Under the pieces are notes generated by a model, which did not search any database, was not told the DNA's origin, and saw nothing but the letters and a program-made list of their open reading frames with translations. Positions 1 through 64,000 of a stretch of DNA of 64,000 nt are shown in pieces. Origin of the DNA: Verrucomicrobiota bacterium (GTDB taxonomy: Bacteria > Verrucomicrobiota > Verrucomicrobiia > Opitutales > Opitutaceae); assembly GCA_016222805.1 (NCBI GenBank), contig JACRQG010000025.1:124001-188000 (forward strand). The letters run 5' to 3'. Position 1 is the first letter of the stretch. The number at the start of each line of letters is the position of its first letter. The translations under genes were made by a program, and so were the position numbers.

Positions 1-343
1 CGCTGGGTGCGAGGGTTGTGACCGCCACCGCCCTCCGCCCAACGACGCTCCGATCCGCCACCGCCGGCTGGCTCGTGCTCGCGACTGTGGCGGTCATGGA
101 AAACGTCTTGGCGAGTCGACTCCGCGGCAGCAGGACAAACTCGAGGTACAACGTAAGGCCGCCCAGCGCGAGCCCAGCGGCGGTCGCAATCGCGCCCCCT
201 TGGGCGCCATACTGGTCGAACGCCACGAGGACCCCGATCAGCATCAGTACGCCGCCGACCATCCCGAGGATCGCCCCGGGCACGATCACTTCCAGCGCCA
301 GCAACACGATGCCGGCGCCAAACAGAAGCAGAATCAGGGTCAT
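1..343 (-). CDS. NfeD-family short membrane protein (partial, C-terminus outside window)
   Basis: About 114 N-terminal residues are visible and the frame runs off the left edge. The protein starts with two close hydrophobic segments (MTLILLLFGAGIVLLALEVI, then a Gly-rich segment near residues 25-45) followed by a third around 55-75 and a polar stretch, the layout of short NfeD-like membrane proteins whose C-terminus is an OB-fold. Its ATG (341-343) overlaps the stop codon of the upstream NfeD/ClpP-like gene by four bases (ATGA), so the two are probably translationally coupled. NfeD proteins usually act with a membrane protease or a stomatin/flotillin partner; a partner could lie left of the window. 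The family call rests on topology and position only. Confidence 0.6.
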   Translation of the reverse strand, partial: MTLILLLFGAGIVLLALEVIVPGAILGMVGGVLMLIGVLVAFDQYGAQGGAIATAAGLALGGLTLYLEFVLLPRSRLAKTFSMTATVASTSQPAVADRSVVGRRAVAVTTLAPS

Positions 344-1812
344 GCAGTCCTCCCTTCGTCGCGGTCCACCATCAGGCCGAAGTCGGTCCGCCGGCGAACC
401 ACCACCCGGGTGCCCTTCGGAGCAGAGCCCACCTCGAGCCGCGCCTCGAAGCGCTGGCCGTCAACCTCGACCTGCCCGCTGGGAAACAGCCCGGTCATGG
501 CGACTCCGCTGCGACCCACCAGCGAATCCGTCGCCAGGCCGGTCGCCGGCGCCGCGCCCGCGACCTGGGCCGCACCCGCCACCGGCTGTGAGACCGCCAG
601 CCGCGTGAAGAACCACCCCTTGGGAATGAAGCGGGCCAGCGCCAGGGCCAGTCCCACCGCCACCAGCAGGCCGAGGCTCAGGTCCCGCAGCGGCAGCAGA
701 AACATGTCTCCCTGCACGCTGACCGGCTCATTGGGCCAGATATCCGCCATGGACCAGAGCAGCGAGCCGAGCATCAAGGCCAGTCCGGACAGCGCCAGCA
801 CGACGATTCCGGGAAAGAAAATCAACTCCACCAGCACCATCACGAAGCCCAGGCCGAACAACAGCATCGGCTCATGCCCGGAGAGGCCTGCCACGTAGTT
901 GCTCAGGAAGACGATGGCCAGACAGACGATGCCCGTCACCCCGAAGACCCCGAAGCCCGGCGTCTTGAATTCGATGTAGAGTGCCAGCAGGCCTACGCCC
1001 AGGAGGATTGGAGCCAGCGCCCGGAGGAACACCGCGAAATGCTCGGACCAGGTGATCTCCAGCGTGTTCACGGAATACTTCCCTTCGCCGAACCGCTGAT
1101 CGAGGAGCTCCGAAATGTCCTTGGCCACGCCGGCGGCCAGAAGGGCCTGCGCCGGGTCGCCGTACTTCTCGGCCGCTTCCTTGGCCGTGAGCGACAGCAA
1201 CTCCCCTTTCCCCTTCAGCACCTTGTCACCGATCTTCAGCTCGTAGTCCGAGTCGATCATCGCGGAAATGACCTGGCCCCGGTAGCCTCCCTTGCCCTCG
1301 CTCGTGGCCCGGATGCGGGCCTTGAGGTAGCTGACGATCTTCTGGCGCATCGTCGCGTCGATCTCCTGTCCGGTGGCGAGCACCGGCGCCGCTGCACCAA
1401 TCACTCCGTCGGGCGCAAACCAGATCTCCTCCGTCGTCGCCGAGATGAAGGCGCCGGCCGACAGGGCCTCGGAGTTGACGAAGGTGATCGTCTTCCCCGG
1501 GAACTTCCCGAGCGCCTCCATGATTTCAAAGGTCACATCGAGCGCCCCGCCCGGCGTCTTCATGTCCAGAACCACGGCATCCGCCTTGTCCTCAATCGCC
1601 TGCTTCAGCCCGCGGCGGATGATGAACAACAGCGGTGAATCCACCTGTTCGCGGACCGGGATCACCACCACCCGCGTCCGGGCGCCCGGCTCCCCCTTGG
1701 TCGCCGCCGGCGTCACGCGATCCGGGTCGGAAACCGCCGCGTTGCCCCCGCCCACGGAGGAAGGCACCAGGGCGATCAGCCCCAAAACAAGCGGCAGAAG
1801 TCGGCGGAACAT
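340..1812 (-). CDS. NfeD-family membrane-bound ClpP-class serine protease
   Basis: 490 residues with the order of long NfeD proteins: signal peptide (about 1-25), ClpP/crotonase-like protease domain (about 45-240), four to five membrane helices (about 260-400) and a C-terminal OB-fold (about 430-490). The motif LSAGAFIS places a Ser-Ala-Gly-Ala nucleophile near residue 118, and Lys about 158 in the MRQKIVSYLKAR segment is a candidate general base for a Ser-Lys dyad. The family cleaves hydrophobic stretches of membrane proteins such as stomatin. An upstream in-frame ATG at 1884 exists, but the start at 1812 puts the signal peptide directly at the N-terminus. First gene of a coupled pair with the short NfeD-like gene. 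Confidence 0.85.
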   Translation of the reverse strand: MFRRLLPLVLGLIALVPSSVGGGNAAVSDPDRVTPAATKGEPGARTRVVVIPVREQVDSPLLFIIRRGLKQAIEDKADAVVLDMKTPGGALDVTFEIMEALGKFPGKTITFVNSEALSAGAFISATTEEIWFAPDGVIGAAAPVLATGQEIDATMRQKIVSYLKARIRATSEGKGGYRGQVISAMIDSDYELKIGDKVLKGKGELLSLTAKEAAEKYGDPAQALLAAGVAKDISELLDQRFGEGKYSVNTLEITWSEHFAVFLRALAPILLGVGLLALYIEFKTPGFGVFGVTGIVCLAIVFLSNYVAGLSGHEPMLLFGLGFVMVLVELIFFPGIVVLALSGLALMLGSLLWSMADIWPNEPVSVQGDMFLLPLRDLSLGLLVAVGLALALARFIPKGWFFTRLAVSQPVAGAAQVAGAAPATGLATDSLVGRSGVAMTGLFPSGQVEVDGQRFEARLEVGSAPKGTRVVVRRRTDFGLMVDRDEGRTA

Positions 1813-1972
1813 CAAGGTCACCCTAGCGACCCGCCGGGAGCGTGCAAGTGCGCCGCGGGCGGAATTCGACCTTCGTGTTTCCAACGGGGGCGCCGATGGG
1901 CCGCTTTCCCGGCCCAGATTCCGAGAATAAACCTTTGCGCGCGACCTGCCGCCCCCATTAAACAGCCCTTCG

Positions 1973-2893
1973 ATGGAAAAAGTCTCCTATCAAGGGCAGG
2001 AACTCACCCGCTGGCGCGTCGGCAACTCGACGTTTCTCGCCCTGCCGGAGCGAGGTGCCCGGCTGATGAACTGGAACGTGACGCTGGGCGACGGTTCGGT
2101 GCGGGATGTGATCTACTGGCCGGAGCAGGCTGACTTTGCGGACATTGCCAAGGTCCGCGGCGGCAATCCCATTCTCTTCCCCTTCAACGGACGTTCGTTT
2201 GATCGCGGCGACATCTTTCACTGGCGCGCGGCCGATGGCGTGCGCCGGCCGATGCCGCTGCACGGCATTGCCCGCCAGGGTGACTTCAAGGTGCTCCATG
2301 CCGATGTCCGCGGGTTCTCGGCGCAGTTCGTTCCGGGCGCGGAGGCGCGCAATTGCTATCCCTTCGACTACGAATTCACGGTCACCTACCGCTTCGAGTC
2401 CCTGGGGCTCTCCTGTGAATTCGCCGTGACCAACCTTGGGCAGGAGCCGCTGCCGTGGTGTGCCGGGCATCATTTCTACTTCACGCTCCCCTGGAGCGAG
2501 GGCACCACGCGCGCCGACTACCTCATCCGCATCCCCGCCACCAAGCGGCTCCGCCACGATCCCACCGGGGCGCTGGTCGCCGGACCCGCCCTGCAAGCCG
2601 AGGAGAGCTTCGCCAACCCCGCGCTGGTGGACGTGCTGCATACCGGACTGCGCAGCAACGAGGTCGTGTTCGGCGAGAAGGGTCGACCCGGCGACGTCTG
2701 CGTGCGCCTCGGCTCGGACAAGGTGCCGGCCTCCGACGCGATGTTCGTCACGTGGACGCTGGCGGACGACTCGCCGTTCTACTGCGTCGAACCCTGGATG
2801 GGGCCGCCCAACGCCCCGGGGCACGGTGTCGGCCTGAAGTTCGTGCAGCCCAGGGAAACCCAGCGCTTCGTCGTGAGTGTGCACCTGCGTTGA
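1973..2893 (+). CDS. Aldose-1-epimerase-like (galactose mutarotase family) protein
   Basis: 306 residues, the usual size for cytosolic aldose epimerases, no signal peptide. The family pattern is visible: GNPILFPFNGR near 64, PLHGIAR with His97, WCAGHHFYF with His166/His167 as catalytic acid candidate, and EPWMGPPNA with Glu273 as catalytic base. The enzyme would interconvert alpha and beta anomers of a hexose or hexose phosphate; the sugar cannot be read from sequence. It is divergent from the NfeD genes with about 160 bp between starts, and the tatA group follows after about 50 bp on the same strand, so co-transcription is possible. Confidence 0.85.
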   Translation: MEKVSYQGQELTRWRVGNSTFLALPERGARLMNWNVTLGDGSVRDVIYWPEQADFADIAKVRGGNPILFPFNGRSFDRGDIFHWRAADGVRRPMPLHGIARQGDFKVLHADVRGFSAQFVPGAEARNCYPFDYEFTVTYRFESLGLSCEFAVTNLGQEPLPWCAGHHFYFTLPWSEGTTRADYLIRIPATKRLRHDPTGALVAGPALQAEESFANPALVDVLHTGLRSNEVVFGEKGRPGDVCVRLGSDKVPASDAMFVTWTLADDSPFYCVEPWMGPPNAPGHGVGLKFVQPRETQRFVVSVHLR

Positions 2894-2945
2894 ATTCGCC
2901 CGGCCGCGCTCGCACCTTTCTGAAATGCCGTATCTTTCCCACGCC

Positions 2946-3434
2946 ATGATTCCCATCGATGTCACGCTGGCCTTCATCGACGGCCTCGGCGGCATGGAGA
3001 TGCTGCTCATCTTCGGCATCGTGCTGCTTCTGTTCGGCGGGGACAAATTGCCGGAATTCGCCCGGGGCCTGGGCAAGACCATGCGCGAGTTCAAGAAGGC
3101 CGCCGCGGGCGTGGAGGAGGAGTTCAAGCGCGCGATGGAGGAGGACGAACGCAAGCGCGCCGCCGCCGCCACCCCCGTCACTCCGGCCAGCCCGACCGAG
3201 GCCCCACCGGCGGAACAGCCCGCGTACACCTATCCCGACGACGGCACCACCGATTACTCCAGCCAGGCCGGTCCCGACGCTCCGGCCACCCCGGCGACCC
3301 CCGCGGCCGGTGACCCCGCGGCCGCTGCGACTTCGCCGTCTTCCGCCCCGGCCGAGGCCCCCGCGGCCGCTCCGGCCGAAGCCCCTCCCCCCGCGGCCAA
3401 GAAGCCGCCGGTGGTCAGCGAGGATTATCCGTGA
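2946..3434 (+). CDS. tatA: Sec-independent translocase subunit TatA/TatB-like with long Pro/Ala tail
   Basis: 162 residues. Residues 15-31 form one membrane helix (MEMLLIFGIVLLLFGG), followed by the Gly hinge and an amphipathic helix (DKLPEFARGLGKTMREFKK), the hallmark TatA/B architecture. After a charged coiled segment (EEEFKRAMEEDERKR) the protein has a tail of about 85 residues rich in Pro, Ala and Glu, longer than in a typical TatA of 80-100 residues. The start is placed at 2946; an ATG at 2877 would lie inside the preceding gene. The Tat system fits the several Tat-type signals in this window (34738, 59499, 61445). The stop overlaps the next GTG (GTGA), so translation is probably coupled. 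Confidence 0.85.
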   Translation: MIPIDVTLAFIDGLGGMEMLLIFGIVLLLFGGDKLPEFARGLGKTMREFKKAAAGVEEEFKRAMEEDERKRAAAATPVTPASPTEAPPAEQPAYTYPDDGTTDYSSQAGPDAPATPATPAAGDPAAAATSPSSAPAEAPAAAPAEAPPPAAKKPPVVSEDYP

Positions 3435-3727
3435 GCGGCTCCGCCCCGGACGGCGGCCCGGTCGAGCCGGTGCCGCTGCCGATCACGGGCGAACTGGACC
3501 TGCACACCTTTCATCCCCGCGACCTGGGTGAACTGCTGCCCGCTTACCTGGCCGAGTGCCATGCCCGCGGGCTCCGGGAGGTGCGCCTGATCCACGGCAA
3601 GGGCACCGGCACGCTCCGGGCCACCGTCCACGCCCACCTGCGGCGCTCCCGCTGGGTCGTCTCGTTCCGAACCGGAGATGAACACACCGGTTCCTGGGGA
3701 GCGACGCTCGTCACCTTGCGTTCATGA
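3431..3727 (+). CDS. Smr-domain protein
   Basis: 98 residues forming a stand-alone Smr domain: the ELDLHTFHPRDL motif at 21-32 and LIHGKGTGTLR at 53-63 are the two signature elements of the MutS2 C-terminal Smr fold. Smr domains act as nucleases on branched DNA or on RNA; which applies here is unknown. It uses a GTG start overlapping the tatA stop, and its own stop overlaps the next ATG (ATGA), so three consecutive genes are joined by four-base overlaps. No signal peptide; cytoplasmic. Confidence 0.85.
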   Translation: MSGSAPDGGPVEPVPLPITGELDLHTFHPRDLGELLPAYLAECHARGLREVRLIHGKGTGTLRATVHAHLRRSRWVVSFRTGDEHTGSWGATLVTLRS

Positions 3728-4944
3728 TCCTCCGTCTCGCCCTGCTCGCGGCCCTGCTGCCCGGCGCCCTGACCGCGGCCCGCCCCGATCCCCTTCTGCT
3801 CCTCTCCCTCGACGGTTTCCGCTGGGACTACTGCGACCTCTACCCCGCGGAATCCCCCACGCTCCGGCGGCTACGCCAGGAGGGGGCGACGGCCCGCGGC
3901 CTGATCCCGGTGTTTCCGTCCAACACCTTTCCCAACCACTACAGCCTGGTGACTGGATTGTATCCAGATCGGCATGGCATCGTGAACAACGAGTTCTTCG
4001 ATCCGGCCGAAGGACGGTTTTTCCGGTATTTTGATCCCGCATCGGTGCGCGACCCCCGCTGGTGGGGAGGCGAGCCGATCTGGGTGACCGCCATCCGGCA
4101 GGGCCGCAAGGCGGCGACGGCGTTCTGGGTCGGCTCCGAAGCGGCCATCGGTGGCGTACGGCCGACGTACTGGCGGCCGTTCGACTACCGCATCCCCTTC
4201 GAGAACCGGCTGGAGGAGATGCTCGGCTGGTTCCGCCGCCCCGAAGCCGAACGTCCGGACTTTGTCGCCTTCTACCTCGAGGAAACCAACGGCGCCGGGC
4301 ACCGCTTCGGTCCGCGTTCGCCCCAGGTCGCCGCGGCCGTGCGCCTGCTCGATCAGCGTCTCGGCGTGCTGCAGGTCCGCCTGCGCGCCGCGGGCCTCAC
4401 GCCCAACCTCCTCATCGTCTCCGACCACGGCATGACCGAAACCAGCCTGGCGCGGACCATCGTCCTCGACGACATCGTGGACCTGAAGACCGTGCAGGTC
4501 GATTCCGACGGCAGCGTGCTGGCGCTGCGGCCCCGCACCACCACCGCCGCAGAGCTGGTGCGCCGGTTCGCCCAGGTGCCGCACGTGCGCGCGTACCTCG
4601 CCGCCGACCTTCCCGCCCACCTGCGCCTGCGCGCCAACCCGCGGCTCGCGGAAGTCTGGGTGCTGCCCGAGGAAGGCTGGCACATCGGGACCCGCGCGAA
4701 CATCGAGAAGCTGCGCAGCCGCTATCCCGAAAAGGGCTACCTCGGCGGCGACCACGGATATGATCCGCAGCTCGCTTCCATGCGCGGTGTGTTCATCGCC
4801 CACGGCCCCGCGTTTCGTCGCGGCGTGCAGGTGCCGGAGTTCGAAAGCGTACATCTCTACCACCTGATGTGCGCCGTGCTGCAGTTGCAGCCGGCACCCA
4901 ATGACGGAGATGATCGGCTGTTGCGCCAGGTCCTGCGGCCCTGA
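3724..4944 (+). CDS. Ectonucleotide pyrophosphatase/phosphodiesterase family protein (alkaline phosphatase superfamily)
   Basis: 406 residues with a signal peptide (about 1-19), so periplasmic or surface located. The NPP motifs are visible: LLLSLDGFRWDY with metal ligand Asp30, PSNTFPNHYSLVTGLYPD with the Thr68 nucleophile, VSDHGMTE near 236 and GDHGYDP near 343 as further metal ligands. The family uses two zinc ions to cleave phosphodiester or pyrophosphate bonds of nucleotides or lipids. It closes the tatA-Smr-NPP run through an ATGA overlap. Confidence 0.88.
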   Translation: MILRLALLAALLPGALTAARPDPLLLLSLDGFRWDYCDLYPAESPTLRRLRQEGATARGLIPVFPSNTFPNHYSLVTGLYPDRHGIVNNEFFDPAEGRFFRYFDPASVRDPRWWGGEPIWVTAIRQGRKAATAFWVGSEAAIGGVRPTYWRPFDYRIPFENRLEEMLGWFRRPEAERPDFVAFYLEETNGAGHRFGPRSPQVAAAVRLLDQRLGVLQVRLRAAGLTPNLLIVSDHGMTETSLARTIVLDDIVDLKTVQVDSDGSVLALRPRTTTAAELVRRFAQVPHVRAYLAADLPAHLRLRANPRLAEVWVLPEEGWHIGTRANIEKLRSRYPEKGYLGGDHGYDPQLASMRGVFIAHGPAFRRGVQVPEFESVHLYHLMCAVLQLQPAPNDGDDRLLRQVLRP

Positions 4945-5051
4945 CCCCGCGCCGATCCGGGCGGCGGCGGAGGATTTCGTGGTTTCGCAGCGGGACTGAA
5001 ACTTTTCGAACGGAGCCGGGTTCTTGACGCGTTCTCCCATCCCGAACCGTC

Positions 5052-5270
5052 ATGAAGACCATCACCCTCTGCTCCCTCACCAGCCTCGCCGGACTCGTCG
5101 CCTTCGCCGCGGGCCTCGCCTTCAACCTCGGTGCCCTCCCGCTCTTTGCGGCGGCGGTCGCCGCCCTCGTCCTCCTGACCTGGGTCCACGACTACCAACC
5201 GCGGCGCGATTACGCCGCCGGCACGACCATCGCTCTCCGGCCCACCCAGGCGCTCCCGCTGGCCGCCTGA
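5052..5270 (+). CDS. Small two-helix membrane protein, unknown function
   Basis: 72 residues. Two hydrophobic segments (about 3-25 and 27-45) are followed by a short polar tail ([13 protein letters not shown]) ending in Leu/Ala. The frame has consistent GC-rich codon use and lies between two transcribed plus-strand genes, which supports it being real. I do not recognise a family. Confidence 0.6.
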
Positions 5271-5331
5271 GGCCCGCCATCCGCGCCTCTGCCGCCTTGA
5301 GCTTCCGAACCTCCCCCCACACCTTTCCCGC

Positions 5332-6156
5332 ATGAGCTCGCTCCCTCCCGTCCTCACCTCCCAGATGCACGAGATCGACTACAAGATCCATGGCGACGAC
5401 ATGCAGTTCGTCGAAATCGAGCTCGATCCGCAGGAGGCGGTGATCGCCGAGGCCGGCGGCATGATGTTCATGGATGACGGCATCGCGATGGAAACGGTCT
5501 TCGGCGACGGCAGCGCCCGCCCCGGCGGCCTCATGGGCGCGCTCCTGGGCGCCGGCAAGCGACTGCTCACGGGCGAGTCGCTTTTCATGACCGTGTTCCA
5601 GAACCAGGGGGCCGGCAAACGGCGGGTGGCGTTTGGAGCCCCCTATCCCGGCAAGATCATCCCGGTGCATCTGTCCGAACTTGGCGGGGAACTGATCGCC
5701 CAAAAGGACTCGTTCCTGTGCGCCGCCCGCGGCGTGAGCATCGGCATCGCGTTCCAAAAGCGCCTGGGCGCCGGCCTGTTCGGCGGTGAGGGCTTCATCA
5801 TGCAACGCCTGACCGGCGACGGCTGGGCGTTCATCCACGCCGGTGGCACCCTCTATGAGCGCACGCTCGGCCCCGGAGAGTTGCTGCGGGTCGACACCGG
5901 CTGCATCGTCGGCTTCCAGCCGGGAGTCGACTACGACATCCAGTTCGTGGGCGGCATCAAGACGGCGCTCTTTGGCGGAGAAGGGTTGTTCTTCGCGACG
6001 CTGCGCGGACCGGGCAAGGTCTGGCTCCAATCCCTCCCGCTCTCGCGCCTGGCCGGTCGGATCATCGCCGCGGCTCCCGGTCCCGGACGGGGCGGTCGCG
6101 AGGAAGGTTCGGTGCTGGGCGGGTTGGGCCGGGTGCTGGACGGCGACAATTCCTGA
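5332..6156 (+). CDS. TIGR00266 / AIM24-family protein
   Basis: 274 residues. The N-terminal part ([21 protein letters not shown], then [17 protein letters not shown]) and the Gly-rich repeats ending in [23 protein letters not shown] are typical of the TIGR00266/AIM24 beta-sandwich family. Bacterial members are cytosolic and have no settled role; the mitochondrial relative organises the inner membrane. The C-terminus is a short Gly-rich tail. Same strand as the small membrane protein before it and the DUF4199-like gene after it. Confidence 0.85.
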
Positions 6157-6236
6157 TCGCCGCACCACTCATCCCGGCCGCGAACCGGCGGTCACGCCGA
6201 CGTTGCCATGGCGGGCGGCCCGGGCAGTCTGGAGGC

Positions 6237-6779
6237 GTGAAAACCTCCCTGACCTATGGAACCGCCATGGCCATCGCCGGGGCCGTCCTGACCCTGCTGC
6301 TCTACGTCGCCGGCTTCCACGAGGCGCCGGCCAAGCTCACGGCCGCGCGCTGGATCGGAGGGCTGGGGGGCGTGGCCATCGGGGCCGCCTGCCTCGCGCT
6401 GGCGATGCGGGAGAAGCGCAGCCTCCTTCCCGCCGACGCCGACTGGGGTTACGGTTCGGCGTTCGGCACCGGCGCGCTGACGTCACTCTTCGGCAGCCTG
6501 ATCGGTCTCGTCACGACCTACGCCTACTTCGGCCTGCTGAATCCGGGATTTGGAGACGTCCTCTTCCAGGCGCAGGTGGCGGAAATGGAGGCCCGCGGGA
6601 TGCCGGCGGCCCAGATCGAGAAGATCGAACCGATGATCAAGATGTGGATGAGCCCCGCGGCCCTGACCTTGACCCAGGGTGTGATGGGCTTCGTCTTCTC
6701 CCTGATTCTCGCCCTGATCGTGGCGATCTTCTTCCGTCAGCGTCCGGCAACGCCGCCGGCGCCACCGCCCGCGGCCTGA
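6237..6779 (+). CDS. DUF4199-like membrane protein
   Basis: 180 residues with four predicted membrane helices (about 7-27, 37-57, 78-100 and 140-165) and an amphipathic loop containing QVAEMEARGMPAAQIEKIEP between the third and fourth, the pattern of DUF4199 proteins. Start is GTG, with GGAGG only one base upstream, too close for a standard ribosome binding site. Convergent with the PDZ gene, 18 bp apart. No function is known for the family. Confidence 0.7.
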   Translation: MKTSLTYGTAMAIAGAVLTLLLYVAGFHEAPAKLTAARWIGGLGGVAIGAACLALAMREKRSLLPADADWGYGSAFGTGALTSLFGSLIGLVTTYAYFGLLNPGFGDVLFQAQVAEMEARGMPAAQIEKIEPMIKMWMSPAALTLTQGVMGFVFSLILALIVAIFFRQRPATPPAPPPAA

Positions 6780-6797
6780 GAACCGGGTCGCCCCGGG

Positions 6798-7853
6798 TCA
6801 CAACGGATCGGATACCCGCGCGGCCGGCGCCGGAACCTCGCGGACGGAGATCGACTTGCCCTGGGGCCGAATCACGCGCGTTTCCGCGCCCTGGAAGTCC
6901 CCGTCCGTCTTGAACGTCATCTCGCGCATGCCCTCCAGGCGCTCCAGGCGTTCCCGCAGGGCCTCCGGCAGGGCCTGACGCTGCTCCGCGGTTGAGACCG
7001 GGCCCGAGAAGATCTCCTTCCCGGCGGCGTCCTTGGCGACCAGGGTCTTGGCGCCGTCGCGCAGTGTCAGCTCCATCGAGCCCTCCTGGTCATTGAAGCT
7101 CAGGCTGCTGTTGCCGGGATGCACCGTGATGGCCCGCACGCCCGGCGCGACCCGGCGCTCGATCTGCATCCGCCCGGATGGCGGTGGCGGGGTGGGAGCC
7201 GACGGCGCCCCGGGAGCCGCCGGTGCGCGGCGCAGCAGGGACAGGACCCGATCCACTTCTTCGCGTCCCACCTGCCCGCCCGGCAGGGCCCGCTCAGTCC
7301 ACTGCGCCCCGGGCCCACCGTGAAGGCCAAAGACCTCGATGTGCGGGGTTGTTCCCAGACTGAATTTCGGCACCTCGTGGATCCCGAGCTTCACCCGGGC
7401 GGTGGCCTTCTTGCCCCCGCGCAGGTAGGTCACGGTGACCTCGTCGCCCTCCTTGTGATTGCGCACCAGCACGGCGAGCTGGCGCGTCTCAATCAGGATC
7501 TGGTCGTCGAGCTGGAGCAGGATATCATGCTCCTGCAGCACTCCGGCCGCCGGACTTTTCGGTGCCACGTGACCGACGACGAGGCCGGTGCCGCGGGCCA
7601 ATCCGAGCTGGGCGCTCAGGGTGGGCGCAACCGGCGAGGTTTCCACCCCCAGGAAGGCGACCTTCTCCATCTCGGTCTTTTCGCGGCGTTCGCCGTCGCG
7701 GAGGAAGATCCGAGATTCACGATCCGGACCGGAGATCACGCGCAGTTCGCGCTTTTCTTCCCGGACCGGGGCAGGTGCATCCGCGGCGGGCAGGACCGGG
7801 GCGGCGGCGGTGATGCTAAGCATCGCCGCGAGATGAAGGGTGTTGGTTTTCAT
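6798..7853 (-). CDS. Secreted PDZ-domain protein
   Basis: 351 residues with a signal peptide (about 1-23). One PDZ domain spans about 68-155: FLGVETSPVAP opens it, GLVVGHVAPKSPAAGVLQ is the carboxylate-binding region and HDILLQLDDQ follows. The rest is low-complexity and charged with no protease domain, so it is likely a periplasmic scaffold or regulator rather than an enzyme. It lies about 34 bp downstream of the putative anti-sigma gene on the same strand, suggesting the sigma/anti-sigma/PDZ genes form an envelope-stress operon. Confidence 0.75.
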   Translation of the reverse strand: MKTNTLHLAAMLSITAAAPVLPAADAPAPVREEKRELRVISGPDRESRIFLRDGERREKTEMEKVAFLGVETSPVAPTLSAQLGLARGTGLVVGHVAPKSPAAGVLQEHDILLQLDDQILIETRQLAVLVRNHKEGDEVTVTYLRGGKKATARVKLGIHEVPKFSLGTTPHIEVFGLHGGPGAQWTERALPGGQVGREEVDRVLSLLRRAPAAPGAPSAPTPPPPSGRMQIERRVAPGVRAITVHPGNSSLSFNDQEGSMELTLRDGAKTLVAKDAAGKEIFSGPVSTAEQRQALPEALRERLERLEGMREMTFKTDGDFQGAETRVIRPQGKSISVREVPAPAARVSDPL

Positions 7854-7887
7854 GGGAAAGGTTTCGGGATCGGGGCGGATCTGGATT

Positions 7888-8376
7888 CTACTGGAAAATC
7901 ACCGGGACCAGGCGGACTTCCTCCCGTGGCAGGCTCCAGGTGAGGGAGGCATTGGTCCGCGGGTTGCGCCAGGTGATGGTATCGACGAAGTGGAGTCGTT
8001 CACGGCGTGCCGGGGTGCCGTCATCGAGGATCACCAGGCCCTCGTCGTCGGCTCCGTAGAGCACGTTTCGGGCGGCGACCGGCTTGAAGGCCTCCACGGC
8101 GGAGGCGTCCGGCGCGACGCCCCGCCCAGCCACCACCGGAGCGGGGACCGGGTGTGACGGTTTCAGCAGCCGCCAGCTGAACACCCCCACGGCGAGCGCG
8201 GCGGCCATCGGCAGCAACACGGCCCAGCGCATCGGCCCCTTCCCCTTGGCCAACGCCGGCCGCTGGGGTGTGGCCGGCGCAAGCTCCCGCCGGACGCGTT
8301 CCACAAGTGCAGTCGGGACGGGCGCGGGCCGCAGGGCCCGCAGTTCCTCTTCCAGGGATCGCAGTTCGTCATCCAT
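7888..8376 (-). CDS. Putative membrane anti-sigma factor
   Basis: 162 residues with no clear database family that I recognise. The N-terminal 45 residues are charged and helical (MDDELRSLEEELRALRP), one membrane helix lies near 50-70 (MRWAVLLPMAAALAVGVFSW) and the remainder would be periplasmic. Its start overlaps the end of the ECF sigma gene by eight bases, the usual genetic arrangement of an ECF sigma with its membrane anti-sigma. No zinc-binding HxxxCxxC motif is visible, so it would be a non-ZAS type if the role is right. Confidence 0.6.
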   Translation of the reverse strand: MDDELRSLEEELRALRPAPVPTALVERVRRELAPATPQRPALAKGKGPMRWAVLLPMAAALAVGVFSWRLLKPSHPVPAPVVAGRGVAPDASAVEAFKPVAARNVLYGADDEGLVILDDGTPARRERLHFVDTITWRNPRTNASLTWSLPREEVRLVPVIFQ

Positions 8377-8926
8377 GGCAGTCGGCGGCAGTCAGTTCCC
8401 GGCGAAGGGCGATGAGGGCGTAACGATAGCGCGACGCAGCGGTGTTGGCGGGAATCTCCAGTTCCGTGGCGATCTGTTCGAACGTGAGCTCCCCCCAGAT
8501 CTTGAGCACCATGACCTCACGCTGTTCGGCTGGCAGCCGGCGCAGCGCCCCCTCCAGGGCTGCCCGCCGTTCATCTTCCTCTCCTGGCAGCGGAGCGAAG
8601 AACGGGGAGTGGTCGCCCCCGTCGTCCACCGTGCGCGCTTCCCGAGCGCTTCTCCTTCCTTCGCGCCGCCCCAGGTCGAAGGCTGCGCGGCGCACCGACG
8701 TGACCAACAGGGCCATTGGATCGCCCGGAAGGTGGCGCTGGTGTTTCCAGTAACGGACAAACGCCTCCTGCAGGACATCCTCCGCATCCGCGGCCGAACG
8801 GGTCCACTGCCGGGCACACAGCAGCAGTTTCGGGCCGTAAAGCTGAAACCATGACTTCCACGCGTCATTTTCGGGCACATCCTCCATGCGAAGGTTCTTC
8901 GTCGTTTTCTGCCCGAATAGCGTCAT
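8369..8926 (-). CDS. ECF-family RNA polymerase sigma factor
   Basis: 185 residues. Region 2 (ARQWTRSAADAEDVLQEAFVRYWKH) and region 4 (LRRLPAEQREVMVLKIWGELTFEQIATELEIP, then NTAASRYRYALIALRREL) are clear. An ATG at 8926 is chosen because it gives a short N-terminal extension; a second ATG 39 bases downstream is possible. Followed by the putative anti-sigma (8-bp overlap) and the PDZ protein, so it probably drives its own operon in response to envelope stress. Its promoter should lie in 8927-8991, just below the terminator of the preceding small gene. Confidence 0.88.
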   Translation of the reverse strand: MTLFGQKTTKNLRMEDVPENDAWKSWFQLYGPKLLLCARQWTRSAADAEDVLQEAFVRYWKHQRHLPGDPMALLVTSVRRAAFDLGRREGRRSAREARTVDDGGDHSPFFAPLPGEEDERRAALEGALRRLPAEQREVMVLKIWGELTFEQIATELEIPANTAASRYRYALIALRRELTAADCHG

Positions 8927-8991
8927 GACCGCGGGGAATTGTCTGCGGAGCGAATGATCACGATGTACGTTTCTTTCGCCCCGACCGCCAC

Positions 8992-9027
8992 GAAAAGAAA
9001 AAGGGGCCCGGATTGCTCCGGGCCCCT
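8992..9027 (-). terminator. Rho-independent terminator
   Basis: A perfect 10-bp GC-rich stem (9002-9011 with 9018-9027, loop ATTGCT) is followed on the minus strand by a T-rich run (TTTTTCTTTT). It sits 30 bp after the stop of the small gene at 9057-9239 and separates that gene from the sigma-factor operon. Confidence 0.85.
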
Positions 9028-9056
9028 GTTCAGTGGGAGACTGTTGCGGCCGACGA

Positions 9057-9239
9057 TCAGGCGCGGCCGAACAGCCGCTTCCACGTGATGCGGTATTCCA
9101 AGGCGGCGACGGCCAGCAGCGCCAAGACGCTGACATAGCCAATCACGGACTCAGCATTCACGGGGATACGGAAAGAAAGCACGAGGGCGGCGACGGCCAA
9201 GAGGCCGGTGGGGACCGCAATGAGGATGTTCTTGTTCAT
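9057..9239 (-). CDS. Small two-helix membrane protein, unknown function
   Basis: 60 residues, nearly all in two membrane helices (about 4-24 and 33-50) joined by a short loop (RIPVNAESV) with a basic C-terminus (YRITWKRLFGRA). A strong terminator directly downstream and a divergent LysR gene upstream support expression as a monocistronic unit. No family recognised. Confidence 0.65.
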   Translation of the reverse strand: MNKNILIAVPTGLLAVAALVLSFRIPVNAESVIGYVSVLALLAVAALEYRITWKRLFGRA

Positions 9240-9347
9240 AGGTTTATCTTGAGTTGTCGCATCATTCTTGATCCGACGCCCCTAGTATACGGCAGCCCTT
9301 GCAATAATTGAAATCGATGATTCCTATCTTACCTATAGCAAAAATCT
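9240..9347. promoter_or_regulatory. Divergent promoter region between small membrane gene and LysR gene
   Basis: This 108-bp spacer is clearly more AT-rich than its surroundings, especially 9295-9347 with TATAG and runs of A before the LysR start. LysR proteins usually repress their own gene and bind such divergent regions, so the small membrane gene may be its target. I cannot define an exact T-N11-A box. Confidence 0.4.
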
Positions 9348-10256
9348 ATGGAATTACACCAACTGAGGTACTTCCTCGCGGTCGCTGACACCGAGAGTTT
9401 CACTCGCGCGGCGGAGCGGAGCAGCATCTCACAGCCCGCTTTAAGCCAACAGATTATAAACCTGGAGTCCGAACTTGGGCACAAGCTCTTCCATCGACTG
9501 GGCAGGAGGGCGGTCCTCACCGAGGCCGGTAGCGCCTTTCTGGACCGAGCGCGGCGAATCCTGTTTGAGGTGGACGACGCCAAGCGTGAGCTCGGCGACC
9601 ATTCCGAACTCGGCCGGCGGATCACCGTCGGGGCGGTCCAAACGGTGATGCCCTTCCTTCTCGCCGACTTGATCGCAATGTGTCGGGCCACCCATCCAAA
9701 CCTCTTAATCGATGCTCACGAAGATTTTAGAACCGATCTAATCCGTGAGGTACTCGAAGGAAACCTGGACCTGGCCGTCGTTCCCGCACCCATTCGGGAG
9801 CATCGGGTGGCGACTGAAACCCTTCTCGTCGAACCTCTCCTGTTGGTGGTTGGAAAGGCCCATTCCTTTGCCAGCCGATCAGAAATCAGCATTCAAGACC
9901 TCGCCCATGAAACGTTTGTGTCACTGGGTGACTCCAGTACGCTGGCCGCCCAGGTACGAGGGTTTTTCGGTGACCAGCACCTGCAGCCCCGCATCGGGTT
10001 TCGCTGCGCACAGGTGGCCACGCTCAAGGTCTTCGTCGCCTCGGGCCTGGGGATCTCGCTTCTGCCAGAGTCAGCCCGGCTGCCTGACGACAAGGACTCC
10101 CTCATCTACCTCCGCCTGACCGGCAGCGTGCCAACCCGTGAACTGGTCGTGGTGCGGCATTTGCAACGCTACCAGAGCCGGGGGGTCGAACAGTTCCTCT
10201 CGCTCTTGCGCGAACACGTCCGTCAGCACCAGGCCTTGAGCCGAGCGACACCCTGA
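9348..10256 (+). CDS. LysR-family transcriptional regulator
   Basis: 302 residues. Winged helix-turn-helix at 1-60 (MELHQLRYFLAVADTESFTR, ISQPALSQQI) and a substrate-binding domain about 88-295 (VGAVQTVMPFLLADL, then LVVGKAHSFASRSEI and GLGISLLPESA). The effector domain is of the OxyR/CynR-like branch, but only one Cys (GFRCAQVATLK) occurs where OxyR has its redox pair, so peroxide sensing by disulfide is unlikely. An MFS gene follows 48 bp downstream on the same strand and may be co-transcribed. Codon use is slightly less GC-rich than that of its neighbours. Confidence 0.9.
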   Translation: MELHQLRYFLAVADTESFTRAAERSSISQPALSQQIINLESELGHKLFHRLGRRAVLTEAGSAFLDRARRILFEVDDAKRELGDHSELGRRITVGAVQTVMPFLLADLIAMCRATHPNLLIDAHEDFRTDLIREVLEGNLDLAVVPAPIREHRVATETLLVEPLLLVVGKAHSFASRSEISIQDLAHETFVSLGDSSTLAAQVRGFFGDQHLQPRIGFRCAQVATLKVFVASGLGISLLPESARLPDDKDSLIYLRLTGSVPTRELVVVRHLQRYQSRGVEQFLSLLREHVRQHQALSRATP

Positions 10257-10304
10257 ACACTGGAATTGCCGCCCTGGGGTACGTCCCCACCCTCCCCGCT
10301 TCCC

Positions 10305-11582
10305 ATGTCGCCGCCCGATTCGCATCACCCACTCAGTTCATCGCGCGAGCGCGCGACGCTGGTGACTTTGGCGGCGGTCCAGTTCACGCATATTCTGGAT
10401 TTCATGATCATCATGCCGCTCGGGGCGCAGCTGATGACCGTCTTTCAGATTTCCCCCAGCCAGTTCACCCACCTGGTGGCGGCGTACGGCTTTTCCGCGG
10501 CGGTCAGTGGTTTCGCCGGCGGCTTCATTCTCGACCGTTTCGACCGGAAGCGAGCGCTGATCGTCCTCTACGCCGGATTCGGCCTGGCAACACTCGGGTG
10601 CGCGCTGGCGCCTTCCCATCATGCCTTCCTGCTCGCCCGCATCGCGGCGGGGGCCTTTGGCGGACTCGCTGGTTCGCTGGTCAACGCGATGGTGGGGGAC
10701 ATCATTCCGCCGGCGCGCCGCGGGCGCGCTATGGGGCTGGTCATGGTGTCTTTTCCCGTCGCATCGGTCGTTGGCGTGCCGCTTGGCCTGGTGCTCGCGG
10801 CCAAGCTCGGCTGGCACGCGGCCTTTGCCTTCCTCTTTCTTTGCGCCGTTGGCGTGCTCGCGGTCGCGGCCGCCGCCCTGCCCCACCTTTCCACCGCCCA
10901 GCGGGATCACCAGCCGCTCCGCCAGATGCGCGGCATCCTGACCCCTACGGTGCACCAGCGCGCCCTGGCGCTCGGCGCCGTGCTCGTGATGGCCGGCGGG
11001 CTCGTGATCCCTTTCATCGCTCCCTCCCTGGTCGCGAACGTCGGCCTGAATGAGGAATCCGAGCTCCCGCTCACCTACGTGATCGGTGGACTTGCGACGG
11101 TCGTGAGCACGCCGGTGGTCGGTTGGCTGAGCGACCGCATCGATCGGCTGAAGCTGCTCGCGTACCTGTCCGCCTTCGCGGTGATCGTGGTGCTCGCGAT
11201 CACACATCTCGGCCCCGCCTCCGTCACGGTGGCATCGGTGATGATGGCCCTCTTCATGGTGACAATGTCCGGACGATTCGCCCCCGCGATGACCATGATC
11301 ACCAATGCGGTGGAGTCGCGCTATCGGGGCGGCTTCATGAGCGTGAACGCCGCCCTGCAGCAGGCGTCCAGCGCCACCGCCAATCTGGTGGCTGGCTGGT
11401 ACATCACGCGCACACCGGACGGGCGGCTCCTTGGACTGCCGCTGCTGGGCTACATTGCCATTGGTTTCTTCTGCCTCACCGTCCTGCTGGCGGCGGAACT
11501 GCGCGCGGTGACGCCGACGCCCCCGTCAGCCACGACGTCCGTTCCGCCCCCGGATGCGGCCCGCGGCCGGTCCGCAGAGTGA
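10305..11582 (+). CDS. MFS transporter (DHA1-like)
   Basis: 425 residues with twelve predicted membrane helices. The motif GGFILDRFDRKRAL between helices 2 and 3 is the MFS motif A variant, and WLSDRIDRLKLL is its repeat in the second half. Helix 5 carries GLVMVSFPVASVVGVPLG, resembling motif C of drug-proton antiporters, so export of a small molecule is the best guess. Substrate unknown. The start at 10305 avoids a Pro-rich extension. Same strand as the LysR regulator. Confidence 0.85.
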   Translation: MSPPDSHHPLSSSRERATLVTLAAVQFTHILDFMIIMPLGAQLMTVFQISPSQFTHLVAAYGFSAAVSGFAGGFILDRFDRKRALIVLYAGFGLATLGCALAPSHHAFLLARIAAGAFGGLAGSLVNAMVGDIIPPARRGRAMGLVMVSFPVASVVGVPLGLVLAAKLGWHAAFAFLFLCAVGVLAVAAAALPHLSTAQRDHQPLRQMRGILTPTVHQRALALGAVLVMAGGLVIPFIAPSLVANVGLNEESELPLTYVIGGLATVVSTPVVGWLSDRIDRLKLLAYLSAFAVIVVLAITHLGPASVTVASVMMALFMVTMSGRFAPAMTMITNAVESRYRGGFMSVNAALQQASSATANLVAGWYITRTPDGRLLGLPLLGYIAIGFFCLTVLLAAELRAVTPTPPSATTSVPPPDAARGRSAE

Positions 11583-11622
11583 GTTGCAGTGGGAAGGCAA
11601 TCCGACAGGCTGCCCCGGATTC

Positions 11623-14208
<2,586 letters not shown>

Positions 14209-14238
14209 GGGCGGCCCTTTGGTTTGCCCCAAAAACAA

Positions 14239-14264
14239 GGCGGAGCCGCTTGCGCGGCTCCGCC
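14239..14264 (+). terminator. Hairpin after U32 gene, possible terminator
   Basis: Perfect 11-bp stem (14239-14249 with 14254-14264) with loop TTGC, 31 bp after the U32 stop. No T-run follows on the plus strand; an A-run precedes it, so on the minus strand it would read as stem plus TTGTTTTTG. Termination or 3-prime protection are both possible. Confidence 0.5.
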
Positions 14265-14502
14265 AGGTCCAGCTTCAACTTCACAATCCGGCGGGTTGGA
14301 CCCACTCGAACTGCGGCTTCCTGCGACCAGGTTGAGATCGGAAGGTTCCATCGACGGCCCCGGGATCGCGCGGAAGTCGTAGTCCGGACTTCGCTCCCGG
14401 TTCGCCTCCACCCAGCGCCTCCGATCGGGGACGCGTTTCTTGTATTTCTTGTATCGAACTCCCACGGAAAAACCTCTAACCCCCTCTCTTCAATACCCTG
14501 CC

Positions 14503-15720
14503 ATGCCGAATCCCACCTCCGCCACTCCGGCTCAGACCACAGCGGTCGGAAAGCTCAACGATCTCGAAATCAAGGACGCGCATCTGATCTTCGACTCGGT
14601 CTGGCAGGACCTGGAAACGGGCTTCGGCCGCGAGAACCTGCGGTTTCCCAAGGAGATCATCCTGCTGGGAGGAGCTCCCGGCGCAGGCAAGGGCACCAAT
14701 ACGGCCTTCATCAAGAAGACCCGCGGGCTCACCTGCCCACCCATCGTGGTCAGCTCCCTGTTGGATTCCCCGGAGGCCCGGGCCCTGAAGGATGCCGGCA
14801 ACATGGTGGGCGATCGCGAAGTCGTGGGTCTGCTTCTCCGCGAGTTGCTGAAAGTCGAGTACCGCGACGGCGTGATCCTCGATGGCTTTCCCCGGACCAA
14901 GGTGCAGGTCGAGTGCCTCAAGCTGCTGGTCGATAAGATGCACGCGCTGCGCCGCGAGTTTTACAGCACGCCGCTGAGCATCCATTTCCGCCAGCCGACG
15001 ATCCACATCATGGTGCTTTTCGTGGACGAAAAGCAGTCGGTGGCCCGCCAGCTCAAGCGTGGACGTGAGACCAAGGCCCACAACACCGAGGTCACCCGCA
15101 CCGGCATCGGCGAACTGTGGGAGGATCGGCCGACCGACCACGACGCCGCCCTCGCCTCCCGCCGCTACCGGGTTTTCAAGGAGCAGACCTGGGATGCCCT
15201 CCAGTCGCTGAAGGAGATCTTCCACTACCACTTCATCAATGCCGAGGGCCCGATCGCGGAGGTGGAGCAGAACATCCTGCGCGAGCTCGAGTACCAGAGC
15301 ACCCTCGAACTCGATCCCCGCACGGTCGACCGCCTCCGCGGCGTGCCCGTCGCGAGCGAGATCATCGTCCACGCCCGCCAGGAACTCGTGAAGCGGCTCG
15401 ACTCCTACGAGCTCGAGCACGCGGAGAAGTTCGCCCGCGTGATCGCGTTCATCGAGAAGAAGATCATCCCCATCGTGCTCCGCCACGCGATTTCAGGCGT
15501 GGCCCATATCAACGCCGAGGATCCCGTCCTGGAGGAACCCGTGGCCCTGGCCATGTTGATCGATGTCTTCTCCGAACGCGGCTACCACGCGGTCGTCGAC
15601 CTGCACAAAATCGAGGTGCCGGAGAAGGTCGATCTCGCCACCGGCGAGATCCGCTGCCGGATGAAGAAGGTCTTCCGAATCATCATCCGCTTCCAGGGGT
15701 CGGAAATCCGCCGCGGCTGA
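14503..15720 (+). CDS. Adenylate-kinase-like nucleoside monophosphate kinase with long C-terminal extension
   Basis: 405 residues, about twice the length of a normal adenylate kinase. The kinase core has the P-loop GGAPGAGKGT (56-65), the NMP-binding signature ILDGFPRTKVQ near 126-136 and Arg-rich lid-like segments (LKRGRETKAHNTEV). The last 150 residues (from about 255) are helical with a final beta-rich part (HAVVDLHKIEVPEKVDLATG) and belong to no domain I recognise. The start at 14503 excludes a short extension beginning at 14440. It is separated from the U32 gene by 294 bp that hold the hairpin at 14239-14264 and no other gene. Confidence 0.8.
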   Translation: MPNPTSATPAQTTAVGKLNDLEIKDAHLIFDSVWQDLETGFGRENLRFPKEIILLGGAPGAGKGTNTAFIKKTRGLTCPPIVVSSLLDSPEARALKDAGNMVGDREVVGLLLRELLKVEYRDGVILDGFPRTKVQVECLKLLVDKMHALRREFYSTPLSIHFRQPTIHIMVLFVDEKQSVARQLKRGRETKAHNTEVTRTGIGELWEDRPTDHDAALASRRYRVFKEQTWDALQSLKEIFHYHFINAEGPIAEVEQNILRELEYQSTLELDPRTVDRLRGVPVASEIIVHARQELVKRLDSYELEHAEKFARVIAFIEKKIIPIVLRHAISGVAHINAEDPVLEEPVALAMLIDVFSERGYHAVVDLHKIEVPEKVDLATGEIRCRMKKVFRIIIRFQGSEIRRG

Positions 15721-15749
15721 GGCCGCCGTCCGCCCCCGGCCACCGCGCT

Positions 15750-16991
15750 CTACTCGTAGCGCAGCGACTCGATCGGATCGAGCGCGGCCGCCTTCATCGC
15801 CGGGTACAGGCCGGCCCCGACACCGATGGCGGTGCAGATGAACAGGCCGATCGCGGCCCAGTCCCAGGGAAAGACCACCGAGGCGTTCATCCACAGGGCC
15901 AGGCCGTTGCCCGCGACCACGCCGAGGAGAATTCCCACGACGCCTCCGGTCAGCGATAGGACCACGGCCTCGATGAGGAACTGCGTGAGGATGCTCACCC
16001 GCCGGGCCCCGATGGACTTCCGGACCCCGATTTCCTTGGTGCGCTCCGTCACGCTCACCAGCATGATGTTCATGATGCCGATGGACGCGGCCAGGAGCGC
16101 GATGCCGCTGATGACCAGGGCCCCGGCCCGCACGGCATCCGCCACCTTGGCAAACGCGGCGATCAGCGAGTCGTTGGAATAGAGCTCAAAGTCGTTCTCC
16201 TCGTCCGCCTTGAGGCTGCGCACGATGCGCATGGCCGTGATAGCGCGATCGACGGTCTCGTTGTACAGCGCCTGCGAGGGGGCCTGCGTGGCGATGTTGA
16301 CGGTGTAGCGCGCCGCCCCGTAGTCGCTGAGGAAGCGAGTGATTGGCACCATCACGAAATCGTCCTGCGTCTGGCCGAAACTCGTGCCCTTCTCCGCAAA
16401 GGTCCCCACCACCGTGTAGGCCCGGCCGCCGATCTTGATCATCTTCCCGAGCGGGGATTCCGAAGGAAACAGCTTCTTCAAGACCTCCTGGCCGATGATC
16501 GCCACCGGACGGGCGAGATCCACATCCTCCGCGGTGAAGTTGCGGCCGGCGTCGATGGAAAACTGGTTGGCGAGGAGGAAGAACTCGTTGGTCCCGCCGA
16601 AGCTGAGCCCGGGCTCGGTCTTCCGGTTGGCGTAGGTCGCCTGCACGGCGCCGTCCCGGTAGAAGACCTTCAGGCAGACCACCTCGGTGACATCCTCCAT
16701 CAGCTTCCGGTAACGCTCGGCCTGCGCCAGGGTGATGTTGCGGCGCATCTCGATCCGCCTCCGGGCATCGCCGCTCATGTGCATGCCGGTCGGGTATTTT
16801 CCGATCTGGAACATGTTCACGCCGAGGAAGCTCAGGCCGGTCTCGATCGAGCCACGCATCGCCGACACCGTCGTCATCACCCCGATGACGGAGAAGACGC
16901 CGATGGTGATGCCCGACATGGTGAGGAACGAACGCAGCTTGTTCACCCCCAGGGAGAGAAACGCCATCCGTAGAATCTCGGAGAAGAGCAT
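15750..16991 (-). CDS. ABC transporter permease, MacB/FtsX family (second permease)
   Basis: 413 residues with the MacB topology: helix near 20-42, a large periplasmic MacB_PCD domain (about 45-270), then three helices within about 285-405 forming the FtsX domain. The segment TERTKEIGVRKSIGARR after helix 2 is the cytoplasmic coupling region typical of this family. Last gene of the adaptor-ATPase-permease-permease operon, 21 bp after the first permease. The two permeases are about equally long and related, so they may form a heterodimer. Confidence 0.88.
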   Translation of the reverse strand: MLFSEILRMAFLSLGVNKLRSFLTMSGITIGVFSVIGVMTTVSAMRGSIETGLSFLGVNMFQIGKYPTGMHMSGDARRRIEMRRNITLAQAERYRKLMEDVTEVVCLKVFYRDGAVQATYANRKTEPGLSFGGTNEFFLLANQFSIDAGRNFTAEDVDLARPVAIIGQEVLKKLFPSESPLGKMIKIGGRAYTVVGTFAEKGTSFGQTQDDFVMVPITRFLSDYGAARYTVNIATQAPSQALYNETVDRAITAMRIVRSLKADEENDFELYSNDSLIAAFAKVADAVRAGALVISGIALLAASIGIMNIMLVSVTERTKEIGVRKSIGARRVSILTQFLIEAVVLSLTGGVVGILLGVVAGNGLALWMNASVVFPWDWAAIGLFICTAIGVGAGLYPAMKAAALDPIESLRYE

Positions 16992-17012
16992 CGGTGGTCC
17001 TCGGTTACCGGT

Positions 17013-18263
17013 TCACTCGTAACGCAGCGCCTCGACGGGATCGAGGCGCGACGCCCCCCAAGCGGGCGCAAAGCCGGAGACGATGCCCGTCACGATCGAC
17101 ACCACCATGCTGATCACCATGAGCCCGGCGGAGAACTCCACCGGCAGCGCCGGCAGCGCGACGCTGATCCCGAGGCAGGTGAAAAACGTGATCGCCAGCC
17201 CGACCACGCCGCCGATGAGGCAGATGGACACCGCCTCGATCAGGAACTGCAGGAGAATCGTCCGGCGCCGGGCGCCAAGCGCCTTCCGCGTGCCGATCTC
17301 CTTGGTGCGCTCCTTCACGCTCACGAACGTGATGTTCATGATGCCGATGGCCCCGACGAAGAGGGAAAGCCCGGTGATGAAAAGACCGGCGACCGCGATG
17401 CCGGTCTTCACCGGATCCAGCTGCTCCTTGAACGCCTGCTGCTGGTTGATGGAGAAATTGTCGCGCTCCCCCGGAAGTTGCCGGCGCACCCGCCGCATCG
17501 CGCCGGTCAGTTCCTCCTCCGCCTGGGTCATGCGCAGCTTGTCGCGCACCTTCACCCGGAGTTCCAGGTCGATGCGGCTCCCCCAGTACTTCCGCAGGGC
17601 GTTGAGCGGAACGACAATCTGGTTGTCGAAGCTGAACAGCCCGAGGAACTCCCCCTGCTTGGCCAGGACGCCGATGACGGTGAAATGCTGGCCCCGGATG
17701 TCGACCACCTGGTCGAGCGCGGACCGCCCCGGGAAGAGATTCTCCGCCACACTCGAGCCCAGGACGCAGACCTGGCGCCCGGTGTTGGCCTCGACGTCGT
17801 TGAACAGGCGGCCGTCAGTCACGTCGGTGGTGACAATCCGGGAGTAGTCGGCCGTGGTTCCGAAGATCACGATGCCGGTCAGCTTCACGTCGCCGGCCTT
17901 CACGCTCGTGCCCCGCCCGGCCACCGGCACGGCGACCTCCAGCAGCGAATTCGGCGTGTTCTCGATGATGCGATTGAGCTGCTCGGCCATCTCGAAGCGA
18001 ATCGGCGGCCGGTTGACGTAGTTCCACCAATCCTCCACGCGCCGCCACGGCCAGCGCTGCACGTACAGCATGTCCTCGCCCAGCATCGCCAGGCTGTTGC
18101 GGAATCCGATGTCGATGCCATTGATCGCCGTGCCCATCAGCGTCACCGCCACGATCCCGATGATCACCCCGAGCGCGGTGAGCACCGATCGCATCGCGTT
18201 CGCCCGGATCTGGCCGAACGCGATCCGGAACGACTCGGTGAACTCGTAGATCGTCCGGGTCAT
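17013..18263 (-). CDS. ABC transporter permease, MacB/FtsX family (first permease)
   Basis: 416 residues with the same architecture as the neighbouring permease: N-terminal helix (about 25-45), periplasmic MacB_PCD domain, and three C-terminal helices preceded by KERTKEIGTRKALGARRR. The start is placed at the ATG at 18263, five bases after the stop of the ATPase gene; a TTG at 18272 would overlap it. Together with the ATPase and the adaptor it would export a periplasmic or membrane substrate through an outer-membrane channel; no TolC-like gene is in the operon. Confidence 0.88.
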   Translation of the reverse strand: MTRTIYEFTESFRIAFGQIRANAMRSVLTALGVIIGIVAVTLMGTAINGIDIGFRNSLAMLGEDMLYVQRWPWRRVEDWWNYVNRPPIRFEMAEQLNRIIENTPNSLLEVAVPVAGRGTSVKAGDVKLTGIVIFGTTADYSRIVTTDVTDGRLFNDVEANTGRQVCVLGSSVAENLFPGRSALDQVVDIRGQHFTVIGVLAKQGEFLGLFSFDNQIVVPLNALRKYWGSRIDLELRVKVRDKLRMTQAEEELTGAMRRVRRQLPGERDNFSINQQQAFKEQLDPVKTGIAVAGLFITGLSLFVGAIGIMNITFVSVKERTKEIGTRKALGARRRTILLQFLIEAVSICLIGGVVGLAITFFTCLGISVALPALPVEFSAGLMVISMVVSIVTGIVSGFAPAWGASRLDPVEALRYE

Positions 18264-18268
18264 GAAGT

Positions 18269-19009
18269 TCAAGCGACGGTGGTGTCGCTCTCGATCAGGC
18301 CGTCGCGCAGGCGCACGATCCGCCGGGCATGCCGGGCGATGTCCTCCTCGTGGGTCACCACGATGATGGTGTGGCCCTGATCATAGAGCTGCTCGAACAG
18401 GCCCATGATCTCCTCGCCCGTCTTCGAGTCGAGGTTGCCCGTCGGTTCGTCCGCCAGCAGGATGGACGGGTGGTTGACCAGGGCGCGCGCGATGGCAACG
18501 CGCTGGCGCTGGCCGCCCGAAAGCTCGTTGGGCCGATGGTGCACGCGGTCGCCGAGCCCCACGTTGCGCAGCGCGGCAAGCGCCTTCTCGTGGCGGGCGT
18601 GCGCGGGGATGCCGGCGTAGATGAGCGGCAGTTCCACGTTGTGCAGGGCATCCGACCGCGGCAGCAGGTTGAAGGTCTGGAAGACAAAGCCGATCTCGCG
18701 GTTGCGGATCTCCGCCAGCTCGTCGTCGACCATGTGCGCGACGTTCTTGCCGTTGAAGTCATACCGGCCGGCCGTCGGCGTATCGAGGCAACCGAGCATG
18801 TTCATCAGCGTCGACTTGCCCGAGCCCGATGGCCCCATGATGGCGAGATACTCGTTGCGGTAGATCTCGAGGTTGACGCCGCGCAGGGCGTGGATCGTCT
18901 CCGACCCCATCTTGTAGAGCTTGGTCACCCCCTCGATCTTGATCACGAGGGCACCGGGAGGGCGGACCGTGCGGCGGCGGGCGTCGGCGGGAGCAACAGG
19001 AGGGATCAT
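18269..19009 (-). CDS. ABC transporter ATP-binding protein (MacB/LolD type)
   Basis: 246 residues. Walker [10 protein letters not shown] (59-67), Q-loop [11 protein letters not shown], signature [15 protein letters not shown], Walker [14 protein letters not shown] and the switch His in [12 protein letters not shown] are all intact, so it is an active ATPase. Sequence pattern is that of the LolD/MacB/FtsE group that serves FtsX-type permeases. An N-terminal extension of about 20 residues precedes the domain; the true start could be slightly downstream. Confidence 0.92.
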
Positions 19010-19050
19010 GGAAATTCGCCGGGGATCCGGGAGGGCGGCGGCAGCCGGGA

Positions 19051-20463
19051 CTACTTCTTGGGTTCTTCCTTCTTGGGCTTCGCAATCGTGACGACCATGT
19101 CGTCCTTCAGCTGCCGGCTGATGGCCGCATAGCTGCCGGACACGATCTCGTCCCCTTCCTTCACGCCGGACTTCACCTCGATGTGGGTGTTATCGGCGAT
19201 GCCGACCTCGACGTGCTGCAGCTTCACCTTGTCGCCCTTCTTGAGGAAGACGACCTTGGAAAGGCTCTCGCGGCTGCGCCGCGCCTCGCGTTTCTCGGCG
19301 GCGGCATCGAGGGCGGTGCCCGTCTTGTTCTCGGCGTCCTTCGCCGCCTTCTTTTGCAGCTCCTCCGTGGTCATTCCGCCGGTGGCGCGCACGGTCACAC
19401 TCTGGATCGGCACGGCGATGACGTTCTCAACGGTCTTGGTCTCGATGTCGGCGGTGGCGCTCATGCCCGGACGCAGCTGCACCCCTTGGTCGGTGATCCG
19501 GATCTTGACGAGGAAGTTGGTGACGTCGTCGGACATGGCCGACAGCTGGGAGGACGCGCTGCTGCCCTGGGCGGAGGAGCTGATCTCCGACACGGTGCCG
19601 CTGAACTTGCGGCCCGGATAGGCATCGATGGTGATGATGGCCTTGTCGCCGAGCTTGACGTTGACGATGTCGTTTTCGTTCACCCGCACGCGCAGCTCCA
19701 TGTTCGCGAGATCGGCCACGCGCATGATTTCGGTGCCGGCAAACTGCCCGGTGCCGACCACGCGCTCCCCGACTTCGCTGTTCTGGGAGCTGATCGTGCC
19801 ATCCATCGGGGAGTAGATCACCGTCTTGCTCAGTTGATCCCGCGCCTGGTTGAGGGACCCTTCCGTGCGTTTGATCTGGGCGACGGAATTCTCGAAATTG
19901 GCCTGCGCCACCTCCAACGCGGTCTTGGAGGCGAGGTACTCCGATTCGGAGAGCAGCTTCTGGCGGTAAAGATCCTCGGAGCGCTTGAAGTCATCCTGCG
20001 CCTTGAGCAACTGGGCCTTGGACTGGACGGAACTGGCCCGGGCGGCGGCCAGGTTGGCCTCCTGCTGGTCCACCTGCGCCTGGTAGAGGTCGGGCTTGAT
20101 CCGCACGATCAGGTCTCCCTTCTTGACCTTGGCGCCCTCCTTGAGCGGCAGATCGATGATTTCGCCGGCCGCCTCGGGGGAGATCTTGACCTCCACCTCT
20201 GGCTGCACCTTGCCCGTGGCGGTGACCACCTGAGTGATGGTCTTGACGATGGCCTTTTCCGTCGTCACCGGAGTGCCCTGGGTGGAGCTGCGGCTCTTGA
20301 AGTAGGCCGCCGTGCCGAGACCGGCGAGGAGCAGCACTCCGCCCAGGATGTACCATTTGGTGCGGGATCGCCGCGGCGCGGGAGCTGCGGAAACGGCGCC
20401 AGCCTTGGGAGCCGTGGGCGAGGGACTCATGGCGGAAGGTTGCACGGTAAGGGAAACGTTCAT
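19051..20463 (-). CDS. MacA-like periplasmic adaptor (membrane fusion protein)
   Basis: 470 residues. One membrane helix near 35-55 ([20 protein letters not shown]) is followed by the biotinyl-lipoyl half-motif ([20 protein letters not shown]), a long coiled-coil hairpin (about 105-200, rich in Gln/Ala/Lys), the second lipoyl half and beta-barrel ([20 protein letters not shown]) and a membrane-proximal domain. It would bridge the inner-membrane permeases to an outer-membrane channel. A basic insert (about 385-410, [16 protein letters not shown]) is unusual. First gene of the operon; start chosen at 20463, with an ATG at 20430 as alternative. Confidence 0.88.
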
Positions 20464-20856
20464 GGGAGAAGATTGCCGACGCCAACGCAAGCGGGCTGTT
20501 GCCCGGTCTCCGCTGTAAAGAAATGTGGCCGGCCCCACAACAGGCCGGCCACACAACACAACTGGTAACTACGAACGAGACCGGAGTGAAGGCCCGCCGG
20601 CCCGAAAGAAAACGTCTTTGCGACCGACCGCCGGCCATTCGCGATGAACAGCGGGACGGAGACGGTTGAAAAGCGGTGCCCTTCGGTGGCGGACATGGCA
20701 CCAAAACACTCCGGATCCGCGAAAGTTACAGGGAACTTGTGATGAACGGTAAACCAACGGGTCGGACGGACCCGCCCCGGGGCCGGGGGCCGCGCCGCCC
20801 CCCCACCCACAGGACGCAAGCCCCAGGCAGAGCAAGTTCCCGCGGCTGGCGGTCGA
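20464..20856 (-). promoter_or_regulatory. Leader/promoter region of the efflux operon, 393 bp without a gene
   Basis: No coding frame I can support. It contains a perfect 11-bp inverted repeat (20524-20534 with 20543-20553, loop of 8) about 60 bp upstream of the adaptor start; on the minus strand it is followed by ATTTCTTT, so it could be an attenuator-like terminator or an operator. Two degenerate copies of the GCGACGAA-type element lie 21 bp apart (20620-20627 GCGACCGA, 20641-20648 GCGATGAA). Confidence 0.45.
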
Positions 20857-21435
20857 TCAGCAGGCCGAATCCATCCGCCTCCCGCAGGCTTCCCGGAACG
20901 CCGCCACACTGACCAGGCCGATCCCCGTCAGTTCGAAGGCCCAGTTCATCTTGAAGCCAAACCACCGGGTGCCGAGAAACACGTCCACATGGTGGAACGA
21001 GATCGCGCGAACCACGATGAACGTCAGGAGGAAAAGGGAGCCCAGCGCCAGCAGCTTGTGGCGGATCCAGAAGGTCCGGAATCGCCAGAAGGACCAGCAC
21101 CCCAAAGATCCCGCGCCGCCGAGGGCCGCTATCACAAACCACTTTTGAACCTCCCGCCGCTGGTCGTACCAGCCGCGGTGACGGGCGACGACGCGGCCGA
21201 GGTCAGTCAACAACGACTGCAGGTCGAGCTGCTTGTTGACGCACAGGCCTGCCATCACAAACGCGGCCACCAGCCACGGTCCGCGTTCCTGGAACGAGGT
21301 CGAACTTCCGCCCTTCGCACGGGCGGCGAGAATGGCCAGCACCGCACCGATCGCGTACGCGGCGACGGTAAACCAGCCCATGAAGCTCGGATCTCCAATC
21401 CCAGGTCGCCAGGCGATTTCTGAAGTGAGGTCCAT
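20857..21435 (-). CDS. Hypothetical four-helix membrane protein
   Basis: 192 residues with four hydrophobic segments (about 20-40, 55-75, 110-130 and 138-160). The opening segment ends in RPGIGDPSFMGWFTVAAY, and a later HxxD (FHHVDVFLG) precedes the C-terminal helix. The Gly/Trp-rich pattern looks conserved-family-like, but I do not recognise a function. Start at the ATG at 21435; the longer frame from 21510 has a basic, non-membrane prefix. Confidence 0.7.
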   Translation of the reverse strand: MDLTSEIAWRPGIGDPSFMGWFTVAAYAIGAVLAILAARAKGGSSTSFQERGPWLVAAFVMAGLCVNKQLDLQSLLTDLGRVVARHRGWYDQRREVQKWFVIAALGGAGSLGCWSFWRFRTFWIRHKLLALGSLFLLTFIVVRAISFHHVDVFLGTRWFGFKMNWAFELTGIGLVSVAAFREACGRRMDSAC

Positions 21436-21568
21436 GGGCGTCGTGCAGGTCGGCCTACGCTGGCGACTGGTCCGCCTCCCGCAATGCCGGATCTGGCGGA
21501 GTCCCGCCACCCGTGCACTGCACGGCTGCGACCCGGCACCGGGTCTTTCGGCCGAGCCCGTGGTCGGC

Positions 21569-22453
21569 TTACCTCAGCTCGGTCAGGAACCCGGGCAGCG
21601 ACCACCGATTCTGCATGCTGTTGGGGTTGCCGTACACGGTGGGAAACTGGGTCGCCAGGGCTGCACGGATTTCCTCCTGCGACTTTCCCTGGCGGATCTG
21701 GGCGGCGACGTCGTCCCGCAGTTTGACGACATTGTCGCGGTACGTCTGCAGCCCGGCCCGGTTGGTCACCGTGCCATGGCCCGGGATCACCCGGTCGAAA
21801 TCGAGCGCGGCCATCGCGGCGTCGACGGTCTTGATCCACTCGACCAGACTGCCGCCGCCAGCGTAGTCGATGAGCGGCGTGAGCCCCGCCATCAGGTCGC
21901 CGGTGTGGATGACCCGCTGCGCCGGGAAGTACACGATCACATCGCCGTTGGTGTGGCCCCGGCCGAAATAGCGGGCACGTACTTCCTTCCCTCCCAGGAA
22001 CACCGAGGTTTCGTCGGTGAAGGTGATCCGGGCGGGTTTCAGGTTCGCCGGGGCGCCGGGCTGCTTGCCGCCGGTGATGTTGGCGCGGGCATTCTTGTGG
22101 GAGATGATCTCCGCCACTTCGATGAACCGCGTATTCCCGCCACTGTGATCGGAGTGGTGGTGCGTCGTGATCACGTACTTCACGGGCTGATTGGTGACGG
22201 ATTTCACCCGCGCGATGATGCCGTCGTAGTCCTCCTCAAATTTGTCGTCGACCAGCACGACCCCCTCGTCGGTCACGAGCACGCCCACATTACCCCCGTT
22301 GCCGATGATGACGAAGAGATCATCGGTGATCTTCTCCATCCCGAGCGGGGGGCGACCCTGTTTCTGTTTTGAGGGAGACTGGGCGAGCGCGTCAGGCGAC
22401 GCTGCTCCCAGGACAAGAAGGACGGAAGCCAACAACGAAATGAGGCTGCGCAT
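21569..22453 (-). CDS. Secreted MBL-fold metallo-hydrolase
   Basis: 294 residues with a signal peptide (about 1-24). The metal site HxHxDH is intact (TTHHHSDHSGG: His98, His100, Asp102, His103), with the later ligands in GRGHTNGD, HTGDLM and IPGHGTV. It resembles subclass B3-like/QPP-type MBL proteins found in periplasms, which include but are not limited to beta-lactamases; the natural substrate is unknown. Divergent from the NIPSNAP-like gene. Confidence 0.88.
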   Translation of the reverse strand: MRSLISLLASVLLVLGAASPDALAQSPSKQKQGRPPLGMEKITDDLFVIIGNGGNVGVLVTDEGVVLVDDKFEEDYDGIIARVKSVTNQPVKYVITTHHHSDHSGGNTRFIEVAEIISHKNARANITGGKQPGAPANLKPARITFTDETSVFLGGKEVRARYFGRGHTNGDVIVYFPAQRVIHTGDLMAGLTPLIDYAGGGSLVEWIKTVDAAMAALDFDRVIPGHGTVTNRAGLQTYRDNVVKLRDDVAAQIRQGKSQEEIRAALATQFPTVYGNPNSMQNRWSLPGFLTELR

Positions 22454-22811
22454 GGGTGGGAATGGGGTGAGGCGCGATGCTCGGGCAAACCGGTCCTGAA
22501 TCCAGCCTGGAATTCCGTCAGGTGAGGTCGACCGCGTTCCGGAGGGCCGCTCCTTTTCCCCGCCATCGTCACCGCGCACCGCCCCATGGGCGGGACTCGC
22601 CGCCGGGCTCCCCACGAGTTTGTTTGACTCCGAAACGACACGACCGATCACTCGGGGCACCCCAACCGCCCGGTTCACCCCCACCGGAATACCCCGCCTT
22701 ACGACTTGCCTTCATCTGCGTCCCGCCGACGTGCGGCGGACGTTTGCCGCTCCCTTTTCGCGCGTTGCCATCGCCTCCGCGATGGTGGCAAGCGACCAAA
22801 ACCACCCACCC
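22454..22811. other. Divergent intergenic region, 358 bp
   Basis: It should hold the promoters of the MBL gene and of the gene to the right. A short imperfect hairpin lies near 22719-22742 and a single GCGACCAA at 22792-22799. I see no gene and no clear operator. The two nearest ATGs for the rightward gene are at 22782 and the preferred GTG at 22812. Confidence 0.4.
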
Positions 22812-23630
22812 GTGAAAACACCCCCGATTCGTTCCTGCCTGATCTTCGTGCTGGCGATTGCCGGCACTGTCCGCGGTGCCGACGCCGGCCTGCCCGCCTC
22901 GCAGCCCAAAATGCTCAACATCATCCGGGAGTCGGTGAAAGTCGGCCGGGGCGCCGACCATGCCCGCCATGAAGCGGGCTGGCCCGCGGCCTACGAAAAG
23001 GCCAATTCGCCCGATTACTACCTCGCGCTCACCTCCATGACGGGCCCCTCCGAGGCGTGGTACCTGGCTCCATTCGAGTCACACGCGGCGATAGCCGCGA
23101 TGATGAAGCGGGAGGAGAAAGACCCCGTGCTCGCCGCGGAACTGGGGCGGCTGGGGGAAAAGGACGCGGAGTACCTCGAGGGCTGGCGGGCAGTGCAAAC
23201 GAAGGCCCGCCCGGATCTCAGCTTCGGCCAATATCCGAACATCGCCAAGGCCCGCTTCTTTGAGATCACGATCCTGACCGTTCGACCGGGGAAGTACGCC
23301 CTCTTCGAGTCGATTCTCAAGGCCTACAACGCCGCACGCCAGCGGGTGGCACCCGAGTCGAGCTATCGCATTTATGCCGCCATCGCGGGCACGGTGGGGG
23401 CGACCTACTACATCATCCAGTCCGTCGAGGACTATGCGCACTTCGATCGCACGGGGGACGAGCACCGCAAGACCTTTGCGGCGGCCACCCCTGAAGAGAC
23501 GGCGTTGTTCGACAAATGGGGCGACGCGGTGGTCCGCGAGGAAACTCAGCGCTTCCGGCTCGATCCCAAACAGAGCTACGTGTCGAAGGAGGCCCGGGCG
23601 TCCGACCCCGAGTTCTGGAACGGCAAGTAG
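22812..23630 (+). CDS. Secreted two-module NIPSNAP-like protein, unknown function
   Basis: About 272 residues with a signal peptide if translation begins at the GTG at 22812 (KTPPIRSCLIFVLAIAGTV). Two halves of similar pattern are visible: residues 35-135 and 145-245, each with a beta-strand/helix arrangement (YYLALTSMTGPSEAWYLAPF and YRIYAAIAGTVGATYYIIQS) that fits a dimeric alpha-beta barrel (ABM/NIPSNAP fold). No catalytic residues can be named. Start at 22782 remains possible. Confidence 0.6.
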   Translation: MKTPPIRSCLIFVLAIAGTVRGADAGLPASQPKMLNIIRESVKVGRGADHARHEAGWPAAYEKANSPDYYLALTSMTGPSEAWYLAPFESHAAIAAMMKREEKDPVLAAELGRLGEKDAEYLEGWRAVQTKARPDLSFGQYPNIAKARFFEITILTVRPGKYALFESILKAYNAARQRVAPESSYRIYAAIAGTVGATYYIIQSVEDYAHFDRTGDEHRKTFAAATPEETALFDKWGDAVVREETQRFRLDPKQSYVSKEARASDPEFWNGK

Positions 23631-23974
23631 GGCCCGCGCCTGACGCCGTGGACGGCATGGCACCGGCGCGCAACGGCCGGACGCCGTGCGGGCTTCGTCG
23701 CGGGCTCCACCAAAGTCGCGTCCGGCCGCGCTTTCGTTTCGAGTGATCCAGGTCAATGTCCGCCGGAGCTGCCCTTGCCCCAAGCAAGCCGGGGGCAAGG
23801 GCCACCCGATCACGACGCTCCGTGACGGTGGGGTCGGAAACCAGAGCGGATTCAACGGCAGTGTAGCCGCATCGGAGCGTGGCCCGCCGACGGCGGGCAG
23901 GTGACAACGTGGTCCGTGCGCGGCCACGCTTTCGCCTTCAGCCCAAATGCGGCTACAGAATCCTTGCCCGTGCG
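23631..23974. other. Convergent intergenic region, 344 bp, with nested inverted repeats
   Basis: Lies between the 3-prime ends of two convergent genes. It contains the nested inverted-repeat element at 23862-23957 (listed separately) and otherwise GC-rich sequence with no supported gene. Confidence 0.5.
23862..23957. repeat. Nested inverted-repeat element
   Basis: Outer arms TGTAGCCGCAT (23862-23872) and ATGCGGCTACA (23947-23957) are perfect 11-bp complements. Inside them AGCGTGGCC (23876-23884) pairs with GGCCACGCT (23922-23930), and GCCCGCC-GAC-GGCGGGC forms a small inner hairpin. It ends 18 bp from the TonB receptor stop, so it could work as a terminator, or it could be an intergenic repeat element; the core word TGTAGCCG recurs inside the element at 52207-52334. 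Confidence 0.65.
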
Positions 23975-26893
23975 CTAGAACCGCTTGGTCAGGCTGACGT
24001 GCATGAAGCGCCCGCGGACACTGTGGAGAGTCGTGTCGTAGTTGTCGTTGAACGCCCCGACCGAGAATGGCGCCGATTCGTTGGTGAGATTCTCCACCCC
24101 AACGGTGAGGCGCGTGTTTCGGCACCAGCCCCGCACCCACTTCTCCGGCAGGGCCACGTTGGCCACGAGGTCGAATGTCCACCACGCCTCGATCTCCCGG
24201 AAGGTGCTGCCGTTGTTGAAGGCCGGATTGACCAGGTTGGGATCGTCCTGGAAGGAATCGATCCAGTTCACGGTGAACATCGTCTCCCACTTCGATCCCA
24301 CCTTGTAGTGGAAGTTCAGGTTGCCCTTCCATTTCGGGATCGAGCCGGGCGAGAACGCGTCGGACGAGATGTCGACGAAGTGCCCGACGAAGCTCTCCCG
24401 CGCCGCTCCCGTCACGCGCTGCAGGTCCCACTTCAGGAACTGATTCAGCGCGAGGGTCGTCGTGAGTTTCCCCTCTCCCAGGGGCATCGTGTAGCCAATC
24501 GTGTAGTCGAGCCCGGCGACCTCGTTGCGCGCGAGGTTGAGGTTGGTGCCGATCACGCTGATCACCGCATTGGAGGAGGACAGCGAGCCGTCCGGCTGGC
24601 GGATCACCGCGTTGGCCAGCGGCGCATTGGGGTCGAATTGCCACACCCCGTTCTGCAGCCGGGGATAACCCTGACCCTGGCCCGCCCAGTTGGAGTTCAG
24701 GATGAACTGGGCGTCACCGGTCACGATGATGTCCCGCTTGTCCACGCGGTAGTAGTCGACCGAGACGAACAGTCCCTTGACCGCACGCGGAGACCACGCC
24801 AGGCCGGCGGTCCAGGTGTCGGACTGCTCGGGCTTGAGGTTGATGTTGCCGCCGGTCTGAATCTGGGTCTGCACGCCGGCCGGGGAGAAGCGGGAGCCGT
24901 CCGGCTTGCGCGCCGGATCGTTCACCGTCGGGAAGGAAGTGCCGACCGCCGCGTACAACTCGTTCTCCAGCGGCGCGCGAAATGCCGTGCTCTTGGTGCC
25001 GCGGACGGTGAGCTCGTCGGTCGGCTGCCAGCGCAGCCCGGCCTTCCAGTCGGTGCTCGACAGCTTGCTCTTCTGCGCCACGCGGGGATTCGAGTATTCG
25101 AACTGCTCGCGCCGCACGGCGGCATTGACACTGAGGTCGTGCGCAAAGGCCTTTTGCTTGGCCACGGGCACGATGGTCTCCAGGTAGCCCGCGTCGACCT
25201 TGCGGTCGCCCCGGAAGCTGTTGCCCGTGTTGAGGCCGAGCGCGTCGCCGGCGTTGTAGAGGGGGCCGAAGAAGTCGTCGTCGTATTCGGTCCGGTGCTC
25301 CAACCCGGCCGCGGCCTGGATGTCGCCCGCCGGCAGCGCGAAAACCGGGCCGCTGGTCTTCAGGTCGACCTGCTCGATGCCGCGCTTGGTGTTGCGCTTG
25401 TCCTGCACGGCCGTGCGCCGCAGCGCGGCGGCATTGTCGAAGGTGTAGGTGCGGCCCGTCGTCGGCGAGGTCCAGCTGCCCGTCGCGAAATTGCGCGCAA
25501 ACGGATTGAACGCACCCGAGGTCACCTCCGTGCGCAGCGCCTGCCGCGAGGGGAAGCCGCTGTCACCGCGGAAGCGGTCCATCTCCGCGTACATGTAGCC
25601 GGTATCGAACCGCCACCGGCCAATCTCGCCCTCGAAGCCGGCGAACACCCGGTACGACTCCTCCGTCCAGTAATTCCGGCGGTTGCCGAGTTCAAGCGAC
25701 CGGTAGCGCGGGAAGCTCACCACCTGCAGCGGCGTCGTCGTGCCCGCCGCCCGCGCGGCGGCGATGGCCGCCGGAGTCTCGAAGATCTCGAGATACGGGC
25801 TGTTGTAGAGTTGCTCCGCCGCACCAATGGTGAAGGGCGAAGAGGCGAGCCCGTTGTCGGTCTTCAGCTTGGTGTAGAGGAAGTCGACGCGGCCGCGGAG
25901 ATGTTCGAGGAACGAGTGCTTGCCGACGCCGTAGTAGCTCGACCGCTGCTGCCCGGGAATCGCCGGGGTCAGCTCCCGGAAGTTGTAGCGATCGGTGTTG
26001 GTGTCGTACTGCCGGTAATCGGCGATGGAGCGCGGAAACGCCACGCCCGGACGAAGGAACCCGGCGCTCGGCAGGTTCGTCTGCGCCGGCACCCCGAACG
26101 GCCCTCCCGTCGTGGTGTTGAGCTTGGTGTCCAGGCGGCCGCTGAAGCTGTCGGAACCGCCGTTGTTGCCGCCGTACGGGCGCGCGTCCGCGTTCCGGGA
26201 GACGCCGCGATCCCGTGAGTAGATGTCGTTGCGGGTGTACACGCTCGCGGCGACCAGGATGGAGGACTTGGCATCGGCAAGGCCCGTGACCAGTCCGCCC
26301 TGGACCACGGCGGCATCCTTGTCCCAGGTGTTGCCGTAGGTGAGGCGGACCTGGGTGCCCTTCGGCACGTCCAGCAGGGTGAAGTTGACCACGCCGGCGA
26401 TGGCGTCGGCGCCATAGTTGGCGGCCGCGCCGTCTTTCAGGACATCGATGCGACCGATCGCATCGAGCGGGATGAGGTTGACGTTGTTGAACGCCTGCCC
26501 GGTGCGGCGCCCGTTGATCAGGGTCAGCGTGGAGTTGGAACCAAGGCCGCGAAGGTTGATGTTGGCCGCGCCGGTGCCGCGGTTGCTGTCCTGCTCCGTG
26601 GCAGTGCCGCCAACGAAGGACGGCAGATCGCGCAGGCCCTCGATCGGGTTGTTGGCGCCCGTGAGAATCAACTGCTCCTGGGAATAGACGGTGACCGGAG
26701 CGAACGATTCCTCAAGGGCCAGCGGGATGTTGGAGCCGGCGACCACGAATTTCTCGAGCCGCACGGTTTCGTCGCGGGCGCCCGGGGCCACGCCCTGGGC
26801 GGCCAGGGTGCTGGCGGCAACGAGGGCGGCGGCGGTCGCAAGGAAGGCGAGCCCGGTCCGCACTGGCACGGAACTGGGGGATGGGTGATGCAT
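23975..26893 (-). CDS. TonB-dependent outer-membrane receptor (1)
   Basis: 972 residues with a signal peptide (about 1-33) and a short TonB-box-like segment (ETVRLEKFVVAGSNIP). The plug domain (about 50-180) has the motifs GAANINLRGLGSNSTLTLIN and IDVLKDGAAANYGADAIAGV; the C-terminal half is a beta-barrel ending in FMHVSLTKRF with terminal Phe. No carboxypeptidase-like N-domain. Such receptors import oligosaccharides or metal chelates using TonB; the ligand is unknown. The start at 26893 is the first ATG before the signal peptide. Confidence 0.9.
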   Translation of the reverse strand: MHHPSPSSVPVRTGLAFLATAAALVAASTLAAQGVAPGARDETVRLEKFVVAGSNIPLALEESFAPVTVYSQEQLILTGANNPIEGLRDLPSFVGGTATEQDSNRGTGAANINLRGLGSNSTLTLINGRRTGQAFNNVNLIPLDAIGRIDVLKDGAAANYGADAIAGVVNFTLLDVPKGTQVRLTYGNTWDKDAAVVQGGLVTGLADAKSSILVAASVYTRNDIYSRDRGVSRNADARPYGGNNGGSDSFSGRLDTKLNTTTGGPFGVPAQTNLPSAGFLRPGVAFPRSIADYRQYDTNTDRYNFRELTPAIPGQQRSSYYGVGKHSFLEHLRGRVDFLYTKLKTDNGLASSPFTIGAAEQLYNSPYLEIFETPAAIAAARAAGTTTPLQVVSFPRYRSLELGNRRNYWTEESYRVFAGFEGEIGRWRFDTGYMYAEMDRFRGDSGFPSRQALRTEVTSGAFNPFARNFATGSWTSPTTGRTYTFDNAAALRRTAVQDKRNTKRGIEQVDLKTSGPVFALPAGDIQAAAGLEHRTEYDDDFFGPLYNAGDALGLNTGNSFRGDRKVDAGYLETIVPVAKQKAFAHDLSVNAAVRREQFEYSNPRVAQKSKLSSTDWKAGLRWQPTDELTVRGTKSTAFRAPLENELYAAVGTSFPTVNDPARKPDGSRFSPAGVQTQIQTGGNINLKPEQSDTWTAGLAWSPRAVKGLFVSVDYYRVDKRDIIVTGDAQFILNSNWAGQGQGYPRLQNGVWQFDPNAPLANAVIRQPDGSLSSSNAVISVIGTNLNLARNEVAGLDYTIGYTMPLGEGKLTTTLALNQFLKWDLQRVTGAARESFVGHFVDISSDAFSPGSIPKWKGNLNFHYKVGSKWETMFTVNWIDSFQDDPNLVNPAFNNGSTFREIEAWWTFDLVANVALPEKWVRGWCRNTRLTVGVENLTNESAPFSVGAFNDNYDTTLHSVRGRFMHVSLTKRF

Positions 26894-26980
26894 GGAGGGT
26901 GTTGGTTGCAAGAATCCACCCGCCGCAACAGCAAGCGGGTGTTGGTTCTTTGCGCCGACACCACTTCCGACGGGTCCCGG

Positions 26981-27109
26981 GCGACAACGGGATTGCGACC
27001 AGGCGCTCCTTCCCAGCGCCCAATGCCCCCCGTCAGGCGACGGAATCGCGCACCGGGAATCGCCCAACTGCGCACCGGGCGCGACCAACCGCGGCGGACC
27101 CGCGACCAG
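26981..27109 (-). promoter_or_regulatory. GCGACCAA-type repeats upstream of TonB receptor 1
   Basis: Within the 248-bp spacer upstream of the receptor, GCGACCAA occurs at 27081-27088 and GCGACCAG at 27102-27109, 21 bp apart, and GCGACCAG at 26995-27002, 102 bp from the start codon. Receptor 2 (start 41000) has GCGACCAA at almost the same distance (101 bp) and another pair 22 bp apart. A role as operators is inferred. Confidence 0.45.
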
Positions 27110-27141
27110 TAGGCCACCCCGTCCGCCGCACCCGCCCCGCC

Positions 27142-27885
27142 CTATTCGAGCGACACCTCGCCGCGATCTGCCGCTCGGGCGGCGGCGAAGGTACGAGCCG
27201 CGGTCCGCCCCGGCAGTTCAAGGGGCAACACCCGGGCGCGGTCGATTTCCGGGCCCTGAATGGCCCGCGCCAGCCGCTTCGGATCCCGCGCCAGCGTCGC
27301 CGGGAAGCCGAGCGGCGTGTCGGGGCGCAGGGGATCCACCACCATCACGCGGCCGGGCACCAGGTAGGTGAGCACGGTATGTCCCTGGGGCCGCTGGCTC
27401 GATTTCGCATAGTAGGAAAGCAAGCCCGGGCTGCTCACGGTCGCCCCCTGCTCCACCAACCGCCGCAGGGCCGCCACGCTCTCGATGAAACACCCGTTCG
27501 GGAGCATCTCGCCACCCCCTCCGGCCTCCTCCAAGAGCGGGCCGTTCTCGATCACCCGCCACCGCGTGAAGCCGGGCTCGATATCCCGCAGCAGCGGGGC
27601 GAAATCCGCCTTCTCCTGGGCCAGCCGGCCGCGGTGCAGGGAGAAGCTCTGCGTGCCATCGACGTCGGAGTAGAACCAAAGCACGTCCGCGAGTTCGAAG
27701 ACCAGGGCGTGCAGCCGGGCTGGATACGGAGACCGGAGGGAGTCGTTTTCCACTTCGATGATGCGGGACCAGACATCGGGGCCGAGCAGGGCCTGGGCCC
27801 GGCGTACGTGCAGGAGCGAATCCTCCGCGCCGGAGGCGATCGCAACCACGGCCAACAGACAGGGGAAGAGGGGTGGGATTCTCAC
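27142..27885 (-). CDS. Secreted protein with possible Cys-His-Asp peptidase triad
   Basis: 247 residues from a GTG start with a signal peptide (about 1-20). The order Cys132 (PNGCFIES), His169 (PQGHTVLTYL) and Asp184 (VMVVDPLRP) resembles C39-like or transglutaminase-like papain folds, in which Cys begins a helix and His-to-Asp span one beta-hairpin. No other family features are recognised, so activity is only inferred. Two GCGACGAA-type elements 21 bp apart lie 41-69 bp upstream (27926-27954), matching those of the LytS/LytTR operon, so it is a candidate target of that system. Confidence 0.65.
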   Translation of the reverse strand: MRIPPLFPCLLAVVAIASGAEDSLLHVRRAQALLGPDVWSRIIEVENDSLRSPYPARLHALVFELADVLWFYSDVDGTQSFSLHRGRLAQEKADFAPLLRDIEPGFTRWRVIENGPLLEEAGGGGEMLPNGCFIESVAALRRLVEQGATVSSPGLLSYYAKSSQRPQGHTVLTYLVPGRVMVVDPLRPDTPLGFPATLARDPKRLARAIQGPEIDRARVLPLELPGRTAARTFAAARAADRGEVSLE

Positions 27886-27925
27886 GCCCCTGCTTTTGCT
27901 TGCCGCACGCCATCCGTGGCGGAAT

Positions 27926-27954
27926 GCGACGAACTGCGCCCACTTCGCGACGGA
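27926..27954 (-). promoter_or_regulatory. Candidate LytTR-type operator upstream of the secreted protein
   Basis: GCGACGAA (27926-27933) and GCGACGGA (27947-27954) start 21 bp apart; the first is followed by CTGC, giving the 12-mer GCGACGAACTGC also found at 30306-30317 in the LytS promoter. On the gene strand the first copy reads AGTTCGTCGC, close to the AlgR box CCGTTCGTC. It lies 41 bp from the start codon, close to the 43 bp seen for the kinase operon. Confidence 0.65.
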
Positions 27955-28173
27955 GAATCCGGCGCGCGCGCCCGGGAGACCGGACGTCGATCGCCACGCC
28001 GCCGCCCCGTGTCCCGCCTCCGGGAAGGAATGTCCCGAAAACGAGACGGGACCGATCGAAACCGGTTGGCGCGGTGTGGAGCGTCACCTGGGCCCCCAGG
28101 TCGAAACTTCGCCGGGCCGAACGGCGAGGATTACTCCATTCACCCTGCTCTGCGTCGTCGCGGATTCTCTGGG

Positions 28174-28195
28174 GGCGGGGCGACCTCGCCCCGCC
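28174..28195. repeat. Intergenic palindrome GGCGGGGCGA-CC-TCGCCCCGCC
   Basis: Perfect inverted repeat with 10-bp arms. The same core recurs at 47051-47067, 47165-47184 and 47215-47231, all in non-coding DNA. Confidence 0.7.
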
Positions 28196-28317
28196 GACAC
28201 GCCAGCAACCAAGGCAGAAGGAACCAGCTTTGCCCGGCGCGTCGCGACCCGGCGGTCCGAGCGCGACCACGCTTAAGCCTTCGGATCGCCCGTGGCGACC
28301 GCAGAGGCGACCACGCC

Positions 28318-29154
28318 CTACAGCGACTGCTTCAGCAGGCTGGAGATGCGCTCGTGATAGCCGCGACTGAGCTTCAGCTTCGTACCGTCGTGCAGGATCA
28401 CGGCGTATTCACCGGCAAAGGACGGACTGAGTTTGCGCAGGCGATCGATGTTCACGATCGTCGACCGGTGGATGCGGATGAAGCGCTTGGGATCGAGCCG
28501 CGCCTCGAGCCGCGCCATGGTCTCGCGCATCAGGTGGGCGCGGCCGTTGACGTGGAACTTCATGTAGTCGCCCTCGGCCTCGATCCAGTCGATCTCCTCG
28601 GCCTTGAGAAAGAAGATCTCGCCGGACGATTTGAGGAGGATGCGATCCCCCGGGCCCTCGGCGCCCGGGCTGCCCGCCCCTCCCGCCGCCTGCAGGTAAT
28701 CCAGGAGTTGGGTCAGCCGCGCGTTCACGGTGTCGGTCTGCCGCCGCCGGATTTCCTCCTTGGCCCGCTGCAGCGCGGCGCCGAAACGCGCATCGTCGTA
28801 GGGCTTGAGCAGATAGTCGACGGCGTGGACCTCGAAGGCCCGGAGGGCATACTCGTCGTAGGCGGTGACAAAGACGATCGTCGGGGCTTCGGCGGGCGCG
28901 AGCTGCCGGAGGGCCTCGAAGCCGTCGGACCCGGGCATCTGCACATCGAGGAAGGCGAGGTCCGGCTTCTCACGCAGGATCAGCGCCGCCGCCTCCGCCC
29001 CGTTCGCGGCTTCGCCGACCACCTCGATCGAACGATCCCGTTCCAGGAGGAGCCGGACCCCGCGGCGGGCGGCCGGTTCGTCGTCGACGATGATCGCCCG
29101 GATTCGGGCGGAGGGAGAATCGACGCGGGCGGGGGCGGAAACGTTCGTTTTCAT
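28318..29154 (-). CDS. LytTR-family response regulator
   Basis: 278 residues. Receiver domain about 18-135: acidic pair Asp24/Asp25 (IIVDDEP), phosphoacceptor Asp70 (FLDVQMPGSDG) and Lys117 (YLLKPYD). The C-terminal LytTR domain (about 170-275) contains RILLKSSGEIFFLKAEEIDW and RIHRSTIVNIDRL, which recognises direct repeats spaced about one to two helical turns apart. Its start overlaps the kinase stop by four bases (ATGA). Likely autoregulated through the repeats at 30285-30333. Confidence 0.92.
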   Translation of the reverse strand: MKTNVSAPARVDSPSARIRAIIVDDEPAARRGVRLLLERDRSIEVVGEAANGAEAAALILREKPDLAFLDVQMPGSDGFEALRQLAPAEAPTIVFVTAYDEYALRAFEVHAVDYLLKPYDDARFGAALQRAKEEIRRRQTDTVNARLTQLLDYLQAAGGAGSPGAEGPGDRILLKSSGEIFFLKAEEIDWIEAEGDYMKFHVNGRAHLMRETMARLEARLDPKRFIRIHRSTIVNIDRLRKLSPSFAGEYAVILHDGTKLKLSRGYHERISSLLKQSL

Positions 29155-30242
29155 GTGCGACAGGGCAGGATGATTTGGACCGACACGCCGCGCCCGGGTT
29201 CGCTGCGGAGCGACAGCTGGCCTTGGGCGCCGTAGATTTTCGCGAGGCGTTCGCGGGTGTTCGTGAGGCCGACGCCTTCCTTGGCCCGGCGCGTGCCGTC
29301 GCCGATTCCAGGACCGTCGTCTCGCACTTCGAGCAGCAGCCGGCCGGCTTCGACCCGGCCACTGATCTCGACGCGACCGGGGCCGGACTTCGGGGCGACG
29401 CCGTGGAGAATCGCGTTCTCCACGAGCGGCTGGAGAAGCAGGTTGGGGATGCGCGCCTCCATCGCCGCCGGCTCGATCGCGATGCCCACGCTCAGCCGGT
29501 CGGAGAAACGCATCTGCTGGATCTCGATGTACCGTTCGAGGAAGTCCATCTCCTGGCGCACCGTGACTTCGTGCACGCGGGTGTTGTCGAGCGACATGCG
29601 GAGCAGCGTGCTGAGCCGGGCGATGAGCGTCACCGCCTGGTCGTTCTTGTTCTCGCGGACCAGCACCGCGATCGTGTTGAGGGTGTTGAAGAGGAAATGC
29701 GGCCGCAGCTGCTCCCGCAGGGCCTTCAGCTCCGTCTCGACCAGGCGGGCCTCGAGCTGCACGGCCTTCAGCTCCTCGTTCTTGTAGCGCTGGTGGATCT
29801 CGAGCCCGTATCCAAAGGTGAGGACGCCCCAGTAGTACGCCATGTCGATCATGTTCCGGCCGTAGAAGCTCCGCCAGGCGGTCTGCCAGAAGTCATCCAC
29901 CGTCTCGTCCCAGAAGAGGAGATAGGACACCATCCGGCCGAGGTAGTAGGTGGCCATGACCACGAAGCTCATGCCCAGATGGAATCCCACGCCCCCCACC
30001 CAGCGCCCGCGACGGAGGGGCATCCGATCCCGCATCTTGAGGATGAGCGGAGCCATCAGCGCCCACATCACCGCGCGGCCGAACTGCGGCAGGGCGACCT
30101 CCACGAAATCCACGCCCCCCGGCCGCATCATCGCCCGGTTGTTGAAATAGACCTCCACGGACAACACGAAGCCGAGGAACAACCAGCCGGCCACGAGCAC
30201 GGCATAGCGGATCCACGGGTTGTGCATGATACGGGCGTTCAT
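29151..30242 (-). CDS. LytS/YehU-type membrane sensor histidine kinase
   Basis: 363 residues. Four membrane helices in the first 140 residues with no periplasmic sensor domain, then the His_kinase domain with LREQLRPHFLFNTLNTIAVL (His about 180) and a HATPase domain (LLLQPLVENAILHG, then RDDGPGIGDGT). This is the HPK7 kinase partner of LytTR regulators. Start at the ATG at 30242, 43 bp downstream of the first of three GCGACGAA repeats. The stop overlaps the response regulator start by four bases. Confidence 0.9.
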   Translation of the reverse strand: MNARIMHNPWIRYAVLVAGWLFLGFVLSVEVYFNNRAMMRPGGVDFVEVALPQFGRAVMWALMAPLILKMRDRMPLRRGRWVGGVGFHLGMSFVVMATYYLGRMVSYLLFWDETVDDFWQTAWRSFYGRNMIDMAYYWGVLTFGYGLEIHQRYKNEELKAVQLEARLVETELKALREQLRPHFLFNTLNTIAVLVRENKNDQAVTLIARLSTLLRMSLDNTRVHEVTVRQEMDFLERYIEIQQMRFSDRLSVGIAIEPAAMEARIPNLLLQPLVENAILHGVAPKSGPGRVEISGRVEAGRLLLEVRDDGPGIGDGTRRAKEGVGLTNTRERLAKIYGAQGQLSLRSEPGRGVSVQIILPCRT

Positions 30243-30284
30243 CCCCCTGTCATCGGAGCGATTCAAGCGGATAAAGCCGGCCTT

Positions 30285-30333
30285 GCGACGAACCGGCGGC
30301 TTTCCGCGACGAACTGCACCTGGCTGCGACGAA
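30285..30333 (-). promoter_or_regulatory. Triple GCGACGAA direct repeat upstream of the LytS/LytTR operon
   Basis: Three exact copies of GCGACGAA start at 30285, 30306 and 30326 (intervals 21 and 20 bp), between the glucokinase stop and the kinase start. Gene-strand reading gives TTCGTCGC, with GGTTCGTC in the first, one base from the AlgR box CCGTTCGTC. Two-helical-turn spacing fits LytTR dimers. A weak TTTATCC lies between the repeats and the ATG. Expected chance of three phased 8-mers is very low. Confidence 0.7.
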
Positions 30334-30377
30334 GCCCGCGCCACCGGTTTCGGGTCCGGGCCGCCGTCTTCCCCGGC

Positions 30378-31118
30378 TCAACCGAGGGTCTCGGCGGCCC
30401 ACCACGCCGCCCCGGCGATGCCGGCGCGGTTAAGCAGGCGGGCGGGCACCAGTCGGGCCCGGGGCCGGATATGGCGGAAGAACTTCTCGTGTTTGGAGCT
30501 CGCCCCGCCGCCGATGATAATCAGCTCGGGCCACATCAGGCGCTCGAGTTCGGCGATGAAGTCGTGCAACCGGTCGCCCCATTCCTCCCACGAAAGATCC
30601 TTCCGGTCGCGCGCCGCGGTCGAGACGTACTTCTCGGCGTCGCGCCCGCCCTTCCACGGGAAGTGACCGAATTCCAGCGGATATACCACCCCCTGGTACG
30701 CCAGGCACGTGCCCACCCCGGTGCCGAGGGTCAGAAAGAGCACCTTGCCCAGGAAGCCCCGGCCGGCCCCGAAGCGCATCTCCGCAACCGCCGCCGCCGC
30801 GGCGTCGTTGATCATCGCCACCCGGCATCCCGTCGCCCGGCCAAAGAGCCGCGCCGCATCGCAGCCGACAAAGCGCGGATGCAGGTTGGCCGCCGTCCGA
30901 ATCCGGGCCCCTTCGACCACTCCGGGAAAACCCACCCCCACGCGGCCCCGCCACTTGAAATGAGCCGTGATCTCGGCCGCGGCCTTGGCCAGCGCCGCCG
31001 GAGTCGTGCGCCGATCCACCTCGATCCGGTACCGTTCGGCCAGCAACCGGCCCGTCCGGGTGTCCACCGGCGCGCCCTTGATTGCCGAACCACCAATATC
31101 GATGCCGAGTGCCTTCAT
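30378..31118 (-). CDS. ppgK: Polyphosphate glucokinase (ROK family)
   Basis: 246 residues. The ATP/polyP loop GIDIGGSAIKG opens the protein, the ROK core GTGVGTCLAYQGVVYPLEFGH lies near 140-160, and the WKGGRDAEKYVS and WEEWGDRL segments are characteristic of polyphosphate-dependent glucokinases rather than other ROK kinases. It phosphorylates glucose using polyphosphate, preferably, or ATP. The zinc-binding Cys motif of ROK repressors is absent. Same strand, 135 bp upstream of the kinase operon. Confidence 0.9.
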   Translation of the reverse strand: MKALGIDIGGSAIKGAPVDTRTGRLLAERYRIEVDRRTTPAALAKAAAEITAHFKWRGRVGVGFPGVVEGARIRTAANLHPRFVGCDAARLFGRATGCRVAMINDAAAAAVAEMRFGAGRGFLGKVLFLTLGTGVGTCLAYQGVVYPLEFGHFPWKGGRDAEKYVSTAARDRKDLSWEEWGDRLHDFIAELERLMWPELIIIGGGASSKHEKFFRHIRPRARLVPARLLNRAGIAGAAWWAAETLG

Positions 31119-31233
31119 GGGGGTACGACTAACAAAACCCGGGCGATTCCGTTGGCAACCCGGCGTTGCAGCTCCCCGCTCCGATTATCCCGGCCAGCAT
31201 CCCCCGCAGGCGAAGCCTCCGCGAGCGTCGCGT

Positions 31234-33318
31234 TCACCGGCCCGCCAATCCCAGCTCCGCGATCGCCGCCGGGGCGTCCGCCAGCGTGTGCAGGACGACC
31301 AAACGGACAAAGCGAGCCTGCGGTGAACCCGACAGCGTCAGGGTCTGCGCCACGGGATTCGCCTGCAGATTTCCGAACTCCCCCCGCGCGACCGTGCTCC
31401 AGTTCCGGCCATCGAGGCTCACGCGGACCTCGCAGCGATCCACCGCCCCGATCCCGTCGGCGGGCGGCTGGTACTCGAGGGAACCGACGGACGCCGCTTC
31501 GCCCAGATCCAGCGTCACCTCCAGCGGCCCCGGAGCGGCGGCGCGCCAGACCGTCGCCGGTGCTTCATCGATCATCTGCCGTGCCGGGTTCTTGCGGCTG
31601 GCATCCGCCACCGAGGTCTGGATCTTCCAACGGCCCTTGGTGAACCCGAACCGGCGAACGGCCACCTCGCCCACCCCGCCCTCGCCGCCCGCGATCACCC
31701 TCGCCTTCACCACCCCGCCGCGCGGCAACGGGAACGGGGCCGCATAGACCGCCGCCGCGGCGGTGGGCTCACTGCCATCCGTGGTGTACCGCACGTCGGC
31801 CGCCGCCGTGCTCGCATGCAATGCCACCATCCCCTGCCGGTTCCGGACGATGGCCGGCGGATCCAGCCGCAGCGGCTCGGCGTACAGCCCGAATTCGGCG
31901 ATCGCCGGCGCCGCGGCCGCCCGCGTGATCCGAAGCCTCACCCTCGTCGTCAACGTCCGAGGCCCCCGCAGGAGCCGGCGGTTGCCGATGCTCGTTCCCG
32001 ATCCAAACTCCACCCAGCCGCCCCCGCGCCAGGTTTCGACGGTGAACGCCTCCACCCGCTGGCCGAGCGGAAGGTGCTCCCGCAGGTCGATCACACTGAC
32101 CACCGTCTCGCGCCCGAGATCGATGACGAGTTCCGGGGTCGTCACTTCGTCGCCGGTCGTCCAATACGACGCGCGGTCCCCGTCGACCGCCCGCGCGGCG
32201 GTGAACCCTCCGCCGGGTCGCTCGTGGCTCGCCGTCACCCGGGCGCCACGGGCGAGATTCACCGCGAACGTCTCGTCGAGCAGCCGGCGAAAGCCACGCA
32301 GCGCCCGAACGTCGTTCTCGTGAATCCGACCCCGCCGATCCGGAGGCAGGTTGAGGTTGAGGCAGGCTCCGCGCCCGACCGACTTGAAATAGATGTCGAG
32401 GAGCTGGGCGGGCGATTTCACCGCCTCATCCTCGCCGGCGTGGTAAAACCAGCCGGGGCGGATTGACACGTCGCACTCGGCCGGGAGCCACTGGGTGCCG
32501 GGACGCTCGCCGGAGTTGAGGCCGGCCGAGCCGCCGCCGGGGTACCGATTGGGCTTCGTCATGTCGAGGGTAGCCCAGCAGGTTTCGCCCGCGATACCCT
32601 GTTCGTTGCCCACCCATCGAAAGTCCGGTCCGGCATCGCTGAACATCGAGGCCATCGGCTGCAGCTCCCGCACGATCGCCCAAGTGCCCGGCCAGTCGTA
32701 GTACGTACGGTTGTCGATGTTCCGCCGCTCGTTCGCTCCGCCGTAAAAGCCATCGCCGCCATTGGCGCCGTCGAACCAGACGGTGAAGAGCGGGCCGTAG
32801 TTCGTCAGCAGTTCGCGCAGTTGGTGGCGGTAGTACTCGAGGTACGCCGGCCGGCCGTAGTCCGGGTGGTTTCGATCCCACGGGGAAAGGTAGACGCCGA
32901 ATTTGATCCCCGCCCGCCGGCACGCCTCCGCCATTTCCCGCACGACGTCGCCCCGGCCGCCCCGCCACGGCGCGTGTTTCACCGAGTGTTCCGTGTAACG
33001 CGACGGCCAGAGGCAAAACCCGTCGTGGTGCTTGGCGGTCAGAATCAGGCCGCGCATGCCGGCGTCGCGCGCCGTGCGGGCAATCTGATCCGCGTCGAAG
33101 TCGGTCGGATTGAAGATCGCCGGACTCTCGTCGCCATAACCCCACTCCCGATCCGTGAAGGTGTTCACGGTGAAATGCACAAAGCCGTAGAACTCCATCT
33201 CGTGCCAGGCGAGCTGGCGCGGCGACGGCAACGGGCCATAGGGCGCCGGAGGTTGGGCGGCCACCGCGAGGGCGGTCGCGACCAGACAGTAAACTACGAG
33301 CGAGTTGAAACGAAGCAT
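31234..33318 (-). CDS. Secreted alpha-L-fucosidase (GH29) with sugar-binding domains
   Basis: 694 residues with a signal peptide (1-21). The GH29 barrel (about 30-340) has TAKHHDGFCLW (96-104), and TVWFDGANGGD with the nucleophile Asp183. C-terminally it has an F5/8-type (discoidin/CBM32-like) domain (about 355-480), a chitobiase-type C-terminal module (about 485-560, VRYTTDGSEPT) and a second F5/8-type domain (about 565-694). It would cleave terminal fucose from polysaccharides or glycans. Divergent from the SGNH gene 105 bp away. Confidence 0.9.
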   Translation of the reverse strand: MLRFNSLVVYCLVATALAVAAQPPAPYGPLPSPRQLAWHEMEFYGFVHFTVNTFTDREWGYGDESPAIFNPTDFDADQIARTARDAGMRGLILTAKHHDGFCLWPSRYTEHSVKHAPWRGGRGDVVREMAEACRRAGIKFGVYLSPWDRNHPDYGRPAYLEYYRHQLRELLTNYGPLFTVWFDGANGGDGFYGGANERRNIDNRTYYDWPGTWAIVRELQPMASMFSDAGPDFRWVGNEQGIAGETCWATLDMTKPNRYPGGGSAGLNSGERPGTQWLPAECDVSIRPGWFYHAGEDEAVKSPAQLLDIYFKSVGRGACLNLNLPPDRRGRIHENDVRALRGFRRLLDETFAVNLARGARVTASHERPGGGFTAARAVDGDRASYWTTGDEVTTPELVIDLGRETVVSVIDLREHLPLGQRVEAFTVETWRGGGWVEFGSGTSIGNRRLLRGPRTLTTRVRLRITRAAAAPAIAEFGLYAEPLRLDPPAIVRNRQGMVALHASTAAADVRYTTDGSEPTAAAAVYAAPFPLPRGGVVKARVIAGGEGGVGEVAVRRFGFTKGRWKIQTSVADASRKNPARQMIDEAPATVWRAAAPGPLEVTLDLGEAASVGSLEYQPPADGIGAVDRCEVRVSLDGRNWSTVARGEFGNLQANPVAQTLTLSGSPQARFVRLVVLHTLADAPAAIAELGLAGR

Positions 33319-33423
33319 GACGGCGATGGACGGGCACCAGCGTGGACCCGTCCTTCGCGGAGGTCACGGACGATTGGTCCAAACGGTTCGACAATCCCAC
33401 GCGCGGCGCACCAGGCTGGCGGC

Positions 33424-34719
33424 GTGAAACTCCGCTGCTGCCTCCTGGGCCTGCTACTTGGCGCGGTCCTTCCCACCCGTGCCGCCGAACCCGACTTCCC
33501 GCTGGTAACCGCGCAGGAATGCCGGCCGCGGCTAGGCTGGCCCAACTTCCTGGCCAAGGCGGCCACGCCCGGCGCCGAGGTGAAGGTCGCCTACTTTGGC
33601 GGCTCGATCACCGCGCAGGCGGGCTGGCGGCCAAAGAGCCTCGCCTATTTCCAACGCACCTTCCCGACCGCGAAGTTCTCCGAAATCCACGCAGCGATCG
33701 GCGGCACCGGATCCGACCTCGGCGTGCACCGGGTGAAGGCGGACGTCATCGACCACCGGCCGGACCTCGTGTTGGTGGAGTTCGCCGTCAACGACGGCGG
33801 CGCCGCCCCGGAGCAGATCCTCCGCTGCATCGAGGGCATCGTGCGCCAGATCCGGCGGGCCGCTCCGCGGTGCGACATCGGATTCGTCTACACCCTGACG
33901 GAGGCGCTGTCCGCCCCGATGCTGGAAGGCAACTTCCAGCGCTCGGCCAGCGCGATGGAACGCATCGCGGATCACTACGGCCTGCCCACGGTCCACCTCG
34001 CGATGGAGGTGGCGCAACTCGCCAAGGCCGGCCGGTTGATCTGGAGGGCGCCGCTCCCGAAGACCGAGTCGGAGCGCGCGGCCCTGGGCGACAAGTTCGT
34101 CTTTGCCCCGGATGCGGTGCATCCCCATCCGGAGACCGGCCACGAACTGTACCTGCAGGCCATCGTGCGATCGCTGCCGGCGATCCGGACGGCCTCCGGC
34201 CCGCCCGTCCCGTACACCCTGCCCGCGCCTCACACGCCGGCAAACTACGAGCGGGCGCAGTTGGTGCCCATCACCGCCGCCAAACTCTCCCCCGAAGTGA
34301 CGGCCCTGGATGTCCGCACCGACACGATTGGGAAACGCTTTGCCAACCGGCTCCCGGCTCTGCACCGCGCAGCGACGGCCGGGGCGAAACTCTCCTTCCG
34401 CTTCCGCGGCACGCGCTGCGCGATCTACGACGTCATCGGGCCCGACGGAGGCCAGGTGCGCGTGACGCTCGACGATCGGCCGCCAGAGGTGCGCCCGCGC
34501 TTCGACGCCTATTGCACGTACCACCGCTTGAGCACGTTCCTGATCGGCTCCGACCTGGCGGATGCCGTGCACACTGTGACGATCGAGTTGCTGCCGGATC
34601 CGCCCGACAAGGCGAAGATTCTCGCGCAACGGAACCAAAAGATCGACGATCCGGCCAAGTACGCCGGCCTCACCTTCACCCCCGGCGCCATCCTGCTCGT
34701 GGGCGAAATCGTGCCGTAA
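33424..34719 (+). CDS. Secreted SGNH-hydrolase family protein
   Basis: 431 residues from a GTG start with a signal peptide (about 1-20). SGNH blocks are present: YFGGSITAQAG with Ser61 in block I, a Gly in GGTGSDLG (block II), Asn in FAVNDGG (block III) and the DAVHP motif with Asp230 and His233 (block V). A beta-rich C-terminal domain (about 290-430) follows, possibly carbohydrate-binding. The likely role is removal of acetyl or similar ester groups from polysaccharides. It ends 18 bp before the convergent oxidoreductase. Confidence 0.85.
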   Translation: MKLRCCLLGLLLGAVLPTRAAEPDFPLVTAQECRPRLGWPNFLAKAATPGAEVKVAYFGGSITAQAGWRPKSLAYFQRTFPTAKFSEIHAAIGGTGSDLGVHRVKADVIDHRPDLVLVEFAVNDGGAAPEQILRCIEGIVRQIRRAAPRCDIGFVYTLTEALSAPMLEGNFQRSASAMERIADHYGLPTVHLAMEVAQLAKAGRLIWRAPLPKTESERAALGDKFVFAPDAVHPHPETGHELYLQAIVRSLPAIRTASGPPVPYTLPAPHTPANYERAQLVPITAAKLSPEVTALDVRTDTIGKRFANRLPALHRAATAGAKLSFRFRGTRCAIYDVIGPDGGQVRVTLDDRPPEVRPRFDAYCTYHRLSTFLIGSDLADAVHTVTIELLPDPPDKAKILAQRNQKIDDPAKYAGLTFTPGAILLVGEIVP

Positions 34720-34737
34720 CGTTTCGCGCCACCCGGG

Positions 34738-36180
34738 CTACAGGGTCCAGCCGTTCTGGAAGGAGGCGCGCAGGTACGGGTTCGCCGCTTCCTCATTGGT
34801 GAAGCGCCCGGCCCGGGCGTCCCAGGCGAGCGGCTTCCCGGTGCGGATCGCGATGTTGCCTAGCAGGACGGCCTCAGTGAGCAAGGCCGCCCACTCGAAG
34901 TGGCAGCCCGCGCGCTCCCCTCCCCGGCACGCCTGGTGAAATTCCTCCCACACTCCGCCGCGCCGCGGCAGCGTCCGGGGCAGAGACTCGAACTTCGCCG
35001 CCAGGGTGGGTTCGAGGATCTTCGGCCCGAGCATCGCGCCTCGGCTCCCGAGGTAGAGGACGCCATCGGTGGGCATCGGACGATCGCCGATCCCGGCCGG
35101 TGGAGGCGGCTGCAGTCCGCCGTCATACCACACGAGCCGCACCGGCGGTCGTTCTCCGCGGGCCGGAAAATCGTAGGTGACGCACGAGGCGAGTGGCGCG
35201 GTCTCGGCCGTCACCTTGGTCGATGAGGCCTGAATCCGGACCGGATGATCCAATTGCAGGGCCCGGAACGGCGTGTTGAAGAAATGGCAACCCATGTCGC
35301 CCAGCGCGCCGGTCCCGAAATCCCACCATCCCCGGAAATTCCACGGGTGATACACACCGCGCTGGCCCGGTTTTCTTCCGGCCGGAAGCTTCACGTGATG
35401 CACCGCGGCGTCGTCGTCCGCCCAGCGCGCCTTGAACGGGCGTTTGGCCGCGGGACCCAGCCAGAGGTTCCAATCGAATGTCCCCGGCACCGGGTCCTCG
35501 CCGGCCGGCCGTTGCATGCCCTGCGGCCAGAGCGGCCGGTCGGACCAGATGTGCACCTCGCGCACGTCGCCGATCGCCCCGGCCTGAATCAACTCGCAGG
35601 TGCGGCAGGCTGCCTCACTGGTATTGGGTGAGGCCGTCACCTGGGTTGCCACGCCCGCCCTGACGGCCTCCGCCACCACGGCACGGCATTCCTCAATCGT
35701 CCGCGTCAGCGGTTTGACGCAGCACACGTGCTTGCCCTTCCGCAGTGCAGCCAGAGTCACGATCGCGTGGGTGTGATCCGGCGTGCCGACATAGACCGCG
35801 CGGATCCGCTGGTCCTCCTTCTCCAGCATCTCACGAAAGTCGCGGTAGCGGCGCGCCTGCGGCCAAAAGTCGAAGGCCTTCTTCGCGTAGACCTCGTCGA
35901 CATCACAGAGCGCCGCGATGTCAAATCCCGCCCGCTGCAGTTCCTTAAGCTGGCTGAACCCCACGCCGCCGACCCCGACGGCGCCCAGCACCACGCGCTC
36001 CGCCGGCGGAACGGTACTGGCGATCGACGTCCAGTCTGCCCTGGCCGTCGCCGCCCGCAGGCTTCCCGGCAGGGCCACCGAAGCCCCGGCGACCGAGGCG
36101 GTGCGAAGAAAGTCGCGGCGGGAGAGTGGTTCGTCAGCCACGGGAGGGGCGATGTTCAACACCGGTCGGGGAGCATTCAT
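34738..36180 (-). CDS. Tat-exported Gfo/Idh/MocA-family oxidoreductase (1)
   Basis: 480 residues. A Tat signal (SRRDFLRTASVAGASVALPG) starts at about residue 19. The Rossmann domain begins VVLGAVGVGGVGFSQLKEL, with the nicotinamide region VYVGTPDHTHAIVTLAALR and the catalytic Lys region CVKPLTRTIEECR. The C-terminal domain contains HPWNFRGWWDFGTGALGDMG. Family members act on sugars or inositols; exported forms are common in Verrucomicrobiota and Planctomycetes and often lie near glycan-degrading genes, as here. Confidence 0.88.
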   Translation of the reverse strand: MNAPRPVLNIAPPVADEPLSRRDFLRTASVAGASVALPGSLRAATARADWTSIASTVPPAERVVLGAVGVGGVGFSQLKELQRAGFDIAALCDVDEVYAKKAFDFWPQARRYRDFREMLEKEDQRIRAVYVGTPDHTHAIVTLAALRKGKHVCCVKPLTRTIEECRAVVAEAVRAGVATQVTASPNTSEAACRTCELIQAGAIGDVREVHIWSDRPLWPQGMQRPAGEDPVPGTFDWNLWLGPAAKRPFKARWADDDAAVHHVKLPAGRKPGQRGVYHPWNFRGWWDFGTGALGDMGCHFFNTPFRALQLDHPVRIQASSTKVTAETAPLASCVTYDFPARGERPPVRLVWYDGGLQPPPPAGIGDRPMPTDGVLYLGSRGAMLGPKILEPTLAAKFESLPRTLPRRGGVWEEFHQACRGGERAGCHFEWAALLTEAVLLGNIAIRTGKPLAWDARAGRFTNEEAANPYLRASFQNGWTL

Positions 36181-36366
36181 GGTCTGCACCGGAGGCAGGT
36201 ACCACCTTCCGGCTCCGGTACCATGTACTCGTCCGATTCGGATGGGAACCGCATTCTCCACTCGCCGCGATCGGTGGAAGGACCCTCCGTCGCACCGGAA
36301 TTGGAGGTTGTCCGAGTTCCGAACATGCGTCCTGCCTCCTGCCTTTGTCCCAACCGACGGCCTCGG

Positions 36367-37929
36367 CTACTTGGTCGGCAGGGCGACAAGGATGCCGTCG
36401 AAACCCGCGGCGATGACCTTGCCGTCCACTAGCGCAAGCGTGCCCGCATAACCGCCGAAGGCTCCCACCACCGGCTGGGGTGCAGCGAGCCACCACTTCA
36501 CGGCCCCGGTCCGACGATCCATCGCCATCAGCCCGCCGCGATGCTCGATGACGGTTCCGGGGACATTCTGCGACACCGTGCCGGTGAAAACCGTGTCGTC
36601 GGTGAGGAGCGGCGAACCCCAATTCATGCCGGGCACCTCGGTGGCCCACTTCGCCCGTCCCGCCGCCGGGTCGATGGCCGTCACGCGGCGGTAGTCGGAC
36701 GCACCGACGTAAACTAGGCCGTCGCGGACCACCGGCGTCGATTCGATCCACGAGAACCAGTAGGAAAACCGCCAGGCAATGCCGCCATCGGCGAGGTTGA
36801 AGGCGTAGAGTTGGTAGTCGCGGCTGCCGACGATGACCTTGCCTCCCACCACGACTGGCGTCGTCACCACGCCGCCCCCGGTCTTGGCGCGCAACGTCTC
36901 CTCGCGCGTCCGGCGGTGGAGGAAAACCACCGAACCATCCATCGTGCCGAAGGTCAGGGTATCGGCTTCGTAGAGACCTACGCCGGAATAGACCGGGGCC
37001 CGGGCGTCATGCCGCCAGAGTCTGGCTCCGGTCGCCGCATCGAGGGCATAGAGGCCCCCATCGCTCGATCCGACGTAGAGAACCCCATCCAGGAGCAGCG
37101 GATAGGCCGCCCGATGGTTGAAAGTCGGGTTTTCGGACGACGGCCGGCCGGCGAGGTTCTCGTCATGCAGCGCGACGCTCCAGCGCTCTATGCCGCGCGC
37201 CCGATCCAGGGCGACGAGCGCGGGCCGCGTATCGACGAAATAGACCGAGTTCCCGCCCACGACCGCCCGGCCGTCGATGCCGGCCGGACCGGTCCACGTC
37301 CAGCGGCCCTTGCCGTCGGCAGCGTTCACGGCATGGAACTTGCCGGCACTCGTGCCGATATAGACAATGCCATCGGCGGCGACGGGCGGCGCCCAAGTAC
37401 CAGCCCCCATCGCGAACGACCAGAGCGGGTCCGGAGCCGCCGGGTGCTGCGGCGCCGCGGGCTTCGGGCCGAAGGAACCGCCGCGGGTCAGCTGCAACGG
37501 CAGCCGGCCGTTCCCAAAAGTCCCGGTGAGTGCATCGCCATCGAGGCGCAGGATGAGGTTGAAAGTAGGTTTGATCTGATAGCCCCCGGCCGAGTCCCGC
37601 TCCACGGGAATCCCAAACGGAAACCCGTAGGTGAACATAGCCGGGAAATACAGTCTCCCCAGCACCAGGCTCCCGCGCTCGGAGCGGGCGAACTCAAATC
37701 CGATCGTGGCATCCCCGCCCTGGGGCGCAGAAATCTTCCCCAACCAGACGCCTTCGATGGGATCGCGATCCCGGACCGGCGCACCGCCCGAATTCGGCGC
37801 AGCCGACGCGGAGGGGGGGGCGGGTTGCGCCAGCACCCCAAGGACACAGCCGAGGAGGACCAGCAGGCAGCCTACCCTCCTGACGGCCGGACGGCCAGGG
37901 GCCTGGACTACGGTCGGGTCGTTACCCAT
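36367..37929 (-). CDS. PQQ-binding-like beta-propeller protein
   Basis: 520 residues with a membrane/signal segment at about 20-35. Repeats of the type VYIGTSAGKFHAVNAADGKGRW, LYVGSSDGGLYALDAATGARLW and VYVGASDYRRVTAIDPAAGRAKW recur every 40-50 residues, the W-motif of PQQ-type propellers. No dehydrogenase Cys-Cys or calcium-ligand site can be seen, so it is better viewed as a secreted propeller than as an alcohol dehydrogenase. Residues 60-160 form a beta domain of unknown type. Start at 37929. Confidence 0.8.
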   Translation of the reverse strand: MGNDPTVVQAPGRPAVRRVGCLLVLLGCVLGVLAQPAPPSASAAPNSGGAPVRDRDPIEGVWLGKISAPQGGDATIGFEFARSERGSLVLGRLYFPAMFTYGFPFGIPVERDSAGGYQIKPTFNLILRLDGDALTGTFGNGRLPLQLTRGGSFGPKPAAPQHPAAPDPLWSFAMGAGTWAPPVAADGIVYIGTSAGKFHAVNAADGKGRWTWTGPAGIDGRAVVGGNSVYFVDTRPALVALDRARGIERWSVALHDENLAGRPSSENPTFNHRAAYPLLLDGVLYVGSSDGGLYALDAATGARLWRHDARAPVYSGVGLYEADTLTFGTMDGSVVFLHRRTREETLRAKTGGGVVTTPVVVGGKVIVGSRDYQLYAFNLADGGIAWRFSYWFSWIESTPVVRDGLVYVGASDYRRVTAIDPAAGRAKWATEVPGMNWGSPLLTDDTVFTGTVSQNVPGTVIEHRGGLMAMDRRTGAVKWWLAAPQPVVGAFGGYAGTLALVDGKVIAAGFDGILVALPTK

Positions 37930-38231
37930 GCGACGGTGCTGGGGGCACACCCTCTCCCGGACACGACCGCCGGATCGCAAACGGACTGAACCTGCGTACC
38001 CTTCGGGAGCGCGCCGCCGGATGGGTGGCCGTGATCGCAATGGTGGTGGAGAAGCGGCTCGTGTGGCGCAGGACCATCATCAGGTTCTGGCAGGAAAAAC
38101 CGGTGCAGGCCAATCCAACGTCCATATAACCGCCGGCCAACCGCAGCCTGACCGCGTCTCGGCCGATTCTCCCGCTGCACCGGCCGGGCCATCCGCCTGG
38201 GTCCGCGATGGCGGCCCAGGCGGCGACCGGC
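37930..38231. other. Intergenic region, 302 bp
   Basis: Holds the presumed promoter of the propeller gene and the end region of TonB receptor 2. A 9-bp inverted repeat (38193-38201 with 38215-38223) lies just below the receptor stop. Otherwise nothing was recognised; no tRNA-like structure. Confidence 0.4.
38193..38223 (-). terminator. Hairpin downstream of TonB receptor 2
   Basis: Perfect 9-bp stem CCGCCTGGG/CCCAGGCGG with a 13-base loop, nine bases past the receptor stop on the minus strand. No T-run follows, so intrinsic termination is uncertain. Confidence 0.4.
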
Positions 38232-41000
38232 TCAGAACTTCCGGGTGAGCTTGAGGTAGTACATCGCCCCAAACGGGTTCGCGATCCGGGCGTCGTAGGC
38301 CTCCGCGTTCTGGTCATAGAAGGGCGGCGGTTCGTTGGTCACGTTGTCGACGCCCACCACGAGGCTCGTGTCGCGCAGCCAAGGGAGGCGGCGTTCCACC
38401 TGCACGTCGGCCGTCACCCAGCGCTTCAGATCAACCCAACGCGTGGGCAACGTGCCGGCGATGGCCTGTGGCTGATAGAAGGCATCGGTCATGCCGACAT
38501 AATTGAGGGAGAGGTTGGTCTTCCACTCTCCCATGCGCCAGGTGACGTCGCCGACCCAGCGCCACTCCGGCAGCCCGGAGGTGCCGCGGTTCTCCACCTG
38601 CGCGTTGATGCTCGAGCTCTGCGTCACGAACTTGTACAGCCAGGAGCCGCGCCAGCCAAATTCCCACCGTCCCAGCCGCTCGGTGTTGAGCCGGTAGTTG
38701 ACCCCGAAGTCGAGGCCCTCGGTGATGCGCTTGGCGAGGTTCTGGAAGGTCAGACGGATCTCGGTGACCTCACCGGGCTGGTTGAGCGCGCGATCCTCGG
38801 CAGTGGCGGGGGCGCGAATGACGACCGCGGGGTCGTTCTGGTTCATCGACACGGCGACGCTTGGCACCTGGATGCGGTCGTAGACGTAGATATTGGCCCA
38901 ATCGACGGAGAACGAGAAACCCTTCAGCAGGCCGCCCGTGGGCTCGAGGACTACGCCGCCGTAGTAGGAGCGGGATTCTTCGGGCTTCAGGTTGGGATTG
39001 CCCCCGGAGACCGTGCGCAGGCTCGAGTAAGCGGCGACCTGCGAGGGCGTGCTCGGGTTGCGCCGTTGCGGATCCACCACCACGCCGCCCTGGAAGGAGA
39101 CATTCTGCGCGGAGAACAGCTGGATGAGCGCGGGTGCGCGGAAGCCCTCCGCATAGGAACCGCGGACGAGCGCCCACGACGTCGGGCGCACCGACACGGC
39201 GTACTTCGGCTTGAACGCGGTGCCGAAGTCCGAGAAGTCCTCGTGCCGGCCGGCGACCTGCAGCTCGATGCGATTCGTCACCGGCACACTCAGCTCGGCG
39301 AAGATCGACGTGGCGTTGCGCTGCCCGAAGAGGTTGCTGCCGCCACCGGAGGCCGTGATCTCGCCGTTGGCCGTGGCGGTGTCGCGAACCTGCTGGATCT
39401 TTTCGCGACGGTATTCCGTGCCCGCCGCCACGCCAATGCGACGCCCCAGGAACTCACCCAGCGTGCCGCTGGCCGACAGATCGTAGAGCCAAGTCGAGAA
39501 CTTGGCGTCGAGCGTGCGCGCAGCGGACGCCTGCTGGCGCAGCGCGTCTTGATTGGTGGGGGTCGGGCCTCCGGAGAAGGCGCCGAAGACGTTCAGCGCG
39601 GTCGCGGCCGTGCTGCCGCGCAGGATATTGCGGAGCTGGCTGCGCGAGGTGTGGCCGGTGTCGTAGCTGACCGCCTCCTCGCTCATGTGCGCGGCGGCAC
39701 CCTGCCATTCCCAGCCCGAAAAAAGCGAACCCTTCAGGCCGGTCAGCAGCCGCAGCGAGTTGTTCGTGACATTGGAGACGCGCTGCCCGAAGTCGCGCAT
39801 GCGATACCAGACACGCACATCGGTCGGCACCCCGCCGTCCGTGCGGTTCACGCCGAGCGGATTGTAGGGGTTGGCCGCGGGCACCACGAGGTTGCCGACA
39901 CCGGCGACCGTCTCGCCGAACGAGTCGAGCGACACCGGGTGCACGGAATTGAACGTCTTCAGGCGCGAGTAGCTCAGCTCGGAGAATGACGTCAGCGCGG
40001 GCGTGAGCTTGTAGTCGAACATCGTGGCAAACGTGTAGCGTTCGGTCTCGGGCGACAGGGAAGCCTCGGTGTTGGGATCGGTGATGGCGTTGTTCCAGTT
40101 CGTCGTCCCCGGGAGGTTCTGGAGGAGCTGCTGGGTGGTGTAGGGCGTGGCGGAGGCGGCGTAGGTGGGCCCGTTGGCCACGCCGGCTGCGTTCACCGCC
40201 CGCAGGAAGGCCGGATAGCCGGTCGGCTGCTGACCACCGAGCGTCAGGATGTTGAGGCCGCCAACGTCGCTGTGGTCGGAGCTGCGGCTCCACGCGCGGT
40301 CGCGACGATAGAGAGCGTTGCGCGTCTGCCAGTCGGCGAAGACCAGCGCACTGGCGCGGCCGTTGGAAACCCCGCCGGTGATCGTGAACGTGGGCGTGGC
40401 GAGGTCGGCGTTGAAGGTGTTGAGGTAACCCGTGGTGACCTCGAAGCCGTTGAATTCCTTTCGCAGCACGTAATTGATCACGCCGGCGACGGCATCGGAA
40501 CCGTAGATGGCCGAGGCACCGTCCGTCAGGATCTCCACCTTCTCCACGGCGGCGAGCGGGATGGTCTGGGTATTGGTGAACGACGCGGTGGCGCCGGCTC
40601 CGATGGGGAAGGGCGAGACCCGGCGACCATTGATCAGTGTCAGCGTGTATTCAACGCCGAGGCCCCGCAGGTTGGCGCCGGCGGCGCCCGGCGTAAAACC
40701 AAACACGGCCTCGTTGGTGTAGCCGAGGGAGTTCTGCGGAAGCTTGCGGATGAACTGCTGCGTGTCGGTCACGCCCGTCCGGAAGATCTCGTCCCGCGTG
40801 ATGCTGATCACGGGCAGCGGTCCCTCGGTATCGAGGCGCTTGATTCGCGAACCGGTGACCTCGAAGGAGGCCATCCGTTGAACCTGGCTTTCGGCCGCGG
40901 CCGGCGGTGGGCCAGCCGGCTGGGCGGCAACGCTGAGCGGGAGGGCGAGGGCGAGCGCACGCACGGAGGCGGCGCCGCGGGAACGCGGACTTGGTGTCAT
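38232..41000 (-). CDS. TonB-dependent outer-membrane receptor (2)
   Basis: 922 residues with a signal peptide (about 1-27). A TonB-box-like stretch (MASFEVTGSRIKRL) is followed by a plug with FIRKLPQNSLGYTNEA, ANLRGLGVEYTLTLINGRR and VEKVEILTDGASAIYGSDAV, and a barrel ending in MYYLKLTRKF. Belongs to the same receptor class as receptor 1. It lies downstream of the beta-helix gene, 307 bp away, so both may serve uptake of the same polysaccharide; the ligand is not deducible. Confidence 0.9.
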   Translation of the reverse strand: MTPSPRSRGAASVRALALALPLSVAAQPAGPPPAAAESQVQRMASFEVTGSRIKRLDTEGPLPVISITRDEIFRTGVTDTQQFIRKLPQNSLGYTNEAVFGFTPGAAGANLRGLGVEYTLTLINGRRVSPFPIGAGATASFTNTQTIPLAAVEKVEILTDGASAIYGSDAVAGVINYVLRKEFNGFEVTTGYLNTFNADLATPTFTITGGVSNGRASALVFADWQTRNALYRRDRAWSRSSDHSDVGGLNILTLGGQQPTGYPAFLRAVNAAGVANGPTYAASATPYTTQQLLQNLPGTTNWNNAITDPNTEASLSPETERYTFATMFDYKLTPALTSFSELSYSRLKTFNSVHPVSLDSFGETVAGVGNLVVPAANPYNPLGVNRTDGGVPTDVRVWYRMRDFGQRVSNVTNNSLRLLTGLKGSLFSGWEWQGAAAHMSEEAVSYDTGHTSRSQLRNILRGSTAATALNVFGAFSGGPTPTNQDALRQQASAARTLDAKFSTWLYDLSASGTLGEFLGRRIGVAAGTEYRREKIQQVRDTATANGEITASGGGSNLFGQRNATSIFAELSVPVTNRIELQVAGRHEDFSDFGTAFKPKYAVSVRPTSWALVRGSYAEGFRAPALIQLFSAQNVSFQGGVVVDPQRRNPSTPSQVAAYSSLRTVSGGNPNLKPEESRSYYGGVVLEPTGGLLKGFSFSVDWANIYVYDRIQVPSVAVSMNQNDPAVVIRAPATAEDRALNQPGEVTEIRLTFQNLAKRITEGLDFGVNYRLNTERLGRWEFGWRGSWLYKFVTQSSSINAQVENRGTSGLPEWRWVGDVTWRMGEWKTNLSLNYVGMTDAFYQPQAIAGTLPTRWVDLKRWVTADVQVERRLPWLRDTSLVVGVDNVTNEPPPFYDQNAEAYDARIANPFGAMYYLKLTRKF

Positions 41001-41307
41001 GGCGATGGTGCGGAGATTCCGGGGAGACGACCAACCTCGGTCGTCCGTGCCGTTGTCTCCTCGCAACGAATACCGGCGACGCGGCGCTCAAAACCGCAAT
41101 GCGACCAAGGGCAGCCCGTTGCGCCAGAACGCCGGTTTTTTGAGCCGAGTGGCAGCGGTACCGGAACGCCCAGCGACCAACCGGGTCCATTCCGGCGACC
41201 AAACCCCCGCCGGGCGCGACGATCGCCCTGACGCCGTCATCGGCACGCGCAGGCACCGGGCCGCGTCCCGACCCGCCACGGTCCGACGGCGGCGGGGTCG
41301 ACAACCA
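41001..41307 (-). promoter_or_regulatory. Upstream region of TonB receptor 2 with GCGACCAA repeats
   Basis: GCGACCAA occurs at 41101-41108, 41173-41180 and 41195-41202; the last two start 22 bp apart and the first is 101 bp from the start codon. ACGACCAA at 41027-41034 is a weaker copy. The arrangement parallels that upstream of TonB receptor 1. No gene is seen in this 307-bp interval. Confidence 0.5.
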
Positions 41308-44300
41308 TCAAGGAACTTCGTAGAGTTCCACCAACCCGATGCCAGTGGTCGCATCCACACCGGAAACCTGCACGGTGTACGACCCCGTCGGCAACACGAC
41401 CATCAGCGCGGCGTCCCGGGCCCCCGGTTCGAGGGCGAAGGCGCCCACGCGGGCAGTCGTCGCTTCCACGACTGCCGGATGCTGGCCAACGCCCTGGCTG
41501 CCCCAATTGTCGTTGGCGCCGATGACGGTTGTCCCGCGAAAGACCTCCAACTTGGGATCCGCCAGCGTTCCGCTGACGCCAAAGCGCGCCAGCGCCGGAC
41601 CCAGGGCGCGGAGCAGGAGCAACGCTTCGCCCGGGCCCGCCACCGTAAAACCCGCCACCAACACAGCGGACCCCGTCCCCACGCGGGCACGCGCGGAGAG
41701 GTTGTCGAGCCGCAGCGCACTCCCCGCCGAATCGGCATCGGCGTCGTAGACTTCTGCCAATACCTCGCCTGGCGCGCCCCCTGCCTCTCCGACCTGGATA
41801 GTATAACTGTCGGCGGCGAGCAGCGGCAGCGCCGCGGAATCCTTGGAACCCGGAGGCAGCGCGAAGGCGCCGACCCGCTCCGCTGCCGCCGCCAGCCCGG
41901 ACATTGCGACGGCAGGGGCTGACCAGTCGTCGTTGGTCAGGATCTCCGCCGTCCCCCGGAACAGTCGCAGCCGCGGATCTGCCAGCGCCCCCGGCACGCC
42001 AAACGCCCGCAGCGCGGGACCAACCCCGCGGACCAGCAGGGTCTTGTTTCCGGACCCACCGAGGTGGAATCCAGCGATTAGGGTGTCCGCTCCCGATCCG
42101 GAAATTGCGCGCACCGACAGGTTGCCCAGCCGGGGGGACCGGACTCCCGTCCCCGCCCCGGCGGCGCGAATCTCACCGGTTTCGGAAACACCTTCCCGGA
42201 CCGCCCGCAGCCTGAAGTACCGTCGGGCCGGACCGGCCGCTTCGATTCGTTCGATCCCCTCGGTCCGGGCCAGGCTGGTCTCGGACATCATCTCCCAGTG
42301 TTGTCCGTCGTCTGAGGCTTCGACCGCGCAGCGAACATCGGCCAAGCCAGCGGACCGGGAATACGAAGCCCGGCTTCCGCCCGGCTCAATGATCACCTGC
42401 AACCCGCTGCCGGTTGCCTCCGTCCACGGATCCAGGCCCAGGGCATACTTCAACAGATTGGCCAATCCGTCACCCACCGGCCGCGCCCCCGGTCCCGCGA
42501 CTGATTCCTCCGCTCGTTGATCGCTGGCAAAGTGCGCGTCCCGCCACTCCGCGTAGGTCGCAATCGGGCGCCGGCTGAGCGAAGCGAACTCGAGCAGATC
42601 CACCACGCCATAGGCGGTCACCGCCCGCACCTCCAGCGCGTGGCCGCCGGCCGCGAGCAAGAGCGGTTCGCTGTACATCGTGCCCCAGTAGGAAATTCCG
42701 TAGCTTGGATCGCGGGCGGACACCGTCGCGGCGTCGCCGGTGAGCACGAGGTCCTCGCCATTGAGCTTGAAACGGTACCCTCCGGGCCAGTAGGCGCGCG
42801 GTCCGCCGCTGCTGCCCGACCGCACCCGCACGCCGACGCGGTACATTCCCGCGGCGGGCACCGTGAAACGCAGTCGAAGGGTGTCGCCCGGATCGTACAG
42901 CCGCATGCTGCGGCCGCTATCGAGCGTGGCGTCGGTCGCCCCAATCGTCCCCAGCGTGCCAACGTCACTCACGACTTCGCCCGCGGTTTCCGCCTCCACC
43001 CGCGTCGCCGCTCCCGGCACCATCGCCGCCGGCGCTGTCGTCACGGCCACCGCCGCCGAATCCCGCGCCCCCACCGCGTTGAAGGCCCGCACGCGGTACG
43101 CGTAGGTGGTCGCCGGAGCCAGGCCGGTCTGGCTGGCGAAGTTGACATCCGCTCCGACCGTGCGGACCTGCCGCCACGGGCCGGCGGGCAGATTGCGTCG
43201 CTCCAGCACGAACCCGGTCTCCTGCTGGCGCGCCAGGTTGCCCGCGTCACTCCATTCGAGTTCGACTTGATCCGGCGCGACTGCGCGGGCCTCCAGGACC
43301 GACGCCGGTGGCGCAGCCGTCGCCGCGGCCTGCCCCTCCCATGCCCGCCCAATCGCCGAGAACGCAATCGCCTCCGTCCCCGCCACGGCCAGGCGCAACT
43401 GGGCCGGCCGCCGCGCCCGATCTACGCCCGCCTCCTCGTCAAACAGCACGGCGTGCGCCGGCTGGTTTTCCGCCATGGCGGCGTAGACCGAGAAAACCCC
43501 CGTTCCCGAGGCATTCTGCTCCGCAGTCCAGGTGGTGTTGCCCCATCCGGCGTTCTGGGAAAAAACGGTTCCTTCCGGATTGCGCCACCAGCCGAGTTGC
43601 ACCGCCTCCCACGTCGCAGGGATCGCCGCACAGGCGGGATAGGCCGTCGACCACGGGGGCTGTTGGTAGCGGATCCCCTCCGCCGACAGCCGCGCCAGAA
43701 GGTTCCAGGAGTCGCCGGCCACATTGGTGATGCGCGTGCGGCCGCGATCATCGTTCCGGTGGCCAATCCCGCACTCGGCGATTAGGTTTCCCCGCATCAC
43801 ATTGTCGCGCCCGCCTCCGACCATGAGGGCAATGTCGTTGATCCGGAAAAACACATTGCCACTCACCTCAATGCCGGAAACGCAGTCGTCCAGATAGACG
43901 CCATGGGCCCCAAACCCCTCCTGCGCGGTCCCGATGTGGTGGAGAAAGTTGCCGCGGATCACATTGCCGCGGTAACCCCAGTCGCGCCCCGTGTAGATCG
44001 CCCCGGCGTCGCTGGTGATGCGGCAGACCCGGCGAATCTCATTCGCCTCCAGGCGGTGGTTGTTGCCCGAAAAGAGCACGGCGCTGTGCGGGAGATCATC
44101 CATCAGGTTGTGCGCCACGAGGTGGCCGCAGCCGCTGACCGACACCGCCGGGTGGTAAGTCCAGGCGAGCCGGGAGACCCGATGCAGGCGGCTGTTGGTC
44201 ACGTAGTTTTCGCCCGCGATGAGGGCCGCCCGGCTGCCCCCGGAAAGGCGCACGCCGTCCTCGCCGCAGTCCACCACCTCGCAGTGGTCGAGGCCGTTGG

Positions 44301-45396
44301 CGGTCCCGGCGATCGCCGCTGCAAACTGCCCGGCATTGCGGAACTGGCAGCGCTCAAAGCGGACGTGGTCACCCGCCTCGACCCGCACCAGTCCGGCGCG
44401 ACCCGCCTCAAGCGTCACGTCGCGGAAGGTCAGATACCGGCTCCCCGCGACCTGCAGCAACGGCGCCTCCAGCAGGCTAACCTGGAGGGCAGCACCCGCC
44501 AGCGCCTCCGGCGGCCAGAAGTACAGCAGGCCGGCGATGCGATCGACAAAGTACTCGCCGGGCTCATCGAGTTCCTCGAGGAGATTGTACACCACGTACG
44601 GCCGATCGTCTTCGATCCCATAGGTGCCGGGCGCCGAGGCGAGGGTGATGGTCCGCCGCGCCACGTCGATCGTCGCCACCTTCACGTGAAAGTCGGCCCA
44701 GGCCTCCTTGAAGAACCCGTGCAACCAGGCCTCCCCCGCCTGGGTCCAGCGTTCCGGACGCGCTCCGGCATAGGTGAACTGCGTGCTGCTGAGCGCCGTG
44801 GCCGTTCGCGCCCACGGTTCCCTTCGATTCGGCCATTGCGCCAGGGTCAGCGGCCGGCCGTTCCAGAACAGCTCCAGCGGCGCCGCCGCGGACAGGCCGA
44901 AACCGCGCGGCCGCAGGCTCCCGAAGTCGGTCACCCCCTGCGCCCGCAAATCGAGCACGTACACCTGACCCCGCGCCAGTGGATCGAGGCGGGCCCAGAC
45001 GGGCGCCGCACTTTCGACGCGGCGGGCGGCACCTGCGTCGAGGGTCCGTCCGCCGGAGAGTCGCACTTCCTCCCCCGGCCAGCCGGCAAACACCACGGGC
45101 GCCCCGGCGCTCCCGGAATCGCGGGCGTCAAAGGCCACGGTGGCCGTCAGCCCGTGGATTCCTCCGCGCAGCCAAACGGTCGCCCCCGTGCCGGCAACGC
45201 CCGGCCCGGCCTGCCATTCCCGGACCGCATCGCGCGCCCGGGCCAGGGTCGCAAACGGTGCGGCCGCGCTGCCGTCGTTGGTATCGCGGCCACCGGGAGC
45301 GACATGCCATTCCGCCGCCAGCGTCCGGATCGCGCCGAGCGCTGCGAGCAGGAGGGCGGTCCACCGCCATCCAGGAAGTCGGAAAAGACCATTCAT
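41308..45396 (-). CDS. Secreted right-handed beta-helix protein with Fn3, CBM-like and tandem C-terminal repeats
   Basis: 1362 residues with a signal peptide (about 1-27). Residues 28-620 form a parallel beta-helix of the pectate-lyase/Nos-type class (WHVAPGGRDTNDGS at the start, then NNHRLEANEIRR and GFGAHGVYLDDCVSGIEVSG). A fibronectin type III domain (about 697-790) is followed by a CBM6/35-like domain (about 795-925, ATRVEAETAGEVV), a short segment (about 925-1085) and two tandem copies of a 134-140-residue repeat (1089-1228 and 1229-1362, each starting RL-NLS-RA and containing ADP-L-FRG and RVGAFAL). Enzymatic function is unassigned. Confidence 0.82.
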   Translation of the reverse strand: MNGLFRLPGWRWTALLLAALGAIRTLAAEWHVAPGGRDTNDGSAAAPFATLARARDAVREWQAGPGVAGTGATVWLRGGIHGLTATVAFDARDSGSAGAPVVFAGWPGEEVRLSGGRTLDAGAARRVESAAPVWARLDPLARGQVYVLDLRAQGVTDFGSLRPRGFGLSAAAPLELFWNGRPLTLAQWPNRREPWARTATALSSTQFTYAGARPERWTQAGEAWLHGFFKEAWADFHVKVATIDVARRTITLASAPGTYGIEDDRPYVVYNLLEELDEPGEYFVDRIAGLLYFWPPEALAGAALQVSLLEAPLLQVAGSRYLTFRDVTLEAGRAGLVRVEAGDHVRFERCQFRNAGQFAAAIAGTANGLDHCEVVDCGEDGVRLSGGSRAALIAGENYVTNSRLHRVSRLAWTYHPAVSVSGCGHLVAHNLMDDLPHSAVLFSGNNHRLEANEIRRVCRITSDAGAIYTGRDWGYRGNVIRGNFLHHIGTAQEGFGAHGVYLDDCVSGIEVSGNVFFRINDIALMVGGGRDNVMRGNLIAECGIGHRNDDRGRTRITNVAGDSWNLLARLSAEGIRYQQPPWSTAYPACAAIPATWEAVQLGWWRNPEGTVFSQNAGWGNTTWTAEQNASGTGVFSVYAAMAENQPAHAVLFDEEAGVDRARRPAQLRLAVAGTEAIAFSAIGRAWEGQAAATAAPPASVLEARAVAPDQVELEWSDAGNLARQQETGFVLERRNLPAGPWRQVRTVGADVNFASQTGLAPATTYAYRVRAFNAVGARDSAAVAVTTAPAAMVPGAATRVEAETAGEVVSDVGTLGTIGATDATLDSGRSMRLYDPGDTLRLRFTVPAAGMYRVGVRVRSGSSGGPRAYWPGGYRFKLNGEDLVLTGDAATVSARDPSYGISYWGTMYSEPLLLAAGGHALEVRAVTAYGVVDLLEFASLSRRPIATYAEWRDAHFASDQRAEESVAGPGARPVGDGLANLLKYALGLDPWTEATGSGLQVIIEPGGSRASYSRSAGLADVRCAVEASDDGQHWEMMSETSLARTEGIERIEAAGPARRYFRLRAVREGVSETGEIRAAGAGTGVRSPRLGNLSVRAISGSGADTLIAGFHLGGSGNKTLLVRGVGPALRAFGVPGALADPRLRLFRGTAEILTNDDWSAPAVAMSGLAAAAERVGAFALPPGSKDSAALPLLAADSYTIQVGEAGGAPGEVLAEVYDADADSAGSALRLDNLSARARVGTGSAVLVAGFTVAGPGEALLLLRALGPALARFGVSGTLADPKLEVFRGTTVIGANDNWGSQGVGQHPAVVEATTARVGAFALEPGARDAALMVVLPTGSYTVQVSGVDATTGIGLVELYEVP

Positions 45397-45542
45397 CGTC
45401 CGGCCCGCGAGGCGGGCACCGCATACTCCTGGCGCGACGGCGACGGGCCCGCAATCCCTGGGTTGGGCCGCGGCCCCGCCACGTCCCCGCGAGCAACGGA
45501 GGAAATCTCGGAAAGAGTTGCAACCCGCCGCCGCCTTCCTAT

Positions 45543-45564
45543 GTACTAGTGCCCTAGTACACTA
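45543..45564 (+). promoter_or_regulatory. Palindromic operator of the GntR/YtrA-type regulator
   Basis: GTACTAG-TGCC-CTAGTAC (45543-45560) is a perfect 7-bp inverted repeat three bases before the ATG, and TAGTG (45547-45551) with CACTA (45560-45564) forms a second palindrome overlapping it and the start codon. This is the expected autoregulatory site of a YtrA-type GntR protein. It is AT-rich in a GC-rich genome, so the promoter probably overlaps it. Confidence 0.7.
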
Positions 45565-45962
45565 TGAATCTCTTGGAAGACACCTGGCGCCTCGAGTTCC
45601 ACTCGGGGATCCCCGTTTACAAGCAGATCATCCACCACGTGCAGGCCGCGGTGGCGGCGGGCCGGCTGGCGGCGGGAGACCAGCTCCCGACCATCCGGGC
45701 GCTGCACGAGAAACTGGACGTCAACCCGAACACCGTGGCGAAGGCCTACCGCGAACTCCAGCATCTCGGGGTGATTTCGGCCGAGCACGGCAGCGGGTGT
45801 TTCGTCGCCCCCAGCGCCGGCGAAACGGCCGGCAGCCTGCCGGCACGGGAAAGGAAGGCCAAGTTGGTCGAACTCTGCGCCCGGTTTGCGGCCGAGGCGC
45901 GCAGCCATGGAATTTCGTTTGAAGAACTCGTCGCCCAGCTGAAACGCCAACATCCCGCCTGA
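45564..45962 (+). CDS. GntR-family (YtrA-subfamily) transcriptional regulator
   Basis: 132 residues. Winged helix-turn-helix at about 12-80 with GIPVYKQIIHHVQ, GDQLPTIRALHEKLDVNPNT, VAKAYRELQHLGVI and GSGCFV; the C-terminal part is a short helical tail rather than a large effector domain, as in YtrA. YtrA regulators usually control a neighbouring membrane transporter. The downstream membrane-protein gene starts two bases after its stop (ATG at 45964) and is therefore its likely partner. Confidence 0.88.
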   Translation: MNLLEDTWRLEFHSGIPVYKQIIHHVQAAVAAGRLAAGDQLPTIRALHEKLDVNPNTVAKAYRELQHLGVISAEHGSGCFVAPSAGETAGSLPARERKAKLVELCARFAAEARSHGISFEELVAQLKRQHPA

Positions 45963-45963
45963 C

Positions 45964-46875
45964 ATGAACCTCGTCCAAAAACTCGAGAACAGTTGGGAGC
46001 TCATGAAGACCTCCCTGCGCGTCATCCGCGACCACCCGCGGCTGGCGCTGTTCCCCATCGTCACGACCCTGAGCGTGTTGGTGATCGCCGCGTTCTTCAT
46101 CGTGCCGCTCGTATTGCTCGCCATCGGCCAGGCCAGCGCCCTGGCCTGGCTGGAAAGCCACGGCTGGCAAGTCCCGGCGGGCGCGGACCGCTTCCGCGAG
46201 GCGTTTGGCTGGCTCTATTATTCCTGCGGCGCGGTCATCTACCTCCTGTCCCTGCTGCTCGGCACCTTTTGCAACGTGGCCTTCTACCACGAAATTCTCC
46301 GAGCCCTGGCCGGCCAGCCGGTCTCGGTCCGGAGCGGCTTCAGTTTCGCGCGCAGCCGAATCGGCTCGATTCTGATGTGGAGTCTCCTGGCGGGCACCGT
46401 CGGCCTGATCATCCGGGCCATCGAGGAGCGGCTGGGCTGGCTCGGGAAGATCGTCATGGGCCTTATCGGCACAGCGTGGAGCGTGGCGGCGGTCTTCGCC
46501 ATTCCGGTGATCGTGCGGCACGAGGAGAGAAACCCCTTCGCGGTGCTGCGCGCCTCGGCGCTCACGCTCAAGCAGACCTGGGGTGAGTCGCTGGTCGGCT
46601 TCCTCGGAGTCCAAGCCCTCGGCCTGGTGGTGTTGTTTGCCTCCCTCGCGTTTGCCCTCACCGAGGTGATCCTGATCGTCGCGCTGCACCGGGTGTGGCT
46701 CGGCGTCGCGTTGGCGGTGCTCTTTGTGCTGGCGCTCGTGCTCTATGGTTTCGTGCTCAGCCTCGCGACCCATGTCTACCGCTGCGCCCTCTACGTCTTT
46801 GCCTCCGAAGGCGTGGTGCCGCAGCCCTATTCCCGCGAGATGATGGACGCCGGCTGGAAGATCCGGAAAGCCTGA
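45964..46875 (+). CDS. DUF6159-like polytopic membrane protein
   Basis: 303 residues with about six membrane helices, strongly hydrophobic throughout, with short polar loops and a conserved-looking start (LVQKLENSWELMKTSLRVIRDHPRL) and middle (FAIPVIVRHEERNPFAVLRASALTLKQTWG). This resembles the DUF6159 family. One base separates it from the GntR stop, so it is probably co-transcribed and controlled through the operator at 45543. Function unknown. Confidence 0.75.
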   Translation: MNLVQKLENSWELMKTSLRVIRDHPRLALFPIVTTLSVLVIAAFFIVPLVLLAIGQASALAWLESHGWQVPAGADRFREAFGWLYYSCGAVIYLLSLLLGTFCNVAFYHEILRALAGQPVSVRSGFSFARSRIGSILMWSLLAGTVGLIIRAIEERLGWLGKIVMGLIGTAWSVAAVFAIPVIVRHEERNPFAVLRASALTLKQTWGESLVGFLGVQALGLVVLFASLAFALTEVILIVALHRVWLGVALAVLFVLALVLYGFVLSLATHVYRCALYVFASEGVVPQPYSREMMDAGWKIRKA

Positions 46876-47050
46876 GGGGCGCCGCGGCCCCGTGGACGTC
46901 GATCCCTAGGTCCCGCTCGATTCGTTGCAGGACGAGAGGGTCTTTCTCGTTCCTCGTTATCTCTCTCTTTCGCCCGATGCTCCGGAATTCTCCCGCCCGG
47001 AGAGGGAGATGAAGAGAAAGAAGAAAGTGGGAAGTGAAAGACGCGGGCGG

Positions 47051-47067
47051 GGCGGGGTCGCCCCGCC
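47051..47067. repeat. Intergenic palindrome GGCGGGG-TCG-CCCCGCC
   Basis: Perfect 7-bp arms around TCG. Same family as the palindrome at 28174-28195. Confidence 0.65.
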
Positions 47068-47164
47068 TTCGCTGGGCCTGCGACTCACTGATCGCCATCG
47101 CGGCTGCACTGCACTTCGCTCCGTGCTGATTCCCTTGCCCTGTCTCCTCCCGGCTTTCCTGTGG

Positions 47165-47184
47165 GCGGGGCGACCTCGCCCCGC
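47165..47184. repeat. Intergenic palindrome GCGGGGCGA-CC-TCGCCCCGC
   Basis: Perfect 9-bp arms, identical in its core to the copy at 28174-28195, about 19 kb away. Confidence 0.7.
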
Positions 47185-47203
47185 GCCCGACGGGCCCTGA
47201 AGC

Positions 47204-47234
47204 GTAGGCTGCGGGGCGGGGTCGCCCCGCCTAC
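47204..47234. repeat. Intergenic palindrome with outer GTAGG/CCTAC arms
   Basis: GGCGGGG-TCG-CCCCGCC (47215-47231) lies inside GTAGG (47204-47208) and CCTAC (47230-47234), making the copy a longer hairpin than the others. It is 20 bp from the TonB receptor 3 stop. Confidence 0.6.
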
Positions 47235-47254
47235 ACCAACCGAACGAAGTAATC

Positions 47255-50200
47255 CTAAAACCGCAGGGTCGAGGTCAGGCTGATGCCGGTCGGGGTCTTG
47301 TAGGCGTAGTTGTTGGCCACGGTCTCCCGCGCAGGGGTCGTGAGGTCGCCCCCCTTGGGCCGGAGCGCGGTGCTGACGCCGAAGATAGGGCCCTGATCGT
47401 TGAGCAGGTTGTTCACCCGGAGGTCGAACCGCACCGTGCGCCCCTTCTCCAGCTTCAGGGTGTAGCTCATCGTCGCCACGACCGTGTAGTACGCCGCCGG
47501 CGAATACACGGGGGTGTAGGCATCGACGGTCGGGTCGTCGATCGCGGTGAGCGGATTGGCGGGGTTCACGATCGTGTCGGACCCGCGGTAGCCAATGATC
47601 TGCTTGCCGCGGTAGTTCATCCCCGCCCCCAGGCGCAGGCCCCGGAGCCGGCCGCTCGCCAGCGTGTAGTCCGTGAACAAGTTGATCGCCGTCTGCTTCT
47701 GGGTCTTGCGCCGCTGGTTGACGACGTTCTGACGCGCGATGCGCAGGTTGTTGTAGGAGTTGACGGCAGTGTTTACGTCCGGCGAACGGCTGTTCACCGG
47801 GATACTGGTGTCGATCGTGGCGAGGTCGTTGGCGTCGACGAGACCGCCGGTGTCGAGGACGATCTGGCGGAGCGTCGCCTTGTTGGCGTCGTAGAACTTG
47901 ATGAAGTCGCGAAAGGCGTTCGTCTCGAAAACTTCGGGCAGGCCGACGTTGCCGGAGAGCCGCCACTGCTTGGTGAGGTTGGCCACGGCCTCGAGTTCGA
48001 AGCCCTTCGCCTCGCGGTCGCGCAGGTCGGTGAGGATCACCGGCACGTTGGCAAAGCCGCGGATGTTGCGCCCGGCCGTCGAGGTGTCGCCCAGTGCGTT
48101 GGCCGAGGCGAGGTTGTTGATGTCACCCACGCCGGTGGAGCCCGCGGAGGCGTTCTCCTCCTTGTTCAGGTAGCGGAGGACCGTGACGTTGAGGCGCCCG
48201 TCGAGAAAGGTGCCGCGCAGGCCGAGGTCGATGCCCTTGGCGACGGTCGGCGGCAGGAAGCTCGAATCGATCCGCTGGATCTGCGACGGCGGATTGAAGG
48301 TCTCGGCGTAGTTCGCGTAGGGGCTCAGCCAGCGCGTGAGATGGAAGACGGCGCCGACACTGCGCGTGATCTTCGTCTCCTGCACCGCCGGGGCGTTGTA
48401 GTCGTCCTTGAAACGATCGTTGGCGTACTGGGCGAGCCGGTTGCCGTTGCCATCGCGTGGCCGGTTGTCGGCCGAGGTCCGGGGGCCGACGGGGTTGCCC
48501 GCCGCGTCCTTGGGCACGTAGGTCAGGGTGGCCCAGTCGTCGCCGCCGTCGGGCTTCCAGTTGACCGTCTTGCCGTCCCAGGTCGTGGGGCTGTAGTCGC
48601 CCGCGTGGCCCTGCTGCTTGTTGTAGTTGTAGAAATCATCGCCGCGCACGGCCCCGAGGAGGATTAAGCGGTTCTGGAAGTACTTCGCGTTGATCGCGGC
48701 GATGGCGTACTTGAACCGCGTCTTGGTGTACTGCTGGGAGTCGCTGCGGTCGTTTTCCAGGGTCCAGAACGGATTGATCGTCTTGTCGACGCCGTTGATC
48801 GGATCGATGTAGCGGATGCTGGAGGGCTCGTAATAGGGGCGGGAACTCTCGTTCCAGTAGCGGCGCACGCGCACCCGGTCGGTCTCGCCGAGCGCGACAC
48901 CGGTGGAGCCCCAGCGACGGCGATCCGCGTTCTGCGCGATGGAGAGGTTCTCCGCCTGGTTGAGATACTCGTTCTCGGAATAACCGCCCATGACGTTGCC
49001 CGTGTAGTGACCCCACTTCCCGGCATCCTTGAGATACCCCACGGCGAACCGCGCGCCCTGCGAGTTCCGGAAGTTCAGGTTCCGCCGCAGGATGCCGTCG
49101 GCGTACGGCTGGAGAAAGTGGGTGTTGGTCGCGCCGTTGGGCAGCACGCGGTTGATGTCGATGTACATCACGTTCGAATTGCGCACGTCGATGTTGTTGA
49201 TCCGCTGGTAGGCGCGGTTGATGTCGCCGGCGACCTGCAGGTAGAGGTTGCCGATGCGATGATCGGCGGTGAGCTGCAGGTCCTTGAACTGCTCGTCGAT
49301 CACCGGCACGTCCGAGGCCAGGCTGAAGGCCTTCGACGGCAGCCGGAAGGCGGAGCCGGCGATGGCGTTTTCGAAGCGGTTGCCCGGCAGGTTCTGCGCG
49401 TAGAGCATGTTGGCCCCGGAGCTGGCGAACGAGGGCAGCGATCCCTGGACGAACCCGGCCAGCGGCACCTGCGCATTGGCGCCGCCCGCGAGCGTGATGG
49501 GATCGTTCTGATAACTCATGATCGCCTCCACGCCGGAGAAGGGGTTGTAGACGCTGTAACCGGTGCTGCGGCGGGTGACCCCGAGGGCGTTGGCATTGGA
49601 AGGCAGCGTGTCGGCCCGGCCGCTGAAGGTGGTCCTGCCATCCCAGCCGCTGAGCTGGTCCGTGAGGTTGGAGAAGGTCTGGTTGCGCTTCGCCTCCCCA
49701 TGCTCGCCTTCAATCCGGAGGGTCGTGTCGCGGGCGATCTTGTAGCTCGCGGTCAGGAAGGCGGCGCGGATCTTGTCGAACTGCTTGTCGCGCCAGCCGC
49801 CGGCGTCGCCGAAGACCGCCGCGGTGCGGACGGCCAGGCGGTCGCCGAGGGCGCGGTTGACGTCGAAGGTCGTGCGGGTGGTGCTCCACGAACCGAAGGT
49901 CTGGCCGATCTCGGTGAAGTTGGTTTTGAGGCGCGCCTGCTTGGTCGTGACGGTCGACACGCCGCCAAGCCCGCCGTTGCCGAAGAGAATGGCGTTGGGG
50001 CCCCGCCCGAAGTCGAAGCGTTCGACCACGTAGCTGTCGTTCGGGGAAAAATAGATGAAGAAATTGCGCTGGGCTCGACCGCCGCCGGCGCCGCGCACGC
50101 TGTAGGTGCCGGGGGCGTTGGAGACGTCGTCGCCGTAGCCGCCGCCGTTGGCCGCGATGCTCTTCACGCTGTTCGGCGCCCAGTCGGAGGCGTCGAACTG

Positions 50201-50488
50201 GTTGGTGATGCCGAGGGCGTCGATGAAGTCGCGGGTGATCACCGAGTACGCGACCGGCGTGTCGCGCAACTCGCCCGCCAGGCGACCGCCGGCCAGCGAG
50301 CTGGCGGCGACAAAACCGGTGTCCCGATCGGTGCTGACCGTGAACGGCGACAGCACCACGGCATCATCGCGGGCGGGGACCGCACCGGGCGCCGTCGACG
50401 CCACCTGAGCGCGAACGGCGGAAAACAGGCCGGCCAGGAGAGTGGCCAGCACAAGCAGGGGAAAACGCGGGCGAGGCAGGGAGTTCAT
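47255..50488 (-). CDS. TonB-dependent outer-membrane receptor (3)
   Basis: 1077 residues with a signal peptide (about 1-27). The segment VVLSPFTVSTDRDTGFVAA is a TonB-box-like region typical for Opitutaceae-type receptors, followed by a plug that differs from receptors 1 and 2 (AYSVITRDFIDALGI, VERFDFGRGPNAILFGNGG, the style of siderophore receptors) and a long barrel ending in ISLTSTLRF. Located 99 bp downstream of the GH28-like gene on the same strand, so an operon with it is possible. Confidence 0.9.
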   Translation of the reverse strand: MNSLPRPRFPLLVLATLLAGLFSAVRAQVASTAPGAVPARDDAVVLSPFTVSTDRDTGFVAASSLAGGRLAGELRDTPVAYSVITRDFIDALGITNQFDASDWAPNSVKSIAANGGGYGDDVSNAPGTYSVRGAGGGRAQRNFFIYFSPNDSYVVERFDFGRGPNAILFGNGGLGGVSTVTTKQARLKTNFTEIGQTFGSWSTTRTTFDVNRALGDRLAVRTAAVFGDAGGWRDKQFDKIRAAFLTASYKIARDTTLRIEGEHGEAKRNQTFSNLTDQLSGWDGRTTFSGRADTLPSNANALGVTRRSTGYSVYNPFSGVEAIMSYQNDPITLAGGANAQVPLAGFVQGSLPSFASSGANMLYAQNLPGNRFENAIAGSAFRLPSKAFSLASDVPVIDEQFKDLQLTADHRIGNLYLQVAGDINRAYQRINNIDVRNSNVMYIDINRVLPNGATNTHFLQPYADGILRRNLNFRNSQGARFAVGYLKDAGKWGHYTGNVMGGYSENEYLNQAENLSIAQNADRRRWGSTGVALGETDRVRVRRYWNESSRPYYEPSSIRYIDPINGVDKTINPFWTLENDRSDSQQYTKTRFKYAIAAINAKYFQNRLILLGAVRGDDFYNYNKQQGHAGDYSPTTWDGKTVNWKPDGGDDWATLTYVPKDAAGNPVGPRTSADNRPRDGNGNRLAQYANDRFKDDYNAPAVQETKITRSVGAVFHLTRWLSPYANYAETFNPPSQIQRIDSSFLPPTVAKGIDLGLRGTFLDGRLNVTVLRYLNKEENASAGSTGVGDINNLASANALGDTSTAGRNIRGFANVPVILTDLRDREAKGFELEAVANLTKQWRLSGNVGLPEVFETNAFRDFIKFYDANKATLRQIVLDTGGLVDANDLATIDTSIPVNSRSPDVNTAVNSYNNLRIARQNVVNQRRKTQKQTAINLFTDYTLASGRLRGLRLGAGMNYRGKQIIGYRGSDTIVNPANPLTAIDDPTVDAYTPVYSPAAYYTVVATMSYTLKLEKGRTVRFDLRVNNLLNDQGPIFGVSTALRPKGGDLTTPARETVANNYAYKTPTGISLTSTLRF

Positions 50489-50587
50489 GGCACGTGCACC
50501 GGCCGGGCAACGCCAGCCGGTCCCGCCACTCCAGCCTAGTTCCCCGGCAAGTTCGACTGGATTCTGGGATGCCAGATGGAAAGTCCG

Positions 50588-52060
50588 CTATCGGGACAAT
50601 CCAGGTAGATCCGACTGCATGACCGTGATCGTCCCCGGGCCCGGCACGACGCGGGCGAGGAAACGGTCGTGCAGGGTCATGCTCGACGCCGTGCGCAGCT
50701 CGACCACCTTGCCCGGCACGCTGTTGGACACGACGTCGAAGTCTCCCGCGTGACCGAAGACACAGCCGATCAGGTTGAGCTTCGTCCGCAGGTAGTCGGG
50801 CATGGCCTTGTTACCGTGGAAATTGATCCGGCTGTCGCGGAAGCTCGAATGGGTGATCGTGATCACATCCATCGGCGTGCCGATGGAGAGCAGTTGCACC
50901 CGTTGGTCGTGCAGCACGCGGATGTTGTCGAAGAGGATCTGCTCCTGGGCCGGCACCGGCGCCCCCGGGTAATAGGAGCGGCTGAACTTGTCGTTGTCGA
51001 AATGCACCGAGAAACCGATGCGCGGCTTGCGCAGGAAGATGTCGCGAAAGACCACGTTGCGCACCCCGGCGGTGTAGGTGACGTCGTCCTGCACCACGCC
51101 CCAATTGATGCCGTCGAGGACCTGGCTGCCGCGCTCGTGCGTGGGGCGCGCCATCGACTTGTACATCGTTCCGTCCGGCCGGGCCTGCACGCGGTAGAGG
51201 CGCCCGCCTGACACGACGGTGTCCGATTGCTGCACCTCCATGCCTTCGCGCCAGTCGATCCAGGCACCGGCGAGGATCCGGCAGAAGAACCCGATCGGTT
51301 TCCGGCCGTCCTCGAGATCGTGGCAGTTCTGCACGACGCCATCCTCGATCCAGCCGAGTTCCGGGTTGCCCACGGAATAGTCGTGCGCGTTGAGCGCGAC
51401 GGCGTCGTCGTAGGTGCGGAAGACGCCATTGCTGATCGTGAAGCGCTTCCCGCGCCCGAGGTGCACGCCGTCCTTGTCGCCGGCGATCATCACATCGTTC
51501 ACCACCACATCCTCGAAGGTGCAGATGTGGATCCCGTACTGCGCCTTGCCGAGGTCGTGGCAGCGGAAACCCTCGATCCGCAGGTCCTTCACGTAGAAGA
51601 ACGCGATCTGCCCGTGCAGGCCGTAGACCTCGAAGCGCCGGTTATCCATGCCGTTGACGATCACGTGCAGCCCGGTGATGGCGATGTGGGTGTCCCAGGT
51701 CTTGGTCCGCGCCCCCTTGTTCAGGAGCACGTGGCAGAACTCGCCCTTTTCGTTGACCTTCTTCAGCGCCACACCCGCACCGAAGATCAGAGAAGTGTGA
51801 CTCCCGAGGTAGACCGTCCCCGCCAGGGGATAGACGCCGGGCCGGGCCACCACGATGGTGCCGCCGCCGTCGACCGCGCGCTGCAGCGCCTCCTGGTTGG
51901 CCGTGCCGGAGGCGTCCGGGGCGAATCCAAACGCCGCCGCGTCCACGAAGCCCGACACCCGGGGCCCAGACGGCGCCGATTCGGCGGCGGCCACGCGCAG
52001 CCCGGGAGCCCCGGACCACAAAAACCCCAGCGCGACCACCAGTCGGAAAACCCGTTTCAT
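50588..52060 (-). CDS. Secreted GH28-like/pectate-lyase-superfamily beta-helix protein
   Basis: 490 residues with a signal peptide (about 1-25). The N-terminus (VDAAAFGFAPDASGTANQEA) and following Gly-rich coils are typical of the pectate-lyase-superfamily helix. The segment GDKDGVHLGRG followed by RTYDDAVALNAHDYS resembles the Asp-containing catalytic motifs of family 28 polygalacturonases (DG and DD), but the GHG and RIK signatures are not clear, so polygalacturonase activity is inferred. The ATG is preceded directly by GGGAGGA, too close for a regular ribosome binding site. Confidence 0.78.
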   Translation of the reverse strand: MKRVFRLVVALGFLWSGAPGLRVAAAESAPSGPRVSGFVDAAAFGFAPDASGTANQEALQRAVDGGGTIVVARPGVYPLAGTVYLGSHTSLIFGAGVALKKVNEKGEFCHVLLNKGARTKTWDTHIAITGLHVIVNGMDNRRFEVYGLHGQIAFFYVKDLRIEGFRCHDLGKAQYGIHICTFEDVVVNDVMIAGDKDGVHLGRGKRFTISNGVFRTYDDAVALNAHDYSVGNPELGWIEDGVVQNCHDLEDGRKPIGFFCRILAGAWIDWREGMEVQQSDTVVSGGRLYRVQARPDGTMYKSMARPTHERGSQVLDGINWGVVQDDVTYTAGVRNVVFRDIFLRKPRIGFSVHFDNDKFSRSYYPGAPVPAQEQILFDNIRVLHDQRVQLLSIGTPMDVITITHSSFRDSRINFHGNKAMPDYLRTKLNLIGCVFGHAGDFDVVSNSVPGKVVELRTASSMTLHDRFLARVVPGPGTITVMQSDLPGLSR

Positions 52061-52389
52061 TCCTCCCGTGTAGGCGCAGCGCGCCCGCCCTGCAACGTCA
52101 GGCTGGCCGGCCTTCCTTCCTTGGCGGGCCACGCCGTCGGGAGGGACCAGGTTGAGGTGGAGGTCTCTGTCCCGCGCCGAAGCGGGACGGCCGGCAACGC
52201 GGCTCTCCGGCACTCGCGGGCGCACCTGCCGGTTGGCGGTCATTGGTCCGGTGTAGCCGAGGGCGGTGACCCCGGCGGCTGGCCTCATCGCGGCCAGCTA
52301 CAACCGCCAACCGACAGATGCGCCCGGCACTCGCAGAGGATCCGGTGGGAGCTTGTCGGCCGGGGCCTTTTCCGACAGTCGTGGTTGCC
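52061..52389. other. Intergenic region, 329 bp, with a miniature-element-like repeat
   Basis: Divergent spacer between the GH28-like and S41 peptidase genes. It contains the inverted-repeat element at 52207-52334 (listed separately). Promoters for both genes should lie here but cannot be located. Confidence 0.5.
52207..52334. repeat. MITE-like element with 23-bp inverted arms and 11-bp flanking direct repeats
   Basis: Inverted arms at 52218-52240 and 52303-52325 match at 21 of 23 positions (core CGGTTGGCGGT/ACCGCCAACCG is perfect). The element is flanked by CCGGCACTCGC at 52207-52217 and 52324-52334, an exact 11-bp direct repeat like a target-site duplication. Inside, TGTAGC (from 52252) pairs with GCTACA (ending 52302). 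It carries no coding sequence. Confidence 0.65.
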
Positions 52390-54690
52390 ATGTTCCGGCC
52401 GCTCTTGTTCCCGGTGTTGGCCGTGGTCGCCGCGGGCCTGCTTCCTGCCCAGCCGCCTCCGCTGGATCCGAGTCTCGCCTCCGTCCTGAACTTCGAGGTC
52501 GAACACACCGGCCCGATGCCCCGCGAATGGTCGGGTGGTCCGCCGTCGACGATCTTCGTCGACCATGAGATTCGGCACCGCGGCAAATCGTCCGCCCGCC
52601 TCGAACGCAATCCGGCCAGCGAGGGGAAGTTCTCCTCGCTGACGAAGATGCTGCCGATCGAATTCAGCGGCCGGCAGGTGGAACTGCGCGGCTTCCTGCG
52701 CCTCGAGGACGTCAAGGGACACACCGGGTTGTGGCTGCGCATCGACGGGGACGGGGGCTCGCTGAGGTTCGACAACATGCAGCGCCGCGGCCTCAACGGG
52801 ACGAGCGACTGGAAGGAATACTCGATCGTGCTGCCGCTGGATCCCGCCGGCCGGCGGGTGTACTTCGGCTTTCTGCTCTCCGGGACAGGCAAGGTCTGGG
52901 CCGACGATCTGCAGGTGCTCGTCGACGGGAAGCCAGTCTGGGAAGCGCCGCGGGCCACGCCCGCATCCACCGCCGGCAACCGGGACACGGAGTTCGACGC
53001 GGGTTCGGGAATCGCTCTGACCGGACTCCTGCCCGTCCAGGTCGAGAATCTCGCGACCCTGGGCGAGGTCTGGGGATTCCTGAAGTACCACCACCCGAAG
53101 GTCACCGCGGGTGGCCTGAACTGGGATTACGAGTTGTTTCGGATCCTGCCCTCGATTCTCGCCGCCACCGACCGGGCCGCCGCAAACCAGCGCCTCGTCC
53201 GCTGGATCGATCAACTCGGCGAACTGGCACCGCGCAAGCCGCGCGCGCCCGATGCCTCCCGCCTCCACCTCGCTCCGCCCCCAGCCTGGCCGGGTCGCGA
53301 CGACGCAATCACCCGGCCCCTCGCGGAACGCCTGCGGGCGGTGCACGCCGCGCGTTCGTCGGAGCCAAAGCAGCATTACCTCACGCTGACACCGAGCGTC
53401 GGCAATCCGAGTTTCGACCACGAATCGGCTTACCCGCAAATCAAGGGACCGGATGCCGGTTATCAACTCCTCGCGCTGTACCGCTTCTGGAACATCATCC
53501 GCTACTGGTTTCCGTATCGGAATCTCATCGAGGAAGACTGGAACGCCGTGCTGCGCGAGTTCATCCCGCGCCTCGGCCTGGCACAGTCGACCGACGCCTA
53601 CCTCCTCGAGTTGATGGCGCTGATTGCCCGGGTGCATGACACTCACGCGAACCTCTGGAGTTCGCTGCGAGTGCGCCCGCCCGTCGGTGATTATCACCTT
53701 CCAGCCGTCTTCCGCTTTGTCGAGGGCAAGCCGGTCGTGAGCGAAGTTGTGGCCGGGTCCGGGGAGACGACCGGCGCGTTCCGCCGCGGCGACATCGTCT
53801 TGGCGATCGACGGCAGGCCGATGGAGGAACTCATCCGGGCCTGGACACCCTATTACGCCGCCTCGAATGAGCCGACGCGACTGCGCGACCTTGCCCGCGG
53901 CATGGGACGCGGCCCGGCCGGTGCAGCCAGGGTCCGCGTCCAGCGCGACGGCGGGACACTCGAACTCGAAGTCGCCCGCGTGCCCGCGTCGGCGATTCCC
54001 AACACGGTTGGGCGGACGCACGACCTGCCGGGACCGGCTTTCCGGTTGCTCTCGCCCGACATCGCGTACCTGAAGCTCTCGGCGGTCAAGGCGGCGGAGG
54101 CGACCAAGTACGTCGAGCAGGCGGCGAACACGCAGGGATGGATCATCGACCTTCGCAACTACCCGGCCGAGTTCGTCGTGTTCGCCCTGGGACAGCATCT
54201 GGTCGACCGACCGACCGACTTCGTGAAATTCACCACCGGTGATCCCGCGTCTCCGGGCGCGTTCTCGTTCACGAAGACGCTCAGCCTGCAGCCCAAGGCC
54301 CCGCACTACCGCGGCCGGATTGTGATCTTGATCGACGAGGTGACGCAGAGCTCCGCCGAGTACACGACGATGGCGTTTCGCGCGGCGCCGCGCGTCACGG
54401 TCATGGGGAGCACGACCGCGGCGGCCGACGGCAATGTCTCCCGCATTCCGCTGCCCGGCGGGGCCCACTCGATGATCAGCGGGATCGGGGTGTTCTATCC
54501 CGACCAGCGCCCGACCCAGCGCGTCGGCATCGTTCCCGACCGCGAAGTGAAGCCGACCCTCGCCGGGATTCGCGACGGCCGCGACGAGGTGCTCGAAGCG
54601 GCCCTGCGCCACCTCCTCGGCCCGAAAGCCACGGCGGAGGATATCAGGAAGCTGAGTACAGTTGGGAAGTCCGGCGGCTCGGGCGAGTGA
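52390..54690 (+). CDS. Secreted S41-family (tail-specific) peptidase
   Basis: 766 residues with a signal peptide (about 1-22). An N-terminal beta-sandwich (about 25-170) precedes a helical region (about 210-400); a PDZ-like segment (FRRGDIVLAIDGRPMEEL) lies near 470 and the S41 core near 550-700, where IDEVTQSSAEY places the Ser nucleophile at 654/655. A Lys or Arg general base cannot be assigned by eye. Such enzymes trim the C-termini of periplasmic proteins. Start at 52390; the upstream extension would encode part of the repeat element. Confidence 0.82.
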   Translation: MFRPLLFPVLAVVAAGLLPAQPPPLDPSLASVLNFEVEHTGPMPREWSGGPPSTIFVDHEIRHRGKSSARLERNPASEGKFSSLTKMLPIEFSGRQVELRGFLRLEDVKGHTGLWLRIDGDGGSLRFDNMQRRGLNGTSDWKEYSIVLPLDPAGRRVYFGFLLSGTGKVWADDLQVLVDGKPVWEAPRATPASTAGNRDTEFDAGSGIALTGLLPVQVENLATLGEVWGFLKYHHPKVTAGGLNWDYELFRILPSILAATDRAAANQRLVRWIDQLGELAPRKPRAPDASRLHLAPPPAWPGRDDAITRPLAERLRAVHAARSSEPKQHYLTLTPSVGNPSFDHESAYPQIKGPDAGYQLLALYRFWNIIRYWFPYRNLIEEDWNAVLREFIPRLGLAQSTDAYLLELMALIARVHDTHANLWSSLRVRPPVGDYHLPAVFRFVEGKPVVSEVVAGSGETTGAFRRGDIVLAIDGRPMEELIRAWTPYYAASNEPTRLRDLARGMGRGPAGAARVRVQRDGGTLELEVARVPASAIPNTVGRTHDLPGPAFRLLSPDIAYLKLSAVKAAEATKYVEQAANTQGWIIDLRNYPAEFVVFALGQHLVDRPTDFVKFTTGDPASPGAFSFTKTLSLQPKAPHYRGRIVILIDEVTQSSAEYTTMAFRAAPRVTVMGSTTAAADGNVSRIPLPGGAHSMISGIGVFYPDQRPTQRVGIVPDREVKPTLAGIRDGRDEVLEAALRHLLGPKATAEDIRKLSTVGKSGGSGE

Positions 54691-54981
54691 AAGTCGCCGC
54701 GGAGGCGGCAATCAGGAAGGCCACGGTCCCAGGGGACCCGCCAGGTGCTCTCCCGACCCTCCGGTGGTTTCTCCTCGTCACCGGATTCGCCGCTCACCAA
54801 CTTCTCCCGGCCGCATGCCCCACCCGGTGCCCCCCCAGACTTCGGCCAGAACCGCCGTCTTGCCGTACGACCCGCCTCCTTCCGTGGTGCGGCCAGCCGC
54901 CCACCGGTCAGCGCAGGGCAACCGCAAGGTGCTGCGCAGGCAGTCGGGCCCCTTTCGGTCGTCGCGTGGGCCCTCGCAACG
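54691..54981 (+). promoter_or_regulatory. Upstream region of the TIR-TolB-TPR gene
   Basis: 291 bp between the S41 stop and the TIR gene start. The frame of the TIR gene is open back to 54745, but codons there are unlike a domain and the start at 54982 is preferred. No promoter could be defined. Confidence 0.35.
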
Positions 54982-57900
54982 ATGAGCGAAGGCGGCCAGG
55001 CGGTCTTCCTGTCCTACGCCTCCCAGGACGCGGCGGCGGCGGCACAATTATGCGCGGCGCTCCGAGCCGCCGGCGTGGAAGTGTGGTTCGACCAGAACGA
55101 GCTGGTTGGCGGCGACGCGTGGGATGCGAAGATCCGCCGGCAGATCGCCGAGTGTGCGCTGTTCGTGCCGGTCATTTCGGCGAACACCCAGGCGCGGACC
55201 GAAGGCTACTTCCGGCTGGAGTGGAAACTGGCGGCCCAGCGCACGCACATGATCGCGGACGACGCGACGTTCCTGTTGCCGGTGGCAATCGACACCACCC
55301 GCGACGCCGACGCGCGCGTTCCCGCCGAATTCAAGGCGGTGCAGTGGACCCGACTTCCGGACGGCGGGCAGAGCGCGGGATTCGCCGCGCGGGTGAAGAC
55401 ACTGCTCGATCGCGGGGCGGTCGCGCCGCTGCCTCCCGCCGTATCCACCCTCGGCCCGGCGCCCCGGAGTGGCGCTGACCCGGGCGGGCCGCCGCGGCCG
55501 CGGTGGCTCATCGGCGCGGTGGCGACGCTGGGAGTGCTCCTCACGGCCGGCGCGTGGTGGTGGCAGACGCGAACGGCTGCGCCGCCGCCGACAACGACCC
55601 GCCAGGCGCCGCCGCCGGCGGCGAGCCCGGTCGACGCCCTGGTGGCGAAGGCGCGCGCGCTGCTCGACGATGATCCGTTGATGACGCGGGCCAATGTCGG
55701 GCTCGCGGAGCAACTCGCCCTGGAGGCCGTCGCCAAGGATCAGACCAACGCGGAGGCCCACGCGGCGGCGGCGTGGGCAAATTTCCGCTTCGTCGGCGAG
55801 CGCTACGACGACACCCCGCAGCGCCGCGCCAATTTGCACTCTTTCGCCGAAAAGGCGCGCTTGCTCGCGCCCGATTCGGTCAATGCCGAGCTGGCGGTGT
55901 GCGGTGATCTTTTCGCGACCGGCAACCGCGTCGAAGCGCAGAGGCGGCTGCACGCGCTGGTCGCGCGCGCGCCGGGCAACTTCACGGTGCTGCGCCAGCG
56001 AGTGTGGGCGGAAGTGTGGGGCAGTCACGATGCCTGGGGGCCGGCGGGCGGAAAGGATCCGGAAATGCTCACGAAGCTCCGCGCGTTTTCGCCGCTGGGG
56101 CGCACGTATGCGGACTCATTCAAGGCGTCGCGACACTGGGTGCGGGGCGAATACGGCGAGGCCGATCGGCTGATGGATGGGGTCTTCGCCGCGGGTCAGC
56201 CGGTGCGGATGAGCTATCTGGTCCGGCTGCTGGTGTTGCTTTACGGTTGGGGCGACTTGGCGGCGGCGCGGGACTTTGTGGCCACCATCCCGGCGAAGCT
56301 CCTGCTGGAGGACGTGTTCATCGCGCATGTGACCAACGTCTGGCTCTACTCGGGCGAATACGACCGGGCGCTCGCGACCCTCGATCGCACGCAACGCGAG
56401 TTCTTGCAGGAGGCGCTCATCTTCTCGCCGGTGGCTTCCCTGCGCGGAAAAGTGCTCGCGGCGGCGGGCCGTCCGTCCGCGGCGGCGATTCAGTGGAAAG
56501 AAGCGCTGCGGCTCGTGGACCAGCGGTTGGCCGCGCATCCCGGCCACGTGACTTTGCTGGAAGAAAAGGCCCGCGTGCTGGTGCACTTGGGCGACCGGGC
56601 GGGGGCCGCGGCGGCTTATGCGCTGGCCAACGAGATTGCCCACCCCGCGGCCGGTTCGATCGCCTGGGCCGAGGACTACGACTACTTCGCCTTGATCGGG
56701 GATCCGGAGGCAGCGATTTCCCGAATCGACCGGCTGCTCGCGCCCGATAACGGCCGCTGGCCCAATATCTACAACGCGCTGCGGCACGAGCCCACGCTGG
56801 CCGCGTTGCGCCGGGATCCGCGGGTGCAGCTGCTGCTGGCCCGGGGCGCGCAGCGGCTGGCGGAGCTGAAGGCGGGCGGTGCGACCGCGGCAAGACCCGA
56901 CGACAAGTCCGTCGCCGTGCTGGCCTTTGCCAATCTCAGCGACGACAAGGCCAACGAGTATTTCTCCGACGGCATCAGTGAGGAACTGCTCAACGTGCTG
57001 GCGAAGGTGCCGGGCCTGAAAGTGTCGGCACGCACGTCGGCGTTTTCGTTCAAGGGCAAGAACACCCCCATCCCGGAAATCGCGCAGCAGCTCGGAGTGG
57101 CCTACGTCGTCGAAGGCAGCGTGCGCAAGGCGGGCGACAAGGTCCGCATCACCGCCCAGCTCATCAAGGCGGCGGACGGATTCCATGTCTGGAGCGACAC
57201 GTTCACGCGCGACCTCAAGGACATCTTTGCGGTGCAGGACGAGATCGCGGGTCTCATCGCGAAGAATCTCTCCCTGAAGCTCGGGGCGGATCCCGCGACC
57301 GCCACCGCGGGTGCAGCGGTCAACCCCGACGCCTACCGCCTCTACCTTGAGGGTCGGGCCGCGTGGAACCGCCGCGATGCCGAGGGTTATCGGCAGGCGG
57401 AGCAGCTTCTGAATCGCGCGATTAAACTCGAGCCGCGGTTTGCCCGGGCCCATGCGGCCCTGGCCGATGTCTGGGCCGTCCGCTCGTTCCCGCTGTCGGG
57501 CACCTTCAGCCAGCGCCACTCTCCCCTGCTGGCGCGGACGATCGCGAAGGCCGAGCAGGCGGTGGCGTTGGATGAGAACTCGGCGGAGGCCCATGCCTCG
57601 CTCGGTCACTCCCTCGGCCAGGCCTGGCGCTTCCCGGAAGCGCTGCGCGCGTTGCGCCGGGCGATCGAACTGAATCCCAACTACGCCAGCGCGCACCAGT
57701 GGCTCGGCCGGGCGCTCCTCGCTCAAGGCCGGTTGGACGAGGGGTTGGCGGCCTTGCAGCGCGCCGCGGAGCTCGATCCGCTGTCGCACCGGATTCTCGA
57801 CAACTACTCCGATGCACTGAAACACACCGGCCGACCTGGCGAGGCCTGGGCCGTGCTCAGGCGCGCGGCGTCGCTGCAACCGTCGGGCGTGCAGATCCGT

Positions 57901-58326
57901 TGCAAGCAGACGGCCATACTGGCGACGCTGGGCCGCCGCGACGAGGCGCTCGCCGCCGCACGCGCCCTCGCGGCGGACGCGGAGGCCGAGGAACCGGACT
58001 ATCGGTACAGCACGGCCATCGGCGTGCTTTGCGCCTTTGGCGAAACCGCGGAGGCGGAGGCCTTGATCGCCCGCATTGCCCCAAACTCGGAGGATCTGCC
58101 GATCGCGCTGGTCTATGCCGGACGCGTCCGCGAGTTCGTCCAGCGTTTGGATGAAATGACGATCAACTGGATGGAGAACCTCTGGTTTGATCCCTCCTTC
58201 GCCTCGATCCGCGCCGATCCGGACTTTCGCGCGTGGGTGAAGAAGGTCGGGCTCACCGACGCGCAGGCCCGGAGTGACGCGTGGCTGGCGGCGCACCCAC
58301 CGGAAAAACCGGGGGCGAAGCCGTGA
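54982..58326 (+). CDS. TIR-domain protein with membrane helix, TolB-like domain and TPR repeats
   Basis: 1114 residues from the ATG at 54982. TIR domain about 5-145: QAVFLSYASQDAAAAA, VEVWFDQNELVGGD and IRRQIAECALFVPVISA are the box-like motifs, and the Glu in YFRLEWKLA is the candidate NADase residue. One membrane helix at 174-195, TPR-like helices at about 210-620, a TolB/FlgO-like domain at about 640-770 (SVAVLAFANLSDDK, YFSDGISEELLNVL, GVAYVVEGSVR), and further TPRs at about 790-1060. The TIR would be cytoplasmic, the remainder periplasmic or on the far side. Role unknown. Confidence 0.85.
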   Translation: MSEGGQAVFLSYASQDAAAAAQLCAALRAAGVEVWFDQNELVGGDAWDAKIRRQIAECALFVPVISANTQARTEGYFRLEWKLAAQRTHMIADDATFLLPVAIDTTRDADARVPAEFKAVQWTRLPDGGQSAGFAARVKTLLDRGAVAPLPPAVSTLGPAPRSGADPGGPPRPRWLIGAVATLGVLLTAGAWWWQTRTAAPPPTTTRQAPPPAASPVDALVAKARALLDDDPLMTRANVGLAEQLALEAVAKDQTNAEAHAAAAWANFRFVGERYDDTPQRRANLHSFAEKARLLAPDSVNAELAVCGDLFATGNRVEAQRRLHALVARAPGNFTVLRQRVWAEVWGSHDAWGPAGGKDPEMLTKLRAFSPLGRTYADSFKASRHWVRGEYGEADRLMDGVFAAGQPVRMSYLVRLLVLLYGWGDLAAARDFVATIPAKLLLEDVFIAHVTNVWLYSGEYDRALATLDRTQREFLQEALIFSPVASLRGKVLAAAGRPSAAAIQWKEALRLVDQRLAAHPGHVTLLEEKARVLVHLGDRAGAAAAYALANEIAHPAAGSIAWAEDYDYFALIGDPEAAISRIDRLLAPDNGRWPNIYNALRHEPTLAALRRDPRVQLLLARGAQRLAELKAGGATAARPDDKSVAVLAFANLSDDKANEYFSDGISEELLNVLAKVPGLKVSARTSAFSFKGKNTPIPEIAQQLGVAYVVEGSVRKAGDKVRITAQLIKAADGFHVWSDTFTRDLKDIFAVQDEIAGLIAKNLSLKLGADPATATAGAAVNPDAYRLYLEGRAAWNRRDAEGYRQAEQLLNRAIKLEPRFARAHAALADVWAVRSFPLSGTFSQRHSPLLARTIAKAEQAVALDENSAEAHASLGHSLGQAWRFPEALRALRRAIELNPNYASAHQWLGRALLAQGRLDEGLAALQRAAELDPLSHRILDNYSDALKHTGRPGEAWAVLRRAASLQPSGVQIRCKQTAILATLGRRDEALAAARALAADAEAEEPDYRYSTAIGVLCAFGETAEAEALIARIAPNSEDLPIALVYAGRVREFVQRLDEMTINWMENLWFDPSFASIRADPDFRAWVKKVGLTDAQARSDAWLAAHPPEKPGAKP

Positions 58327-58450
58327 GCGCCGCGGACAACCAAGCCGTCTTCGCTCGCTGCGCCCGGCAGGAGGTCGCGGCGGCGAAGTACATTCGCCTG
58401 GCGTGGCGGGCGGCGAGGTGTGGTTCGACCAAAGCGACGAATCAACGGGA
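58323..58450 (+). pseudogene. Decayed, frameshifted copy of the TIR-protein N-terminus
   Basis: Begins GTG at 58323, overlapping the stop of the TIR gene. Its first frame encodes QAVFARCARQEVAAAKYIRL, echoing QAVFLSYASQDAAAAAQL of the upstream protein; after about 58412 the match continues in a different frame (GEVWFDQSDES against VEVWFDQNELV). Similarity ends near 58450 and no TolB or TPR part follows. I read this as the remnant of a tandem paralog. Confidence 0.65.
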
Positions 58451-58539
58451 TCTGCCTGTGACTTGATGGCGAATCTCGCCAGCGGCCCAGGTGCCCGACC
58501 CGGACGCGAACAAGTGACCGTCAGTCCCCTTTTGCCTTT

Positions 58540-59361
58540 CTACCAGTACTCCTCGACGTGCAGCGTCCCGGACTGCTTGCCGTGATCCGGCGTGTAGCCG
58601 CGCGCCAGCAACAGGCCCTTGATCTGGTCAATCATGTCCGGGTTGCCGCACAGGAAGACGTCCGCCTCGGCCGGATCGAGTTTCACGCCCGCCAGCTGCT
58701 CCACCACGCCCTGCTCGAGGAGCTTCTGGATGCGGCCAGTCCGGCCGCTGAAATGCGGATCCTGCTCCGGCCGGGTGATCGAGGGGATGTAGGTGAAGTT
58801 GGGCCGGAGCCGGGCGAGGCTCTCCAGTTCCCCGCGGTAACCGAGATCCCAACTGCAGCGGGAGCCGTGCAGGACGACGAACTTCCGCGTGGTGTCGGCA
58901 ATCAGCATGGTGCGCAACATCGAGACGTACGGGGCCAGACCAGTGCCGGTGGCAATGAGGATCACGGCCTTCCCCGGCGCGACACGGTCGAGAGTGAAGA
59001 GCCCGCTGGCCTTTGGCCCGAGGAAAACCCGGCTCCCATGTGCCAGCGCGAAGAGCCGCGGCGTCAGCCCCCCGGTCGTCACCAGCGTGAGATAGAATTC
59101 CACATATGCCCGCTCGACGCTCGACGACGCGATGCTGTACGCGCGGCGGATCAGCTTGTCCGGCTCCGAAACCGTCTCCTCCGGCGCCGCCTCCGCCACG
59201 CGCGGTTCGCGGCCCAGGAGCCCCAGGACCGCAAATTGTCCCGGGGTGAATCCGTATTCGCCGCTGTCCGGGCGGACCCGCAGGATCAACAAAAGCGGAT
59301 TGATGGCTTCGCGGCCGACGACGGTGGCATTGTACGGAGACGGGGGCGTGGGGGCGCTCAT
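58540..59361 (-). CDS. fpr: Ferredoxin/flavodoxin-NADP+ reductase
   Basis: 273 residues. FAD-binding motif RRAYSIASS near 72, the FAD/NADP interface GTGLAPYVSML near 140 and CGNPDMIDQIKG near 235, with the C-terminal VEEYW ending expected of bacterial Fpr (terminal aromatic over the flavin). It transfers electrons between NADPH and ferredoxin/flavodoxin. An insertion near 50-65 (REPRVAEAAPEETVSEPDK) is slightly longer than usual. Divergent from the D-threonine-aldolase-like gene. Confidence 0.9.
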   Translation of the reverse strand: MSAPTPPSPYNATVVGREAINPLLLILRVRPDSGEYGFTPGQFAVLGLLGREPRVAEAAPEETVSEPDKLIRRAYSIASSSVERAYVEFYLTLVTTGGLTPRLFALAHGSRVFLGPKASGLFTLDRVAPGKAVILIATGTGLAPYVSMLRTMLIADTTRKFVVLHGSRCSWDLGYRGELESLARLRPNFTYIPSITRPEQDPHFSGRTGRIQKLLEQGVVEQLAGVKLDPAEADVFLCGNPDMIDQIKGLLLARGYTPDHGKQSGTLHVEEYW

Positions 59362-59498
59362 GTGGGTCCCTCACTCTGCGCACTCCGGCCGCCGGTCTGC
59401 AATGCCGGAGCGGAGGATCTCTCCGGTCCGCGCGCACCCGTTCCTCTCGCCCCTTGCCTCCGCTCGTCCCACCGTTCACTTCTCCTTTCGCCCCACCC

Positions 59499-60734
59499 GT
59501 GACCACTTCCCGTCGCACCTTCCTGCGCCACGGCCTCGGCCTCGCCGCCGCGGCCACCCCGGCCTTGTTCGGAGGCACTCCGCCCTCCCCTGCCCCCGCG
59601 TCCACCGCCACCCTGCCCGACGGCCGCCCCGCTGTCGGTCTTTCCAAACACGACCTGCCGACGCCGGCGCTCGTGCTCGATCTCGACGTCTTCGAGCGCA
59701 ACCTCGCGAAGATGGCGGCCCACGCAAAGGCGGCGGGCATCGCCCTGCGCCCCCACGCCAAGACGCACAAGTGTGTCGAGGTGGCGCGGCGCCAGATCGC
59801 CGCCGGCGCCCTGGGCGTCTGTGTCGCCACCATCCGCGAAGCGGAGGCCCTGGCCGCCGGCGGCATCCGCGGGCTACTCATCACCTCGGAAATGGTGGGA
59901 CCCGACAAGATCCGGCGCCTGCTGCGCGTCACGGCGCAGGCCCCCGACACAATGTCGGTGGTCGACGACGCGGGCCACGCGGAGCAGCTCAGCGCCGCCG
60001 CGCGCAGCGCCGGCCTGACCCTCAACCTCCTCCTCGATCTCGATCCCGGGAGCCGGCGCACCGGCATCGCGCCCGGCGAACCCGCCAAAGCGCTCGCGCG
60101 CACCGTCGCCCGGCTTCCCCACCTGCGACTGCGCGGCATCCACTGTTACTCGGGATCGTCGGCCCACGTCGTCGGCTTTGAGGCGCGCCGCGTCCACTCA
60201 GAGAAAGCCATGGCGCCGGCCATCGCGACCTGGCACGACCTGCGCCGCGACGGCCTGCCGCTGGAGATCCTCAGCGGAGGCAGCACCGGCACCTACAACA
60301 TCGATCCTGCCTTCGGCGCGATGACCGAGCTGCAGGTCGGCTCCTATGTCTTCATGGACGTCGACTACCGCCGCATCGGTGGGAGCCGCGGGCCGCTGTA
60401 CGACGATTTCGGGGCCGCCCTGCGGGTGATTGCCACGGTGATCAGCAAGACGGAGCGCCAGCGGGCCACCGTCGATGCCGGCTTCAAGGCCTTCGCCACC
60501 GACCGGAAGTTCGGGCCGGAACTGCTGGAACCCACCGGCGCCGTCTTCAGCTGGGGCGGCGACGAGCACGGCATCCTCGACCTGAAGGAGGCCTCGCGCG
60601 AGGTCGCCCGCGGTGATCGCCTCGAGTTCATCGTTCCCCACTGCGACCCCAACGTGAACCTGCACGACCGCCTCTACTGCCTCCGCGGCGAGCACGTCGA
60701 GGCCGTGTGGCCGGTGGCGCGGGGTTACGGCTGA
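59499..60734 (+). CDS. Tat-exported D-threonine aldolase/D-serine dehydratase-like PLP enzyme
   Basis: 411 residues from a GTG start that puts a Tat signal (TTSRRTFLRHGLGLAAAATP) at the N-terminus; a TTG at 59454 is an alternative. The alanine-racemase-type barrel contains the PLP-lysine motif RPHAKTHKC (Lys88), STGTYNIDP and, near the C-terminus, VPHCDPNVNLHD, whose His and Cys/Asp residues fit the metal site of the D-threonine-aldolase group. Such enzymes are normally cytosolic; export is unusual. A phosphoribosyltransferase follows 84 bp downstream. Confidence 0.85.
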   Translation: MTTSRRTFLRHGLGLAAAATPALFGGTPPSPAPASTATLPDGRPAVGLSKHDLPTPALVLDLDVFERNLAKMAAHAKAAGIALRPHAKTHKCVEVARRQIAAGALGVCVATIREAEALAAGGIRGLLITSEMVGPDKIRRLLRVTAQAPDTMSVVDDAGHAEQLSAAARSAGLTLNLLLDLDPGSRRTGIAPGEPAKALARTVARLPHLRLRGIHCYSGSSAHVVGFEARRVHSEKAMAPAIATWHDLRRDGLPLEILSGGSTGTYNIDPAFGAMTELQVGSYVFMDVDYRRIGGSRGPLYDDFGAALRVIATVISKTERQRATVDAGFKAFATDRKFGPELLEPTGAVFSWGGDEHGILDLKEASREVARGDRLEFIVPHCDPNVNLHDRLYCLRGEHVEAVWPVARGYG

Positions 60735-60818
60735 GGCACGCCCCCGCGGGTTGGAATCGCGTGGATTGCGGGGCGCGGGCACCCCGGCTACCTTCCCGCT
60801 GCCTTCCGCTTCCCCGCC

Positions 60819-61271
60819 ATGAACCCGATGCCACCTTCCACGACCTCCTCGGTGTCGCGCCCGTCCGCGTCCCCCACTTTCAAGGAGATTGTCGACGCCC
60901 TTGCCGCGTGGAGCTTCCCCCCGGCGATTGACGGCGTGGTGGCCATCGCCACCGGCGGCATCGTCCCCGGAGCCCTGGTTGCCCAACACCTCCGGCTCGA
61001 CCTGAAGACCATTGCCATCTCGTTCCGCAACGAGATCAACGAACCGCAATTCGAACAGCCGCGCCTGGTGTCCGATGTCCCCGGACTCGGCGGCTGGCGA
61101 CGCGTGCTGCTCGTGGACGACGTCTATCTCAGCGGGCGCAGTCTCGAAACCGCCCGCGCCCACCTCCCGAAGTCCGCGGAGATCCTGCCGTTTGTGTTGA
61201 TCGGCGATGTCGACTTCGCCCTCTTCCGCCGGCCGCCGGCCCTCCGACGCTGGCCGTGGACGGCTGGATAA
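60819..61271 (+). CDS. Phosphoribosyltransferase-fold protein
   Basis: 150 residues. The PRPP-binding loop RRVLLVDDVYLSGRSLETA (about 92-110) is typical of type I phosphoribosyltransferases, preceded by a beta-alpha core (IDGVVAIATGGIVPGALVAQ). The base specificity (adenine, hypoxanthine or other) is not clear; it is shorter than classical HPRT and might be a competence- or Xgpt-type homolog. Separated from the next convergent gene by 173 bp containing an inverted repeat. Confidence 0.8.
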   Translation: MNPMPPSTTSSVSRPSASPTFKEIVDALAAWSFPPAIDGVVAIATGGIVPGALVAQHLRLDLKTIAISFRNEINEPQFEQPRLVSDVPGLGGWRRVLLVDDVYLSGRSLETARAHLPKSAEILPFVLIGDVDFALFRRPPALRRWPWTAG

Positions 61272-61319
61272 CGGGTCTCCCGCAACCAAGGCCCGGAGGC
61301 CGCCGCGGAGCCGGTAGCT

Positions 61320-61381
61320 GCGCTTGAGCCGCAGGCGAAAGCGCGGCAACGCACGCTCTCGCTGTCGCTGCGCTCAAGCGC
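61320..61381. repeat. Inverted repeat between convergent genes
   Basis: GCGCTTGAGC (61320-61329) and GCTCAAGCGC (61372-61381) are perfect 10-bp complements, 42 bp apart, between the ends of two convergent genes. A long hairpin could terminate both, although no T-run is present. Confidence 0.45.
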
Positions 61382-61444
61382 GGCCACCTGGAAAGGCAGC
61401 GGCCCGACCCACGCGGAATCGAGGCCGGTCCTTGCGCGTTGCCC

Positions 61445-62806
61445 TCAGACTTCCTTCCACTGCCCGGGGATCGGCACGGGGAACTGCCCGTCCGGCCCGG
61501 CCTTGATCGGTGGCGGGCTGTCGGCCGTCAGGGTGTCGAGGTAGTCGCACCACTGGAAGTTCGACTTGAGGATCTCGTCCCAGGTCACGACCTGCCCGGT
61601 GTGACAGGCGGCACGGCCCATCAGCGTCGCGAAGTCGGAATAGACGGCCCGCTTCGTCTCGTTGTGCGGCCGGTCGCGCCGGATGCTGGCGATGAACTCG
61701 TTCCACTCGTACTGCCACGGGCTGTGGGCGTCGGGGGTCGGCGTCCAAGCGATGTTGCCCTTGTCGATCCGCTGGTCCTTGAAGCGGTGCACCGTCGCGG
61801 CGTGCACATTGCCCGAGAATTGGGCGGCGCACTTCGTGCCATGGAGGTAGGTCGCAAAATCGGTGCGCGTGCGGTTGATCCGCCGGAACCCGCAGAACGC
61901 CTTCGTGCCGTCCGCGAACGTGTACTCCATCGAGTACACGTCGATGTTCTGGCCGCAGTCCTTGCTGCCCGGCACCCGCCCGCCCATGCCGACGACCGAA
62001 ACCGGCCAGGCATCCTTGATCCAGCAGCACTCGTCGACCTGGTGGATCAGGTTGTCCACCATCTGGCCCGAGCCGATCCAGTGCAGGTGCGACTTGCCGA
62101 ACTGCAGCTGATCGACCAAGCGGTTGGCTTTCTCGCCCTGGTTGCCGAGCCAGCCCGCGCCGCCCAGCCGGTTGGCGCGAATCAGGTGGATGTCGCCCAG
62201 CAATCCGTCGCGGATCTGCGCGATCAGCGCCTGGCGCGCCGGGCTGTGCCGGCATTGGAACCCGGCCAGGATCTTCACACCCTTGCGGTCGGCCTCCTCG
62301 CCCGCCTTCAGCAGGCGCCGCAGGCCCACTGGATCGGGAGCAAAGGGTTTTTCCATGAAGACATTGATCCCTTTCTTCACCGCGTACTCCACGTGCACCG
62401 GCCGGATGTACGCGCGGGTCGTGCACATCGCGACATCCCCGGGCCGCAGGCTGTCGATCGCCTGCTTGTAGGCGTCGAAGCCCACCAGCCGCCGCTCCGG
62501 CGGCACGTCGACCTGGTTGGGGAACTTCTGCTTCAGCGCGTCGTGCGCGGTCGCCATCCGGCTCTCGCTCAGATCGACCATCAGGTGCAACTTGATCGGC
62601 CCTTCGCCCTTCACGTTCAGCGCATCGGCGACCGCGCCCGTGCCACGGTTGCCGCAGCCGATCAGCGCCAGGCGGATCGTGTGATCATCCGCAGCGTGCA
62701 CCGCGGGGAGGAAGCCCCCCAGAGCGGCGGTGCCGACGGCGACGGAGCTGCCGTGTTTCACAAATTGCCGACGGGTCATCGGCGCAGGGACGGAGGAGGG
62801 AGTCAT
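61445..62806 (-). CDS. Tat-exported Gfo/Idh/MocA-family oxidoreductase (2)
   Basis: 453 residues with a Tat-like signal (TRRQFVKHGSSVAVGTAALG at about 11-30). The Rossmann start is IRLALIGCGNRGTGAVADAL, the catalytic-region motif is INVFMEKPFAPDPVGLR, and HQVDECCWIKD lies in the substrate domain. It belongs to the same exported oxidoreductase group as the gene at 34738 but is not a close copy. It lies beside the TonB receptor at 63054 in divergent orientation. Substrate unknown, probably a sugar or sugar-like compound. Confidence 0.88.
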   Translation of the reverse strand: MTPSSVPAPMTRRQFVKHGSSVAVGTAALGGFLPAVHAADDHTIRLALIGCGNRGTGAVADALNVKGEGPIKLHLMVDLSESRMATAHDALKQKFPNQVDVPPERRLVGFDAYKQAIDSLRPGDVAMCTTRAYIRPVHVEYAVKKGINVFMEKPFAPDPVGLRRLLKAGEEADRKGVKILAGFQCRHSPARQALIAQIRDGLLGDIHLIRANRLGGAGWLGNQGEKANRLVDQLQFGKSHLHWIGSGQMVDNLIHQVDECCWIKDAWPVSVVGMGGRVPGSKDCGQNIDVYSMEYTFADGTKAFCGFRRINRTRTDFATYLHGTKCAAQFSGNVHAATVHRFKDQRIDKGNIAWTPTPDAHSPWQYEWNEFIASIRRDRPHNETKRAVYSDFATLMGRAACHTGQVVTWDEILKSNFQWCDYLDTLTADSPPPIKAGPDGQFPVPIPGQWKEV

Positions 62807-63053
62807 GAGTTGGAAGGGGCTGACCGGAAGCAAGACACACCAAACGACGCGGGCGTCTTGTAGCAGTGGACCACGGCGCGGAGCAAGGGTTTTGCCGGGA
62901 AAGCGCCGCCGGAGCGTCAACGGTCGACCGGGATTTGACTGGTTTCTCCGTGCGCCATCCCCCGAGATCGAATGTCTTCTCCTGCAACCGGTCCCCGCCG
63001 GCCGCGTCCTGCTCTGTCGCGTCCGGTCCGCCGGCCGCCCTCACCCTGCCACC

Positions 63054-64000
63054 ATGAAACTCCCCGTTTTGCCTCCGACCTTCCGCTCCGCGGTTGTGGC
63101 GCTCGCCGCGCTGCTCTTCGCCGCCGACCCCGCGCCGCTCGCCGCCCAACCGGCCGCCACCGGCACCATCGAGGGGCGGGTGCTGAATTCCTCCAGCGGC
63201 ACCTACCTCAACAACGCCCGCATCAGCGTGGACGGCACGACCCGCCAGACCTTCACCAACGAATACGGCGAGTACCGCCTCGCCAATCTCCCGCCCGGCC
63301 CCGTCACCCTGCGCGCCTTCTTCACCGGCCTGACGCCGCAATCGGCCCAGCTCACCGTGGCCGCCGGCCAGACGGTCGCGCGCGACTTCAGCCTCAGCCC
63401 GGCCACCCTCGACGACACGGTGAAGCTCGACACCTTCGTGGTCGCCGCGGTGAAGGAGACCAACGCCAGCGCGATCGCGATCAACGAGCAGCGCTTCGCG
63501 GAGAACATCAAGAACGTGGTCGCCGCCGACGAGTTCGGCACCGTCACCGAGGGCAACGTCGGCGAGTTCCTCAAGTTCCTCCCGGGCGTCACGCTCGACT
63601 ACACCGCCGCCGACGCCCGCTCCGTCGCCATCCGCGGCATGCCGTCCGTCGCCTCCGCGGTGACCGTGGACGGCAACCGCATCGCCAACACCGGCGCCGG
63701 CGTGGCCAACCGCACCTTCGAGTTCGACCAACTCTCGATCAACAACGTCTCGCGCATCGAGGTCACCAAGGGCCCGACACCGGAGAGCTCCGCGGACGCC
63801 ATCGGCGGCACGATCAATCTGATCAGCAAGAGCGCCTTTGAGCGCAACCGCTCCGAGCTGACTTACCGGGCCTACCTTGGGCTCAACCACCAGACCCAGC
63901 AGGATGTGCAGTACCTGTCGCTGGGTCGTTCGCCCGGCCCCGGCCGCGAACCGCGCTCCAAGGCCCGCCCGGGCTTTGACTTCACCTACGTCCTGCCCGT
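63054..64000 (+). CDS. TonB-dependent receptor with carboxypeptidase-regulatory-like N-domain (partial)
   Basis: 315 residues are visible; the frame is cut by the window end. Signal peptide about 1-33, then a carboxypeptidase-regulatory-like beta domain (about 38-125, GTIEGRVLNSSSGTYLNNAR and EYRLANLPPGPVTLRAFF), a TonB-box-like stretch (VKLDTFVVAAVKE) and the start of the plug (GNVGEFLKFLPGVTLDY, AIRGMPSVASAVTVDGN, VTKGPTPESSADAIGGTIN). The added N-domain distinguishes it from receptors 1-3. Ligand unknown. Confidence 0.88.
   Translation, partial: MKLPVLPPTFRSAVVALAALLFAADPAPLAAQPAATGTIEGRVLNSSSGTYLNNARISVDGTTRQTFTNEYGEYRLANLPPGPVTLRAFFTGLTPQSAQLTVAAGQTVARDFSLSPATLDDTVKLDTFVVAAVKETNASAIAINEQRFAENIKNVVAADEFGTVTEGNVGEFLKFLPGVTLDYTAADARSVAIRGMPSVASAVTVDGNRIANTGAGVANRTFEFDQLSINNVSRIEVTKGPTPESSADAIGGTINLISKSAFERNRSELTYRAYLGLNHQTQQDVQYLSLGRSPGPGREPRSKARPGFDFTYVLP

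Follow-up and report, generated by a model that had tools for sequence, protein, structure and literature searches.

The locus and its phased repeats

The window (the whole stretch of 64,000 nucleotides that was analysed) encodes on its minus strand a two-component system made of a LytS-type sensor histidine kinase (29151–30242; PF06580, E 3.9e-27, and HATPase_c) and a LytTR response regulator (28318–29154), the proposed binder of the repeats described below. The regulator matches PF00072 (E 6.7e-25) and PF04397 (E 1.8e-24), both above cut-off, and its D70 is invariant in the five orthologs compared; a sequence search of the PDB with its LytTR domain gives one weak match, 3d6w (E 0.0003). The kinase probably starts at 30227 rather than 30242, judging from the start conserved among its orthologs. 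Of 27 orthologous regions in relatives, 25 have the regulator beside the kinase (the other two, in G027 and G068, end near a contig end), and the order kinase, regulator, secreted gene, macA is recurrent.

The secreted gene (27142–27885, minus strand) codes for a secreted-type protein, whose signal-peptide-like start was recognised by eye. It matches no family of Pfam or NCBIfam at E 0.001, and its Cys132 and His169 are invariant in 8 orthologs. The predicted model (pLDDT 81) seems to resemble weakly papain-like cysteine peptidases: the best Foldseek hit has E 0.013, with none below 0.001, and the comparison in VIA gives Z of at most 6.7 against AvrPphB, vasohibins and CPR-C4, a level that may reflect a common arrangement alone.

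The MacAB-type operon (15750–20430, minus strand) consists of genes for a MacA/RND-type periplasmic adaptor subunit (19051–20430), a MacB/LolD-type ABC ATPase (18269–18946) and two MacB-type FtsX permeases (17013–18263 and 15750–16991). In the macA leader, a T-rich stretch comes after a conserved hairpin (20525–20552, minus strand), an arrangement that is terminator- or attenuator-like. Rfam gives no match at gathering scores between 15000 and 31200.

The kinase promoter carries three minus-strand copies of TTCGTCGC, at 30285–30292, 30306–30313 and 30326–30333, the second lying 21 bp upstream of the first and the third 20 bp upstream of the second. The proximal copy ends 10 nt before a TTATCC core, and the conserved core sequence TTATCCGCTTGA (30263–30274, minus strand) is the proposed −10 element and start region. 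An earlier note on this DNA had described these copies as exact occurrences of GCGACGAA at 30285, 30306 and 30326 with intervals of 21 and 20, which is what the plus strand shows; a further exact copy lies at 27926. The note had also placed a pair of copies in front of the secreted gene. The proximal site (27926–27933, minus strand) is indeed an exact TTCGTCGC, but the distal one (27947–27954, minus strand) reads GCGACGGA, or TCCGTCGC on the gene strand, and has one mismatch. The 12-mer GCGACGAACTGC, which the two promoters were said to share, occurs on the plus strand of the window at 27926 and 30306 only. Upstream of macA, a distal site with one mismatch, TTCATCGC (20641–20648, minus strand), is followed after a 13-nt gap, hence with a period of 21, by a degenerate proximal site with two mismatches, TCGGTCGC (20620–20627, minus strand).

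The octamer by itself is merely mildly frequent in the window: there are 12 copies on both strands, compared to 5.9 ± 2.6 in shuffled sequences, and 4 of 100 shuffles give 12 or more. It is the phasing that is significant, and the repeats of the kinase promoter are real, far beyond chance. A genome-wide scan shows that the exact pair (gap of 10–15) is unique to the kinase promoter in 7.9 Mb, the reversed pattern giving 1 place. With a period of 21 and at most one mismatch, there are five places in the genome, three of them inside called genes and the other two at the promoters of the kinase and the secreted gene. These two promoters are 2.4 kb apart; for five places scattered at random, the probability of finding some two of them this close is about 0.006. 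When up to two mismatches are allowed at the same period, 54 places are found, versus 14 in the reversed control; 13 of the 49 with exactly two mismatches were inspected. Ten fall within called genes; of the three that do not, two belong to one array (C3:182620) and one is at 41195 in the window. A further search returned 96 places (12 in the control); among the 30 examined (the surroundings of 20 places picked by eye and 9 loci already in the set), 17 are inside called genes and 13 outside. The genes were called with a simple custom codon-usage scorer trained on seven genes of the window, not with a standard gene finder.

It may be asked whether the arrays are an accident of coding DNA, TTCGTCGC being a common word (Phe-Val-Ala) in GC-rich genes. 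Among the inspected phased places outside both promoters, 13 of 16 are inside called genes, and the weak pairs are thus mostly coding; the strong pairs are not. We reject chance or a coding origin as extremely improbable: the array lies between genes, no second exact one exists in the genome, and it is conserved in front of orthologous genes. A mobile or interspersed repeat is unlikely too, because the exact pairs are confined to one promoter instead of being spread through the genome.

Conservation of the arrays and association with the regulator

The arrays are conserved in Opitutaceae. Pairs with a spacing of 20–22 bp and at most one mismatch per unit are present in 15 of 28 promoters of kinase orthologs (mean of shuffles 0.03, opposite strand 0), in 8 of 21 promoters of the secreted gene (shuffles 0.03, with 2 pairs on the opposite strand) and in 5 of 22 promoters of a SeqA homologue described below (shuffles 0.015, opposite strand 0). 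By far the commonest spacing across the promoter sets is 21. The pair is missing from 13 of the 28 kinase promoters, 6 of which have no site with at most one mismatch; in shuffled kinase promoters, single sites of this kind also occur in 7.2 of 28 on average. Eight further named loci are on contigs new to the analysis: the pair is found upstream of the kinase in 6 of them, L280 has one unit, and the match of L282 to the kinase is partial, so that the stretch upstream is not the promoter. (There are 13 named loci in all; the five corresponding to G043, G023, G109, G106 and G116 were not counted as new.)

These sets were defined as follows. The kinase set is limited to orthologs of 54% identity or more, 28 in number; many weaker matches are outside the counts, as are L060 (42% identity, no site on inspection) and L061. 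The secreted set covers 20 of the 27 genomes that have the locus, plus G020, and omits G064, G058, G119, G022, G039 and G059. The SeqA set covers 22 of 31 places: G047 and G037 were dropped, their match not beginning at the start codon, and the second of the two G064 copies was omitted, as were G110, G057, G012, G026, G113 and G009 (truncated, late start or stop codons). The macA set contains 30 loci, from 94 genomes with a match.

From 84 paired sites, we derived a repeat unit that is the 9-mer TTCGTCGCA. The octamers are mostly 12–13 bp apart, which gives a period of 20–22 bp, mostly 21; direct repeats some 9 bp long, separated by spacers of 10–13 bp and located upstream of genes, are the form by which LytTR operators are recognised.

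The SeqA homologue, P0001, is encoded elsewhere in the genome. It matches PF03925 (E 1.2e-12, 48.3 bits for a cut-off of 25.5), and its residues 1–152 align with 3fmt. It reaches only 54.5 of the 185 bits that NCBIfam sets for the SeqA equivalog, below the cut-off, so that we call it a homologue and not a proven equivalog. SeqA proper works on GATC sites left hemimethylated after methylation by Dam. The genome contains one D12-class methyltransferase, in a gene group that looks phage-type. SeqA would not be expected in Verrucomicrobiota, and the papers retrieved for the two terms together look unrelated, as far as their titles and abstracts go. In the genome of the window, the sites at the promoter of this gene are degenerate.

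At two promoters, the presence of sites is associated with that of the regulator. At least one site with at most one mismatch is present at the SeqA-homologue promoter in 13 of 14 genomes that have the regulator (G096 being the one without) versus 1 of 7 that lack it (Fisher 0.0009); this contrast sets aside G068, which has the kinase ortholog only and a site. At the macA promoter, the counts are 12 of 12 versus 6 of 16 (Fisher 0.0009), setting aside G027 and G068, both of which have a site. Both P values are too small, because the genomes are related. Within one genus, G025, which has the regulator, has the macA array, while G066, which lacks the regulator, has none, the leader below being alike in both. 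There is no significant contrast at macA when exact octamers only are counted (3 of 12 versus 1 of 16), nor at the secreted gene (16 of 16 versus 2 of 3).

It could be argued that the arrays are bound by some other regulator, whether a LytTR paralog or a different transcription factor, with the kinase–regulator operon as just one of its targets. Six genomes without the ortholog (G021, G085, G107, G071, G017 and G039) keep an octamer with at most one mismatch at macA; in G085 and G071, a paralog with 48–49% identity may share this site. In G037, which has no ortholog, an exact array lies upstream of the gene preceding a paralogous kinase–regulator pair, so that the paralog might use the same site. 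Against this, the sites of the SeqA-homologue promoter follow the ortholog, and the 10.7-kb region around C51, one of the two paralogs of the genome of the window (the other is C13), contains no phased pair. We consider this alternative quite unlikely.

Predicted operators, regulon and sign of control

The arrays are very probably the operators of the LytTR regulator (28318–29154), which would control a small regulon. The regulator, presumably in a phosphorylation-dependent manner, would bind arrays of TTCGTCGCA, whose units, mostly 21 bp and always 20–22 bp apart, would face the same side of the helix and let LytTR domains bind next to one another. The earlier note had proposed an autoregulated pair with a nearby secreted target, and phylogenetic footprinting supports this, as do the association of sites with the regulator at the promoters of macA and of the SeqA homologue and the period of two helical turns, which fits the accessible text of PMC11347149. 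That circuit is incomplete: phased sites also lie upstream of the MacAB-type operon, of the SeqA homologue and perhaps of a TonB receptor. The regulon would then consist of the kinase–regulator operon itself, the adjoining gene of the secreted, possibly papain-like protein, the downstream macAB-type operon and the distant SeqA homologue. We add the TonB receptor (38232–40874) tentatively; it is preceded by an array (41173–41223, minus strand) of ATCGTCGC, TTGGTCGC and TTGGTCGC with steps of 21 and 22 bp, the last two units of which form the sole TTSGTCGC pair (gap of 12–14) in the genome besides that of the kinase promoter.

Upstream of the targets, there is a tendency for the proximal unit to end some 30–32 nt short of a −10-like hexamer. 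LytTR proteins bound at this distance are usually activators, and the targets would thus be activated. The distance profiles are soft, because the anchor is misplaced in G025, G054 and probably G014 (secreted set) and in G000 (macA set); G043 (secreted) and G049, G115 and G047 (macA) were skipped, and the kinase profile covers the 13 of 28 promoters already recognised as core-phased. Where a −10 would be expected, the secreted gene of the window shows no clear one. Across the secreted set, AT content peaks at the ATTT right after the unit; in the macA set, the AT-rich stretch at 30 nt ranks level with another at 49 nt. Many kinase promoters, that of the window included, have an extra unit one period closer, where the −35 would be; binding there should therefore repress, as an autoregulatory brake. 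The extra repeat suggests autorepression of the kinase operon together with activation of the targets, and we lean towards this polarity.

The opposite polarity, in which the array replaces the −35 so that the regulator activates its own operon, and represses or modulates the others, is compatible with the arrays being operators; it is a possibility to which we give less weight. In the 13 core-phased kinase promoters (out of 28), no hexamer at the −35 position comes as close as two mismatches to TTGACA, and a missing −35 is common in activator-dependent promoters. LytTR regulators mostly activate, according to what is accessible of PMC11347149. Conversely, if TTATCC is the −10, the proximal kinase unit is in the −35/−10 spacer, a repressor-like place, and the same portion of that paper has the CoxC repeats repress over the −35. 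The main reading is supported by the three kinase promoters without an array (G047, G027 and G068), in which this core is instead preceded by a good −35, TTGACT or TTAACT. G065 counts against it: no unit of its kinase promoter is at the −35 place, and the array ends 31 nt before a core-like sequence.

If autorepression with activation of the targets is the actual polarity, these would be repeat-code promoters: targets with units upstream of the −35 only, and the system's own promoter with one nearer brake unit. Promoters that differ by one repeat, one helical period, offer a natural comparison of how operator register might choose between activation and repression. On a more speculative note, this Opitutaceae system could couple the envelope (a secreted peptidase-like protein and MacAB-type export) to replication via the SeqA homologue, with the sign of control set by the number and register of the 21-bp repeats. 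Two-component control of a SeqA homologue is now directly testable, and the analysis predicts which site a verrucomicrobial LytTR two-component system binds and which genes it regulates. In the literature searched, we found no paper on LytTR in Opitutaceae; the sole match for LytTR, MacAB and two-component systems together is, from the part available, review-like and on Acinetobacter.

Comparison with known systems

LytTR activators of the AgrA and ComE type, which are linked to peptide signals, use two 9-bp repeats that are about 21 bp from each other and immediately precede the −35; their repeat sequence differs from the unit described here. The earlier note was right that LytTR sites use direct repeats about 21 bp apart: according to the available part of PMC11347149, the operators of RcoM and CoxC contain three direct repeats at steps of 18–21 bp. 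The likeness to RcoM-1 and CoxC (three direct repeats of an 8-bp unit in steps of two helical turns) extends to the RcoM unit TTCNNGCA, whose spacers are 12–13 bp (same portion of PMC11347149), as are mostly those between the octamers of the TTCGTCGCA arrays. However, CoxC senses CO as a single protein, and RcoM-1 also has cox genes under its control (as far as that portion goes), whereas the system described here is a two-component system that has several targets and whose arrays contain one to five units.

AlgZR from Pseudomonas aeruginosa is, like our system, a two-component system with a LytTR regulator, and its box, CCGTTCGTC, contains TTCGTC (PMC4064291, available in part). The match to the AlgR box put forward in the earlier note holds for TTCGTC, which is common to the unit; the preceding CCG is at most a weak preference here (in 84 sites, positions −3 to −1 are C 0.65; C 0.40 or G 0.42; G 0.39), and TTCNNGCA is about as close to the array unit as is CCGTTCGTC. 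In the accessible text of PMC4064291, AlgR boxes are dispersed, in part hundreds of bp upstream, and algD has an inverted one; this is unlike the phased arrays described here.

The exporter has an adaptor, an ATPase and FtsX permeases in common with the tripartite exporters of MacAB and darobactin type (NCBIfam matches), but its proteins score below the cut-offs of the curated MacA, MacB and Dar equivalogs, its ATPase and two permeases are encoded by separate genes, and a conserved leader hairpin lies upstream. The predicted regulon is new but of a familiar type, and what is unexpected in it is the link with SeqA and MacAB.

Phased repeats at the kinase promoter

The octamer GCGACGAA (TTCGTCGC on the gene strand) occurs exactly at 27926, 30285, 30306 and 30326, near the starts of a secreted-protein gene (27142-27885, minus strand) and of a LytS-type kinase gene (29151-30242, minus strand). 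The earlier note listed a fifth exact copy at 27947, which in fact reads GCGACGGA; its other four copies are correct. The octamer is only mildly over-represented in the window (12 copies vs 5.9 +/- 2.6 expected). The phasing is not due to chance: exact pairs with a gap of 10-15 are confined to the kinase promoter in the whole 7.9-Mb genome (reversed control: 1). The observation of phased repeats holds in the main. With the unit TTSGTCGC and a gap of 12-14, pairs occur in three places of the genome, all within the window (control: 0): two are in the kinase promoter and the third (41173-41202) is upstream of a TonB receptor gene. Five places in the genome have a period of 21 with at most one mismatch, namely the kinase promoter, the secreted-gene promoter and three sites inside called genes. 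The TonB receptor gene (38232-40874) is preceded, at 41063-41223, by ATCGTCGC and TTGGTCGC units in 21-22 bp steps, with two further units downstream of these; a comparable TTGGTCGC-rich region lies ahead of a TonB receptor gene in a relative (G052).

The regulator encoded next to the kinase (LytTR family, 28318-29154, minus strand) has its closest named relatives in records titled Verrucomicrobia, Opitutaceae, Opitutia and Opitutus sp. Exact pairs with a gap of 11-14 are present in 25 of 120 family genomes, at 34 places vs 8 in the reversed control. Twelve of these (in 9 genomes) are directly upstream of kinase orthologs, two precede the secreted gene and two a SeqA homologue; among the remaining 18, of which 17 were inspected, 11 are inside called genes and 6 outside, one of the latter (G105) within a long, coding-looking open frame. 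A pair spaced by 20-22 bp is found in 15 of 28 kinase promoters (dinucleotide-shuffle mean 0.03, opposite strand 0) and absent from the other 13; it is found in 8/21 secreted-gene promoters (0.03 and 2) and in 5/22 SeqA-homologue promoters (0.015 and 0). It is also present at six of eight further named kinase loci, one of the other two being not judgeable. A ROK-family gene (30378-31118) lies directly upstream of the kinase promoter, and such a gene occurs in 19 of 27 orthologous regions too.

Candidate targets

A homologue of the secreted gene directly follows the regulator gene in 15 of 27 orthologous regions (tblastn), several of which end at contig ends; in G054 it is on a separate contig, near macA, and still carries a site. 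Opposite-orientation phased pairs lie between the two genes in G025 (C117:93518-93546) and G052 (C3:87399-87427). The secreted protein has no Pfam or NCBIfam family. Cys132, His169 and Gln79 are shared by all 8 orthologs compared. Its AlphaFold2 model (pLDDT 81) weakly matches cysteine peptidases of the papain-like type, namely vasohibins, AvrPphB and CPR-C4 (Foldseek E 0.013 at best, Z at most 6.7), a level of match that a common arrangement alone may explain. It is possibly a secreted cysteine-peptidase-like protein.

Further down the window are genes for a MacA-like adaptor (19051-20430, minus strand), an ATPase and two MacB-type permeases, and in relatives macA is often close to the cassette. 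The window macA promoter contains TTCATCGC-N13-TCGGTCGC, and stronger pairs are found in several regulator-bearing relatives (G025, G023, G043). LytTR-only matches near macA in G031 (C75:46639-46923, 87%) and G014 (C540:4112-4399, 73%) can be read as remnants of the same regulator or as single-domain LytTR versions of it. The conserved macA leader carries a CAGTTGTGTTG-like box in 22 of 30 loci, then an 11-bp hairpin (20525-20552 in the window), often with a T-rich run. Both sides have changed at 6 of the 11 pairs (14 aligned leaders), and the leader has no Rfam match. This leader, which looks like an attenuator, is also present in regulator-less genomes (e.g. G066, G072).

A third intergenic array of the same genome, outside the window (C3:182620-182669; units CTAGTCGC, TTCGTCGC and TTTGCCGC), is upstream of a gene for a 170-aa SeqA homologue (C3:182712-183221; PF03925, E 1.2e-12), which aligns with the SeqA structure 3fmt over residues 1-152. 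Such homologues are found in 30/120 family genomes (E <= 1e-8), and in G020 the promoter contains five units spaced by 21-22 bp, of which one has two mismatches. A D12-class DNA methyltransferase gene (C50:265189-265854) is also present, amid a phage-type-looking gene group.

Further leads come from 18 regulator-bearing genomes, in which pairs allowing up to one mismatch occur at 96 places (vs 12 in the control). Of the 30 places whose surroundings were inspected, our own gene caller put 17 inside genes and 13 outside. They point to macA (G025, G023, G119) and, from protein sequences judged by eye, a duplicated ABC permease (G023, G043), TonB receptors (G052, G064), an M16 peptidase (G006) and a small secreted protein (G015). 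A DUF4199 protein (G065; PF13858) joins these leads from a separate analysis.

Which protein may bind, and how

The SeqA-homologue sites follow the presence of the regulator: 13 of 14 genomes that have it carry the site (the exception being G096), vs 1 of 7 that lack it. For macA the figures are 12/12 vs 6/16, and for the secreted gene 16/16 vs 2/3, a contrast without power; these tests take related genomes as independent. G074 and G040 are only seeming exceptions, a 67% regulator ortholog adjoining macA in both, while G021, G107, G017 and G039 have a macA site and no ortholog. It may be that paralogous regulators use the same site, since in G037 an exact array is upstream of the gene preceding a paralogous pair; G085 and G071, which have a macA site and no ortholog, contain 48-49% paralogs.

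The unit consensus from 84 paired sites is TTCGTCGCA, with C favoured three bases ahead. Read along the gene, the kinase promoters with an array contain between two and four units. The steps between units are 12, 20 and 21 bp, and many of these promoters have TTATCCGCTTGA or a near variant after the array. A unit ends 9-10 nt upstream of the TTATCC core, the proposed -10, in 13 of 28, and 12 of these have a second unit one period further upstream (G114 has a single unit); in G065 the array ends 31 nt ahead of a core-like sequence. In G047, G027 and G068, whose kinase promoters lack an array, the same core is preceded by TTGACT or TTAACT in the -35 position. An AT-rich hexamer follows the proximal unit by 30-32 nt in the secreted, SeqA-homologue and macA sets; it ties with one at 49 nt in the macA set, and in the secreted set ATTT immediately after the unit is richer in AT.

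We propose that, bound at the upstream units, the regulator would activate its targets, and that the additional unit of the kinase promoter would act as a brake. Both parts of this proposal have precedents (PMC11347149): repeats over the -35 repress in the case of CoxC, and upstream triplets activate in the case of RcoM. The polarity may also be the opposite.

The comparison of genomes supports the autoregulated LytS/LytTR circuit with a secreted target that the earlier note suggested. The predicted link to SeqA and to an exporter is unexpected. Judged from sequence, the system is a new predicted regulon, whose operator is of a known kind.
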